Assembly: GCA_002238945.1 (NCBI GenBank)
Contig: MPNI01000005.1
Coordinates: 1 to 64,000, forward strand
Length of the DNA: 64,000 bases
Reading direction: 5' to 3'
From: Proteobacteria bacterium bin106
GTDB taxonomy: Bacteria > Bdellovibrionota_B > Oligoflexia > Oligoflexales > Bin106
Each line of letters starts with the position of its first letter. The stretch's first letter is position 1. Positions 1 to 64,000 of the stretch are shown here, one piece after another. The notes beneath the pieces are model-generated. The model was not told the origin of the DNA. It saw only the letters and a program-made list of their open reading frames with translations, and did not search any database. The position numbers and the translations under genes are program-made.

Positions 1-436
1 TCTTTCCTTCTGTTGTCTGGCAGTCAGCATCAGAAGCAATGTTAAAGTACAAGGCGTACTCATTAACTGTTCCATTCACATGTTGTTCTGCCATGTTACG
101 AACACAGTGATAAGCTGTTGCTACATAAGCAACAAGTTCTCCATTTTCTTCTTCAAGAGAAACCACCGATGCACAAGAGTGGATAGTAGGGGCGGCGCTG
201 TTAATCTTATTGTTTGCCCAAGTCATCTGTGCTCCGTAGCTCAGTCCACTGTAGACATTTAGGGGCACTTTAGCGACTCCACCCTGACCACTGGCTAACC
301 TGGCATCAGCACCACCACAAGGGGTGCCTGTTCCACCTACTCCACCTCTTTGAGGTTTACAGGCTGGGATGATGCACAAGCTGGTAGCGACAGATAACAC
401 CATAAGAGTAATAAGGATGTGATGGTGTTTTTTCAT
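1..436 (-). CDS. Trypsin-like (S1-type) serine protease lipoprotein, N-terminal part, truncated by window edge
   Basis: Minus-strand frame from ATG at 436 is open to the window edge: MKKHHHILITLMVLSVATSLCIIPACKPQRGG...ASVVSLEEENGELVAYVATAYHCVRN. Lipobox-like IIPAC and the TAYHC catalytic-His motif. Not in the supplied ORF track. Confidence 0.7.
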   Translation of the reverse strand, partial: MKKHHHILITLMVLSVATSLCIIPACKPQRGGVGGTGTPCGGADARLASGQGGVAKVPLNVYSGLSYGAQMTWANNKINSAAPTIHSCASVVSLEEENGELVAYVATAYHCVRNMAEQHVNGTVNEYALYFNIASDADCQTTEGK

Positions 437-594
437 AGGCAAAGTATTGTCTTTTTGGCTGATGGATTCATGTATGTCTCAAAAGGAGGTAGAGTTACGA
501 ACTGTCTCACATTGAACAGCTCGTAAGTAAGTATTAAGATAGAGCAACACCTTAATATCGGATTTGGAGGTTAGGAACTTAATAAACAAATAAT

Positions 595-628
595 TATATA
601 GTCTGTGACATCACTCACAGACTATATA
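595..628. other. 14-bp perfect stem hairpin (tatatagtctgtga / tcacagactatata)
   Basis: Inverted repeat with 6-nt loop, read directly; terminator-like or regulatory, intergenic. Confidence 0.6.
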
Positions 629-730
629 TCTAAACTAAGTTACTATTATCACTCACCACCACTCATATGTAGCTCATATCAGAAAATTTCTTTATGCTTT
701 ATGAGACTAGATATAGGTTAAAAGACGTGA

Positions 731-862
731 TGAAATAGCCAGATAAGAATCATTCTGACATATGATGTTTTAGTATTTGCTTCATCATATCATCTATAGT
801 ATGGATACAAAAGCTTTCCTTGAAAGTTAACATCAAGGATGTTTTCGTGTTGTAGGGTTGTA
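731..862. repeat. Direct repeat copy A, about 130 bp (second copy at about 4229-4361)
   Basis: Near-identical run gataagaatcattctgacatatgatgttttagtatttgcttcatcatatc...gttttcgtgttgtagggttgta in both places. Confidence 0.9.
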
Positions 863-896
863 TTAAGGCTTACCACCGAGGTTTAAATCTACTGGA

Positions 897-1271
897 ATGT
901 GCTTAGTGGATGATTTGGTGATGAAGGAGGTTCGTTGCCTTTATGATGGTGATCAGCAGTCAGATTATCTTTGTGATGATTCAAAGAAAATCTTAAACCA
1001 GGCACGGCAAAAATATAGAGCATGTGATTTACATAAAGATTCATTGAATATTCATCTGCATAGCGAAAGTTGCCTTATTAGCCATTGGTACGGAGATGAG
1101 AAGAATACTTCTTTATGGCTTGTTTTGAAAGCAAAAGGATGGTCTGTGAAGCGTCATCATGGTTTGCTTATGGTTGAATTAGATTTTAGTAAGATCTTTT
1201 TATCCAAAAAAATAAACGACCTTTGTTCTCCTATTGTTCACCATATGGTTTTTTGCTTGATTCAAGACTAA
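897..1271 (+). CDS. Hypothetical protein (possibly a decayed gene continuing in 1223-1468)
   Basis: ORF downstream of repeat copy A; no recognised family; overlaps a second short ORF in another frame. Confidence 0.3.
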   Translation: MCLVDDLVMKEVRCLYDGDQQSDYLCDDSKKILNQARQKYRACDLHKDSLNIHLHSESCLISHWYGDEKNTSLWLVLKAKGWSVKRHHGLLMVELDFSKIFLSKKINDLCSPIVHHMVFCLIQD

Positions 1272-1768
1272 AAAGAGAAGCTCCTATGAAGATGATAAAG
1301 GAATGGGTGCTTGGTGAAGCGAATACAAAAAACAATCAGCTACATACTTTAATCAAAGATGTTTATAAAATAGCTTTTCTTCCATTGCTTATAGATCTCA
1401 ATTCAGTGCCAAAGATTGCAACAGATATACTAGCAAGAAGTGCCAAATCATCTCTGATCAACAGATAGTGCATGAAAAAAACTGTTGCCTAAGAGTACGT
1501 TTTTTACTAAACTTTATTTATAAACTTATAAACTGGTCCTCCAAAAAAATCATATCATTGTTTTTAGGTTTGATGATTCTCATTTAGATGGCTTGGAAGA
1601 TGTAATGTATTATGATACTGCCAATATTATTAGGATAGAGTGATTCGTTCAAAACAGAACATCATTGTCCTATTAATAATAAAAAACATTGTATTATCAA
1701 TGGGTTATATTCAATTTTACCACAAATTTTGCGAAACTTCAGTTCTAAGATAAGCCCACTCTGCTTCT

Positions 1769-2929
1769 CTAATTAGCCATATCTAGTATGTAATGTCTTA
1801 AATCTTCTTTCTCTTGAAAAGCTCTTATGGATTCTGGATGCACTTGATACATTTTCCGTGTGTTATCAAAACATAAAAAATCATCATCTAAATCTAAATG
1901 TTCATGACCCCATTCATTAATTTCTTCTACCACTCCCTGCTCCATCAATTGATACTGACCTACCATGGCACAAAACTCTTGACGAGATAATGATTGACAC
2001 TCCATAAGTCGACTGACTATATGATCAAGACTCTTAGATAATCCAACTCTGTTTGTTTCCTTTTCTAGTGTTTCTTCCTGAGGATTGGCACCATCAAATA
2101 TCCTCTCCAGCAGCAACTGAACACTTTCCTCTGTCTTGTCTTCTGAGCTAGAATCTAAATCTAACGTAACTATCGGCATAGTCTCTCTATCAGGAACAGT
2201 GGCTGCCTCTGGCTTTTCTGATATTTCTTGTTTTTGCATCTTCTCTTTTTGGATAACTTTTTGTGTCATATGGAGAAATTTTTTCAAAAATTTATAGATC
2301 CCATTTGAGGGCACTTTAAGAGTAGAAGAAATCTTCTCTAAGATACGCTTTTCTCTTTTACTATCAAACCAACTTTCTGAGATCATGGTATTGAGAATAA
2401 AAAATGCTACTTCCTCTTTGTGTTGTGCTGGAAGACTCTCAAGACGAGCAACAATATCTTTCACCCCAGCAAGATCATAATCATCAGCATAGTTTCTGAA
2501 CTCAGTCAGTGATTTAGTTAATTCATCTTTTGCCAACTGATTATTATCTTGTACTTTAACGTCACCTTGAGTAAGCTCAATCAGGCCAGATGTTTTGGTG
2601 CGTGTAGAAACATTGTGTGTTAGCTCATTAAATAAAGAATGCAACTGGTTACTTGATTTATGGTTTTTTTTCTTAAAAAAACGATTACCATGCATCCTGA
2701 TAAAATCTTTATTGAGAACAATAAATTGTAACAAAGCAATAAAAAAGGCTTTTTTAGATCTGTAATTTGCCACAATATTAAATATAGCTACAGCACCTTC
2801 TTTTATCGAATCAAGGTCGCGAACAGTTCCTTTGATATCCTCACCTCTTTTTGCATGAATATCCCGTTTAGGTACAACACCAGAATGCAATGACTGCACA
2901 GTCGCTTTATATTTTTTTCTTTTAACCAT
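1769..2929 (-). CDS. TerB-C (TerB_C domain) protein
   Basis: C-terminal LSRQEFCAMVGQYQLMEQGVVEEINEWGHEHLDLDDDFLCFDNTRKMYQVHPESI resembles the TerB_C domain; upstream helical TerB-like region. Confidence 0.6.
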   Translation of the reverse strand: MVKRKKYKATVQSLHSGVVPKRDIHAKRGEDIKGTVRDLDSIKEGAVAIFNIVANYRSKKAFFIALLQFIVLNKDFIRMHGNRFFKKKNHKSSNQLHSLFNELTHNVSTRTKTSGLIELTQGDVKVQDNNQLAKDELTKSLTEFRNYADDYDLAGVKDIVARLESLPAQHKEEVAFFILNTMISESWFDSKREKRILEKISSTLKVPSNGIYKFLKKFLHMTQKVIQKEKMQKQEISEKPEAATVPDRETMPIVTLDLDSSSEDKTEESVQLLLERIFDGANPQEETLEKETNRVGLSKSLDHIVSRLMECQSLSRQEFCAMVGQYQLMEQGVVEEINEWGHEHLDLDDDFLCFDNTRKMYQVHPESIRAFQEKEDLRHYILDMAN

Positions 2930-3027
2930 TGTATTGTATTTTCCCTTTGTAAGTTTTCATAATTGACATGAGCTCACTGTGTTTTTCTAAGTAACAAAAT
3001 CTGATATGATATGCTTAAAATTTTATT

Positions 3028-3230
3028 TATTTTGAAAATCTTCTATGGATTTGGGGTGTACTTGATAGACTTTTCGCGTATCATCAAAACTCAAAAAATC
3101 ATCGTCTAAATCTGAATATTCATGGCTCCATTCATTAATCTCTGCTACCACCCCCTACTCCATCAATTGATACTGACCCAGTATGGCGCAAAACTCTTGA
3201 CGAGATAACAGCTGATATTTTATAAGTTGA
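3028..3230 (-). pseudogene. Decayed duplicate of the TerB_C C-terminus
   Basis: Strong nucleotide similarity to about 1790-2010; nonsense change in MEQGVVEE (ATGGAGTAG here versus ATGGAGCAG in the intact copy) plus loss of frame with 3220-4110. Confidence 0.8.
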
Positions 3231-4110
3231 CTGATAATATAACCAAGACTTTTAGATAGTCCTCCTCTGTTTGTCCCCTCTCCAGCAGCGACTGAGCATT
3301 TTCCTCTATTTCACTTTCTGAGCTACTGGTAACATCTAAATCTAACGTAATCATTGACATAACCTCTCTATCAGAGACAGGTTTTACCTGAGGTTTTTCT
3401 GATGCCTCTTGTGTTTGCATCTGCTCTTTTTGGACAGATTTAATATGACGCCCTTGTAAGCATCCACTAAATACCACTGCCGGATCTGATGGACATACCA
3501 CCTCACGGGTGTGTACATGCCCTAAAGCCCAATAGTCATAACCTTTTGTGCAAAGATCATCTAGAGAACAAGGAGCATAATTGGCATCCCCCTCACGACC
3601 ATTTAAACTGGTGTGTAATAGTCCCATATTAAAGTAGTCTCTTCTTGCTACAGGATACTTTAAAACAAGATTATCTGTTACTGCGCGCTCAGGATAGCTT
3701 TGACCATGCAAAGCTATTATATGCTCTTCTAGTAAGTGCTCTTCTAGTAAGAACGTTTCCGGTTTTTGATGCGAAAAGAGCTTCATGTTTTGCAGTGGTG
3801 TCAGTCTTTTGATCATGTGGTTTGCCGCATCATGATTTCCTGCTACCACATAAACCATGATTGTACCAAGACGCGCTATCTGTTTATGAAAAAATAAGCC
3901 AGTATTATAATCTTTCCAGTCATCATCGTATAAATCACCAGCCAAAACAATAAAATCTACTTTTGCTTTTAGAGCAAAATCAATAAGACTAACAAAGGCT
4001 TTTCGCGTTGCACTGCGAAGCTGATCACGCTTATCATCATCCAATGGTGATAAGCCTCGAAGAGAACCGTCAAAGTGGATATCAGCGGCATGGATACATT
4101 GAAACGTCAT
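3220..4110 (-). CDS. SbcD/Mre11-like metallophosphoesterase, C-terminus replaced by TerB-C-type linker
   Basis: HAADIHFDG, LAGDLYDDDW, AGNHDAAN, ALHGQSYPER, ALGHVHTREV phosphoesterase motifs; tail VQKEQMQTQEASEKP...MITLDLDVTSSSESEIEENAQSLLER matches the linker of the 1769-2929 protein. Confidence 0.75.
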   Translation of the reverse strand: MTFQCIHAADIHFDGSLRGLSPLDDDKRDQLRSATRKAFVSLIDFALKAKVDFIVLAGDLYDDDWKDYNTGLFFHKQIARLGTIMVYVVAGNHDAANHMIKRLTPLQNMKLFSHQKPETFLLEEHLLEEHIIALHGQSYPERAVTDNLVLKYPVARRDYFNMGLLHTSLNGREGDANYAPCSLDDLCTKGYDYWALGHVHTREVVCPSDPAVVFSGCLQGRHIKSVQKEQMQTQEASEKPQVKPVSDREVMSMITLDLDVTSSSESEIEENAQSLLERGQTEEDYLKVLVILSVNL

Positions 4111-4228
4111 GTTATCTTTTTATAATGGTATAGCAGCCTGCGCTCTTTTTAACTTCTCGCCATAAAGGCTTCTAGAATCAAGTACATTTTAAAGCTATTG
4201 TTTGATTGTGTTACATTGGTCCTACCTA

Positions 4229-4361
4229 ATGAAATAACCTGATAAGAATCATTCTGACATATGATGTTTTAGTATTTGCTTCATCATATCATCTATAGTA
4301 TGGATACAAAAGCTTTCCTTGAAAGTTAACATCAAGGATGTTTTCGTGTTGTAGGGTTGTA
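4229..4361. repeat. Direct repeat copy B of 731-862
   Basis: See copy A. Confidence 0.9.
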
Positions 4362-4453
4362 CTTATGAAAATATCCGTATGGAGTTTCCCACAAAATATG
4401 TCTCATATGATTCTTATGACATATGAACACTTCAAAATATAAAGTTAAAGCAT

Positions 4454-5704
4454 ATGATAAAACGTTATAGTCTCTTACTGTGTGCGTGGTTGGTGATGGT
4501 TGTATGTAGTCATAAGCCGCTTTTGGGGCAATCTAAAGACTTTGTACTACCAAGAGGATTATGGGTATCGAATGTGGGAAGTGACGTATTTCAATCTTAT
4601 AGAAATATGCTTTCAGCTATATATGCAGCCAAACAACTAGGAGTGGATAGTCTATTTCCTGTGATATGGAACAAACAAGATTTCTTTTTTAACTCAAAGA
4701 CCGTCATCCAAAGGCTTAGTCCATCTTATATTCGCAGAACTCGATATAACGAAGATGTGCTTGAAGTCATGATCCAAGCTGCTAGAGATAACAACCTTAA
4801 GATCTATCCTAGCTTTGAATCAGGTCTTCGTGTGGTATTGGGTTCAGAAAATTCTGATTATACCACATCTATTGGTCAAAAATTTCTCGATCAAGACAAT
4901 TGGTTAAGTCTTGATAAATATGGAAATGTTTATCAAGAATGTTATTTCAGGGTATGCTTTGGTTTTATCAATATCCTTAATCCAGAGGTTAGAGACCTAC
5001 TCTTTTCTTTGGTAAAAGATCTGATCACCTCTTATGATATTGATGGCTTGATTTTTGATGATCATTTCTCCTTACCACGTACCACACTAGGCTGTGATCC
5101 TTCTACAGACGCATACTATGACGAAGAGAGTGTCTATAGAAATCTACTTAAGTCTACTCAAAAAATCACTCCTTTAGGTATTGTTAAGCATCTTACCGAT
5201 CGATTGTGTGATATTGATGCTGATCAATGGCGCAGGCAAGCTATCACACAATTTATAGCTGACTCTAAGGCTCTTGCAGAGAGGTATGGCAAGAAGATCA
5301 TCCTTGCCCCAGCAGGACTGCCGAAATGGTCACAAGATGAGTGGCTGCTAGATTGGGAAGAGATGGTTCGAAAAGACGTGGTTGATGGAGTGATCATGCA
5401 AGCCTTTCGTAGCAGCAGTTTTTCTAAGATGATCAATAATCCATATCTTAAAAAGCTTAGCAGAGAAAAACCAGATGTTCCTATCGGAGTGGTTATTCTG
5501 TTGGGTCTGAGAAATGATCATTATTACGCACACGGTGAAAGAGTATACCGACAAACTTTAGAGTCTTTACGTAGTGGTCGCGAGCCTTCATATTACTACC
5601 ACGAAACCGTGGACCTTCCTGTTGAAGGCTACTCTCTTGAATACAGACGAGAATGGATTGAAAGAACACGTCGTCTTTTAGTCACTCAACCGCCCTCACT
5701 TTAA
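4454..5704 (+). CDS. Exported glycosyl hydrolase-like 10 family protein (YngK/DUF187-type)
   Basis: Signal peptide; LPRGLWVSNVGSDVFQS...SLFPVIWNK...DIDGLIFDDHFSLP typical of GHL10 TIM barrels. Confidence 0.75.
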   Translation: MIKRYSLLLCAWLVMVVCSHKPLLGQSKDFVLPRGLWVSNVGSDVFQSYRNMLSAIYAAKQLGVDSLFPVIWNKQDFFFNSKTVIQRLSPSYIRRTRYNEDVLEVMIQAARDNNLKIYPSFESGLRVVLGSENSDYTTSIGQKFLDQDNWLSLDKYGNVYQECYFRVCFGFINILNPEVRDLLFSLVKDLITSYDIDGLIFDDHFSLPRTTLGCDPSTDAYYDEESVYRNLLKSTQKITPLGIVKHLTDRLCDIDADQWRRQAITQFIADSKALAERYGKKIILAPAGLPKWSQDEWLLDWEEMVRKDVVDGVIMQAFRSSSFSKMINNPYLKKLSREKPDVPIGVVILLGLRNDHYYAHGERVYRQTLESLRSGREPSYYYHETVDLPVEGYSLEYRREWIERTRRLLVTQPPSL

Positions 5705-5900
5705 AAATTCTACCCTACCAGCCTGTAGCCTATTTCTATCCTCACTAGCAACATGTTTTCAATCATAAACATCGGCTATTATGACGATGATCCCTTGATT
5801 GTAAAACTTACTTAAAGAGATATGGATCTGTGTTTATTTGGTCTTATACTGTTGTGTGAATGGTTATCAAAAGAGATAAAAAGATAAGGATGGAGGTTGT

Positions 5901-6428
5901 ATGAAAAATCTTAGATTAGGCAGTGTTATGGTAGTGGTAACATGTTTGTTCATGGGAGGTTTTGATTTGCCAAGTGATTATAAAAAACCAGATGATGCCA
6001 CACTTTCTCAGTCACTAACTGAGCTTCAGTATCGTGTCACGCAAAAAGATGGTACAGAAAGAGCGTTTCAGAATGCTTACTGGGATCATAAAGAAAATGG
6101 TATCTATGTGGATATTGTCAGTGGTGAACCTCTTTTTGCATCCACTACCAAGTACAAAAGTGGTACAGGATGGCCTTCATTTTACCAGCCTTTAGAAAAA
6201 GACAACATTGTCTACAAAGAAGATAGACGTTTGTTTGGGGTGCGAACAGAGGTACGATCTAAGGGAGCTGATTCTCATCTTGGACACGTATTTGATGATG
6301 GTCCTGAGCCTACCGGTAAGCGTTATTGTATCAATTCTGCAGCTTTACGTTTTATCCCTGTAAGCAATCTTAAACGTTTAGGTTACGAAAAGTACTTACC
6401 TCTCTTTGAAAAAGACACTAAAATGTGA
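5901..6428 (+). CDS. msrB: Peptide-methionine (R)-S-oxide reductase, apparently exported
   Basis: [53 protein letters not shown]-terminal hydrophobic signal. Confidence 0.95.
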
Positions 6429-6500
6429 TAATGGTGTCTGTTGTTATGTTTATGACATGTGAAGTATCGAGCAAACAGCGAGATGAAAAAGGAGAGAGGA

Positions 6501-7160
<660 letters not shown>

Positions 7161-7163
<3 letters not shown>

Positions 7164-7199
7164 GATAATCCTCCGTAATCATCACTGAGGATTATCTTA
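7161..7199 (+). promoter_or_regulatory. 13-bp hairpin overlapping the msrA stop and dnaE start, sequestering a GAGG Shine-Dalgarno
   Basis: taagataatcctc-(13 nt loop)-gaggattatctta; TAA stop 7161-7163 is in the 5' arm, A of dnaE ATG (7199) ends the 3' arm, GAGG 7187-7190 is paired to CCTC 7170-7173. Confidence 0.75.
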
Positions 7200-10100
7200 T
7201 GGAAGACAGTGCTGTATTTTGTCATCTTAATACCAAAACTGAGTATTCGTTACTGGATGGCTCAGTAAAAATCTGTGATCTTTTAGATAAGCTCAAAGCT
7301 TTAGGGCATAGTTATGCTAGCCTCACGGATCATGGCAATATGTTTGGTGCTGTGGAGTTTTATCAAGAGTGTAACAAGCGTGGTATTTCTGCTATTCTTG
7401 GTTCCACTTTATATATCTCTATTTCCGATCATGTCAGAGATTTTTTAAATGATCATGCTGCCTTACTGCCTGAAAGTATGATAAAGCAGTTACCTGCAAG
7501 CTTTCATCTCACGTTGTTAGCCAAAAACCATCAAGGTTACAGGCGTTTGATTCGTTTGGTATCGGCTGCTTACGAGCAAGGGCTTGTGGATGATATCCCT
7601 GTGTGTTCTTATGCATTACTCAAGCAACATCTTGGTTCTAAGCCTTGTGATGATCTTATAGCCATCAGTAGTGGACATATGGGAGAGATAGCTTATCTGC
7701 TCACTCTTAAGCAACATCTCTTAGTGGCTTTTCCTGCCTTATCTGCTTCCTCTTCTCAAGAAGCAGATAAGAAAACAGATGATCGCCATGATGTCTATAA
7801 AGCTTTGTTATCATGTATAGATCAATCCATCCAATGTTATGCATCACTTTTTGCAAAAGAGCATTTCTATTTAGAGATGGTGGATAATGGAATAGCCCAT
7901 AGAGAAAACATTCACAAAGATCTTGTCTCTTTAGCTGAAAGGTGTGAGATAGGTTGTGTGGCTACAGCTTCGAGTTATTATCTAGATGTTGATGATTATG
8001 AAAACCACCTTCTAGCAGTGGCTATAAAAAACACTCTTACAGAAAGAGATATTTCTCAAAGGAAAAGTGGATGTAGCTTTCATCTTCTTTCTAACAAAGA
8101 CTTTTTAGAGTGTTTTTCTAGCTATCCTACAGCTATAAAAAACACTCTTTCTATTGCTCATCGTTGTAAAATCCAACTGGATTTTACAACCTCTCATTTA
8201 CCTTCTTTTATCACAGGTACAGATGATGCTGCTAAAAAAGAAGATCAGCTCCTTGTTCAACTCAGTGAAGAGGGACTTAAGCGGCGCTTGCAGCATCCAG
8301 CAGACACCTTAGAGAATTATCACATAAGACTTACCTATGAAATAGGTGTGATCAAAGAGATGGGTTTTAGTGGGTATTTTCTGATTGTCCAAGATTTTAT
8401 CAACTGGGCCAAAAAACAAAGAATAGCAGTAGGTCCTGGAAGAGGATCTGGTGCGGGTTCTTTGGTGGCTTTTGTGTTAGGCATCACTGATATTGATCCT
8501 ATTCGTTGGGGTTTGATTTTTGAACGTTTTTTAAATCCTGAAAGGATATCTCTTCCTGATTTTGATGTGGATTTTTGTCAGTGGCGCAGAGAAGAGGTTA
8601 TTCAATATGTTATCAACAAATATTCTGCTGATAAAGTCGCTTATATCGCCACTTTTGGCAGGCTTCAAGCTAAAGCTGCAGTAAAAAATGTGGCACGGGT
8701 TTTGGGGATGAGCTTTATGAAAATGAATCGCATCACAAAAATGTTTCCCCCTGATATTGGTTTATCTCTTGATGATGTTCTTGCTAAAACACCACAAATC
8801 CGTGACATGGCTCAACGTGATGAACAATTAAGCAGAGTGATTGAGGCTGCTCAAAAGCTTGAAGGTATGGTATCCCATACTTCTGTACATCCAGCAGGCA
8901 TTATTATTGCTGATAGATCCATCACTGACTATGTCCCTACTTTTAAGACATCTCGTGATAACTGTATGATGAGTCAGTATGAGATGAAAAAGCTTGAACA
9001 AGTTGGGCTTGTTAAGTTTGATTTTTTAGGTCTTAAAACCCTAAGTGTTATTGATCGAGCCTGTGGTTATATTTGTGCCACCCAAGATTCGGATTTTGAT
9101 ATTGAGCACATATCTCTTGATGATCAAGATGTTTATGAGTATTTATCTGCAGGTCGTACAGCGGGAATATTTCAAGCAGAATCTTCTGGTATGACATCTT
9201 TATGTCAGAAAATGAAACCCAATAGTTTTTCAGATATTATCGCTCTTGTGGCCCTATTTCGTCCTGGTCCTTTAGGTTCTGGGATGGTGGATAACTTTAT
9301 TGAAAGAAAACATTTACGTCAAGCCATCACCTACCTCCATCCTTCTCTTGAGCCCATTCTTCAAGAAACTTATGGCATGATTGTCTATCAAGAGCAGGTG
9401 CAAAAAATTGCTGCAAGCCTAGCTCATTACTCATTGGGAGAAGCTGATCTTCTCCGACGAGCTATGGGCAAGAAAATCTCAGCTGAGATGCAACAACAAA
9501 AACAACGTTTTACCAGTGGTTGTGTGAAAAAAGGAATTGATGAAGATTTAGCCATCAAAATATTTGATCTCATGGCAGAGTTTGCCAATTATGGTTTTAA
9601 CAAATCTCATTCTGCTGCTTATGGTTTGATTCTTTATCAAACAGCTTATTTAAAATTTCATTATCCATGGGCCTTCATGATGGGCATCATGACCTGCGAT
9701 AAAGATCATCCTCAAAAAATCAGACGTTATATTGATGAATGTTTAGAGATGAATATTCGTGTTAAACCTCCTTGTATCAATGCCAGCTTTCAAGAGTTTG
9801 AAGTTAACGAAAATAAAGACATTCTTTTTGCTTTTGAAGCCATCAAAGGCTTTGGTAAAAAATCATCTGCCACCATTGTCAGAGAGCGCAATAGCCAAGG
9901 AAAGTTCACATCCATTATCGATCTTGCTCAGCGTTTAGATTTGCAGGCTTTTGGTAAAAAAAACGTAGAGATTTTGATTAAAGCAGGAGCTATGGACTGC
10001 TTTGGATTTTTGCGAAAAGATCTCTTAGCATCACTGGATAAGTGGGTACACTATAGCCAGTATGTACATAGTAAACGTTCTTCGGGACAACAGAGTTTGT

Positions 10101-10918
10101 TTTCCATGTCTTCTCATAAGCTATCATCTAGCCATCTTGAAACATCACTGCCTTGGTATGCTTCTTTAAAAAACAGGCCTGCTGATGATCCAACAGAAGT
10201 GGCTGATCTTATCGAAGAAAAAAAACTTCTTGGTACGTATTTATCCTCTCATCCCATGCATTTTTATGAAGCTGAAAGGCTGTTTCTTGCTCCTCAAGAA
10301 ACCTTAAAGAGTGTACGTGATCGTTGTTCAAAAACAGAAGAACATGGCAGCGATGAGATGATCATCGTAGCTTTTTTAGCTGATCAATTTCAAAAAATCA
10401 CTCAAAGCCAAACCATGATGGCTCAATTACGTCTTGAAGATGAATCCACCAGTATGGAATGTGTGATCTTTGATAAAGCCATCAAGGCTTGCACATATTG
10501 GCCCTTATCAAACCATAGCTTTGTTTATGTGAGAGGCTACATCCCACGTGGCGAGCATCGTTCTTTTGTTATCAACACCATTGAGCCCATAGAAAAAAAG
10601 CTAGCCTCTGATGTATGTCATATGAGCTTTGAGTGGTTTTGCGGCAAAAAGAGCCATGAGTATCTCCATACCTCTTTTATGAAGCCTTTTTTCGCATCTC
10701 TTAAAACTTACGCTCACAATCATCCTGGCAGTGTAAAGATGTATTTTGTGGCAGACTTTTTAGATGGTTCCTATCACTGGGATTTAGGCATATCTTGTTC
10801 CATCAAAGAGTATGAAACATTTAAAAACATAACCACCACAAGACCTCCCAATGTAGCTGTGAGTTTTGCCTCACGCGTAGCTTCTTATAACGAAGACAGA
10901 GAAGCCATAGAAAAATAA
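7199..10918 (+). CDS. dnaE: DNA polymerase III alpha subunit
   Basis: PHP N-terminus (FCHLNTKTEYSLLDG, LTDHGNMFGAVEFYQ), GPGRGSGAGSLVAF, LPDFDVDFC, FRPGPLGSGMVDNFIERKH, NYGFNKSHSAAYGLI. Confidence 0.98.
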   Translation: MEDSAVFCHLNTKTEYSLLDGSVKICDLLDKLKALGHSYASLTDHGNMFGAVEFYQECNKRGISAILGSTLYISISDHVRDFLNDHAALLPESMIKQLPASFHLTLLAKNHQGYRRLIRLVSAAYEQGLVDDIPVCSYALLKQHLGSKPCDDLIAISSGHMGEIAYLLTLKQHLLVAFPALSASSSQEADKKTDDRHDVYKALLSCIDQSIQCYASLFAKEHFYLEMVDNGIAHRENIHKDLVSLAERCEIGCVATASSYYLDVDDYENHLLAVAIKNTLTERDISQRKSGCSFHLLSNKDFLECFSSYPTAIKNTLSIAHRCKIQLDFTTSHLPSFITGTDDAAKKEDQLLVQLSEEGLKRRLQHPADTLENYHIRLTYEIGVIKEMGFSGYFLIVQDFINWAKKQRIAVGPGRGSGAGSLVAFVLGITDIDPIRWGLIFERFLNPERISLPDFDVDFCQWRREEVIQYVINKYSADKVAYIATFGRLQAKAAVKNVARVLGMSFMKMNRITKMFPPDIGLSLDDVLAKTPQIRDMAQRDEQLSRVIEAAQKLEGMVSHTSVHPAGIIIADRSITDYVPTFKTSRDNCMMSQYEMKKLEQVGLVKFDFLGLKTLSVIDRACGYICATQDSDFDIEHISLDDQDVYEYLSAGRTAGIFQAESSGMTSLCQKMKPNSFSDIIALVALFRPGPLGSGMVDNFIERKHLRQAITYLHPSLEPILQETYGMIVYQEQVQKIAASLAHYSLGEADLLRRAMGKKISAEMQQQKQRFTSGCVKKGIDEDLAIKIFDLMAEFANYGFNKSHSAAYGLILYQTAYLKFHYPWAFMMGIMTCDKDHPQKIRRYIDECLEMNIRVKPPCINASFQEFEVNENKDILFAFEAIKGFGKKSSATIVRERNSQGKFTSIIDLAQRLDLQAFGKKNVEILIKAGAMDCFGFLRKDLLASLDKWVHYSQYVHSKRSSGQQSLFSMSSHKLSSSHLETSLPWYASLKNRPADDPTEVADLIEEKKLLGTYLSSHPMHFYEAERLFLAPQETLKSVRDRCSKTEEHGSDEMIIVAFLADQFQKITQSQTMMAQLRLEDESTSMECVIFDKAIKACTYWPLSNHSFVYVRGYIPRGEHRSFVINTIEPIEKKLASDVCHMSFEWFCGKKSHEYLHTSFMKPFFASLKTYAHNHPGSVKMYFVADFLDGSYHWDLGISCSIKEYETFKNITTTRPPNVAVSFASRVASYNEDREAIEK

Positions 10919-10966
10919 TATCAACTCTCCACCAACAAATAATCTTGCTTAACTTAATAAGAGATT

Positions 10967-11881
10967 CTAAAAATGATAGCTCAGTGAGCTATATAAAGGT
11001 GAGATACGTAAACGTAGATAAGGTTGTACTCTCATGGAAGTGGTGCTTATGTGAGCCTTTTTTTGAGAAGATAATGATCCTTGAAAGCGTTCTGTGTAAG
11101 CATCCCATATCTTAGGTGCATAATGAGGAGCTAAATAGGTTTTCACTTCAGCACCAATCACTCCACTCATAAAGTATGGTAATGCTGCTTCTTTATCCCC
11201 TAGTTCAAAAGCTATAAGCAAAGCCAGTATGCCATTCACTCCTACTCGTATCATATGAGCTTTTAAGGACCGTCTTCCTTCTTGCTTTTGCTTGGCTTTC
11301 CATAAATAACTTTCCATGATCTCATCATCTCGATGAGTGACGTTTGACAAAGATCTATAATACCTAACTGCTTTCTGTGTGGGATGAGACAGTATGAACA
11401 TCACATGTTCATACAGAGAGTACATATCAAGTATAGTATCAAGTCCTGCTATGTATCGTTTTGTTGTCGTATCATCAACTGTTTCTGTGTCTGAAAATAG
11501 AGGACGACTTTCTATGACATAATAACTATTTTTTATCAAAGAAAACCCATGATAACTGCCAAAACCATAACTCCACAGATAATGATGCCATTGATAATCA
11601 CTGAGTTTTTGATAGATAAACTCAGCACGTTCACCAACCGCAACAGAGCTTTGAGTCTGCACAGAATTTGGCACTTGCTGCATGCTAGTAGCAAGTGCCA
11701 AAGAAGAACACAGTTGAAGCCCTCCAACTAGCATTCCTAGCTTAACTAGCTTAACTAGCTTAACTAGCTTAACTAGCTTAACTAGCTTAACTAGCTTAAC
11801 TAGCTTAACTAGCTTAACTAGCTTAACTAGCTTAACTAGCTTAACTAGCTTAACAAAAAACCATCTTTTAAAGGCATTCAT
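10967..11881 (-). CDS. Exported hypothetical protein with (KLV)n repeat leader
   Basis: MNAFKRWFF(VKL)n GMLVGGLQLCSSLALATS; probable start at the internal ATG 11881 (open frame to 11971). Confidence 0.6.
   Translation of the reverse strand: MNAFKRWFFVKLVKLVKLVKLVKLVKLVKLVKLVKLVKLVKLVKLVKLGMLVGGLQLCSSLALATSMQQVPNSVQTQSSVAVGERAEFIYQKLSDYQWHHYLWSYGFGSYHGFSLIKNSYYVIESRPLFSDTETVDDTTTKRYIAGLDTILDMYSLYEHVMFILSHPTQKAVRYYRSLSNVTHRDDEIMESYLWKAKQKQEGRRSLKAHMIRVGVNGILALLIAFELGDKEAALPYFMSGVIGAEVKTYLAPHYAPKIWDAYTERFQGSLSSQKKAHISTTSMRVQPYLRLRISPLYSSLSYHF
11737..11854. repeat. 9-bp tandem repeat (ctagcttaa), about 13 copies, in frame
   Basis: Uninterrupted cttaactag iterations read directly. Confidence 0.95.
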
Positions 11882-12429
11882 CACACAAAAAGACTTAACA
11901 CAATAATGGAAGCTAGCCAAGCTGTGACGGCTTGTATTCACATGGCTTGTATTCCAACAGCCTCTATCCATAAGCTCCTCGTTATGATGGTGGGTTCTAC
12001 TTGCATAGTTATGTGGTCTTTATTTCTATTTTTTTGTTATTTTGTTATTTTCTTAGGTTAGATAGTCAGCAGCTAAGAGATAAACTATTAGCTGCAACTG
12101 TTCATATATCTTAACTATTTTACAAGCTTACAGGTTATCTCAACTGAAATCTAGCACAAGCCTAAAGAGAAATTTATGGTAACAGGCATCATAGCAAGCC
12201 ATAGCAAGCCATAGCAAGGAAAGCCCATCTATGACTCTTGATGACTGTTTGGAGTAATTAAGCTATCATGACACATGTGACTGCAGCGTCATAAAGAACA
12301 TGATGAGTCGATACTATCCAAAAAAAGCAAAGAGAGTACGATAGAGATGTATATTTAGAAACTCATAGAAGAACATATCATGCATTAAAGAATATATTAC
12401 CATCCATCACACAACAACCACTACTCATA

Positions 12430-13407
12430 ATGATGAAGCATATCTACAAGAATGCCCCTGCCATAGCGGCTCTTGCTACAAGTGCTGCAAGAGAGAATAT
12501 GAGGCGGCTAAGGCAAGTTACCAGACTACTTACTAGAATACGATGCAGACCAAAAGCATACTGGCTAGACTTTCTTTTGCATTTTAAGAATCAAAGCCAG
12601 AACAACAGCAAGAACAACATCAAGAACAACATCAAGAACAAAAACAGACTTAGATTCAAAAGTTGGCATCTCAGAGCTACCATAGCGGTTATGGTGTGTG
12701 CGTTACTTGGTTTTTTATTGGCTCCTTGCTTTGCTACTTTGAGAGCATTTAGTCATGGTGAGGTATGGCAGCAACGAGGATATGATCACCGAGGACATCC
12801 ACAAACTGTGGTCATGAGAAAGGGATATCCTGGTTGGACAGATTACAAGGATATCTCTAAGTATTTTATTCACGCACTTTTATCTGCTGAGGATAGTCGT
12901 TTTTTTCTTCATCATGGTATCGATATCCGTGAGATCTGGCAGTCACTTTTGTTGAATATAGAAAAAGGAAAAATCATACGAGGTGGCTCGACAATCACTC
13001 AACAGGTGGTGAAAATGGTAGGGTTATCTCAACACAAGACTTTACTACGTAAAATAAGAGAAGTATTCGGAGCTCTTGTGGTAGACAGTGTGTTGAGTAA
13101 GGAAGATATTTTAGGCTGGTATATCAACCTTGTTTATTTTGGCTCAGGAGCATATGGTATCCATGAGGCAGCACAATATTATTTTGATACGCATCCATCT
13201 TCACTGACAGTAGCAGAGTCTATTCACTTGGCCATGATTTTACCTGGACCTCACATCCGATCACGATCTTTAAGAGAAAAATCGTTGAGTGTTTTTGGAA
13301 GAAAGCGTTTTAAGAAGCTTCTCAGTGAGATGTATAACAGTCATTATATCACCACAAAACAATATCAAGTGGCTGTACGTACTGGCAACTTTGGCAGTCC
13401 TCTATAG
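12430..13407 (+). CDS. Monofunctional GT51 peptidoglycan transglycosylase
   Basis: ALLSAEDSRFFLHHGID, RGGSTITQQVVKM, KIREVFGALVVDSVLSKEDILGWYINLVYFGSGAYGIHEAAQYYF; single N-terminal TM; no transpeptidase domain. Confidence 0.9.
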   Translation: MMKHIYKNAPAIAALATSAARENMRRLRQVTRLLTRIRCRPKAYWLDFLLHFKNQSQNNSKNNIKNNIKNKNRLRFKSWHLRATIAVMVCALLGFLLAPCFATLRAFSHGEVWQQRGYDHRGHPQTVVMRKGYPGWTDYKDISKYFIHALLSAEDSRFFLHHGIDIREIWQSLLLNIEKGKIIRGGSTITQQVVKMVGLSQHKTLLRKIREVFGALVVDSVLSKEDILGWYINLVYFGSGAYGIHEAAQYYFDTHPSSLTVAESIHLAMILPGPHIRSRSLREKSLSVFGRKRFKKLLSEMYNSHYITTKQYQVAVRTGNFGSPL

Positions 13408-13480
13408 CCGGTGATATAGAATCGCAATGACAGTTTAAGTATGCCATGAAAGTTGGATAATAGGGAGGATACTATGAGCC

Positions 13481-15925
13481 ATGACTCGCCATAAAGATAA
13501 AAACATCAAAAAACATCCTAAAAAAACCACCAGATCTCCTCGCCGTTTTCCATCTGCAGCAGGTGTGTCATCATCTGATCATGACAGAGGCAATGATCAG
13601 AGAAAAAAGGGTCCTGGCAGGCCGTATCGTTTGCATGGACGTTCATATGATAGTAAAAGCTCTTACACAAAAGTCCCTCGTCTTTTTCCATCTAAAGAAA
13701 AGCGTGAGCTTGCTGTCTGTCGTAGTCAAGAACAACTCAAAGAGTGGCATAAGCAGAGTGCTCGTACAGGACAGCATATTACAGAAACGCATCATCTTGA
13801 TCGTTTAGACCTTCTTGATACATGGCAAGCTGATGCTTTTGAAGCTTTGATGAAAGGCAGTCATGTGGTGGTGGATGCACCTACCACAGCTGGTAAAACC
13901 CGTATTGTGGAAACATTTTTGTTTTCCAAGCTTGCCACAAACTCTACCTTGCAACCTTTCCGTGCTTGCTACACCTGTCCTGTAAAATCTCTTGCCAATG
14001 ACAAGTTAATGGAGATGCGATCTTTGTTTGGTGAAGATAAGGTAGGTATCAATACCGGTGATATCAAACATAATCTTGATGCTCCACTCATTGTGGCTAC
14101 TTTAGAGAGTTATCGCAATTCTCTATTAGGTTTAGATATACGCCTTCCTATTCATTTAGTCATTTTTGATGAATATCATTATATTCAAGACTTTGCCCGT
14201 GGCAGTTCTTGGGAAGAAGCTATCATTCTCTCAGATCCAGCTAGTCAGCTATTACTGCTCAGCGCTTCTGTGGCTAATAGTGATGATTTTGCCACATGGA
14301 TCCAAGGCATACATAATCATCCTACCGTTCATATTCGTACAGAAAAAAGGCCCGTACCTCTAAAGAACATGATTTTTGATGGTGATCATTGGTTTTTAGA
14401 AAAATACGTTCCCCATTTTTCTAAAAACCCTCACAGCACACCTGAAGATATAATCCCCTACTCTATTCTTGTAAAATCTTTAGCACAAGCTGAAGCCGAA
14501 GCGCTCACACCTTGTTTGGTTTACACAGGTAAGCGACTTTCTTGTGAGCGTTTAGCTAAAGTATTTGCTAGAAGACTCAAACCTTTAGATCCCCTTAAAA
14601 GTCGCAAGCTAAGTGAAGATTTTGATCATGCTTTAAGCACATACAAAGCCACAGAACTTTGTTCTCACGCTTACCGCAAAATGTTGGTTCATGCTGGAGT
14701 GGCATATCATCATTCCGGCCTACCTCCTCCTTTACGTATCAGCGTAGAAGCTTTGATTAAACAAGGCCAGTTACGTATTTGTGTTGCAACTTCTGGATTA
14801 AGTTTGGGTATTAACTTTGCAGTACGTTCAGCTTTGATTGCTGATGGTAAACGTCCTGGGGATCAAGGGGTAATGGAATATCCTCCCTCAGATATTCTTC
14901 AGATGCTCGGTCGTGCTGGAAGACGTGGCAGTGATATGGTGGGTTATTCTTTATGGCCCACACACAAACATTATCAAGCCTTTGGCGGAGCTGAGCGTGA
15001 AGGTATTACGCCTCGTCTCAAATATGATCCCAGCACGTTTTTAGGACTATTAGAAAAAGGATTATCTTTAACAACCATTGAAACTTTGTATCGTAAAAGT
15101 TTTCAATATTACTTTGCTAAAGAACATCGCGTAAAGCTTATCTCTGGGAGTCGTTTAACCAAGTTTTTAGCACCTAAAACATCACTACCATGTAAAGATG
15201 TTTCGGCGATGTATGTCTTTCATAAATGGCAATCAGAGAAAGGTGGCATGTGTGGTGGATGTTCACATAGAGAGTTATGTCATCCATTTATCACTTCTTC
15301 GCTCGATGATCATCTCTCTAAGTTGCATTACCACCTTCATAGTATCGGTGCTATTAACGATCAAGAAGCTCTTACATCTTATGGAGGCATTGCTAAGTAT
15401 TTTCCTCATCCAGGAGGACTCTACATTGCAAAATTATTAACTAGTGGCTTTAAACAAACACGATCGATCACCGATCTTGCTGAAATTATGGCAAGCTTCA
15501 GCTTAGCTTTTTACAAGTCCATCGATTCTGCAACTCACTACTCACTACCTGTTAATGAAAAAAATTACCGACGTTCATTAGCTAAGCTGTATCCTACAGA
15601 ACTTTTCAGCCATCTCTATGATATGCCTTTTCGTGGCAAAAAAGTACTTTCACTCATTGATTGTAACCCTGAAGCTGGTTATTTGATTAAACGCTGGATC
15701 ATGAATGATAGCTGGGAAGAGTTGATTCATGAGGTTTGTCATCGCTATTTTGCCAGTGGTGATGTGTTTTCTCTTATCTACAAAACAGCCAACTACCTAC
15801 AATCCTTAGCTCAATCAAAATTGCCCATGAGCAAAGAAGCACGAGATTTACGCGCTCATCTTCTCAGACCTCCACTGGACTACATTATGCCACCAGGAGA
15901 GAACAACCAGAAAGTCAAATCATAA
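13481..15925 (+). CDS. Ski2-like DEAD/DEAH-box superfamily 2 helicase
   Basis: DAPTTAGKTRIVE (Walker A-like), FDEYHYI, LLSASVAN, HHSGLPPPLR, ATSGLSLGINFAV, QMLGRAGRRGSD. Confidence 0.9.
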   Translation: MTRHKDKNIKKHPKKTTRSPRRFPSAAGVSSSDHDRGNDQRKKGPGRPYRLHGRSYDSKSSYTKVPRLFPSKEKRELAVCRSQEQLKEWHKQSARTGQHITETHHLDRLDLLDTWQADAFEALMKGSHVVVDAPTTAGKTRIVETFLFSKLATNSTLQPFRACYTCPVKSLANDKLMEMRSLFGEDKVGINTGDIKHNLDAPLIVATLESYRNSLLGLDIRLPIHLVIFDEYHYIQDFARGSSWEEAIILSDPASQLLLLSASVANSDDFATWIQGIHNHPTVHIRTEKRPVPLKNMIFDGDHWFLEKYVPHFSKNPHSTPEDIIPYSILVKSLAQAEAEALTPCLVYTGKRLSCERLAKVFARRLKPLDPLKSRKLSEDFDHALSTYKATELCSHAYRKMLVHAGVAYHHSGLPPPLRISVEALIKQGQLRICVATSGLSLGINFAVRSALIADGKRPGDQGVMEYPPSDILQMLGRAGRRGSDMVGYSLWPTHKHYQAFGGAEREGITPRLKYDPSTFLGLLEKGLSLTTIETLYRKSFQYYFAKEHRVKLISGSRLTKFLAPKTSLPCKDVSAMYVFHKWQSEKGGMCGGCSHRELCHPFITSSLDDHLSKLHYHLHSIGAINDQEALTSYGGIAKYFPHPGGLYIAKLLTSGFKQTRSITDLAEIMASFSLAFYKSIDSATHYSLPVNEKNYRRSLAKLYPTELFSHLYDMPFRGKKVLSLIDCNPEAGYLIKRWIMNDSWEELIHEVCHRYFASGDVFSLIYKTANYLQSLAQSKLPMSKEARDLRAHLLRPPLDYIMPPGENNQKVKS

Positions 15926-16186
15926 AGCAAACGTTTCATCACCCCATAACACTCTACACCTATCCTCACACCTTCTCTCCTCACACACCCTCTCTATTAA
16001 GTGGATAAAAAGAGTTTTATAGTAAAAATTTCAAAAAATCCATAACAAACATACAACCTCATCACTTTAAACCTAGCTTTAACATCTCAAAGTCAGTAAA
16101 AATCCTAACCTACCAAAATAACAGACTTTTTTGTGAAACGTATTCTTAAATGCACACACTACAGATCTCTGATGTTTGATCAAAAA

Positions 16187-17857
16187 TCATGATATTTTAT
16201 AAGGTCTAGTTGAGTACTGTATGCCAAAAGTTTTATAGATTTTTTCTGCTTCTTTAGACAGTTCCCTCGCTATTCCATAAGCATCAGAAAACTTTTTTCT
16301 GCTATCACAAACAACATATGTTTCAACGTCTCTCAAAGTATCTAAGATTTTTTGAGGAGCATAAGAAATACCAACTTTCTTAAGTTCTATCGCCGTATAC
16401 TTAAGCAAGACATATGTTAAAAAACATATAAATATGTGAGCGTATATGCGCTCTGCTTTCCAGTGATAAATAGGATGCATGCTCAAAGTATGCTCATTGA
16501 TCATAAACTGCTTTTCTGTCTTGCATAGACGACGATAATTTTTAAATATAGCTTGTGGTTTCGCAGTTCTGTTTGTACAAAGACCATAGATACCATCCCA
16601 TTGATAATCTTCTGCTATCTTATTTCGATCAACAACATAAGATACGCCTTTTTTAGAAGAAACTTTTTTTACATAACGACCTATGTCTTTATACATCTCA
16701 ATACTGCTGGCTGCTATCGAATCTTCTTTACCAACAAATTTATTTAGCTTTTTTAAAATTTCTTCTCTTTTCATTCTGTCTCTTACGCAACGACTTTCAT
16801 TATATGATATGACAAACCTTCGATTCTTGTGACGCAATTCACAATATTGACTTTGTGAATATAACAGTATATCTTCATTATTAATTTTAGTTTGCATTTT
16901 TTCTTTAAAATCTAATATGTCTTTTTTAATCTTCACAGGAAGATTATTAAGAGTGATACGAACTATATACTCTGCTCTAGTACCATCTTTTTTTTCCTTA
17001 AGAGAATCTAAATAACTCAGATTTTTATCTAAAAACATACTCCTATCTGCTACCAGAGATATTTTTTTGATAGATTGTTGTTTTATATAGGGATCCATAA
17101 CCTCAGATAACGTTTTAGAATCAGCCATATTTTCTTGAAATACTTCAAAAGATAGTGGCATCCCGCTTTCATCTGACAAAATAGCCAGAACAATTTGAAC
17201 TTCTCCATTTTTTGCATCTTTTTCATCTTCAAAATCTTGAAGATTGTCTTCACGTACTGATTTAAAGTAGAGTGTGGTGACATCAAAAAGCAATAACTTG
17301 AGATGTTTTCTACCAGCTAAAAGAGTCTGAAAAATCTGCTTTTTTAAGTCTTCTTTACTATCTGAAACACGATCCATCATAAATAAAATTCTTCTCAAAG
17401 ATATTTCTTTATTCAAATACCTTTGAAGTTTCAATGAGCTCTCACTTTTACTACATGACTCATAAGCATGCATTAACACAACATACTTAAGTACTTCGTT
17501 AAGATTTGTTGTATTTCTCCCTTTTGTCAAAAGCTTTGAGAAATTCAATTTTTCATAAATATGTCCAAAGATGTCTTCAAAGCCTTTATTATATCTTGAT
17601 CCTCCCACAAGATCATAGATGTTGATATGATTCTCTGGAGATGGAGAAAGATTAGGAAGCGCAATCTTTCCGTTTTTGTAGTCTTCTATGATTCCCTTTC
17701 CAATTTTTTGAAATCGTTTGATCTCTTCAGGATCTTTTGACTGACCAATGGTTTTAACAGTACGATTAGTAGGTGTGCCGGTGTCTTTTTTTCGATATGC
17801 TACCACGAGTCGAACTACAGTGGCTCCACTTTTTAACTTAGGACATGACATAAACAT
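16187..17857 (-). mobile_element. IS1634-family (IS4-like DDE) transposase; terminal inverted repeats not resolved
   Basis: N-terminus VRLVVAYRKKDTGTPTNRTVKTIGQSKDPEEIKRF, LLLFDVTTLYF, VADRSMFLDKNL, C-terminal YHWKAERIYAHIFICFLTYVL typical of IS1634 transposases. Confidence 0.85.
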
Positions 17858-18269
17858 ACTTTACTCCATTTTTATGGCCTTTTATGGTGATCAAGACGGC
17901 TGGTAACAATCAAGCTGGCAATCAAAATGACGATTAAGATCGTAATCACTGTAGGTTATTACATTATAATAACCTTAAAAAACACTACAACACTCTACAA
18001 CACTCTACAACAGACAGAACAATATAGTAGCTGTTACGTGATGATTATTACCTAATGTGTTGATAAATCAAGCAAAAAACATGCCTTCGTTTAAATCGTT
18101 ACTTAAAATGAAGAAAGATTTTTTAAGTTTCGTAACACCTTAAATATCAAAATCATAAACAAACAAGGCTTTGCTAGCTAACAAAACCTCGCTTAAATGA
18201 CCCAAGAAAGACATGCTCCGTTTAGGATATCACAAGAGATGCTCAAGAGAGAAAAACCATCAATACGTA

Positions 18270-19820
18270 TTATCTGCAATCAAATATGTACAACTGATTA
18301 GCTTTTAAACAATCACTCATATTTTCTTGAAATTGAGGGTTTTTGTAGATATTTGCGTTAAAGATAGCTTCTTGTGGGTTATCTTTGAGATACTGGGAGG
18401 GATCAGTGACTAAGCCTTCTAGTATTCTCGTTCGACTCACTCTACTCATAAATTCACTTACACTGGAGGTCTTAAAAAAGAATAATATCCAATCATCATG
18501 CAATGCATTGATCATAGACAAAAGTCTTTTAACATCAGCAACATAGGCACTTCCCAGTGCTTCTATTTTAGATGTTATCACAGAATGCAAAGTAAGTTTC
18601 ATCCAAACAGGATCGGAGATGCTGCCCGTTTCAAAATTGCTAGAAGCGTACTTGCTGCCTAGGGAGTCTTTCCATTTTGCCGCAGAGTCACCTTTGAAGG
18701 GACTCGGGTCTTCAAGTAAAGCACGGTTGTATAGCTCTAAGCAATCAGAGAACTTGAGCTGGTTAAGCCCTGGCGAGGCACATGCTTCTTTTAAGATGCT
18801 TGGCAACTGTGCAGCAATATTTACAAGTAATGGTCGGGTATAGAGAGCATACCCGTCTTTAACAAGGTTGAGGCCTTGGAACTCTACAAGCGTTCCGTTT
18901 TTGATGAGTTTGAGAATATCAGCGAGGAGATAATACGAAGCATCGATGATATATTGATCTTCAAGGTTATGGTTTTGTTCTTCTATTGATAAAGATGAAC
19001 CCTTTTTTTGAAGAAGAGAACGAAAGAAATTGATTTTTTTATCACCCTGAAAATCTCCGGGAATATGAAGAGACTTTATAGCCTTTAGAATAACAGCATC
19101 TTTGAATCTTTGATAGTCTTCAGCTTTGATGCTGTATTTATTAAGCAAAGCTTCAAAAATCTCATCGTCCACGTTTTCAAAAAGTGGTGTTGTATCACTT
19201 TCTGTCAAAGTAGCATATGTTTCTCTTTGATCATCCGTACCCGTACTCACCACAGGAGGCGGTACAGGTTTTGGATCAGGTGATGATGATGAGCCTAGCA
19301 GATCCTCTCCGTTAGATGTAGCTAGATTGTTATATTCATTGTTGCCAGCTGAGCTTGATGAAAGCAAAACGCCTTCGCTGGCAGCAAATTTTTCTGCTAG
19401 ATAACCCACAACCACAGCTCCTCCAGCAAGAGAAAGGGCCCACTTTGTCAGTGCCGTTTTGGGTAACCAATGTAGATGTTTGCTCCACGAACCAGCAGCA
19501 CCAAGAAGAGCTGCTCCTGTAACCGGTAGGACAGCAGCTGCAGAATTATAAACCTCTGTGAAGTCCTGAGCTAAGAGCTGCTCATCTTCAAGAGTGAATG
19601 CTTCAGCAAAACAGGAATCACTTCCAGATTGTTGATCATCAGACAGCTCACTTGAAGTACACGAGCTTAACGTAAATGTTTGACCGGTGTCTCTTAGAAG
19701 ATAATAATTTTCTGGTGTGCTATTTTTGCTGGCATCACTTTCACTGGCAAATGCTTGCGAAGAGAATATACAAAGCCATAGTAGGGATAGTGCTGTAGCT
19801 ATGTGTTTTTGATGGTGCAT
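18270..19820 (-). CDS. Exported TM protein, family X paralog 1
   Basis: Signal peptide, ...HLHWLPKTALTKWALSLAGGAVVVGYLAEKFA... TM segment, PDPKPVPPPVV linker, helical C-terminus. Start by homology at M of MHHQKHIATALSL. Confidence 0.7.
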   Translation of the reverse strand: MHHQKHIATALSLLWLCIFSSQAFASESDASKNSTPENYYLLRDTGQTFTLSSCTSSELSDDQQSGSDSCFAEAFTLEDEQLLAQDFTEVYNSAAAVLPVTGAALLGAAGSWSKHLHWLPKTALTKWALSLAGGAVVVGYLAEKFAASEGVLLSSSSAGNNEYNNLATSNGEDLLGSSSSPDPKPVPPPVVSTGTDDQRETYATLTESDTTPLFENVDDEIFEALLNKYSIKAEDYQRFKDAVILKAIKSLHIPGDFQGDKKINFFRSLLQKKGSSLSIEEQNHNLEDQYIIDASYYLLADILKLIKNGTLVEFQGLNLVKDGYALYTRPLLVNIAAQLPSILKEACASPGLNQLKFSDCLELYNRALLEDPSPFKGDSAAKWKDSLGSKYASSNFETGSISDPVWMKLTLHSVITSKIEALGSAYVADVKRLLSMINALHDDWILFFFKTSSVSEFMSRVSRTRILEGLVTDPSQYLKDNPQEAIFNANIYKNPQFQENMSDCLKANQLYIFDCR

Positions 19821-20309
19821 TAAAGCAAGCTCCATAAAAAAATCTGTGATCATGAGACTCATAGACCAGACGTTATAATAACAAGCAGCGGTCATTATCG
19901 ATTACATATGATATGCAAACGATGATTAAATGGATAGTACACTACAATAAAAGTAAGTTCAATGCTAAAGAATATCTACGATTTGCTATAACATCAACAT
20001 GCATATGTTATTTCCCAGGCTTTTAAGACCACTCAAAGCTTCACTGGTACATGTCTATTATAATAGAAAAATATAGCAGAATCAAAAGTCAACAGAGCTA
20101 CGCATCCTTTATGTACCGTATATAACTTATATAACAGGGATCTAGCAAGGAATCTAAAAATTTGTGGTATGTTTTTGTTGCCATACTTCAGTTAAATAAG
20201 TAAAAATAGATTACCATCGTATCACCACTAAAACTGCTAGCACTATGACTCATAGAAGCATAGCTATATAGTCTGAAAAGATTACACGTACAGTTTAAAA
20301 TCTCAAAAA

Positions 20310-20349
20310 GTGACACAGTGATACAGTGATACAGTGATACAGTGATACA
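20310..20349. repeat. 8-bp intergenic tandem repeat (cagtgata)n
   Basis: acagtgatacagtgatacagtgatacagtgatacat. Confidence 0.9.
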
Positions 20350-20368
20350 TAAGTGACGATATAAAAAA

Positions 20369-20400
20369 TGCGAGGTTTTGATAGCTATCAAAACCTCGCA
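20369..20400 (-). terminator. 32-bp perfect palindrome plus T-run, intrinsic terminator of 20503-22038
   Basis: tgcgaggttttgatagctatcaaaacctcgca; minus strand continues as TTTTTTAT. Confidence 0.85.
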
Positions 20401-20502
20401 TAACTCAAAAAACAGCTAATCAAAAAACAGCTAATCAAAAAAACAACTAGGGCCAGTTCAAACATCACAAGAGACGCCCAAAAGTTAGAAAATCATCAGT
20501 GC

Positions 20503-22038
20503 TTAATAGGTCATGTCAAATGCGTGCCAATCAACAGCTTTTAAAGAATCACCCATATTTTTTTGAAAGTCAGGGTTTTTATAGATATTCACATTAAAAA
20601 GAGCTTCTCGTGGGTGATCTTTGAGATACTGTGAAGGGTCAATAGACAGGCTTTGTAGTACTCTTGTGCGACTATATCTAGTAAATGGATCTTCTCTAGA
20701 AATCTCAAAAAAGAACCACATCATATGGTCATGAAATTCAATGACAGCAGGCAGAAAGCTTTTGACATCAGCAGCATAGGCACTTTCCAATTCTTCTATT
20801 CTAGATGTTATCACAGAATGCAAAGTGAGTTTCATCCAAACAGGATCCGAGCTGCTGCCCGTTTTGAAGTCGCTAAGAGCGTATTTGCCATCTAGAAAAT
20901 TTCCTGGTTCTACTGCAGAGTTAGTATCAAAGGGACTCGAATCTTCAAGTAAGCCATGACTATATAGCTCTAAACAGTCAGAGAACTCAAGATGACTAAG
21001 CCCTGGCGAAGCACATGCCTCTTTTAAGATATTTGGCATCTGTGCAGCAACATTTACAAGTAATGGTCGCAAATAGAGAGCATATCCGTCTTCAACAAGG
21101 CTAAGATCTTGGAATTGTTCAAGTGCTCCGTTTTTTATGAGTTTGAGGACATCAGCAAGGAGATAATACGAAGCATCGAATATATACCGATTTTCAATAA
21201 AGTACTGTTGGCGCTCTTTTGATAGATATCCCAATTTTTGAGGAGCTTCATAATAAAAATTTCTTTTTTTCACACTTTGCAAAGTTCCGGGAACATGAAG
21301 CTTACCTAAAGCCTTTAAGGCAACAGCATCTTTGAACCTTTGATAGTCTTCAGCTTTAATGTTACGCTCATTGAGTAAAGCTTGAAAAGCTTCATCGTCC
21401 ATGCTTTCAAACAGTGGTGTTCTACCAGTTTGTGTGTAACTAGTTTGTCTTTTTGTTTTTTTACTTGCATCCCAACGTAGCACAGGAGGTGGTACAGGTG
21501 TTGGATCAGGTGATGATGAGCCTAGCAGATCCTCTTCGTTAGATGTAGCTAGATTGCTATATTCATTGTTGCCAGCTGAGCTTGATGAAAGAAAAACGCC
21601 TTCGCTGGCAGCAAATTTTTCTGCTAGATAACCCACAACCACAGCTCCTCCAGCAAGAGAAAGGGCCCACTTTGTCAGTGCCGTTTTGGGTAACCAATGT
21701 AGATGTTTGCTCCACGAACCAGCAAGAAGAGCTGCTCCTGTAACCGGTAGGACAGCTGCAGAACTATAAACCTCTGTGAAGTCCTGAGCTAAGAGCTGCT
21801 CATCTTCAAGAGTGAATGCTTCAGCAAAACAGAAATCACTTCCAGCTTGTTGATCATCAGACAGCTCACTTGAAGTACACGAGCTTAACGTAAATGTTTG
21901 ACCGGTGTCTCTTAGAAGATAATAATTTTCTGGTGTACTATTTTTGCTGGCATCACCTTCACTGGCAAATGCTTGCGAAGAGAATATACAAAGCCATAGT
22001 AGGGATAATGCTGTAGCTACGTGTTTTTGGCGGTACAT
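20503..22038 (-). CDS. Exported TM protein, family X paralog 2
   Basis: Nearly identical N-terminal third to 18270-19820; diverged C-terminus. Confidence 0.75.
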   Translation of the reverse strand: MYRQKHVATALSLLWLCIFSSQAFASEGDASKNSTPENYYLLRDTGQTFTLSSCTSSELSDDQQAGSDFCFAEAFTLEDEQLLAQDFTEVYSSAAVLPVTGAALLAGSWSKHLHWLPKTALTKWALSLAGGAVVVGYLAEKFAASEGVFLSSSSAGNNEYSNLATSNEEDLLGSSSPDPTPVPPPVLRWDASKKTKRQTSYTQTGRTPLFESMDDEAFQALLNERNIKAEDYQRFKDAVALKALGKLHVPGTLQSVKKRNFYYEAPQKLGYLSKERQQYFIENRYIFDASYYLLADVLKLIKNGALEQFQDLSLVEDGYALYLRPLLVNVAAQMPNILKEACASPGLSHLEFSDCLELYSHGLLEDSSPFDTNSAVEPGNFLDGKYALSDFKTGSSSDPVWMKLTLHSVITSRIEELESAYAADVKSFLPAVIEFHDHMMWFFFEISREDPFTRYSRTRVLQSLSIDPSQYLKDHPREALFNVNIYKNPDFQKNMGDSLKAVDWHAFDMTY

Positions 22039-22181
22039 AAAAGCAAACTCCTTGAAAAAAAATCAATGATGATGAGACTTATGAACTAGACTGAAAAAAA
22101 TAGATAGCGGTCATTATTGGATTACAGACTATATGCAAACGCTCGTTAAACTACTACCACGTAACAAAAGTAAGCTCAATA

Positions 22182-23714
22182 CTAAAAATATCTATTATAA
22201 AGATCAAGAATAATCTGGCCTTTTTCTTGAAACAAAGGGTCGGTGTAGATACTTGGATTGAAAAGAACGTATTGTGGGTGGTCTTTGAGATACTGTGAGG
22301 GTTCAGTCACCAAACTTTCTAGTATTCTTGTTAGACTCACCCTACTGAGCTGATCATCATAAGGGAGCATAAAAAAGTCCCACATCATGTTGTGATATAC
22401 ACTGATACTCTCTAATTGGTCCTTAACATAAGTGATGTAGTTTGTTTCAAGTTTTTCTATCCTGGAAGTAATCTCATCAGACAGATGTGCTTTCACCTTC
22501 AATGGCTTTGGAATAGAATGACCTTCGTCTATTGTCAAAAACTTAAAAGCGTATATGTTACGCAAGAATTTTTCACCTTCAACCATAGAGATATCACCCG
22601 AAGGACTCGGATCTTCAAGTAAAGTAAGGTTATAGGTTTCTAAATAATGAGATAATCCGATTTTCTTAAAATCCAAAGAAGAATCATATATTTCGTTTAA
22701 GATTTCAGGCATTTGCACAACAACTTCATCGAGTAATGGCCGCGTATAGAGAGCATATCCGTCTTTAACAAGGCTGAGGCCCTGAAACTGCCTAAGTGTT
22801 CCGTTTTTTATGAGTTTGAGGACATCAGCGAGGAGGACATAGGAAGAATTGAAGATATAGCGCTTTTCATAAGCTTCCATAAGCTGATGCTCTGATAGAT
22901 CTGAACCCTCTCTTTGAGGACGTTCATAAAAGTTATGTCTTTTGTTATCGCCATGCCTCATACCTGGAACATGAAGACGTTTTTCGGCATATGAGCTCAC
23001 AGCTCTTTTGATAAGTTGGTAGTCTTCAGCTGTGATGTTGCGCTCATTAAGCAAAGCTTCAAAAGCCTCATCGTTCATGCTTTCCCACAATGGTGTTGTA
23101 TCACTTTCTGTCAAAGTAGCATGTGTTTCTCTTTGACCATCTGTATCCTTACTCACCACAGGAGGTGGTAGAGGTTTGGGATCAGGCGATGTTGAGCTTA
23201 GCTGCTCTTCTTTGCCAGATGTAGCCAGACTTTCATGTTCATTGTTGCTAGCTGAGCTTGATAAAAGCAGAGCGTCTTTGCTCACAGCAAATTTTTCTGC
23301 TAGATAACCCACAACCACAGCTCCTCCAGCAAGAGAAAGGGCCCACTTTGTCAGTGCCGTTTTGGGTAACCAATGTAGATGTTTGCTCCACGATCCACCA
23401 AGAAGAGCAGCTCCTGTAACAGGTAGGATAGCTGTAGAGCTATAAGTTTCTGTGAAGTTCTGAACTGAGAGTTGTATATCTTCAGGGATGAAGGTTTCAG
23501 CAAAACAGGAATCACTTCTAGCTTCTAGCTTGTAAGATAGTTCACTTTCAGCACAAGAGCTTAACGTAAATGCTCCACTGGTATTTTTTAGAAGATAGTA
23601 ATTTTCTGATGTGCTATTTTTGCTGGCATCGCTTTCACTGGCAAGTGCTACCGAGGAGAACATACAAAGCCATAGTAAGGATAGTGCTGCAGCTATGTGT
23701 TTTGGGTAGTGCAT
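22182..23714 (-). CDS. Exported TM protein, family X paralog 3
   Basis: Same architecture; most diverged except for the invariant SWSKHLHWLPKTALTKWALSLAGGAVVVGYLAEKFA tract. Confidence 0.75.
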   Translation of the reverse strand: MHYPKHIAAALSLLWLCMFSSVALASESDASKNSTSENYYLLKNTSGAFTLSSCAESELSYKLEARSDSCFAETFIPEDIQLSVQNFTETYSSTAILPVTGAALLGGSWSKHLHWLPKTALTKWALSLAGGAVVVGYLAEKFAVSKDALLLSSSASNNEHESLATSGKEEQLSSTSPDPKPLPPPVVSKDTDGQRETHATLTESDTTPLWESMNDEAFEALLNERNITAEDYQLIKRAVSSYAEKRLHVPGMRHGDNKRHNFYERPQREGSDLSEHQLMEAYEKRYIFNSSYVLLADVLKLIKNGTLRQFQGLSLVKDGYALYTRPLLDEVVVQMPEILNEIYDSSLDFKKIGLSHYLETYNLTLLEDPSPSGDISMVEGEKFLRNIYAFKFLTIDEGHSIPKPLKVKAHLSDEITSRIEKLETNYITYVKDQLESISVYHNMMWDFFMLPYDDQLSRVSLTRILESLVTEPSQYLKDHPQYVLFNPSIYTDPLFQEKGQIILDLYNRYF

Positions 23715-23756
23715 GACAGCAAACTCCTTGAAAAGAATAGATAGCCTATATCTATA

Positions 23757-23999
23757 CTACATTCCATCACTTGCTAGATTAAATAGCACATAATACGATT
23801 GAGGTTCAATATTTTTTATAAATGTTAAGATCTTTGATGAGTGAAAGAAAGACGTATCATCTTCATAAGATGTCTCAACAGGATAGTGAAATTTTGCAAA
23901 AAACCTGACCATTTCATAAAAAAACCACCTAACTATGCCTAGCATCACTAAGGAGCTTACTCCTACAAACAGGTGGTGGCGTAAAATGCAAAATGACAC
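23757..23999 (-). CDS. Small hypothetical membrane protein
   Basis: ORF with hydrophobic N-terminal helix; no family. Confidence 0.3.
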   Translation of the reverse strand: MSFCILRHHLFVGVSSLVMLGIVRWFFYEMVRFFAKFHYPVETSYEDDTSFFHSSKILTFIKNIEPQSYYVLFNLASDGM

Positions 24000-24206
24000 G
24001 AATACTTCAAAGTTCTTTAGTTATCAAGTAGTTAAACCAGATCTTTGTCATGAACTCTGCAAAACTTTCGTTATAAAGTTCGCCTTCTCTCACACCGATT
24101 GTTCCATGGGATACTGAAATCCTTACACAATAGATCAAATAGTATAGCCCTATTATGGGAGCTATCTATATAATATACAGGGACGCTAAGGGCTACTGAG
24201 TAGAAT

Positions 24207-24716
24207 ATGCGTAAGATACTATTGATAGTCTTGATATGTGCTAGCAGTTGTGGTGAAGAGAACAAAGAACCAGAAGATAATGGTACTCCTCGTTGCAGAA
24301 AAGTCAGAGCCATAGAAACAGGGCTCAATTCACTGAATGAGGACATCCCAAAGATGCGAGCAAGAGTCGATGCGGAAAATTTCTATGGAGCTTGGAACTA
24401 TTGTTCTACAGGCAAGTCTTCTCAACCTACCCCTTATATCGATGTACATGGAGATTTAAATAATGTATCTGGCTACAAAGTCCAAGATAGGCTATGTCAT
24501 ACATTATTCGAAATCAACACCTCTAACAGGCTAAGACCATGGGAGAAGCGCAAAACTCCAGATGAGCTATCTAAAAAAGAGGCCCATGAGGCATTAGATG
24601 AGGCCCAAAAACAAACAGACAGAAACCTCAAGACCATAACAAAGTACATCAAAACTGACTGCAAAGACTGTCGTTCTTTTTTCTTTCTTCATGCTCTCTT
24701 CAAGTGCCTTAACTAA
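24207..24716 (+). CDS. Putative lipoprotein
   Basis: MRKILLIVLICASSCGEENKE, lipobox-like. Confidence 0.6.
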   Translation: MRKILLIVLICASSCGEENKEPEDNGTPRCRKVRAIETGLNSLNEDIPKMRARVDAENFYGAWNYCSTGKSSQPTPYIDVHGDLNNVSGYKVQDRLCHTLFEINTSNRLRPWEKRKTPDELSKKEAHEALDEAQKQTDRNLKTITKYIKTDCKDCRSFFFLHALFKCLN

Positions 24717-25405
24717 CTCCCCACCCATTACACTCTATCCTCGCCTACATGGATAATACTGCAGCATCATGTTTAAGCTCTTGATTGTCCTCATAGCTCT
24801 TTGTCCTATCAACATCCACAATAAATAAGCACTACCTTCTCTAGTTAACCCCACTATCTTAACTAGTTGTATCTTAGACTATCTCTACTTTCTTGAGATA
24901 ACCTCAGTCTAAGTAGCCAGATAGGTTAGACTTCCTCATAGCAAGTTAACAACAGCCATCAAAAAGGAAATATTTTAAGAAACTGTCTTGTCATGTTATC
25001 AAAGATATGGTATACATGATCAACATTCTAGGTTACCTTAGAGGAAACCTAGGCTTTAAGGTTATATACACAAAGCTAACCACAAAGCTTTCATGGATTT
25101 GAAAAGATGGATGAAAGATGATGAATAAAAGAATATCTCATAGCCCACAAACACCCTTGCTTTAAGCAGACTCAGAACAAGTACACTCATTCAGATAAAC
25201 AAAAACAACTACATTGAAAACTAGAGCGTTCATGGACATTCTTGAAGTAGTATGGTAGAACTACAAGTGAGACACTTGACAAGCAAGATAGACTTACTAT
25301 TGAAATTGAAGGCTCTGATGTCTTGAGAGCTATCGTTAGATCTATCATTGAGCAAAAATATAACTCGTGTAACTTTAACCAAAGCATAAACCAAAGAGGA
25401 TTTAA

Positions 25406-26332
25406 ATGATTAGATTTTTCCAAGTCTCACCTAAAGTAGTCCTGTGTTATGTGTTAAGTGTATTTGTTTTAAGTGGTTGTGGGTCTTCTGATTCCACGAA
25501 TAACAATTCAAAAACTGATACTGGTATTACTGATAATGAAGATACATCTGGATATGTTCGTTTATCCAAAGATAAGGCAACAGAAAAAGCTGATAATACA
25601 AAGTCTAAATCTAAACCTAGTGATAAAACCGTCGCTTCAAAGAAAACGGATACAACGACAGATTCAGCTAAGAAAACAGATACAACCAAGGCAACAGATA
25701 CAGAGGATTCTGAAGACTCTGAAAAATCTGAAGATTCAACAAAAACAACAGATGCGAGTAAAGGTAAAGCAGAGCCAAGTGTTACTGCAAAAAAAACAGA
25801 CAGTGGATCTGGTACAGGAAAAGTCACACCTAAGAAGGAGACAGCTCAGAAAAAAACCACTACCGCCACATCAACTGAGACAAAAACAGAAACTGTTGCA
25901 GTTGAAAACACTGAGTTTCAATGTAGTCAAAATAATGCAAAAGGCCTTCTTGATCAATATCAATACAGTGTTTCTGTTGATGGTGTTATCGAACTTTATT
26001 TATATAATATAGCCATAAAACGCTATGATAAAGAGGGATACGTAGAGTTTGTAGAACTAAGACGTAGTGAGTTCTTTTTAACAAGATGGTTAGATCCAGA
26101 TAGATCAACTGTTCGCGAAAAAGATAAAATCTATACAAGAGACGAACGAAACTTTAATCTTGAGCTATCATCTTTAAGTAATGATGAACTGGTTTCTTGT
26201 TTGATGCAGAATCCTGAAGGAAGTCATAATCTTTTTGTAGAAAGAAGAGACACTCCTCTATTTGATGCTACTTACACGACTAGAGGTAATCGAGTGTTTA
26301 GACCATTAGATTTTCTTAAACTAGATAAGTGA
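25406..26332 (+). CDS. Thr/Lys/Ser-rich lipoprotein, intact copy 1 of a tandem array
   Basis: FVLSGCGSSDS lipobox; low-complexity TKSKSKPSDKTVASKKTDT linker; C-terminal LSSLSNDELVSCLMQNPEGSHNLFVERRDTPLF. Confidence 0.8.
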   Translation: MIRFFQVSPKVVLCYVLSVFVLSGCGSSDSTNNNSKTDTGITDNEDTSGYVRLSKDKATEKADNTKSKSKPSDKTVASKKTDTTTDSAKKTDTTKATDTEDSEDSEKSEDSTKTTDASKGKAEPSVTAKKTDSGSGTGKVTPKKETAQKKTTTATSTETKTETVAVENTEFQCSQNNAKGLLDQYQYSVSVDGVIELYLYNIAIKRYDKEGYVEFVELRRSEFFLTRWLDPDRSTVREKDKIYTRDERNFNLELSSLSNDELVSCLMQNPEGSHNLFVERRDTPLFDATYTTRGNRVFRPLDFLKLDK

Positions 26333-26366
26333 CATAATTTTATACCAAATTTTTGAAGAATAATAA

Positions 26367-27460
26367 ATGATGACACTTTTTCAGGTTTCACCTAAAGTCG
26401 TGTTATTTTACGTGTTGAGTGTATTTGTTTTGAGTGGTTGTGGGTCTTCTGATTCCACGAATAACAATTCAAAAACTGATACTGGTATTACTGATAATGA
26501 AGATACATCTGGATATGTTCGTTTATCCAGAAACAAAGCAACAGAAAAATCTGATGAAACAAAATCTAAATCTAAACCTAGTGATAAAACCGTCGCTTCA
26601 AAGAAAACAGATACGGCCAAAACAACAGATATGGGCATAGATAATACAGAGCCAAGTGTTATTGCAAAGAGAAAAGCCACAACAGCTGAAACGAACACGG
26701 AAACTATTACAGTTAAAGGCACTAACTCCTCCCGCCGCCAGCCTGGGACTGTAAAAGATTTAGCTCTGATGTGGTGTGTTGCAGCTGAAGAGGAAGACCC
26801 TGACATCCACGACGACCAACGTCAGGAGAAAGATTCCCTCCACCGGCACGACTGCGTTCACCACCAAGATATTCGGGGATTAAACCTGATGGTATTCCAG
26901 CAATTTCACTGTGGTCAAAATAAAGGAAAAGGCCTTCTTGATGAATATGCATACAGTGTTTCTGCTGACGGGGTCATCGAACTGAATTTATACAATATAG
27001 CCATAAAGCGCTATGACAATGAGGGCTACATAGAGCTTGTAAAGCTAAAACCTAGTAAGTTCTTTTTAACGAGATGGGCAATCCAGAGAGATCCGCTGTT
27101 CGCGTAAGAGATAGAATCTACACAAAACATATACGAAATTTTAATGTTGAACTATCAACTTTAAGTGATGATGAATTGGTCTCTTGTTTGATGAAGAATC
27201 CTGAAGGTAGTTATAATCTTTTTGTAGAAAGAAAAGAAACTCCTCTATTTGGCGAAAGTAATACCACTAATAGTAGTGAAGTGTTTAGACCAAAGGATTT
27301 TCTTAAATCAAATGAAGACATTGACTACCTCACCCTCAGCGAGCAGAAGATTAAAAAAAGTATCAAAACTTACTGTGATCAAGGTATCCAACACAGCTCC
27401 GTTTCTTTTCCTTCTGACGGCAATCCACATATAGTGGTACGATGCAATACCGAACCGTAA
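26367..27460 (+). pseudogene. Lipoprotein array copy 2, frameshifted near 27078
   Basis: Frame 26367-27107 continues in 27074-27460 relative to copy 1 (gcaatccaga versus ttagatccaga, one base missing). Carries an approximately 177-bp foreign-looking insert. Confidence 0.8.
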
Positions 27461-27775
27461 TAATAATGAAAGCTACATAGAGTTTATAGCACTAAGACAT
27501 AATGAATTATCTTTAACGAAATGGTTAGAATACATATAATTCGAAGCTTGTTCACCTAAAAAATAAAATCTAGACAAAACATAAACAAAACTTTAAGATT
27601 GAGCTATCAACTTTAAGTACTTAAAATAATGATGAATTGGTCTCTTGTTTAATAAAGAATTCTGAGGTTAATAATGATTTTTTTTGTAAAAAGAAAAAAT
27701 CATAAATTTGGCAATACTTACACAACTAGAAGTAATGAAATGTTTAAATCATCAGATTTTTTAAAACGAACATAA
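27458..27775 (+). pseudogene. Lipoprotein array copy 3, heavily degraded remnant
   Basis: aaagctacatagagtttatagcactaagacataatgaatta...aaatggttagaa and gattgagctatcaactttaagt...gatgaattggtctcttgtttaa...ttaaatcatcagattttttaaaa align to the C-terminus of copies 1 and 2 with stops and frameshifts. Confidence 0.8.
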
Positions 27776-27838
27776 AACATAGTTACCTTGCGAAAACTTA
27801 TAAAGATCACTGACTCTTAAGAATAATTACCCGATGAT

Positions 27839-28450
27839 TTAGAGATCTTTCTTTGACTGTGATATACTCTTCTTAATATCTAGTAATATAGCATGTAATA
27901 TCATAACAAATTTGACTCCTGAGCAAAGCTTTCTACAAAATCTTAAGATTTTTGGAGATTTGTTGTACGATGTTCTTTTCTTGGTGGCATTCAATTTATC
28001 AACAGCAATCTGATCCTCAATAAAATGCGTTATATGTTCTTTGGCTAAATATTGAAAGCATCTTACAATGATTGTTGTGCGACTATCCAGTATATCAAAT
28101 TTGAATAAACACTTAGGAACAACCTTTGGATCTTCAAAATTGATCCAATAAACATACCAGATACGAGCATTGGTTAAGACAACACAGTTAATATCTATAT
28201 CAATACCGTATTGCACAGCTTGCAAGACGAATTTTTCAATATGAATGTTGTTTAAACGAATAGCTTTAACTTCTATTAGACACTTCCGTTTTTTATCAAT
28301 AAAAATAGCCATATCACAGCGTTTTTCAGAGATAGGATATTCTACTTCTAACTCTAAATATTTCTGATAGCCTAATACATTCGCACAAATATCCTGAATA
28401 ATGGCTACAGTATTGACTTCGTTATAATCTTGATTGTAAAGAAAAGTCAT
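27839..28450 (-). CDS. Orphan HsdR N-terminal-like restriction nuclease-fold protein
   Basis: YPISEKRCDMAIFIDKKRKCLIEVKAIRLNN...QAVQYGIDIDINCVVLTNARIWYVYWI: D-x(n)-(E)xK PD-(D/E)XK pattern and 'VLTNxRxW' characteristic of type I restriction R-subunit N-terminal domains. Confidence 0.7.
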   Translation of the reverse strand: MTFLYNQDYNEVNTVAIIQDICANVLGYQKYLELEVEYPISEKRCDMAIFIDKKRKCLIEVKAIRLNNIHIEKFVLQAVQYGIDIDINCVVLTNARIWYVYWINFEDPKVVPKCLFKFDILDSRTTIIVRCFQYLAKEHITHFIEDQIAVDKLNATKKRTSYNKSPKILRFCRKLCSGVKFVMILHAILLDIKKSISQSKKDL

Positions 28451-28611
28451 CGGCTTTGAAAAAAGGGTCTTTAAGTGTTTATCTACTAAGAGTCTATGGG
28501 AGATTCTATTTAGCCATCAGTTAGCTCAGATGGCCTAATATCCTAAAAGATATAAGATCAAAGGGGCCTAAAAACAGTTGCTTTGTAATGATTATTATGG
28601 TATATAAGATC

Positions 28612-28744
28612 GTGGGTTTCGATGAAAGCCGCCCCAATGATAGGTAAGATTGATCCTATCCAAACAACCCACTCTATCCTTACTAACAACTAACAGCACT
28701 TAGCGTTATGGAGCTGAATTTACTGAGCTTTTTTGTTCCATAAC
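28612..28744. ncRNA. Possible structured RNA / terminator region
   Basis: gtgggtt(28612-28618)/aacccac(28666-28672) enclosing gatagg/cctatc; then gttatgga(28705-28712)/tccataac(28737-28744). Intergenic, divergently flanked. Confidence 0.3.
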
Positions 28745-28867
28745 ATACCTACACTGCTCAACTAGCTCTAGCTATTGATTAACCATTTTTTTATCTTTTT
28801 ACTCTAAGCTTTATCATCAATAAGATGTTTACCTTCGTTTCATGATGAATCTTGATGTGAGATTTTT

Positions 28868-29902
28868 ATGTCTATGTGCTCTTACACATATAAACTGTTT
28901 TCTATATGTCTGATCGCTACCTTCTGGGGTTGTGGTAGCAAGATGATAGATCCGTTGACAGTCTTATCTACTGGTGAAGAAATAGACAATCGTCTCAAAA
29001 GAAATACCTTGTTTGATCAAGAAAGTAGACCTGAAGATACTCAAGAAAATAATAACAAAGAAGAGAGCACAAGTGATAATAGTGCCGGCATTGATAATAA
29101 TGAGTTAAATAAACAAGTTACAGGTACTATCTACCCTACTCTCAATGGTCAGGTCGTAGCCATTCAGAGGGAAAAAATACTACAAAGTAGTGGTGAAGAA
29201 TTTACAGTTATTGTCTTACTCGTAAAAAATGAAGATTATTTACATACTTGTGTAACAACACAAGTAGCATCATCACCATATATCTGCACTCATGCTTTTA
29301 GAAATAAGACATATAATCCTATCTACTTAAGAGATATTGATACATCTCCACTTAATTATGAAGAATTGAGTGAATTTAATACATTTGGCCGAAAGCAATA
29401 TGGTAAGCAAAGTCTCACAGATTTTGCACTAGCAGCTTCAGGAAGTGGAGTTATGGTGTTTATAGCATACCAGGTATTAAATAAATTAATGATTATCGAA
29501 AAATGGAAATCAGGAGAGAGTTTTTTATTAGGTGCTTTACTTTTTATTGTTGTTGATTATATATATTCTCACTTTCAAAAACGTCATAATGCTTACCGTT
29601 TCCCTTTCAAACATTCATTTAGATACAAGCCGAATTTGACTCTTAGCCCAAACAGCTACTTAGCAAATTTTACAGGTGCTTTATTTCAAGACAATCCAGA
29701 ATCTAAAGCTGCTATACTCGCACCAGGAATGGATATGCCAGGTATTCAACAAAAATTAGGACTCTTTCTAAATTCTAGCTCTCGAGCAAAAGAACTTCAT
29801 AATATTAGCTACTATTGTACTCCACAATTGTCACTAAATGGGACACAGATATCCTCATATAATATCAAATGCTCTGGCTTATATACAATTCCAAAACGCT
29901 AG
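28868..29902 (+). CDS. Putative lipoprotein with internal TM segments
   Basis: LIATFWGCGSK lipobox-like; hydrophobic helices GSGVMVFIAYQVLNKL and SFLLGALLFIVVDYIY. Confidence 0.6.
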   Translation: MSMCSYTYKLFSICLIATFWGCGSKMIDPLTVLSTGEEIDNRLKRNTLFDQESRPEDTQENNNKEESTSDNSAGIDNNELNKQVTGTIYPTLNGQVVAIQREKILQSSGEEFTVIVLLVKNEDYLHTCVTTQVASSPYICTHAFRNKTYNPIYLRDIDTSPLNYEELSEFNTFGRKQYGKQSLTDFALAASGSGVMVFIAYQVLNKLMIIEKWKSGESFLLGALLFIVVDYIYSHFQKRHNAYRFPFKHSFRYKPNLTLSPNSYLANFTGALFQDNPESKAAILAPGMDMPGIQQKLGLFLNSSSRAKELHNISYYCTPQLSLNGTQISSYNIKCSGLYTIPKR

Positions 29903-29904
29903 TT

Positions 29905-31938
29905 TTAATTAGTTGGACAGACATTACCTGCTTTTGCATCTAATCCACCAACAGTTCCTTGACGATTAGGAGTCGTTTGAACCTGGTTTGTAGTTGTTTG
30001 AGTGTAAGGTATATTAATAGATTTTGTTCCACCAATTTGCTCACCATCTTTTGTCATATCAGTAGAATAGACTTTTCCATCTTGATCTACCTGAACAGTA
30101 CTATGATATGATGGCACTGAAATGGCTGGCCTGACATATGTCCAGCCGCCAAAAGATTGTTGAGGACTCCTAGCTGGTTGCCTACTTACAGGCTGTGTTC
30201 TCGCTGGCGGTCTCCCCTCAGGCTGTGTTCTCGCTGGCGGTCTCCCCTCAGGTTGTGTTCTCGCTGGAGGTCTCCCCTCAGGTTGTGTTCTCGCTGGCGG
30301 TCTCTCCTCAGGCTGTGTTCTCACTGGTGGTCTCTCCTCAGGCTGTGTTCTCGCTGGCGGTCTCTCCTCAGGCTGTGTTCTCGCTGGCGGTCTCTCCTCA
30401 GGCTGTGTTCTCGCTGGCGGTCTCTCCTCAGGCTGTGTTCTCGCTGGTGGATTTTCTTCAGGCTGCTGTGTATCTGTTGGCAGCTGAGTATCAGATTGTG
30501 TGTCTGTTGGTGTTGATGATTCACTGTCAGATGTAGTGGAAAGATTATCATGGATGTGCACAATAGATGGCCAACTATCGAATGGTTGAAGAGCATTCAT
30601 ATGAACAGAGCTTAGAATAGCTATAGGTTGATTATGTAGCATTAAAATACTACCATCATAAAGGCTAGAGACATTAGGCTTGTTGCCATCTTCAGCAGCT
30701 TTCAGAGGATTTCGATCATAAACAACAGCTAATCCTGCTTTGGCTGCAAGGAAATAGCCAATGGGTGCTTGCAGATGTGCCATAGCAAATTTATTATCTA
30801 ATGCATTATTTTTATTCTGTACCATAGACAACACTTCATAGCCATGATTTTCACGACTTTCTGCCTGTGATGAACTATTAGAAAACACATAAATAAAGTC
30901 ATTAGGCTTGATTTTTTGATTATCATCAGTTGGAATAGGAACAAGTGGAGTATTGTTCCTATCCCATAATTCAGTAAATTTTGTAGCGTAATCTTTTAAA
31001 CTTGGCCAATCAGGAGGATTAGTTTCATACAAATGAGGAGCATTTTGTCCCGGATTTGCTGATGCACGAAAATCATTAAGTATAGATAAATCAAAGCTTT
31101 GAAATTTTTGATCGAGATGAGCTTCCCAATTTTGAAATGATTGATCTGAATCTACATAGAAAGCTTTACCACGTTTGTTGAGAAGTTCAAATCTAGTTGC
31201 ATCAAAAGTAACTTGTCCTCTAATCATAGTCAAATCAAATGGATTATAACAATGTAAATGTCTATTATAATTATCTTTTAAATTACTAAATAATTCTTTA
31301 ACACGTGGAAAATCAGCGTTATCTTTACTAAAATTTACTCCTTGAGCGCAAGCCGTTTTATAGAATAATTCATTAAAATCCGTATTATTCTGAGAGTGAA
31401 GTACACTGTGAATAACATAATGATCAGTAAAGTCTTCAATGTATCTAAGAGCTGCACCTAAGTTATTTGTTTTCATTTCGGTTCGTAAGTTAGACAATTC
31501 TGTAAGATCTTGAGAAACAAAATTTGTAGGTAAATAACCTGCTTTTTGAAGAGATGGAGTAGCTGCACTATTGTCAGAGTAGAGATAAAAATGCAGACTA
31601 ATTGTGTCGCCATTAAGAGGTTTTAAACATTTTCGTGAAGTATATACTTTTACTGTTAATGGATCACTCTCTTGTGTGTTGATAAGACTTTCAGGACTAA
31701 TCAATGCTTGGCATAAAAATTTTTCATTATTACTTCGACGAATTCCTTCTATCAAACCACCATAAAGTAATTTTTTAGACAATTGAGGCGAGACAGAATC
31801 AGATGAAAGAAATACTAAACCGTTCAAATTTCCCCTCAAACTAGTAGTTGTCGAGCATGTGCTACTAGGAGGCTTATTGCATCCTATGCATATAAGAAAC
31901 AAGAAAATATAAGCTCTAAGTAATTTCATTAATATCAA
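29905..31938 (-). CDS. Lipoprotein with (PEERPPARTQ)n tandem repeats
   Basis: LFLICIGCNKPP lipobox; about nine 30-bp repeats at 30190-30460. Confidence 0.75.
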   Translation of the reverse strand: MILMKLLRAYIFLFLICIGCNKPPSSTCSTTTSLRGNLNGLVFLSSDSVSPQLSKKLLYGGLIEGIRRSNNEKFLCQALISPESLINTQESDPLTVKVYTSRKCLKPLNGDTISLHFYLYSDNSAATPSLQKAGYLPTNFVSQDLTELSNLRTEMKTNNLGAALRYIEDFTDHYVIHSVLHSQNNTDFNELFYKTACAQGVNFSKDNADFPRVKELFSNLKDNYNRHLHCYNPFDLTMIRGQVTFDATRFELLNKRGKAFYVDSDQSFQNWEAHLDQKFQSFDLSILNDFRASANPGQNAPHLYETNPPDWPSLKDYATKFTELWDRNNTPLVPIPTDDNQKIKPNDFIYVFSNSSSQAESRENHGYEVLSMVQNKNNALDNKFAMAHLQAPIGYFLAAKAGLAVVYDRNPLKAAEDGNKPNVSSLYDGSILMLHNQPIAILSSVHMNALQPFDSWPSIVHIHDNLSTTSDSESSTPTDTQSDTQLPTDTQQPEENPPARTQPEERPPARTQPEERPPARTQPEERPPARTQPEERPPVRTQPEERPPARTQPEGRPPARTQPEGRPPARTQPEGRPPARTQPVSRQPARSPQQSFGGWTYVRPAISVPSYHSTVQVDQDGKVYSTDMTKDGEQIGGTKSINIPYTQTTTNQVQTTPNRQGTVGGLDAKAGNVCPTN

Positions 31939-31950
31939 TCTCCAAAATTC

Positions 31951-33249
31951 TTAATAGCTCAACATAGTGTACTCTGCTAACCATTCAGATTTTTTTTTGC
32001 AATGGTAATGTGGTTTTTTAATAAATTCTTCTCTCCGCTCATTCTTATAGTAAAAGATAGCAAGAACTCCATCAGTTTCTTCTTGGCCTTTAATAAAAAA
32101 TTCCATTTTTTTTTCTTTATTTTTATCAGTAACAGCAGTAACATAATTTGGAATCTTATTCTTAAATAACGCCTTATCCTGAATTGTTCTCTTAGTTTGG
32201 CATAAGTATAGATCATTACTAAAATCTGAAAAAATATGAGACGTATACCTACTATTTTCTGGAAATGGTATTTCATCTTCTTTGTTAGCATTTGGTGGAA
32301 CAAAAAATTCAAAGTCATAATCAGAGTTAAATATATTCATATCATCTATCCAAGGAGTAACAACAGCTATACCATTATCGCTAATTTCTTTTGGATTTGT
32401 TGAGCTACGCTTAACATTAATCCAAGGCGTAGCCATCCACTCTCTTGGTCGTCCTCGCTTGTAAAGGCTATATGCTGAAACCATAAATGGAGCTCTATAG
32501 CTTTTTGTAATGTTACAATAATCAGAAAAATTTTCCTTACTAAAACCAAAACACGTTTCATTTATACTCTCAGGTCTAAACCAATTATTATGATAAATCA
32601 TTATTGTGCCATTATCATTATAATCTCCCACAATAGCAGCATGTGCTGAGCTTCCATCATTTACTTTTTTGGATTTACCTATAATCACAGTTCCAGCTGG
32701 TATACCATCAATAAAGTTGTCTTGAAGAAAATTCTTTGCTTTATCTCGAGCATTGGCATCATTTCCACTGTTAACCTCATGCTCCAAAGTAAGCTTATTA
32801 TAATCTTCACCAACTAATTTATTACCTAATCTGTCTACATGCGATTCATATAAATGATAACCCCTCATCTCTGCAAGTTTATCCGCAAATAAAACATGAT
32901 CTACATTACGAACGCACTCAAATTTTTGTGCAAATTTATCGAAATTTTTGTTCTTCTGAATATTAATAAAATCTACCATTTTTTTAAAGTCACCTTCAGT
33001 AGATTCAGTAAGATATGAAAGAACGTGAGTACTGCTATCAGTACTAGAAAGACTCATCAAATCCTCAATGCTATTAACAGCTTCAGGTAGATCTTTTATG
33101 GCCTGTGTATTCAGAGCTGAACCTCCTCCTGGCTGTTTACATGCTGTAATACTAATAGACAGAGTGATCATCATATACATATACACTATATACTTTGGGG
33201 TGCAAAGCCAAAATAGAGTAATGATATGGTAAGAATTTATAGATTTCAT
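31951..33249 (-). CDS. Putative lipoprotein, possible papain-like (BPSL0067/NlpC-type) amidase fold
   Basis: ISITACKQPGGG lipobox; ECVRNVDHVLFAD ... IPAGTVIIGKSKKVNDGSSAHAAIVGDYNDNGTIMIYHNNWFRPE. Confidence 0.45.
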   Translation of the reverse strand: MKSINSYHIITLFWLCTPKYIVYMYMMITLSISITACKQPGGGSALNTQAIKDLPEAVNSIEDLMSLSSTDSSTHVLSYLTESTEGDFKKMVDFINIQKNKNFDKFAQKFECVRNVDHVLFADKLAEMRGYHLYESHVDRLGNKLVGEDYNKLTLEHEVNSGNDANARDKAKNFLQDNFIDGIPAGTVIIGKSKKVNDGSSAHAAIVGDYNDNGTIMIYHNNWFRPESINETCFGFSKENFSDYCNITKSYRAPFMVSAYSLYKRGRPREWMATPWINVKRSSTNPKEISDNGIAVVTPWIDDMNIFNSDYDFEFFVPPNANKEDEIPFPENSRYTSHIFSDFSNDLYLCQTKRTIQDKALFKNKIPNYVTAVTDKNKEKKMEFFIKGQEETDGVLAIFYYKNERREEFIKKPHYHCKKKSEWLAEYTMLSY

Positions 33250-33333
33250 ATCTTAATCATACTTCTTTAAGTATATGTTGAATCTTGTATAATCTCATCT
33301 TTTTTAACATATAGGATGTTATACTTTTCGTTA

Positions 33334-35520
33334 TTAAGCACCAAATGCAGCAGGGAGTAGTAAAACAGGGAGGTTAACATCGTTAAATGAAGCAAAACAT
33401 GAATTATAAGGACTAAGGTCAATAATCAATTGATTACTACCAGGAACTTGTATCCGCTTTATGGGTGCATTTGACCTAGAATAATCAGCGGCAAACTCAA
33501 GAATACTTGTTCGATACATTTCAGCTATTGGTACAAAATTGCACGCAGATCCTGCAAACATCTTGCAGCTATTCAAAGCTAAAATATTATTTCTACGATA
33601 GCTGAACATAAGATTGCTCTGATTATTTGGAAGGAATCTACCATTTTGCATGATTTTTATAGAACGTAGAGACCACCAGCGATTATTAAGAAAAATACTA
33701 TGTAACCCTGCTTTAGGTGCTGATCCTTTAGTAATATAGCCAGATACCCAAGCGGTATGATAAGTCATTGGACTGGCTTTTCCAGAAACAGTCACACTTT
33801 GATTTACAGTTTCTGAGCAAGCATTTTTTTGTGTTAGCACCTCCGTTCTGCTTTTATTGGGAATAGGAAGTGATGAGTTACTTGGTTGACTAGGAATCAT
33901 GCGAACGTCACGACCACCTTTTGCTCCGCCTCCTTCCTCAGTTGTAATAGGAGGGTCATCAGGAGGCGGTGGTGGTTGACTGGGATCAGTAGGATTACGA
34001 GGGTTACTGGGATCATCAGGATCACCCTGTTTACCTGTAACAGGAGGTATTAATACATTGCCGGTAGAAAGAGTTCTAACAGCAGTTCCTGGCGGGTATC
34101 CACCAGTAGGTGGAATCCGTGTGGCTGGTTCCTTAGAAGATGTACCCGGAGGGGAACCAGGAGATGTACCCGGAGGGGAACCAGGAGATGTACCCGGAGG
34201 GGAACCAGGAGATGTACCTGGAGGGGAACCAGGAGATGTACCCGGAGGGGAACCAAGAGATGTACCTGGAGGGGAACCAGAGTTTGTGGGTGGAAAAGTC
34301 GGAATAGGCTCAGGGGTTAATCCTGGCTGTTGAGGATTTGTTGTTCCAGGAGAATTAGGATTTGTTGTTCCAGGAGAATTAGGACTTGTTGTTCCAGGAG
34401 AGTTAGGAGAATTAGGATTGTTAGGATTGTTAGGATTGTTAGGATTGTTAGGATTGTTAGGTCCACCAGAGGTGTTTTCCGGATTTAACGGAGGGTTACC
34501 ATTTTGAGGTGATCCTGGTCTTGGTTGAAAAGGGTTATTAGGAGCTGTTGGAGGTTGTCCTGGAGATGTACGTGGAGGGGACTCTCTTCCAATACGCGTA
34601 GGTGGTAAGTTAGGATTAGTGCCTCCAGGGTTTGGAGGTAATCCTGAACCAGGCCGACTAGTACCAGGTGGTCTACCACCGTCATCACCAGGAGTACCAC
34701 TATCACGGTTACCTCCACTACCAGTACCTGGAGTACCACTGCCAGGAGAGCCTTCACCACCAAGGCCACCACCGCCAGTGCCAGGGTTTCCGCCACCAGG
34801 ATTGCCACCACCACCAGTGCCAGTCCTAGGGTTTCCACCGCCACGATTGCTACCACCAGGAAATTCATCGGTTAAACCGCCACCAGTGCCAGTACCGGGT
34901 CTTCCACCGCCACCAGTGCCGCCACCACCAGTGCCAGTCCTAGGGTTTCCATCGCCACGATTGCCTTCCTCACCAAGGCCACCACCGCCAGTCCTAGGGT
35001 TTCCACCGCCAGCACCAGGAGTGCCACTATCACGGTTGCCTCCACTGCCAGGAAGGCCTTCACCACCAAGACCACGATTGCCACCACCAGGATTGCCAGT
35101 CCTAGGGTTTCCACCGCCACGATTGCTACCACCAGGAAATTCATCGGTTAAACCGCCACCAGTGCCAGTACCGGATCTTCCACCGCCACCAGTGCCACCA
35201 CCGCCGGTACTAGGTAATGATCCTGTGCTGGGTGGTGGAACTACACGAGGAGGAGGAGTGCCGCCACTACCACTGCCATTATCTCTTGGTTCTGGAAATA
35301 AAGTTTCTGGTGTTGTACCTGGTTTTGTTCCTCCAGGATGAAGATCACCACTGTTGCCTTCTGAGCCTTGTTCACGGTTAATTTCGGGATTTGGATTAAT
35401 GGTAGGGCAATCATCACCCTCACAAGCTTCTTCTTCTTTATCATTGTCTTTAGTACATGCTGCAACAAAAACAACAATTGCTAGCAAGGAAGAGATAAAA
35501 AAGAAAAAGTGGCTTGTCAT
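33334..35520 (-). CDS. Gly/Pro-rich collagen-like low-complexity lipoprotein with conserved-looking C-terminal domain
   Basis: [16 protein letters not shown] lipobox; (SPPGTSPG)n, (NNPNNP)n, GGGxPGTG blocks; non-repetitive C-terminal ~180 aa with Cys residues. Confidence 0.75.
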
Positions 35521-35917
35521 GATAGATGCAATATAAAAAGTTATAAAACGGATATGTCGAACCTAATAGTTAACTGTGTTTTAGCTTTTTCTCACTTTGC
35601 AGTTACAGCACACTCTTCTGATTGTGATCCTATTGATGTATATGTTCTATGTGCACAATCGTTGCATAATCTGTCTAGACTTTGAGCCATAGTATGGTCA
35701 AAGTACAAAGCAGACTGTATAACGGTATAATGCGTGATGAGCTTAACGACAGATAGTCACAACAATGATGAAAGATAAGCTCCTATCCTCATCCACAACC
35801 GATCCATAAGGCACCCGAAAATCTTCTCGAGTACCCACTATTTCATGTTTCCATACAATCTTAGAGCTGCTGATAATCAAAAATAGCTATCCAAAAAAGC
35901 TATTTTAAAAATCATGT

Positions 35918-36760
35918 CTACGACTCAGCTTCTTCATTCTGATCTTTTGTCTCTGGATACACGTTCAGATTGATGTCTTGATAAAGAGTAGAAAAGAAGC
36001 GTTGCCATCTTAGATTAGGAAAATAGCTTGCTGAGGACTTAGAAGACCACAACACCATCTCAGCTTTGCCTTTAACATATGACAGTGGAACATAAAGCCA
36101 TCTTCTGGAGTCATGAGAATTATCACGGTTATCTCCCATCACAAAAACACCATCCTCGGGTATGTGATAGTTACCTCCTTCAGCAGGCCAATTCTGAGGA
36201 CTTAAGGATTGAGGCCCCTTGGAGTTATGGGTTACAAAAAAGTTATAATCACCTATGCTTTCTACATAAAGATCTTTCTTTTGATCCTTTACATCTGAGA
36301 GAATACTGCGATCATGTTCATGCGAGACCCGAGGAACAGGTTTCGAATTGATATAAAGGATATCACCAATAATTTGTATGCTATCACCTCCCACACCCAC
36401 TACTCGCTTGACATAATCAATATTGGGATTTGCAGGATAGCCAAACACAATGATATTACCGCGTTTGATTTTTCCCCATCTGATCAGCTCAATACCTACA
36501 AATGGCAATCTTAAACTGTAAGCCAGCTTATTGGCAACAATCCTATCCCCCACCTTAATAGTAGGTTCCATAGAAGGAGTAGGAACTTCATAAGGAGCCA
36601 CCACACAGCTGCGAATAACAAAGACCACCAGAAGCATAATGCAAAGTGATTTGAAATTTTCTAAGGAAAAAATATCAGAGTCTTGAGCTTTCTTCTTAGT
36701 CTCTTCGCTTTTGTTTGGCGTATTTTGATTTAAAGCATCAGAAGATGTTTCTACCATCAA
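35918..36760 (-). CDS. lepB: Signal peptidase I
   Basis: PTPSMEPTIKVGDRIVANKLAY, NIDYVKRVVGVGGDSI, FVMGDNRDNSHDSRRW. Confidence 0.95.
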   Translation of the reverse strand: MMVETSSDALNQNTPNKSEETKKKAQDSDIFSLENFKSLCIMLLVVFVIRSCVVAPYEVPTPSMEPTIKVGDRIVANKLAYSLRLPFVGIELIRWGKIKRGNIIVFGYPANPNIDYVKRVVGVGGDSIQIIGDILYINSKPVPRVSHEHDRSILSDVKDQKKDLYVESIGDYNFFVTHNSKGPQSLSPQNWPAEGGNYHIPEDGVFVMGDNRDNSHDSRRWLYVPLSYVKGKAEMVLWSSKSSASYFPNLRWQRFFSTLYQDINLNVYPETKDQNEEAES

Positions 36761-36876
36761 TCATTTACCTAATAGTGTTTTAACGTGTTTGGTGCAAGAC
36801 AGTAATCATGTACTCATTGATTATCAAGATATGACTCTTTCACCATGGATGTCTTAGGATGGAAGTGAATATACAT

Positions 36877-37965
36877 TTACGATAAAGACGACTGCAAAGA
36901 GGAGTGAAGCAATGTTTTGGCTGTATCGATGGCTTGCTCAGAACATTGTACTCCGAATCGAGTGATAACATCTCCAGCTAGTATAGTTGCAATTTGAGCA
37001 GAAAGTGAATGAGGTTTTTGCAGTATATAGCCTGCAAGAAAACCGGCAGCAAAGTTATCACCAGCTCCTGTGGTATCAACAACCTTGACAGCTAAGGCTT
37101 TGCTATAACATCTCTCTTCACCACCCTCATAGATCTTCGCTCCTTTGTCACCAAGCTTATGGACATACACAAGATCATCTTTAAGCTGAAATTTGGGATT
37201 TTCTACAGCATCTTCTTGGCCAAGCAATTCACATGCTTCCATATGATTAGCAAAAAGTATATCCACATCTGCATCAATAAACTTTAAAAAATCTTTCTTA
37301 AAGGTCTTAACAACAAGAGGATCTGCAAGATCAAATGATACCTTGCCCCCTGACGCCTTCACAAAAGCTACAGCATCGATAATAGCTTTTCTTTGAGCAC
37401 TATGAAACCATTGATAACCACAAACATGAAAAATAGAAGACGTAAGGATATCTCCACAACAAAGATGATCTTTGCCTAACTCCTCACCAACGCCCAAAGA
37501 TGACAACATAGTACGTTCACCATCCTCACTAACCAATACCAATACACTACCTGTACTGCCTTGACTGTGATGAATATACGTCTTAAGACACGACATATCT
37601 AAAGCATCCCGCACTTGCTGTGCAGTTGGATCTTGTCCCACTATGGTACTAAAACTTACCTCAATACCCAAAGAAGCCAGTGTGCGAACGAGGTTACAAG
37701 ACGAGCCTCCTAAACCACGAAAGATTTTACTATCTTTTGTCGTAACCTCTTGAAGTACTCGGGCTTGCTCAATACTAGATACTTCTATACCTGTCCCTTT
37801 AGTCAGGCCAAGGCGATCAATATCCTCACTTGAAACCATCACTGTGGTATCCCACAAACTGCTACCCAAAGAACTCAAAGCATATCTTTTCTCAAAGACT
37901 CCCATGAGTCCTTTCTTTTGAAGTTCTGTTTTTTGGGGAAATGATTTTTGATGTAACATAGACAT
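36877..37965 (-). CDS. PfkB-family carbohydrate/adenosine kinase
   Basis: GGSSCNLVRTLASLG, LFANHMEACELLG, VVDTTGAGDNFAAGFLAGYI. Confidence 0.9.
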   Translation of the reverse strand: MSMLHQKSFPQKTELQKKGLMGVFEKRYALSSLGSSLWDTTVMVSSEDIDRLGLTKGTGIEVSSIEQARVLQEVTTKDSKIFRGLGGSSCNLVRTLASLGIEVSFSTIVGQDPTAQQVRDALDMSCLKTYIHHSQGSTGSVLVLVSEDGERTMLSSLGVGEELGKDHLCCGDILTSSIFHVCGYQWFHSAQRKAIIDAVAFVKASGGKVSFDLADPLVVKTFKKDFLKFIDADVDILFANHMEACELLGQEDAVENPKFQLKDDLVYVHKLGDKGAKIYEGGEERCYSKALAVKVVDTTGAGDNFAAGFLAGYILQKPHSLSAQIATILAGDVITRFGVQCSEQAIDTAKTLLHSSLQSSLS

Positions 37966-38183
37966 AATATGTGATCATCCAATTGTTTTCTAAGTAAAGT
38001 ACTCTTTTGCAGCAAACCATCACTTTAAGATCTTATAGAGTATGCTAACAAATGCTACCTATACATACAAAGTCTCTCTAAGCAAGCTGCAACATTGTCT
38101 ATATCGTCATTTATCCATTATTTTCTCTATAACATGACATGTTCTCATTTTCCTTTCTATTCTTCATACAATAGATCACACAT

Positions 38184-39038
38184 ATGAATACAACAAACAT
38201 ACCTCAAACAGCATCATATGACTTATCCATCACCACAGACTTCCATGCTTTTCAATGTTTTTATCACATTCATCACTGGCCCTATCAAATAGGTTATTAC
38301 ACCCCTATTTACCCAAACCTATTCCCTACTTCGCTATCGCCGTCTTCTATAGCTTCATCTTTTACGGCTGTAAGATCTTTAAAACTGTGGTTACAAACAT
38401 TTGCATCTCAGCACAGTCCTGCTTGCAAGAATATGGATGATCCATGTTTATGGATCCCTAACACAGCCTCCTCTTGCCTGTCCTCAGCAAGGTATGCGCA
38501 CTTACTAACTTACAAGCAAGGCGGTAAACCCCCTGCTCTTCAACTGGCTCCATTCCTTGTCTCTCAGAACTCCGAGATGATCTATTTTTGGCTAACTGAT
38601 ATACACATAGATATATGCTTGAATCTTGCCACTCATCGTGTCGGCATATTACACAAAGACGCAAACAATGCCATACATACCTATTGCAGCATCTATAAAC
38701 GCCAAAAACTTCGCCTATTACTACTGCCTTTCAAACGTAAGGTGTTCGCTATAGATGCCAAAAATAATCACACCATACCACCAGCTGCAAAGCTTAACAC
38801 CTCATTTCTTGTCGCACTAAGAAATGCTTTTCCAAATGAACAGCTATGGTTAAATCTTAATCTTAAAAAGGTATCTTGTGATACTACATATCTTAGTACA
38901 ACAGAAAGAAACATGATCAAACAGCTTGGCTTTATCACTCACTCTCTACCAAGTGAACCTTGTCTTTCTTTAATTGACCTTCAACGAGAATACGATAACC
39001 CTCACCATCGAAGCATCTATATGGGGCGAAGATTATAA
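38184..39038 (+). CDS. Hypothetical protein
   Basis: 284-aa ORF, no recognised family, followed by a terminator hairpin. Confidence 0.5.
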   Translation: MNTTNIPQTASYDLSITTDFHAFQCFYHIHHWPYQIGYYTPIYPNLFPTSLSPSSIASSFTAVRSLKLWLQTFASQHSPACKNMDDPCLWIPNTASSCLSSARYAHLLTYKQGGKPPALQLAPFLVSQNSEMIYFWLTDIHIDICLNLATHRVGILHKDANNAIHTYCSIYKRQKLRLLLLPFKRKVFAIDAKNNHTIPPAAKLNTSFLVALRNAFPNEQLWLNLNLKKVSCDTTYLSTTERNMIKQLGFITHSLPSEPCLSLIDLQREYDNPHHRSIYMGRRL

Positions 39039-39074
39039 GAGCTCCTAGCTAAAAGCAAACAGCTAAAAGCAAAC

Positions 39075-39102
39075 AGCTGCATCAGCAAAAAGTGATGCAG
39101 CT
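39075..39102. terminator. Hairpin between convergent genes (agctgcatca / tgatgcagct)
   Basis: 10-bp perfect stem, 8-nt loop. Confidence 0.7.
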
Positions 39103-39155
39103 CAATCTCCTTTATAGTCTGGATTTACCCACAAACTATCTGTCTTATATACTCT

Positions 39156-40304
39156 TTACTTTTGAGGTAACCCCAAAAGATTCAACATAGCAAAATGCTT
39201 GTTAATGATATCTCTTATATCAGAAGCAAGGTAAGGCAAAATATAAACAAAACTCACGTTGCTGCATATGAGTATTCTATTTTTAAGAAGGGGTATATGT
39301 CTTTCGAATACATTCAGTGGTTTGATTTCACCATGTCTTTTAATACCCATTCCAACGCTGCTATGCACAACCAAGCCACCTATTATAATCCCCATAACTT
39401 GAATGTGACCATCTACATCGGTATAAAGTGGTGCACCAGAATCTCCACTGCAGATCATCGATGATTTTATCTCACTATCTACATGACTCACTGTCTTTGA
39501 AGGTGTTTTAGTATCTTCTGTTTGTTTCGTAAGCCTCGGAACCGTAATGCCTACATCTTTGTGGTCTTGCTTTTCAAAAAATCTTTTTATACGTTTTGGA
39601 AAACGTGAAAAATAATTATTCTTTAGTGATGGATGAAGCTTATACCACCAAGGCAGTGAAATGATGGTGTTACGAAATGTATTATTCTTTTCAAGTTGGT
39701 CTAGATGTTGTAACGAATATAATGTTAAAGCTGCTTGACGAAAATAATTATTTTCGTCACCATAAATGTCTTCACTGCCTTCTTCTTTGTGATCAATCTT
39801 AGGAATTTTTTTACTATAAAGTTCTTCTGAACCTCCACGTCCTTCTGCCCATACATCTAGGGCTTTATCAGGATAAGTAGTAGCCATAGGTAAAGGTTTT
39901 GGAAAGTCTGATTCAGCCATTTCAGAGTCAGTTAATCCCTCATTAAATATCAGGACAGCAACATCACTACTACCCACCTGATAGACTTTTTCAACATCAA
40001 ACGCTTTTATTTGATCATTTCTAAAAGCTGTGGGTACATCCAAAAGAATTTCATAATGATAAACTTCTGATGACACACAATGATAAGCTGTCAGTACAAC
40101 ACCTCTTTGGATATATACTCCATCACATTCAGCTTGAGCATCATCATTTGTTATTAATATTTTCACTGTAGCAGTTGTTTGAAGATAACCAGAAGCCTGA
40201 GGCAAGCTGTCAGGGCCGATAACATTCAACTGTGAAGTGCTTTCTATGCCACAACTCACCATAGTAAGACTGATAAACACAATGATCAAAGGTACACATC
40301 TCAC
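39156..40304 (-). CDS. Trypsin-like serine protease lipoprotein, paralog 1
   Basis: LTMVSCG lipobox; VLTAYHCVSS (His), SSDVAVLIF (Asp), ICSGDSGAPLY (Ser). Confidence 0.85.
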   Translation of the reverse strand: MRCVPLIIVFISLTMVSCGIESTSQLNVIGPDSLPQASGYLQTTATVKILITNDDAQAECDGVYIQRGVVLTAYHCVSSEVYHYEILLDVPTAFRNDQIKAFDVEKVYQVGSSDVAVLIFNEGLTDSEMAESDFPKPLPMATTYPDKALDVWAEGRGGSEELYSKKIPKIDHKEEGSEDIYGDENNYFRQAALTLYSLQHLDQLEKNNTFRNTIISLPWWYKLHPSLKNNYFSRFPKRIKRFFEKQDHKDVGITVPRLTKQTEDTKTPSKTVSHVDSEIKSSMICSGDSGAPLYTDVDGHIQVMGIIIGGLVVHSSVGMGIKRHGEIKPLNVFERHIPLLKNRILICSNVSFVYILPYLASDIRDIINKHFAMLNLLGLPQK

Positions 40305-40517
40305 TTCCAGTTCCTCTCCATTTAAAGACTAACAGTACTATGATCACATAGTGGACTTGATGAATGATTCAAATATCTATGACTAGATACTGTCTTATAA
40401 GCAATATATATGCCAAAGTGATAACATTGGCTATGACCTCCATAACCTTAATAAGATCTTCAAACTCATCTCTTTTTACAGCAGGCAAGTCATAACTCTG
40501 AACACTAAGCACTATGC

Positions 40518-41654
40518 TCAGCGCGTAGCATCTTGAAAATGATCATCAATAATATGTTTTATATCAGAAGCAAGGTAAGGCAAAATATGAGGAACACTCA
40601 CGTTGCTGCACATGAGCATCCTCTTCATAAGAAAGGAATTGGGCATATGTCTTTCAAATACATTCAATGGTTTGATTTCACCATGTCTTCTTATACCCAT
40701 CCCAACGCTGTTATGCACAACCAAGCCACCTATTATAATCCCCATAACTTGGATGTGACCCCCCACATCGGCATAAAGCGGTGAACCAGAATCTCCGCTA
40801 CAAATCATCGATGATTTTATCTCACTATCTACATGACTCACAGTCTCTGAAGTTGCTTTAGTATCTTCTGTCTGTTTCGTAAGCCTCGGAACCGTAATGC
40901 CTACATCTTTAAGACCTTGCTTTTTCAACTTCCTTTTTACACGTTTTGGAAGACGTGAAAAAAAACCATTCTTTAGTGATGGATGAAGTTTATACCACCA
41001 AGGCAGTGAGATGATTACGTTACGAAATGTATCATTTTTCTCAAGATCGTCTAAATGTTGTAGCGGATATAATGTTAAAGGCGCTTGACGAAAACAATTA
41101 TTTTCATCACAATAAAATTCTTTAATGCCTTCTTTTTTGTGATCAACCTTAGGGATTCTCTTACTATAAAGTTCTTCTGAACCTCCACGTCCTTCTACCC
41201 ATACATCTAGAGGTTTATCAGGATAAGTAGTAGCTATAGGTAAAGGTTTTGGAAAGTTTGATTCAGCCATTTCAGAGTCAGTTAATCCCTCATTAAATAT
41301 CAGGACAGCAACATCACTACTACCCACCTGATAGACTTTTTCAATATCAAACGCTTTTTCTTCAACATTTCCAGAAGTTGTAGGTACATCAAAAATAATT
41401 GCATAATGATGATCTTTTAATAACGTACAATGATAAGCTGTCAGTACAACACCTCTTTGGATATATACTCCGTCACATTCAGGATTAGAATCACCATTTT
41501 TTATTGATATTTTCACTGTAGCAGTTTTTTGAAGATAACCAGAAGCCTGAGGCAAGCTGTCAGGGCCGATAATATTCAACTGTGAAGTGCTTTTTGTGCC
41601 ACAACTCACCATAATAAGACTGATAAACACGATGGTTAAAGATACACATCTCAC
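40518..41654 (-). CDS. Trypsin-like serine protease lipoprotein, paralog 2
   Basis: LIMVSCG; VLTAYHCTLL; SSDVAVLIF; ICSGDSGSPLY. Confidence 0.85.
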   Translation of the reverse strand: MRCVSLTIVFISLIMVSCGTKSTSQLNIIGPDSLPQASGYLQKTATVKISIKNGDSNPECDGVYIQRGVVLTAYHCTLLKDHHYAIIFDVPTTSGNVEEKAFDIEKVYQVGSSDVAVLIFNEGLTDSEMAESNFPKPLPIATTYPDKPLDVWVEGRGGSEELYSKRIPKVDHKKEGIKEFYCDENNCFRQAPLTLYPLQHLDDLEKNDTFRNVIISLPWWYKLHPSLKNGFFSRLPKRVKRKLKKQGLKDVGITVPRLTKQTEDTKATSETVSHVDSEIKSSMICSGDSGSPLYADVGGHIQVMGIIIGGLVVHNSVGMGIRRHGEIKPLNVFERHMPNSFLMKRMLMCSNVSVPHILPYLASDIKHIIDDHFQDATR

Positions 41655-41868
41655 TTCCAGTTCCTCTCCATTTAAAGACTAACAGTACTATGGTCACATA
41701 GTGGACTTGATGAATGATTCAAATCCTCTTGACTAGATACTGTCTGATAAGCAATATATATGCCAAAGTGATAGCATTGGCTATGACCTCCATAACCTTA
41801 ATAAGATCTTCAAACCCAGCTCTTTTTACAGCAAGGCAAGTAACAATTCTGAACACTAAGCACCATGC

Positions 41869-42966
41869 TCAGCGCTTAGCATCTTGAAAATGATCATCAA
41901 TAATGTATCTGATCTCAGAAGCAAAACCAGGTAATATTTGAGCAATACTCAAATTACTGCAGATGAATAACTTGTTAAGAAAAACGATTCTTTCTAAGAT
42001 ATTCAGTTGCTTAATTTCACCATTTTTTATAACAATACTGCTAGGAACTATAAGAGTATCCGTTACAATTCCTACTACCTGGATGTGACCACCCACAACT
42101 GTATAAAGCGGTGCACCAGAGTCTCCATTGCAAATCATAGATGATGTGATATAATCTTCGCCTACAGCATCTGTAGCTGTTGAGGTTATGATACTATCTT
42201 GTTTTTGTGCTGTGTTGCGATGTTGACTCAATCTTGGCACAGTCATACCTAAATCTTTACGGCCTTTTTCATGGATAAACATATGCAAATGATGAGAAAG
42301 ACGTGAAAAATAATGGTTTTTTAGCAATGAATTAAGTCTATACGGCCAAGGCAGCGGTGAGGTGATTGTGTTACGAAATGCCTCATTACTCCCCAGATGC
42401 TCTATATATTGCTTAGGATATAATGTTAAAGATGCTTGACGAAAATGCTCATTATCATCATAGACATGTTTTATTCCTCCAAATCCTTCTGCCCATACAT
42501 CTAAAGGCTTATCAGGATAAGTCATTACCACAGAAGCAGGTTTTGGAAAGTCTGATTTAGTTATTTCAAAATCTGTTAATCCTTCATTAAAAATCAAAAC
42601 AGCAAGATCGCTGTTACTCACTTGATAGATTTTTTCAATATCAAAGACTGTTTTTTTATAATTTTTCCAAGCAATAGGTAGGTCAAAAAAAACTTTAACA
42701 TTACGATTATTCTTTGAAGATACACAATGATAAGCCGTCAGTATAACACCTTTTTCAATATATACCCCACCACAAAGATTTTTTTCAAATTTTTTCTCAG
42801 AAATCTCTTCTTCTGCTATCACTTTCACCGTGGCAGTGATCTGAAGATCACTCAAGACCTGAGGTACACTGTCAGGGCCGATAATATTCAATTGAGAAAT
42901 CATTTCTCTACCACAGCTCCATAACACCATACTTATAAACATAATGACTAAAGATACATATCTCAC
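41869..42966 (-). CDS. Trypsin-like serine protease lipoprotein, paralog 3
   Basis: MVLWSCG; ILTAYHCVSS; NSDLAVLIF; ICNGDSGAPLY. Confidence 0.85.
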   Translation of the reverse strand: MRYVSLVIMFISMVLWSCGREMISQLNIIGPDSVPQVLSDLQITATVKVIAEEEISEKKFEKNLCGGVYIEKGVILTAYHCVSSKNNRNVKVFFDLPIAWKNYKKTVFDIEKIYQVSNSDLAVLIFNEGLTDFEITKSDFPKPASVVMTYPDKPLDVWAEGFGGIKHVYDDNEHFRQASLTLYPKQYIEHLGSNEAFRNTITSPLPWPYRLNSLLKNHYFSRLSHHLHMFIHEKGRKDLGMTVPRLSQHRNTAQKQDSIITSTATDAVGEDYITSSMICNGDSGAPLYTVVGGHIQVVGIVTDTLIVPSSIVIKNGEIKQLNILERIVFLNKLFICSNLSIAQILPGFASEIRYIIDDHFQDAKR

Positions 42967-43105
42967 TTCCTATTCCTTTTTATGTAAAAATCCTGCGCTA
43001 AAATCATACATTTTACCATCATAGTCTTTGTTTAGCTCACAAGACTGTGATCACTCTGCTAGCAGAAGTAAATATGTAAAAACGCTAAAAGTGATAATAA
43101 ATACA

Positions 43106-44209
43106 TCACCGAAACGTTTCAAAATGCGTGTAGATAATGCGTCTTATCTCAGAGGCAAAATCAGCTAAGATATGAACCACACCCACGTGACTGCATGTGA
43201 GCTTTATCTTTCGAAAAAAGCTCAAATTTCTTTCTAAAATATTAAGTGATTTAATCTCATTATTTTCTAAACCAATACTGTTAGGAACCATAAGAATACT
43301 AGTTATAATGCCCACTACCTGAACGTGATTATCTACAATCGTATAAAGAGGTGCACCAGAATCTCCACTGCAAATCATCGATGATTTAACATAAGATTCT
43401 GGGTTATCTACAGCATCAACTGCTGTAGAAGCTGTGCTGCTGTTTTGTGTCATATTGCGATATATACTCGGCCTTGGAACAGTGACTCCTATAGCGTTGC
43501 GGTTTTGAATACTTTTTAAAGCAAGAGAGGCATAATAATTGCTAACCTGTCGATACATCTTTTCCCACCAAGACAAAGATATGCTGGCTTCAGGATATAC
43601 ATAACTCTTTTTTACAAGATCTAAATGTTGCGGTGCATACAACGTTAAAGGTGCTTGACGAATATGTTTTATATTATCACTATCATAATATTCATGTGTG
43701 CCGCCTAATCCTTCTGCCCATACATCTAGGGGTTTATCGGGATAACGATCTATCATGGCAAGAGGTTCTGGAAAACCTGGTATAAGCATAGATAAAGACG
43801 ATAACCATCCTTCTTTAAAAATCAGCACGGCAATATCACTGTTATCAACACGATAGACCTTATCAACATCAAAAGCTATTTTTTCATAAACTTCTGAAAA
43901 AGGTGAAACTATATCCAATACAATCTTAAAACGAGACTCCTCTGAGCTCACACAATGATAAGCTGTTAAAACAACTCCTTTTTTAATATAGACTCCACCA
44001 CAATCATGTTGAAATGTTCTCTCAGAAATATCATTTTCTACTACCACAGTCACTGTGGAAGTGGTCTGAAGTTCACCAAAAACCGGAGGTACACTGTCAG
44101 GACCAATTATATGCAATTGTGAACTATCTTCTCTACCACAACTCCATACAATCATCATCAAACTTAAAAATACCATGGCTCTATATACATATTTCATGTG
44201 ATTCTCCAC
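43106..44209 (-). CDS. Trypsin-like serine protease lipoprotein, paralog 4
   Basis: MIVWSCG; VLTAYHCVSS; NSDIAVLIF; ICSGDSGAPLY. Confidence 0.85.
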   Translation of the reverse strand: MENHMKYVYRAMVFLSLMMIVWSCGREDSSQLHIIGPDSVPPVFGELQTTSTVTVVVENDISERTFQHDCGGVYIKKGVVLTAYHCVSSEESRFKIVLDIVSPFSEVYEKIAFDVDKVYRVDNSDIAVLIFKEGWLSSLSMLIPGFPEPLAMIDRYPDKPLDVWAEGLGGTHEYYDSDNIKHIRQAPLTLYAPQHLDLVKKSYVYPEASISLSWWEKMYRQVSNYYASLALKSIQNRNAIGVTVPRPSIYRNMTQNSSTASTAVDAVDNPESYVKSSMICSGDSGAPLYTIVDNHVQVVGIITSILMVPNSIGLENNEIKSLNILERNLSFFRKIKLTCSHVGVVHILADFASEIRRIIYTHFETFR

Positions 44210-44299
44210 TACATTGATAACTACTCATAATCTGATCATGACAGAGTCATATATTTATTTTTTACTCACTCAAAGTATGTGCTCCAAAAAATAGCTGTA

Positions 44300-45430
44300 T
44301 TACTGATGATCATCAGAATTTTTAGCTGGATATCCCACTATCACATCATCTGACTCAGCTGGCTCATACCAGCTGTCTTGGACATTTAAAAAAAGTAAGT
44401 CTAAAATATAGTAAGGATTCAAAGAGTCAAAAGACTCTTGAAGTATTTGATAGAGTTCCTCACTAGCTGTGCGGATCGTTTCTTGATTTAAGGAAAAAAA
44501 ATAAGAAAGATCACCAACAATCTTATCATCAACTGGAGGATAAGAATACGAGGAATAACGAAAGTAACGGATATTGTATAGCCAAAGCAATGTTGCATAG
44601 AGATCATTACCACCAAAATGGTCCTGTATGGTCTCTTTAAGACGCCTTTGGTCTGCGTCTAAATCATCTAAACTTTTTTGATACAAATCAGCTACGTGGC
44701 TACGATGCTTTAAAAGCTCACTACGGCCTAACAGTTCACTTAAAGAACTCTCACCATCCCAAAATAAGCTATCCCATTGAAATATATGATCCAATAACTC
44801 TTGGTCTTCATGAGGATGATTTTCTGCAACAAACATAACCTTCCACTGGGGAGGTGTATTCGGTGGAGGTAAAGGATGATGAGATGGAACAGAATGTTGA
44901 TAAGTCTTTAAATCATAATCAGAGTTTTCTGTTTCTGTATGCACCTGTGATAGATCTAAGTTAGATCCTACAGAGGTAGCAAACATAGACCCTCTCTCTG
45001 TTTTCTTAGCAAACCATAACACACCGCCTACCACAGCCAAACTATAGATGACCTCAGATCTCAAGAATTTGGGTAACGAGTGAAAACCCCGCAAAATCTT
45101 ATGCACCTGAGTCAATGGCATAGTTAAAGACATAGCTAAAGAAGATGCCATCACAGCAGAAGCACTTTGTTCTAAAAGCCGTTCCTTATTCCCTTCCTTG
45201 TGCTCCAAATCCACCCATGCAGATGATGGCAACATGGGGGAATGTTCGTTAGCGTAACTCAACGATATATGTACCAGCATAAACATAAACCATACCACAA
45301 CCACTATAGCATATTTGAAAATGAATGCCACATAGCTCGGCTGTATGGTAGTATGGATGTCTTTGTTATCTTTACTAGTATTTTTATCACGTACTTTAAT
45401 GATCATCTGATGTTTTTCCTTATCTATCAT
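44300..45430 (-). CDS. Exported TM protein, possible distant family X member
   Basis: Signal region, SLPKFLRSEVIYSLAVVGGVLWFAKKTE (cf. WLPKTALTKWALSLAGGAVVVGYLAEKF), LPPPNTPP linker, helical C-terminus. Confidence 0.5.
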   Translation of the reverse strand: MIDKEKHQMIIKVRDKNTSKDNKDIHTTIQPSYVAFIFKYAIVVVVWFMFMLVHISLSYANEHSPMLPSSAWVDLEHKEGNKERLLEQSASAVMASSLAMSLTMPLTQVHKILRGFHSLPKFLRSEVIYSLAVVGGVLWFAKKTERGSMFATSVGSNLDLSQVHTETENSDYDLKTYQHSVPSHHPLPPPNTPPQWKVMFVAENHPHEDQELLDHIFQWDSLFWDGESSLSELLGRSELLKHRSHVADLYQKSLDDLDADQRRLKETIQDHFGGNDLYATLLWLYNIRYFRYSSYSYPPVDDKIVGDLSYFFSLNQETIRTASEELYQILQESFDSLNPYYILDLLFLNVQDSWYEPAESDDVIVGYPAKNSDDHQ

Positions 45431-45499
45431 GACGTAAACGTATATGAAATAGGTTTAAAATATGAAACCTATTTCAGTGCTTATAAGTTCTTTTGTTTG

Positions 45500-45526
45500 A
45501 GCTCTTAAAAGCTCATCTTAAGAGCT
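45500..45526 (-). terminator. Hairpin downstream of ychF
   Basis: agctcttaa / ttaagagct stem just past the ychF stop. Confidence 0.6.
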
Positions 45527-45547
45527 ATGCTGAAACAACTGTGGAAC

Positions 45548-46714
45548 TTAAAAATTCTGAGATTTACCTGCCTTAGATACATGATGACGAAACTCTATAA
45601 CATCATCATCTTCTACCACATAATCTTGTCCTTCGATACGTAGTAGACCCTTTTCTTTAAGAGCTAATTTGGTTTTGTATGTCACTAAATCACTTACCTT
45701 ATACACCTCCGCAGCAATAAAACCTTTAGCAAAATCAGAATGAATCATCCCTGCAGCATCTCGAGCTCGAGTTCCCAAAGGAATAGTCCAAGCACGAGTC
45801 TCTTGTGCCCCTGCTGTAAAGTAATGCATCAAAGACAACAGCAAGTAGGCTTGAGCACTTAAACGTTCTAAGCCGGAATAGTCAAGCCCTAATGATGCTA
45901 ACATCTCTTTTTTATCATCAGCAGATTCCAACTCACTGATCTCTGCTTCAATTTTAGCTGAAAGCACTAAATGAGAAGATCCTTGTGAGCAAGCATACTC
46001 AGATACCTCTTTGATGTATGCCTCTGCTTGAGTGTGATGAGAAGGATCATTGAAATAGCTTTCTTCAACATTGCAAACATAGAGCTGTTTTTTAGCTGAT
46101 AACAAATGAAGATCTTTAAAAATCTTCTGAATAACCTCACTGCGATCTTTACTGCGATGAGCTAAAAAATAACTTCTTGCTGTTTGTAGCGATACAAGAT
46201 GCTGACATAGTTCTTCTAGAATCTGTAAATACTCTTTAAGCTCTTTTGTAGAAGTGGTTTTAGCAAGTTTACGTTTTTTCTCAAGATGCTTCTCCACTGT
46301 GTCACAGTCAGCAAGAATAAACTCTATATCAATGGTTTCCATATCTCTAAGAGGATCACATCCCCCTGACACATGCATCACTTGATCATCATCAAAACAA
46401 CGTACCACATGAATAAGAGCATCCACTTCACGAATATGCCCAAGAAACTGATTGCCTAAGCCTTCTCCTTTAGAAGCTCCCTTCACCAAACCAGCCACAT
46501 CTGTAATTTGTAACGTAGCAGGAACAATCTTGGCACTGTCAAATATCTTAGCAAGGATCTCCAAACGCGGCTCAGCAATATCAGCATGGGCTGTACTGGG
46601 ATCAATGGTGCAAAATGCATAATTTTCACTAGCCACCTGGCTCTGTGTAAGAGCATTAAACAATGTGGATTTACCCACATTAGGCAAGCCAACAATGCCA
46701 CAACGTAATGACAC
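45548..46714 (-). CDS. ychF: Redox-regulated ATPase/GTPase YchF (Obg-like)
   Basis: MSLRCGIVGLPNVGKSTLFNALT, ADIAEPRLEILAKI, DVAGLVKGASKGEGLGNQFL, TGS-like C-terminus. Confidence 0.97.
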   Translation of the reverse strand: MSLRCGIVGLPNVGKSTLFNALTQSQVASENYAFCTIDPSTAHADIAEPRLEILAKIFDSAKIVPATLQITDVAGLVKGASKGEGLGNQFLGHIREVDALIHVVRCFDDDQVMHVSGGCDPLRDMETIDIEFILADCDTVEKHLEKKRKLAKTTSTKELKEYLQILEELCQHLVSLQTARSYFLAHRSKDRSEVIQKIFKDLHLLSAKKQLYVCNVEESYFNDPSHHTQAEAYIKEVSEYACSQGSSHLVLSAKIEAEISELESADDKKEMLASLGLDYSGLERLSAQAYLLLSLMHYFTAGAQETRAWTIPLGTRARDAAGMIHSDFAKGFIAAEVYKVSDLVTYKTKLALKEKGLLRIEGQDYVVEDDDVIEFRHHVSKAGKSQNF

Positions 46715-47289
46715 AGCTCATTCTCCTATTAACTAAGTCATAAGTTATATATCCACAGATAACAAACATATAAACAACAATGGACATAACGAACTTCACT
46801 AAACATATTTCACTAAACGAGCAGGTTGGCTGGTTGTTCATGCCAAAATACGATTTTACCAAATCTTGTCCTCTATCCCCAACCTTAAGGCAATCTCTTG
46901 ATATCTTCAAACACATACCCTCTCCACTTATCAGCATCCTCTTACTTCTTTAAAATGTCTAACAGTATCTTACGAGGATCAAACATCAGCGAACGCTCCG
47001 TCAATGAAAGCATTTGCAATATGGTACATACTGATGTGCCAACAGTTGTGCATAGCCAAATGGCTATGCTTTTTGCAATCAATATTGTTTAACATGATGG
47101 TCTTTTTGTGTTTAATCACTATTCCGTAACCACACCCATATCCCATATAAAAAGCTCACTGCAAAAACCAATCCGTCCCATGCTGTCTCTCATGCCCACA
47201 CAACCTTTCTTGCCTGATATCAACCGTAAACACATCTACCCATGAACTGCAAGTTCTAACCGGCCAGCGATTATTAACCCCCCTACACC

Positions 47290-47529
47290 AGATCTGCCAT
47301 AAAGCGCTTATTTTTACCCATTGGCACAGTCATTTACATAACGATCTAGATGGTTCGCACTGACTTTTGGGTAATGCCAAACTCTCTGTGCAGCTTCATG
47401 CTTGATGACACACTTCCACAGCGAGGACAAGAAAGACTTTTTCTTTTTATCCCCCCAGCCTGTAGATTTAAACCATTCCGCAAAAACATGATCATCTGGA
47501 AACGTGTCAAAAAATTCGGTTGTCATCAT
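47290..47529 (-). pseudogene. Degraded IS1595-family (ISXO2-like) transposase remnant
   Basis: MTTEFFDTFPDDHVFAEWFKSTGWGDKKK..., then in a shifted frame SCPRCGSVSSSMKLHREFGITQKSVRTI: N-terminal module, zinc-ribbon CPRCGS and 'S..KL.RE.GITQK' segment of IS1595 transposases, frameshifted and internally deleted. Confidence 0.55.
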
Positions 47530-47580
47530 GATGTGTGTTTGAGCAACTGCTTTGTGTTTTTTTAAGCCGTTCTTTGCCTA

Positions 47581-47611
47581 TCCATTGAGTTTGAGTAACA
47601 AACTCAATGGA
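47581..47611. other. 13-bp perfect stem hairpin (tccattgagtttg / caaactcaatgga)
   Basis: 5-nt loop, adjacent to the IS1595 remnant; terminator or transposon-associated. Confidence 0.7.
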
Positions 47612-48075
47612 TCTGGTCGCTGAGTCACGTCTGAGTCATATCACAGATAGTCACTTGCTAAAAAACCATATAGCTAAAACCCCTTCTTATAAAGCACTAG
47701 CAGAACCCTAATAACTCTTTAATGACAAAGATACGTTTGATCAGGCATTTCAAAAATACTCTTGTTTTACTTATTGATCTATGTTAGCTTGCTCGAGCTC
47801 TAGCTGAGGCTCGTTTTAAAAACGCGCCTTTGAGACTATGAGACTAACTAGAGGCCCAAAAAGAGATAGATAGAAAAAACTAGAAAGAATCACTTAAAAC
47901 TCAAGCAAAGTGGGTAAACAAGACAACATCATCTACACCATAACCATTTTATCTCTTCACATTACCCATACATGTGTTACCACCGTTTTACAGCTCAATT
48001 CATCGTTTAGTCCGTCATGAAATGAGTTAATGTGTCATAAAACTGAACTAGAAGCACTCATTAAGGAGAACATTC

Positions 48076-49230
48076 ATGGAAAAGAGTCACACATATGCTC
48101 GTATGCTACGAGCATACATACCTAGGTTATCACTGGGGTTATCACTGGGGCTATCGCTGGGATTATCATTAGGACTGGCAGCATGTTCAGATAATGTTGA
48201 TACCGCAAAACAAAGCGCAGTAGATATTGATCCTGCTAAGTTAAAGCAAGACTATGCTGCTTTACCTGAAGGCTTTATGGTGCGTATGGCTATAGGTGCT
48301 TGCAAGCAAGGAGTTTCTCGCTCAACATCATCCCAAGATGTTGATATCCGTATTACCTATTCTGATCCGCGTTCTGAAGTGATTGATGCAAATGTGGCAT
48401 CTTTTTTTCGAAATGACACTCATGCTCTTACTCGAGATAAAGAAGTATTTGGCGATAATTTTCTAACCTCATCTGTGGAACTTCAGATGCTAAACCCAGC
48501 AGATATCACCAACTCCCATAACGATGAACTCTCTTTCGGTAATGAAGTTTTTGAATACCCATCACGTTTTTCTCTAAATACTCATACAAACATCTCTCCT
48601 GAAATCCCCGTTACTCAACAACTTCCCTCATACCCTTCTCAAGGCCCATCTCAAGGAAAAGGCAAAGGAAAGGGAAAAGGTTTTACAGGCAAGGGAGTTC
48701 AGCAATCATCACCTTCTCAAGGAAAAGTCTCAAAAGGTGGGATTCATGGCGGCGTAAGCCAAGCAGGAGTGAGCCAACAATCTCCCATGCAAGCTGGCCC
48801 TTCACAAGTACATCAAGGAAGTGCTAAACCCTCACCTGTACAAGCTTCACCCACACAAACGTCTGTAAAATCACCTGTACAACAGGGTATGTCTTCTAAA
48901 AAAGTCAGTCAAACAGGAGTGTATCAAGGAGGAGGCGTTCTTCAAGGCTCATCTTTTAGTGAGCAACCGCTGCAGCATTTGCAACCATTATCTCAGATGC
49001 AATCACTACAAGGCTTCACCGCAGGTGATGAAGCTAGTTACTGTCAAGCTGTCCAAAATGTTCATCACCAGCATTTTTCCCAGACTTTCCGTCCAGTTTA
49101 TATTTCCAGTCTTCTTTCGCCATACAGCTGGGGTTATTACACAAATCCTACATCATGGCGTACTGATGAACACATTTACTATTATTATGCCAAGCCAGAA
49201 TGCCATGGTGCGTCATGGTGTAGTGGTTAA
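48076..49230 (+). CDS. Lipoprotein with (LSLG)n repeat signal peptide and Gln/Ser/Pro/Gly-rich body
   Basis: AAGGAG SD; PRLSLGLSLGLSLGLSLGLAACSDN; SQGKGKGKGKGF etc. Confidence 0.75.
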   Translation: MEKSHTYARMLRAYIPRLSLGLSLGLSLGLSLGLAACSDNVDTAKQSAVDIDPAKLKQDYAALPEGFMVRMAIGACKQGVSRSTSSQDVDIRITYSDPRSEVIDANVASFFRNDTHALTRDKEVFGDNFLTSSVELQMLNPADITNSHNDELSFGNEVFEYPSRFSLNTHTNISPEIPVTQQLPSYPSQGPSQGKGKGKGKGFTGKGVQQSSPSQGKVSKGGIHGGVSQAGVSQQSPMQAGPSQVHQGSAKPSPVQASPTQTSVKSPVQQGMSSKKVSQTGVYQGGGVLQGSSFSEQPLQHLQPLSQMQSLQGFTAGDEASYCQAVQNVHHQHFSQTFRPVYISSLLSPYSWGYYTNPTSWRTDEHIYYYYAKPECHGASWCSG

Positions 49231-49362
49231 TATCGTAGTATAGATGATCATTTATGAACATGTTCAACTTTATATGTTCTAAAAGGGCTGTTATGGGTTA
49301 TCTTTATGGTACTTAAGATAAAAGATAAAAGATATAAGATAGCTCATAACAGTTAATTTTAA

Positions 49363-51198
49363 ATGGCAGATGATCTTAAAAACCGTGTTCTGGAAGCCAC
49401 TGATTTATACAGTTTGGTATCTGAGCATGTTCGTTTGATGGCAAGTGGCTCTCATCATCGAGGGTTGTGTCCGTTTCATCAAGAAAAAACACCGAGTTTT
49501 TATCTTTTTCCTAATAGGTATCACTGCTTTGGCTGCTCAGCCAGCGGTGATGCCATCACCTTTGTGATGAAAACACAAGGATTGAGTTTTCCTGAAGCTC
49601 TAGCTCATCTTGCTTCTCGTGCAGGCATTGATGCTTCACGCTTTTCTACGAAAAGATACAGACAAGAGCAACAACAACTCTCCATCAAAAAAAATGCCTT
49701 AGCTAGCGCTCAAAACTGGTTTTTTCAAAGACTATGGCATAGTTCTTCAAGTGAAGCTGCAGAAGCACAGAATTATTTACTAAGTCGTCACTATTCTAAA
49801 GAATTCCTACAAAAACATGGTTTTGGACTCTCTTCTCATCACAGTCATGAACTGTTAGATGATTTTAAGAAACAAGGATATAACCATGAAAATCTTTTAA
49901 CAGCATCATTGATAGCCAAGTCACAACGCAGCTCCACATCTGAGTATTATGACTTTTTTTTACGTCGCATCACCTTTCCCATCCATGATCACAGTGGAAA
50001 ATTGATCGCTTTTGCCGGACGTCTTTATATTGCACATAATAGCCAAGCAACGAGTCAAGTTGCTGGCAAATACAAAAACTCAAAATACCCCAAAAACAAA
50101 GTGTTATATGGTTTTTGGCAGGCTAAACAAGCTTTTTTGCAAAAAAAACGCGCCATCATTACCGAAGGTTATTTGGATGTGTTGCGATTATGGCAATATG
50201 GCTTCCAAGAAACCGTGGCATCACAAGGTACAGCACTTACTGTAGATCATCTCAAAGCCCTTTCACGCCTTGTTAACAAAGCTGTTCTGTTATTTGATGG
50301 CGATCAAGCAGGAAAGGATGCAGCTATGCGTTCTTTAGCCCATAGCATTCACATCCCTGATCTGTCTCTTTATTGCGCCTTACTGCCTTCAAATCATGAT
50401 CCAGATAGTTTTTTGCTTAAGCACAAAAAAGAAGATCTTGAAGATCTGATACTCAACGCCAAACCACTCCTTGAAGTGGTGATTGAAAAACAACTCTCAG
50501 GACTAGATAGCATAGCTATGGCAGGAGTCATTGATAAGAGGTTTTTTCCTTGGATGCAATCCATACCTCCCCTACAACAAGCCAGCATATTACGTCTTAT
50601 TGCCCAAAAAACCGGCCTATCAGATGAAGTTCTTCATACAGAATTAGATAAAAGCAAATCCTCTACACAACCTGCAACACTCTCTGTAGATTCTCAAACC
50701 ATAGACTCTCAACTCTATACAACCCACGTTCTCCCTTCACATGTGAGAGAACTGCTCTCTCATCTTTTCTTCCTTCAACCACATGAAGCTCCATCTTTAC
50801 CCAAAGATCTTTCTGTGTTTATCTCCTGTGAACTCGAAATTGATGCCTTATGGCAAAACTGCTTGCTATCCTTACTTCCCCAAAAACGCACACGTATTGG
50901 CTACTACCCCTTTCACAACCAAGATCTTACAGAGATATTTCATAGCCCAGCTGCCGCCAACCTCCTTGAGGAACTGCAAAGCGCGCCGATGCGCTATGAC
51001 ATTGCCCACGATATAGCTATTAGCCGCATAATGAATGATTACCGTCTTAAACACATCACATCCACCATCGAGACCCTCACACAACAACTCTCTTTAGCTA
51101 AAGATGATCCCTCTTTTCCTCGAAAGATGGTCGTAGAAGAAATTGTCCGCCTTCACCAAGTGCGACGCAATAAACACAAACCCCAAACAAACCCATGA
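49363..51198 (+). CDS. dnaG: DNA primase
   Basis: CPFHQEKTPSFYLFPNRYHCFGCSASGDAITFVM; TOPRIM AIITEGYLDVLRL, LLFDGDQAGKDAA. Confidence 0.97.
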   Translation: MADDLKNRVLEATDLYSLVSEHVRLMASGSHHRGLCPFHQEKTPSFYLFPNRYHCFGCSASGDAITFVMKTQGLSFPEALAHLASRAGIDASRFSTKRYRQEQQQLSIKKNALASAQNWFFQRLWHSSSSEAAEAQNYLLSRHYSKEFLQKHGFGLSSHHSHELLDDFKKQGYNHENLLTASLIAKSQRSSTSEYYDFFLRRITFPIHDHSGKLIAFAGRLYIAHNSQATSQVAGKYKNSKYPKNKVLYGFWQAKQAFLQKKRAIITEGYLDVLRLWQYGFQETVASQGTALTVDHLKALSRLVNKAVLLFDGDQAGKDAAMRSLAHSIHIPDLSLYCALLPSNHDPDSFLLKHKKEDLEDLILNAKPLLEVVIEKQLSGLDSIAMAGVIDKRFFPWMQSIPPLQQASILRLIAQKTGLSDEVLHTELDKSKSSTQPATLSVDSQTIDSQLYTTHVLPSHVRELLSHLFFLQPHEAPSLPKDLSVFISCELEIDALWQNCLLSLLPQKRTRIGYYPFHNQDLTEIFHSPAAANLLEELQSAPMRYDIAHDIAISRIMNDYRLKHITSTIETLTQQLSLAKDDPSFPRKMVVEEIVRLHQVRRNKHKPQTNP

Positions 51199-51543
51199 AA
51201 ATAACATATAGAAAGGAGAAAAACACATACCATGTATTTTTTATCCGTATTGCTTGAGTATATACGTTAACAATATCAATATGTTATAGTATAATCATAT
51301 GAGAGTTCGCTATACTGCATCTTTGCGCTTTTCCATATTTTTTAGAATATCAAACATATCAAATAAACCCTTAACATTCATAGACACACCCCCACATACC
51401 CTCCTCTTAACCAACCACTAACCACTTTTTTCGTTACATTTTGATATTTTTTATGAAAATGTGATAATTTCCTTTGTTGATCTCTTGGTTTAAGCTATAA
51501 TCAAAGCTTGTACCTTTCTTTTTATACGCTGGAGGAACTTGCG

Positions 51544-54300
51544 TTGAAGGCAAAACCTAAAACACCCTTAGATAAGCTAGTGGCAAAACCAGAACAAGAA
51601 GCGGCTACGCCCACTACAACACAGCCAGCACAAACGGAAACATCAGCAGAGCCCACAGCAGAACCCACAGCAGAACCCACAATGGTGCAAGCTTCAAAAG
51701 CAAGCCCATCAGCTGAAGCCCCCCCTGAAGCCCCTGAAGCAAAAGCAGAAGCAAAAGCAGAAGCAAAAGCAAAAACCGCTGCAATTAAAAAAACAGTCAA
51801 AGACACGGTCAAAGAAACCATCAAAACAACAGTGGATACATCCACCAAGAAACCTGCTGCAGAAAAAAAGGCCTCATCTCCTGTGACAGTCAAACAGGTT
51901 GTCAAGAAAATGGTCAGTCAACTCGGCACGTTGCAACAACAAAACCAGAAAGCTAAGATCAAGCCCTCCCCTGCCTCTACCAGAACCAAGAACTCTAGGA
52001 CTAACTCTAGGACTAACTCTAGGACTAAGAGTACAAAGGCTAAAAAAACTCAAACCGTTAGCCAAAAAAACAAGACGAAAAAAAAGAATAAAGAACATAA
52101 AAAAACACCCGTGACAACAACCACAAAACGGGAAGTAAACCAGGCCTTAGAGGAAAAAACATCTCAAGCACAACCAGCACAAAAAACAATTCAGCTAAAT
52201 GATAGCAAGCTAAATAATAGCAGCAGCATGGATCTTGTCTCTTCAGTCACTCAAAAAGTGATAGAGGAGCACGTTCACGTTAAGGTGCAAGAACAAGAAA
52301 AAACGCAAGAAAAAACGCAAGAAGTACCCTCCCAAAATGAGGTTAAGTATCAGCAAAGACAAAAGCAAAAACAAAAACAAAAGCCAAAGCAAAAATCTAA
52401 AACACGTACAACATCAAGTCAAACAGCTACCACAGTTACCACAAATAACTCACAAGAGCACATTAGCAAAGCCACAGAACACACCTTAAATTCCGTTAAA
52501 GAAACCATTGCGGAACGTAAAAACAAAACGAAAACCAAGGTGCCAGCAAACAAACCAAAACAAACTGCTCGTGCTATGGATAAGGCTTTAGCGTCTTTAA
52601 AAGCTAAGGCTCATCGCAATGATAGTACGATATCTTATCGTGAGGTACGTCAAACTCTTGGAACACATCTTAACAGTCGTCCTAAATCGTCTGATCTTAC
52701 TCACATCATTACGGCACTTGGAGATGATGACATTGAGGTGTTTGATCAAGGAGTTGATAGTGATGATGATTTCAGCACCTCTTTATCTTCTCAAGATAAC
52801 CAAGTCCATGGTCCTAGTGAAGACATTGCCGGTAGAGGTGATGATGCCATGGTACGTTCGGTGGATCCTGTAAGGATCTACTTACGTAAAATGGGCTCTG
52901 TACCCTTGTTATCACGAGAAGGTGAAGTCTTTATAGCCAAAAAGATTGAAGAAGCGGAAAACAAGGTACTTGCTCGATTGATATCTTTTAAACTGTGTTT
53001 GGAAGTCATCTCTGATACAGCTCGTTCTTTTGTACAAGGAGAGATTCGTTTAAAAAATTGGATCAAGGGTTTTGATGATGATGAGGCTTCAAATAATGAA
53101 GGAGCTCATGAGACCAAGATCAAAAGCAAAACCATTGTGTTACTCAATCACATTGATGAATATCTAGTATGTTTACTCAAAGAAAATTCTTCTCCTGATC
53201 ACACAAAGCAGTTAAAAATCCATCAAGCTGATATCTTTGATAAACTCAAAGATATCAATATCAATCGTAAGATCTTACAAACGGTAATTGATATGGTTGC
53301 TCAGCATCACTCTACCTTGCGAGAGGCTGAACAGGATATAGATTATTATGCAAAGAGGTTGGGTTATTCGCGCACAGAGCTTATCCTTAAGGTAAGTGAA
53401 GATAAAGAAGCTTTCTTTGATGAGCGCACTCCTGGGGAATGGGAGAAGATCAAACGCTCTGTAAGGCATGCGCTTGCAAATACTGAGGCTATGGTACAGA
53501 AATACCAGCATATCAAAGATGCAGAAGATATATTACAGTTGTATCGTGATCTTATTAGCCTACAAAATGACACGGAAAACGCCAAGCGTGAGCTTGTAGA
53601 AGCCAATTTAAGACTGGTGGTATCCATTGCTAAAAAGTACAGCAATCGTGGTTTGCAATTTCTTGATTTGATTCAAGAGGGCAATATTGGCTTAATGAAA
53701 GCGGTGGAAAAATTTGAGTATCGTCGTGGTTACAAGTTTTCCACATATGCCACTTGGTGGATTCGTCAAGCCATCACAAGAGCTATAGCAGATCAAGCCC
53801 GTACCATTCGTATTCCCGTACATATGATTGAAACCATCAACAAATTGATCCGTACCACCCGTGTCTTAATCAAAGAGATGGGACGAGAGCCTAGTCCTGA
53901 AGAAATTGCAGCACGTATGGGCATACCATTAGAAAAAGTCAGAAAAGTACTGAAAATTGCTGTAGAGCCTATTAGCTTAGAAACCCCCATTGGCGAAGAA
54001 GAAAACAATTATATTGGAGACTTCCTTGAAGATAAAGCCACACAAAGTCCATCGGAGTCTGTGTTAGGCAATTCTTTGATGCGACAAACTCTTAGAGCTC
54101 TAGCCACTTTAACGCCGAGAGAAGAAAAAGTGTTGCGGATGCGTTTTGGTATTGCTGAAATCAGCGACCATACCCTCGAAGAGGTAGGACAGAGCTTTGA
54201 AGTCACACGGGAGAGAATACGACAAATTGAAGCAAAAGCATTACGTAAGTTACGTCATCCATCACGATCAAAAAAACTCCGCTCGTTTATCAAATCCTAA
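51544..54300 (+). CDS. rpoD: RNA polymerase sigma-70 (RpoD) with long low-complexity N-terminal extension; probable TTG start
   Basis: GGAGG SD at 51531-51535 before TTG 51544; region 1.1-like [13 protein letters not shown]...; [99 protein letters not shown]. Confidence 0.95.
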
Positions 54301-54326
54301 GGTGTTTTATTATATGATTCTTTTGG

Positions 54327-54403
54327 GGGGCCATAGCTCAGCTGGTTAGAGCAGCGTGCTCATAACTCGAAGGTCGGAGGTTCAAGTCCTCCTGGCCCCA
54401 CCA
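54327..54403 (+). tRNA. tRNA with CAT anticodon (Met or Ile2), encoded CCA
   Basis: GGGGCCA..TGGCCCC acceptor, GCTC..GAGC D stem, CTCATAA anticodon loop, GGAGG TTCAAGT CCTCC T arm, A+CCA. Confidence 0.95.
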
Positions 54404-54489
54404 CTTTTTGTTCATCCCAACCCTGATCATTCATTATGTTATTATCATCACTCTGAATCATCACTCTGATCTGATTCAAGAGTTTCAGA

Positions 54490-55953
54490 TTAAGGATAAC
54501 TCACCACCACTTCTGGGTCGAAATAATCATTGTAAAGACTCGTATCACCCACTAACTTTTGTGGGCCAAGAATAGCTATCTTAAAGTTTCTTAAATAGTA
54601 TTGAGCTAAAAAACGCAGAGTCTTTACGTCCACTTCAGCAATAAGTTTGGGAAAGAAACTCCATGTATCGATGCGATAAAAAGGATAAGAATAGCCATGG
54701 AGATATTGAGCAATCTCAAACGTATTACTTTGAGATCTGAAATACTCGGTATAAAACGCATTCGTATACTCCTGTAGTCCCTTGCCATGTAAGGGATCTT
54801 CGCGCATAGACTTAATAAAATCTCTGACAACATCCATACTTTCTTTTAATTTAGAAGTTGTAAAGCTTATAACACCTGAACTAACAGACGGAGCATAAGA
54901 CAACCCTTTATGAGACCTCAGCTGTTCAAAGAAGTTGATATACATCACATTCATAAGCAATCTCCAAGCTTCTTGATGTGTGGAATAACCGCCAGGAGTG
55001 CTAAATGATATTTTGACAAAAATATTGCTTAGATCTTTAGGATGATAAACAACACGTCTTTGGTCATAACTGGAATGCTTCAAAAAATGTTCCAAATACT
55101 GAATATGGCTTTCATAATGCCATGAAGGAATAGAACCAAAAGTCTTATTCAATGTTTTTTGGATGTTTGTCGCCTTATCAGGACTCACCACCGCAAAATT
55201 CATACGCCTCGCATTAAGAAATTTCTGATACTCTTTTGTCAGATCATCAGTGGTTAAACGCTTAACTTGGGCTGCCAGATTGTAATAATAATCATTAAAA
55301 CCAGAAGGCGTAAAACGCAAAGCATGTAAGCTTTTATTCAATTGCCATCGATCCTTATTAGCACAGCTTTGTATGCTTAAAAGAGCGTTCTTCTTTCGTA
55401 CTTCAAGGTCTTGAGAAGAAAACTTAGGCTCTGTAATGATCGAGTGAAGAACTTCAAGGTTTTCAGTAAGATATTTATGAGGAGCATAAATACTACAGGT
55501 TAAGTGCACATTGTCGTTTAAACAGGAGGGAGTTGGTCCACATCGTATGGTTTGTGCAATATTAGTGATCTTATCAGCTAACTCATCACGTCCAAAACGC
55601 TGAGTTTGCTGAGTCATCAAAGCAGCAATAAATTGACGGTGAAGACCCCAGCCATAAAGATAATCATCACGAGACCAATCCAGATCAAATATCAAAGCCA
55701 TCATATCTGAATCATTTTGGTAGTGAGTAACAGAAATACCATTTTTTAAAAACAAACGCGAAATGCGTTCTTGAGTGGCATTCATATACTCTTCACTCAC
55801 CACAGGCTTAGCTGCAAGGCTATCTGTTGCTAATGCTGTTAACATAGTCATAGCACCGGATATCCATAAGGTACAAATGAGGTACTTGGCACATGCATAT
55901 TTTTGAAAAAAACCAAATGACATAGCCGATACTCCCTTATGACCTACCCACAC
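54490..55953 (-). CDS. M16-family (insulinase-like) peptidase homolog lacking the HxxEH motif
   Basis: Exported; domain order and motifs such as ...LTTDDLTKEYQKFLNARRMNFAVVSPD..., LRSHKGLSYAPSVSSG..., AQYYLRNFKIAILGP typical of M16, no HFLEH-type site. Confidence 0.7.
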   Translation of the reverse strand: MWVGHKGVSAMSFGFFQKYACAKYLICTLWISGAMTMLTALATDSLAAKPVVSEEYMNATQERISRLFLKNGISVTHYQNDSDMMALIFDLDWSRDDYLYGWGLHRQFIAALMTQQTQRFGRDELADKITNIAQTIRCGPTPSCLNDNVHLTCSIYAPHKYLTENLEVLHSIITEPKFSSQDLEVRKKNALLSIQSCANKDRWQLNKSLHALRFTPSGFNDYYYNLAAQVKRLTTDDLTKEYQKFLNARRMNFAVVSPDKATNIQKTLNKTFGSIPSWHYESHIQYLEHFLKHSSYDQRRVVYHPKDLSNIFVKISFSTPGGYSTHQEAWRLLMNVMYINFFEQLRSHKGLSYAPSVSSGVISFTTSKLKESMDVVRDFIKSMREDPLHGKGLQEYTNAFYTEYFRSQSNTFEIAQYLHGYSYPFYRIDTWSFFPKLIAEVDVKTLRFLAQYYLRNFKIAILGPQKLVGDTSLYNDYFDPEVVVSYP

Positions 55954-56054
55954 AACCTGTTTTAGTGTCTAAACCTAACTGTTGCCAACATCATACGTTG
56001 CCAGATCATGAGCCTCAAGAGAATTTTTCAAAGCCTACGTAACTCAACGCTCTT

Positions 56055-56088
56055 TGTCTTTTAAGGAATAAAGATTCCTTAAAAGACA
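56055..56088 (-). terminator. 15-bp perfect stem hairpin downstream of rpsT
   Basis: tgtcttttaaggaat aaag attccttaaaagaca. Confidence 0.8.
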
Positions 56089-56145
56089 GCATAGATACTT
56101 AACATGTTAGAAGTACGTCAATCATCCAAAATACACTGACACTCA

Positions 56146-56448
56146 TCAGTTATTGGAATCAACAGGATTCAAACAAGCAGCTTTAACTTGAGCTGCTAAA
56201 CGTTTTATGCGCCGAGAAGCATTGTTTTTCTTAATCCTGCCCTTACTGACAGAACGCATCAAAAAGGATTGAGAATGAGCCAGTAACTTCATCAAATCTT
56301 CTGCTTTCATCTTGCCTTCTCGTGTGGCCTCAATGCCAAGTCGCAGACTCTTTAAGGATGTTCGCAATGCTGATAGATATGAACGATTTTCTATTCGGCG
56401 CTTAGCTTCTTGCCGAATACGCTTTCTTGCTGATGCACAATGAGCCAC
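56146..56448 (-). CDS. rpsT: 30S ribosomal protein bS20
   Basis: SARKRIRQEAKRRIENRSYLSALRTSLKSLR ... KGRIKKNNASRRIKRLAAQVKAA. Confidence 0.93.
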   Translation of the reverse strand: MAHCASARKRIRQEAKRRIENRSYLSALRTSLKSLRLGIEATREGKMKAEDLMKLLAHSQSFLMRSVSKGRIKKNNASRRIKRLAAQVKAACLNPVDSNN

Positions 56449-56512
56449 AATATAGTTCCTTAATGATAGATGAACGAAACCCGGAACACTTTGGTGTTCT
56501 TATGTCTTCATT

Positions 56513-56680
56513 TTATGTCTTAACTTCTCGAATCTTTACCTGACTTACCGACTTAGTCGGCTTTTTCTTCTTAGCATTAGCCATAGCTTCTTCACGTAAC
56601 TGACGTAGCTTTAACTTTTTTTTGCGTTGTGATCGTCTCTTACGCACCAAGCGGGTTAAACGATTGTCGCCTTTCCCCAT
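56513..56680 (-). CDS. Small basic 55-aa protein inside ribosomal-protein cluster
   Basis: MGKGDNRLTRLVRKRRSQRKKKLKLRQLREEAMANAKKKKPTKSVSQVKIREVKT; manually translated, below the ORF-track length cut-off; SD-like gagatgag upstream. Confidence 0.65.
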   Translation of the reverse strand: MGKGDNRLTRLVRKRRSQRKKKLKLRQLREEAMANAKKKKPTKSVSQVKIREVKT

Positions 56681-56693
56681 ATCTCATCTCCAC

Positions 56694-56930
56694 TTATTTT
56701 AAGGTATAACCAACTTTACGCACATAAGCATCTAAACCAAGTTTATCAATCGTTCTCATAGTTGAAGTTGCAACTCGAAGAGTATAAAACTTCTTACGAG
56801 ACTCTGAATAAAATCTTTTTTTCTGCAAATTAGGCAAAAAACGATGCTTAGTACGAATATGAGAGTGAGAAACCCTGTTACCCACTAAAACACTCTTCTG
56901 TGATGTCTGACATACTCTAGACATATGCAT
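56694..56930 (-). CDS. rpmB: 50S ribosomal protein bL28
   Basis: SRVCQTSQKSVLVGNRVSHSHIRTKHRFLPNLQKKRFYSESRKKFYTLRVATSTMRTIDKLGLDAYVRK. Confidence 0.95.
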   Translation of the reverse strand: MHMSRVCQTSQKSVLVGNRVSHSHIRTKHRFLPNLQKKRFYSESRKKFYTLRVATSTMRTIDKLGLDAYVRKVGYTLK

Positions 56931-57093
56931 GATCTCCTAACATTTTCTTTCTTATTTATACATTCACATTCACATTCACACTCACCCAAAACTGTTCATC
57001 TATACAAACTGTGTACATCTTAAGTTTTTATCACTTAGCATTCCCTTAGTATTATCTTTCTGGTTTATCCACAAGGTATGCCTTGTGCGTGTT

Positions 57094-57591
57094 TTAGGTA
57101 TTGTTTTGAGCTTGCTCTTCCATAGCATCTTGTAAAGTTTCTTGTAACACTGGAGACTTGGTATCATCACTTTGTGAATCTTGCTCAAATGAAGACTCTC
57201 TGTTTTCTGTATCTGCTGTATCTACATCACCTCGAGCTACATCACCCCGTGAAGGATGATTGCCACCTCTGACAAATGGACGATAACGCATGGATGCAGC
57301 CGTAAAAGTTTGGGCAATCTCACTCATCTCTCCCACAAATCCTTTTTCTTTTTCATGAGCCACTGAAATGGGAATCAATGCCAAATATCGAGCACGCTTG
57401 ACAGCCTTGGTAATAGCCAATTGCTGAGAATGAGTAGCACCAGAAACACGGCTTGGAATAATCTTACCACGCTCGGTGATGAATTTTTTTAACACATCCG
57501 GCTTCTTATAATCAATAACCATAGAGCTATCGAGCACTCGCTTACGCCGTATTGAAACACGCCGGCGACGTCTCCGTCTTTGATGAGCAAC
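57094..57591 (-). CDS. rpsR: 30S ribosomal protein bS18 with acidic C-terminal extension
   Basis: [51 protein letters not shown] then about 85 extra residues. Likely start MVAHQRRRR. Confidence 0.93.
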
Positions 57592-57713
57592 CATAAAATC
57601 TTTATCCTTCAATATCTCAATAATCTAAGATCAACTGGGACACACAAACACTTCGCAATCACAGAACAACGTATACAGATATATAACCATATACGTACTA
57701 ACACATGTACTTA

Positions 57714-57765
57714 TACACACTTATATACACACTTATATACACACTTATATACACACTTATACATA
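57714..57765. repeat. 12-bp intergenic tandem repeat (acacacttatat)n
   Basis: About four copies read directly. Confidence 0.9.
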
Positions 57766-58237
57766 TAAGTACATATACCAGAGTACTTAAACCAAAGTAC
57801 ATGCACCAGCATATGTGTAATGTATATAGCCCAGCTAACTTACAATAGCTAACTTACAATAGCTAACAAGTATAAGTAACTACTATAAGATACGGTCACA
57901 GCACTGACTCAACCAGCAGATGTCTCTTTATGTTTTATATTTCATTTAGCATTATTATAATATTATAACATTATAACTATTATCATTTGTCAGCTCTGTA
58001 AGCGTCAGTTTCGTCAATCATCAAAGCATACGCTTAACACATTCATGTCACTATTTACACAACCTATTTACACAACATGGAAAACTATAGCATATTTCCA
58101 CAAGCAGGCAAATGCCTTATGCTGGAGACCACACAACATGGTTTATTTATGTGTATGTCTATTATCTGTATGTCTATTATCTGTATGTCTATGTGGTCTA
58201 TTGTGTCTCATGTGTATATTATCTTACTATGTCTATT

Positions 58238-60646
58238 ATGAGAGAGCCTATCAAAGTATATGTGGCTGTACAAAGACCTCCCTTCCTAGTCTATACCTAC
58301 ACGTATCATAAAGCTATCACTCCTGGTATTCGAGTGCATGTACCTTATGGCATGCAATCTATTGTGGGTGTAGTGGTGGATAAACCACGTGCTGAATTCT
58401 GTCCTCGTGGCCAAACCAAAATGGATAACACCATCAAACTTAAACCTATTCGCCAAGTCCTCGACATCACCCCTATCTATTCGCCAACTATGCTAGATCT
58501 TGCTCAATTCATGGCCTATTACTACATTCATCCTCTTGGAGATGTTCTTCGTACCATGCTCCCCCTTGGTTCTATGACCACGGCTCGTTGGGTTTATGTC
58601 TGCTCACAGACCATACTTCCTCCACCATCAAGCCACTACGCTCAAACTCTCACTAAGATATACCCCACTAAAAAAAAGTCTCTTAGCCAATCCACCTTCC
58701 ATAAGAAATTTCTTAAAATATGTAAGGATCAATCCATAGAAAGCCCTGCATCATTCCTTAAACAGCTCATGAGCAATGGTTACCTTAGTCTTGAGTGTAT
58801 GCCACGAACATTTCGCAAAAACAATCCTACAGAACATCAAACAGAAAACAGCCAAGATCATCAAATCTGCCAATGGAATGACCTCGATCAACTGGGTACA
58901 AAAGCGGCCAAAATCACCACAGATCGCATACACATCATAGAACAACGCCTCAAACCCTTAAACAAGGATCAAAGTCAAGTCTATTTAAATATCTGTAAAT
59001 CTCTTTGCTTAACACGCACTCAAGGTTTTCAAAGCCCTTGGTTATTACATGGTGTTACAGGAAGTGGTAAGACTGAAATATACCGCCATCTTATCTTAGA
59101 AATGCTGAGAGCTGATCATCACTCTCAAGCTCTTATTATGGTACCCGAAATATCTCTTACCCCACAGATCAGTGCCATCTTCAGCCATGCCTTTGGTGAC
59201 TTAGTTACTGTCATACATTCAGCTATGCCTCCTTCCACTCGCTGGCAAGTACTAGAAGCTGTACGCAATGAAAAAAAACGTATCTTGATTGGGCCCAGAT
59301 CCAGTATCTTTGCTCCCTTTTTTAGACTCAAACTGATCATCGTTGATGAAGAACACGATAGCTCTTACAAACAAGGCACAGGATTTCTCTATCAAGCCAG
59401 AGATATGGCCATTATGCGAGCAAAGTTGGAAAACGCTAGTGTCATACTCGGCTCAGCAACCCCAAGCTTAGAGTCATATCATCATGCCATAACCCAAAAA
59501 TATCAATTAGCCAGCCTACCTAAACGAGCGTTAGGAACAGCACTCCCCCTATCTCAACTAGAATACACCACAAGCTCCAGTACAAAAGGAGAGTACATAC
59601 GTCATCTAGAAGATCTCAAGAGCATTCCCCAACACAATACAATGATCTCAGAGAATATACTCGATGCCCTAAGAGAGAATCTAGCCAAAGGTAAGCAAGC
59701 CATGGTAGTAGTACATCGAAGAGGATTTGCTCATTATCTTATGGATATGAGCACTCAAGCCACCATCAGCTGCCCACATTGCAGCATCTCCATGAGCGTA
59801 CACCTAGAAAGTAAAAAACTGTTATGTCATTACTGTGATTACAATCAACACCTCGATGATGTTTTAAAAAATCACACCAACACCACCCTTGTTGCAGTAG
59901 GATATGGCAGTGAAAAAGCCTATGATCTCATTAAATATCATCTCCCCAAAGCTCGCTGTGCACGTATCGACTCAGATATCTCAAAAAAAACATCAAACAC
60001 ACTCACCAGCATCCTTCAAGCATTCAAAGAACAACAGATCGATATCCTCATCGGTACACAGATGATTGCCAAAGGACATGACTTTCCCAACGTAGCCCTT
60101 ACAGCTCTATTAGAAGTCGATGAAATATTAAGACTTGCTGATTTTCGAGCAGGAGAACGTGCCTTCCAACTTATTGTTCAAGCATCAGGACGATCAGGGC
60201 GAGGCAGCACACAAGGAAAGGTGTTTATACAAACATCACGCCCTCACCACCCCATCATACAAGAAGGGTTATCGCAAAATTACCAACGCTTCTTTAAACG
60301 TGAACAAAAATTCCGCTCTCTTTTTTCATACCCACCTTTCAGCAAAATCGTTCTATTCACACTATCTCATGAAAGTGAAGAAAAAATAGAATCCATCAGC
60401 CACATATTTCTTAAAAGAAAAGATCAACTTCTTAAATACGCCAAAAACACTCAATCCATAAAAATACTCGGCCCAGCAACTCCACAACTTGCAAAAATCA
60501 ACAACCAACAACGCAGAAACATCGTCATCAGTTCAAAAAACATCACCCAGCTGATAAATTTTTGTTACGAGCTTAAATATTGGTTTGAACATCAAAAAGA
60601 AAATGTCCACATACGCATAGATGTAGATCCTATACAAATGATATAA
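58238..60646 (+). CDS. priA: Primosomal protein N' (PriA helicase)
   Basis: LLHGVTGSGKTEIYRHLI, MVPEISLTPQ, IGPRSSIFAPFFRLKLIIVDEEHDSSYKQ, ILGSATPSLES, IGTQMIAKGHDFPNV, QASGRSGRG. Probable start ATGAGAGAGCC (open frame begins 58112). Confidence 0.95.
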   Translation: MREPIKVYVAVQRPPFLVYTYTYHKAITPGIRVHVPYGMQSIVGVVVDKPRAEFCPRGQTKMDNTIKLKPIRQVLDITPIYSPTMLDLAQFMAYYYIHPLGDVLRTMLPLGSMTTARWVYVCSQTILPPPSSHYAQTLTKIYPTKKKSLSQSTFHKKFLKICKDQSIESPASFLKQLMSNGYLSLECMPRTFRKNNPTEHQTENSQDHQICQWNDLDQLGTKAAKITTDRIHIIEQRLKPLNKDQSQVYLNICKSLCLTRTQGFQSPWLLHGVTGSGKTEIYRHLILEMLRADHHSQALIMVPEISLTPQISAIFSHAFGDLVTVIHSAMPPSTRWQVLEAVRNEKKRILIGPRSSIFAPFFRLKLIIVDEEHDSSYKQGTGFLYQARDMAIMRAKLENASVILGSATPSLESYHHAITQKYQLASLPKRALGTALPLSQLEYTTSSSTKGEYIRHLEDLKSIPQHNTMISENILDALRENLAKGKQAMVVVHRRGFAHYLMDMSTQATISCPHCSISMSVHLESKKLLCHYCDYNQHLDDVLKNHTNTTLVAVGYGSEKAYDLIKYHLPKARCARIDSDISKKTSNTLTSILQAFKEQQIDILIGTQMIAKGHDFPNVALTALLEVDEILRLADFRAGERAFQLIVQASGRSGRGSTQGKVFIQTSRPHHPIIQEGLSQNYQRFFKREQKFRSLFSYPPFSKIVLFTLSHESEEKIESISHIFLKRKDQLLKYAKNTQSIKILGPATPQLAKINNQQRRNIVISSKNITQLINFCYELKYWFEHQKENVHIRIDVDPIQMI

Positions 60647-60660
60647 AGGCTATGAGGTTA

Positions 60661-63099
60661 TTAATATTTTGTCTTGTATTTGATTTCAATATAGGAACCA
60701 TTTTTACTGTCCTTTCCCGGGCCTCCCAGATCTGCAAAACTCTCACGATAGGATTCTCCCTTACTTTTGCATCCTAATTCCTCAAAATCACTAGGAGGAC
60801 GATCAATGTCCACTTTTCCATTACTCTTCACACCAAACTCATTAATTGTTTGGATAACACAAGCATTTTTTTTAGCATTTGCAACATAAATAGTTTTTAG
60901 ATTGCCAGGACTAATCTCCTTTATCAACTCAATAGATTGAATAGGATTCTCTGGTACTGGTTCTTTTTTAAATTTATAATCTGCAGCTATCCAATCAGAG
61001 ACAGCAGAATTTTCTTCTTTCACGTCATTAATAAACTTATCTATTTTTTCATCCCTACTTTTACAAACATGCGCGTTTATCCCACCGAAAAGTTTTGTCA
61101 TTTTTAAATATTCATGACCCACACGTCTTACATTACAATTTTGATAACTTTTGTATTCTGTTATATCACACACCTTTATGCATTTACCACTTAAATTAAC
61201 ATTATCAAGATTATAGGCACTATCGAAAATTCCTTTAATTTGAGTGTATGAAGATTTTGGTAGATCAATTTTAGATAGACTATCCTCTAATTTTCCACGA
61301 AAATTACTGCAAAATCCATTCATTTCACTACTCATTTGCATGTGGATATAAGAAGCATAGTCTCGCTTATCGCCCGGAGGTAAATGTTGAAAATACTTTT
61401 TATCACCATACTGCAACATAGTTACAAAATTATAAGGTATAGAGGTTTCTCGATCTCTATTACTATGAATTTCACAACGTTTTGGAATATCATTATAATC
61501 TCCATTATAATTACCCCTTTCCTCCTCGAATTGCTTGATGAACTCCCTTATTTTAGAATCGCGCTGAGCTGCAGGGTGACGTTTATAATATTCATAGAAT
61601 TTAAGAGGATCATTTTCACATAATATATTACATTTTGGTTTACTACTATACAACATTCTATTATATGGAATTGGAATGCCCCTTTCCATTGCCTGAATAT
61701 TAAAAGAAAAGTATATACTTTTAGAATCTTGACGAAGTCTATTCACATGCCTGTGAAGCTTAAGAGGAGTATTGATAATTTTTTGACTACTAGAAAAACA
61801 TAGGCCGTTCTTATAAAGATAATTATCCATGATTTTAAAAGAATCATTATGTTTGTATATTTTATCTATCCTATATTTCCTTGCATAACGAGTTAATATT
61901 TGACCTTCTTTTAAAGGATTACTACTATTAGTGCAATCGTTTGTATCTCCATTATCATCGCCGCCGACTACAAATGACCACACCTTAATACCCGGTATCC
62001 CTTCTTCTGAACCGTCTTCAACAGCTTTCTGATAGCGCATCTTCTCACTATCGCCTTTTGGTTGAAATATTCCACTGAAGTCACCCTTCTTTATATCTTT
62101 ACTTGCTCCAATAACGAGTTCCTGAAAATCTTCTTTATTCTTATGAGGTTGATATTTATCTTTACTTAATATCTCTTCATGCTTTCTATGTGCCCGCTCT
62201 CGCCTCTCACTCTCCCAGGCGGCTCTCAATAATCCTCCTCCTGCACCTGCACCAAGAACTGTAACTGCTGCTGCTGCACCTGATAAGCTAGCCATACTAA
62301 CAGCTCCTAATCCTCCTGTTAAACCCACCACCACAAAAGCTATGATCATACTGCTAAATAATCCTTTTTTAGGCGGAGGATACTTTTTTGAATCTTCTGT
62401 GGTAGAAAAGACAAATATGAAATGATAATTAGAATTAGGATTTTCATCTTTACCATAACGAGAAAAACTATGAAAAGTAACAGATTTATCCCCTTCCTTC
62501 GTATCCCCATTCTCTATCCAATTTATAGCAAATTCTAAAGCTCGAGTATGTTGTTCAGGAGGCCAGTTTATATCATATTGATAAAAACCTGTATTATAAT
62601 GTTCAGATAAATATTTGTTTATTCTATTTTCTTCACTTCGATCATATAAACCACTTGATAAAACACCAATTTTTAAACTAGCATGACCCTTCAACTCTTT
62701 CATAATCTTCTGAATATTATTTTTAACCTGTTCTTTAGGGCCATCTCCTTGATGAGGGTCAACAAACCACATCATATCAATCATAGGAGTATTACTATCC
62801 GCTTTTTCTTTCATAGTAATCCTATCTGTTTCTATATTAGGCGGCTCAGGATTAGACAAGGGTGGTGGGTTAGTACCTTCAGGCTCTGGTGTGGATCGAC
62901 TATTTTCAGTCTTTTTTGGTTGAACATCATCACTAGACACTACATCTTCTAGGTTTTCATCAGCTATATCACTTTGAATATGAAATGTCTTAGGCTTACT
63001 AGACCCTTTAGACTGACCAAAAGATATAGAGCCAGAGGCCAGTAAAATGAGCAAGAATGAAGAGATGCACACAGAAGTCATTAGACGTAAGAGAAACAT
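60661..63099 (-). CDS. Exported protein with degenerate VWA-like domain and internal TM segments
   Basis: Signal peptide; IDMMWFVDPHQGDGPKEQVKNNIQKIMKELKGHASLKIGVLSSG; hydrophobic MIIAFVVVGLTGGLGAVSMASLSGAAAAVTVLGAGAGGGLL. Confidence 0.65.
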   Translation of the reverse strand: MFLLRLMTSVCISSFLLILLASGSISFGQSKGSSKPKTFHIQSDIADENLEDVVSSDDVQPKKTENSRSTPEPEGTNPPPLSNPEPPNIETDRITMKEKADSNTPMIDMMWFVDPHQGDGPKEQVKNNIQKIMKELKGHASLKIGVLSSGLYDRSEENRINKYLSEHYNTGFYQYDINWPPEQHTRALEFAINWIENGDTKEGDKSVTFHSFSRYGKDENPNSNYHFIFVFSTTEDSKKYPPPKKGLFSSMIIAFVVVGLTGGLGAVSMASLSGAAAAVTVLGAGAGGGLLRAAWESERRERAHRKHEEILSKDKYQPHKNKEDFQELVIGASKDIKKGDFSGIFQPKGDSEKMRYQKAVEDGSEEGIPGIKVWSFVVGGDDNGDTNDCTNSSNPLKEGQILTRYARKYRIDKIYKHNDSFKIMDNYLYKNGLCFSSSQKIINTPLKLHRHVNRLRQDSKSIYFSFNIQAMERGIPIPYNRMLYSSKPKCNILCENDPLKFYEYYKRHPAAQRDSKIREFIKQFEEERGNYNGDYNDIPKRCEIHSNRDRETSIPYNFVTMLQYGDKKYFQHLPPGDKRDYASYIHMQMSSEMNGFCSNFRGKLEDSLSKIDLPKSSYTQIKGIFDSAYNLDNVNLSGKCIKVCDITEYKSYQNCNVRRVGHEYLKMTKLFGGINAHVCKSRDEKIDKFINDVKEENSAVSDWIAADYKFKKEPVPENPIQSIELIKEISPGNLKTIYVANAKKNACVIQTINEFGVKSNGKVDIDRPPSDFEELGCKSKGESYRESFADLGGPGKDSKNGSYIEIKYKTKY

Positions 63100-63332
63100 A
63101 CAAACACCTATAATATGGCTTTAAAGATAGTTGACAATATAGAAGCATTTTATTAATTGTTTATATTTTACTATAAAATGATAATGATAAGATTACGTCA
63201 TCAATAATATGTATAAGTACTATATCAATGTATTTCATAGACCTTATTTTAAATTTCAATAATACTTAATTTAACTTTTTTATAATCTATCAAATTTATA
63301 AATCAAAAACTCACATCATTATATATAAATCT

Positions 63333-64000
63333 TTAATATGCTACAGCTCTATATTTGATTTCAATACGATCCCCCCCCTCGCTACTTCTTTCTTGATTAT
63401 CACTCAATTTACCTTTCAATTCTTTTAGCTGAGTAAGGTATTTCTTTCCATCACTTTCACAACTATTAAATTTAAAAGCATCTTTATCAAGTTTAAAACG
63501 AACTTTTCCATTGCCACGTAAAATATGTCTATTAATCACTTTGATAACACAAGAATGATCTTTATTATTTGCTACAAAAATATTATTTAAATTTCCATCT
63601 TTAGATTCTTTTATCAATTTAATAGACAAAACAGGATCTTTCGATACAAAAGTTTTTTCAGGCTCAAAAAACCCAGGCCTCCATTTTGTAAATTCCTTCT
63701 TCTTAATAGCCTTAATGAACTTATTTATTTTATTTTCACGATTTGTTTTAGCACAAACTGGCGCACTGAAGCCGCCAAAAAATTCTGTAAGTTTCTTATA
63801 CTCATGTCCTACACGCTTTGTGTTACAACCCCTACCTCCACGTGGCAAATCTACTTCCTGACACACTCTTATACATTTGCCTTCCAAATTAACGTCGAAT
63901 GAATTATCACGAGATTCTTCATATGCTTTGTTGTATGTAGTTTTTACAATATCTCTTTTAGTATTTTGTATTTCAGGACTATGTTTTTTTAATAATTCAG
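63333..64000 (-). CDS. C-terminal part of a paralog of 60661-63099, truncated by window edge
   Basis: GKCIRVCQ..CNTKRVGHEYKKLTEFFGGFSAPVC...IKLIKESKDGNLNNIFVANNKDHSCVI aligns to the C-terminus of 60661-63099; frame stays open upstream of the ORF-track start to base 64000. Confidence 0.8.
   Translation of the reverse strand, partial: ELLKKHSPEIQNTKRDIVKTTYNKAYEESRDNSFDVNLEGKCIRVCQEVDLPRGGRGCNTKRVGHEYKKLTEFFGGFSAPVCAKTNRENKINKFIKAIKKKEFTKWRPGFFEPEKTFVSKDPVLSIKLIKESKDGNLNNIFVANNKDHSCVIKVINRHILRGNGKVRFKLDKDAFKFNSCESDGKKYLTQLKELKGKLSDNQERSSEGGDRIEIKYRAVAY

Follow-up and report, generated by a model that had tools for sequence, protein, structure and literature searches.

Three tandem genes in the window (the whole stretch of 64,000 nucleotides analysed here, from contig MPNI01000005.1 of Proteobacteria bacterium bin106) carry one and the same piece of DNA within coding sequences that have otherwise diverged. 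Is this identity produced by recombination between the copies, or is it held in place by a function of the nucleotides themselves? The original prediction had raised both possibilities for a 108-bp tract identical in three tandem paralogs, and the tract is present as described: the 108-mer has exactly three exact matches in the window (19383-19490, 21610-21717 and 23286-23393; chance expectation, none), all in minus-strand open reading frames, and it encodes the peptide that had been given for it. The exact block common to all three copies is 109 bp long, and A1 and A2 alone share 132 bp. We conclude that the tract was very probably left by short-patch gene conversion, a recent non-reciprocal recombination between the three tandem paralogs. 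The features concerned are the following:

18270..19820, minus strand: paralog A1, 516 aa counted from the ATG at 19820
20503..22038, minus strand: paralog A2, 511 aa; architecture as in A1, N half nearly identical to that of A1
22182..23714, minus strand: paralog A3, 510 aa; N half with A1/A2, C half with the copy on contig C136
19382..19490, minus strand: 109-bp identical tract in A1; in-frame product SWSKHLHWLPKTALTKWALSLAGGAVVVGYLAEKFA
21609..21717, minus strand: 109-bp identical tract in A2, within the 132-bp exact match to A1
23285..23393, minus strand: 109-bp identical tract in A3, both flanks diverged

The reading frame of A1 (18270-19895) is open up to 19895, and alignment with the paralogs favours the ATG at 19820. 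Its product is predicted to consist of a signal peptide, a Cys-containing N domain, a hydrophobic pair, a Pro-rich linker and a helical C region. The tract falls on the best conserved protein stretch of the family (mean pairwise identity 0.77 versus 0.52 for the median window), a predicted transmembrane helix. Directly beyond the array lies an IS1634-family transposase gene (16187-17857, minus strand).

We compared the copies at synonymous sites, scoring only codons with the same residue in the compared copies and excluding Met and Trp. Within the tract, 33 of 33 degenerate codons are identical in the trio versus 75 of 94 in the rest of the N-terminal part (Fisher test, P-value = 0.003) and 144 of 216 in all of the sequence outside the tract (P-value = 6e-6). 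The longest identical run in the trio spans 42 codons (codon-order permutation, P-value = 1e-4), and a Sawyer-type test on all polymorphic sites found 47-site runs across the tract (P-value = 5e-5). Taken by pairs, the synonymous runs extend over 42 codons for A2/A3 (P-value = 2e-4), 80 codons for A1/A2 (P-value = 2e-4) and 34 codons for A1/A3 (P-value = 0.006, moderate when set alone against the immediate flanks); these tests treat codons as exchangeable, and their P-values are uncorrected for the many pairs. Synonymous divergence is thus lost locally between diverged flanks (run tests, P-values of 1e-4 to 0.006), and dS along the genes is non-uniform, with a pS of 0 in the tract versus 0.19-0.49 outside. 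A3 and A1 have a pS of 0.00 across 27 synonymous sites in the tract; copy 3 has, as was claimed for it, diverged on both sides, although unevenly (pS versus A1 of 0.28 upstream, 0.19 immediately downstream and 0.49 over the C-terminal part). Since the N halves of A1 and A2 are nearly identical (pS ∼0.07), the patch is conspicuous only in comparisons with copy 3.

A genome-wide search for the tract, which had been proposed as a check, recovered seven further members, each with a diverged version of it. The family therefore numbers ten in the genome as a whole (148 contigs totalling 2.59 Mb, 82% complete): three in the array and the others on contigs C136, C40, C122, C127, C146 (two in tandem) and C43. 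Eight of the ten copies are complete from start codon to stop; the first C146 copy is truncated by the contig end, and the C43 copy has a frameshift and an internal TAG. By prediction, the intact members have in common a signal peptide, a short Cys-containing domain, two hydrophobic stretches and a Pro-rich linker, and their C-terminal part is mostly helical (low confidence); structure prediction from nine sequences was poor (mean pLDDT 38). Searches of Pfam, NCBIfam and PADLOC gave no match above the cut-off, and PDB sequences gave none; no member was found in the sole other genome of the genus, in 43 others of the order or in 58 others of the phylum, and phage and plasmid collections and viral contigs gave no relative. 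The gene family is undescribed in the resources searched. The N-domain profile gave only weak matches outside the ten, the best of them (E = 0.004, G000:C110:10628-10795) within a 1616-codon open frame. An orphan gene at 44300-45430 (minus strand) has a similar layout, with a signal-like N-terminus, a hydrophobic pair and a Pro-rich linker, but no detectable sequence similarity to the family. A wider superfamily that would take in such similarly laid-out neighbours (44300-45430 and the ORF before the C122 copy) received no support, as none of them rose above noise with the N-domain profile.

If the tract carried a nucleotide-level function (a recombination site, an RNA element or a regulatory site), purifying selection could have kept its synonymous sites alike. 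The exact agreement of three copies at 27 synonymous sites is what such a function would yield, and the tract is also the best conserved protein segment. However, synonymous variation of the seven other members is about as high in the tract as in the rest of their genes. Between the C136 copy and the trio, 11 of ∼27 synonymous sites in the tract differ (pS 0.40 versus 0.40-0.53 elsewhere), the C40 copy has a pS of 0.22 in the tract versus 0.10-0.57 elsewhere, and the C127, C146, C43 and C122 copies have tract values of 0.40-0.48. In control trios without two array members, codon identity inside the tract is about equal to that outside (16/26 versus 88/158, 12/19 versus 74/145 and 11/21 versus 80/156). 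Three-way synonymous identity is limited to the array, and synonymous conservation across unlinked copies, the mark of a conserved DNA or RNA element, was not found. The RNA fold of the tract is unremarkable (z = –0.48), Rfam gave no match, and the tract contains neither an inverted repeat nor an excess of motifs (enriched 9-mer or Chi-like). The presence of GCTGGAGG in the tract had raised the possibility of a Chi-like hotspot, but this octamer is not notable: it occurs five times in the window on both strands, and three of these are the tract itself. A nucleotide-level function is largely refuted by the diverged copies, and we regard it as extremely improbable. Because the non-tandem members are synonymously diverged in the tract, the identity within the array goes beyond general constraint.

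The exchange reaches well beyond the tract, which is part of a larger mosaic. A1 and A2 have a pS of ∼0.07 or less from the signal peptide to the linker and of 0.39 beyond it, while their upstream non-coding DNA is just 74% identical. The first C146 copy and the C43 copy behave likewise, with a pS of 0 to 0.05 before the linker and 0.45 after it; their synonymous codons are identical to approximately column 300, and the C146/C43 pair has a synonymous run of 130 codons (P-value = 2e-4, uncorrected). These are converted stretches longer than the tract. A 35-codon synonymous run also joins A3 to the unlinked C40 copy (P-value = 2e-4, uncorrected), and exact matches of 100-121 bp occur between other pairs too. 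In the tree of the N halves A1, A2 and A3 are united (ultrafast bootstrap 92) and C43 goes with C127/C146 (100), whereas in that of the C halves A3 goes with C136 (97) and C43 with A1 (93), A2 joining the latter two at only 58. AU tests agree: {A1,A2,A3} is accepted for the N half and rejected for the C half (P-value = 5e-9), {C127,C146x2,C43} is likewise accepted for the N half and rejected for the C half (P-value = 0.002), and {A1,A2,C43} is accepted for the C half and rejected for the N half (P-value = 1e-44). The two halves have conflicting histories, and the C43 copy appears from its sequence to be a C127/C146-type N half joined to an A1-type C half. The pS of A3, 0.28 in the N half versus 0.49 in the C half, suggests layers of exchange that differ in age.

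These trees also bear on an account without any conversion, in which a recent triplication was followed by diversifying selection that drove apart all but the strongly constrained transmembrane segment. Such a history would suit the position of the tract in the most conserved protein region and the fast evolution of the C-terminal part (pN 0.20-0.34). However, constraint on the protein leaves synonymous sites free to change, and those of copy 3 have diverged in the flanks (pS 0.19-0.28). Moreover, the C half of A3 is nearer to the unlinked C136 copy than to A1 or A2 and monophyly of the trio is rejected there, so simple triplication fails; we consider this account very unlikely. Gene conversion, in turn, is supported by the non-uniform dS, the significant synonymous-only runs and the segment-wise discordance of the N- and C-half trees. 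Of the two readings in the original prediction it is the one that stands; nucleotide-level function does not, given the synonymous variation of the non-tandem tracts and the lack of structure, Rfam or motif signal in the tract.

False identity could also arise if a short-read assembler had collapsed similar copies or joined them into chimeras. We worked with a draft assembly, in which contigs C43 and C146 open with the same exact 127 bases, as expected if a graph with k = 127 broke at the family; the assembler's k was therefore probably 127. However, the block shared by the trio is shorter than this (109 bp) and so would not arise from k-mer ambiguity alone. All three copies are also placed on a single 102-kb contig, each between flanks of its own; graph errors exchange flanks and do not render diverged copies identical, and the matches of 100-121 bp recur in other pairs. 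An assembly artefact is thus very unlikely. The 132-bp match of A1 and A2 exceeds the apparent k, which makes their join dependent on the assembler's repeat resolution, and as exact repeats longer than k would be lost or misjoined, recent longer conversions are probably under-represented.

Overall, we suggest that the three copies share an identical stretch because DNA was copied between them. Short-patch conversion would have homogenised the tandem copies at the tract in a probably recent event, the likely agent being general homologous recombination of the host. Pairing may be easiest in the conserved segment, where the copies are most similar, and this likeness plausibly set the position of the tract, which falls within the best conserved stretch of the protein. 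The patch would be one of several exchanges and would overlie an N half itself exchanged earlier; across the ten members a conserved N half and a variable, predicted helical C half have very probably entered new combinations, the changeover lying in or close to the Pro-rich linker.

Two other groups of tandem genes in the window contain synonymous runs. A pair of lipoprotein-like genes (25406-27460, plus strand) has near-identical 5' parts (292 bp, 86%); the second gene comprises two ORFs (26367-27107 and 27074-27460) and may be frameshifted, and 25406-26332 and 26367-27107 share a 32-codon synonymous run (P-value = 0.005). Four tandem paralogous genes for trypsin-like proteases (39156-44209, minus strand; protein identity ∼49-78%) include one that was tested and matched Pfam Trypsin (39156-40304, E = 1.7e-10). 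The two nearest of the four share a 60-codon synonymous run (P-value = 0.02), and the other protease pairs have none. These runs hint that patchy homogenisation may be general in this genome. Repeats of other kinds are also present. A 138-bp direct repeat (725-862 and 4224-4361, 97% identity, 3.5 kb apart) flanks two genes with a common 300-bp stretch (1750-2049 and 2968-3267, 78% similar). Judged by its translation, 3220-4110 (minus strand) resembles the phosphoesterase part of an SbcD/Mre11-type nuclease and its tail resembles part of the neighbour 1769-2929; it is perhaps a truncated or fused recombination gene. A near-perfect 9-bp repeat array at 11726-11851 encodes KLV repeats near the N-terminus of a predicted gene (10967-11971, minus strand), and 30-bp repeats at 30114-30503 encode (RTQPEERPPA)n in a secreted-looking protein (29905-31938, minus strand).

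The ten genes could, though this is unlikely, be a repertoire of surface or host-facing proteins: conversion would keep a constant anchor half alike (signal peptide, Cys domain and transmembrane helix, all predicted), C-terminal helical domains would be shuffled among the array and the dispersed copies, and an uncultivated lineage would thereby have a system of diversification. Should the variability of the C-terminal part be adaptive, the family would be a candidate for studies of host or prey interaction. The case illustrates that a functional-looking exact repeat can be separated from conversion through unlinked paralogs in the same genome, and it records a re-assortment of domains in an orphan family of putative exported proteins, found in a single genome of a phylum that is small and poorly sampled (59 species genomes).

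In antigenic variation of the pilE/pilS or vlsE type, one expression locus is fed by silent, promoterless partial copies. We considered such a cassette system and set it aside, the copies here being complete genes in eight of ten cases. Bacterial tandem paralogs are known to undergo gene conversion, as in PE_PGRS17 and PE_PGRS18 of Mycobacterium tuberculosis, likewise lineage-restricted tandem paralogs with a multi-SNP block made common by conversion (PMC1762029); the proteins are unrelated, and the event was recognised there from strain polymorphism and here from the paralogs of one genome. Exchange of C-terminal parts by homologous recombination is documented at the 3' end of meningococcal tpsA, where a conserved N-terminal part is likewise combined with alternative C-terminal parts through recombination among homologous copies (PMC3848433). 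However, TpsA is a two-partner secretion exoprotein, and its locus has shorter tpsC cassettes and intervening ORFs, one of which confers immunity (PMC3848433), whereas the present family consists almost wholly of full-length genes, and we identified neither a secretion partner nor an immunity gene for it. Interlocus gene conversion and concerted evolution (reviewed in PMC3924818; GENECONV logic) leave the same copy-and-paste patches between paralogs with a local drop in dS. The mechanism is ordinary and well known, and the array is an instance of interlocus gene conversion without difference in principle.
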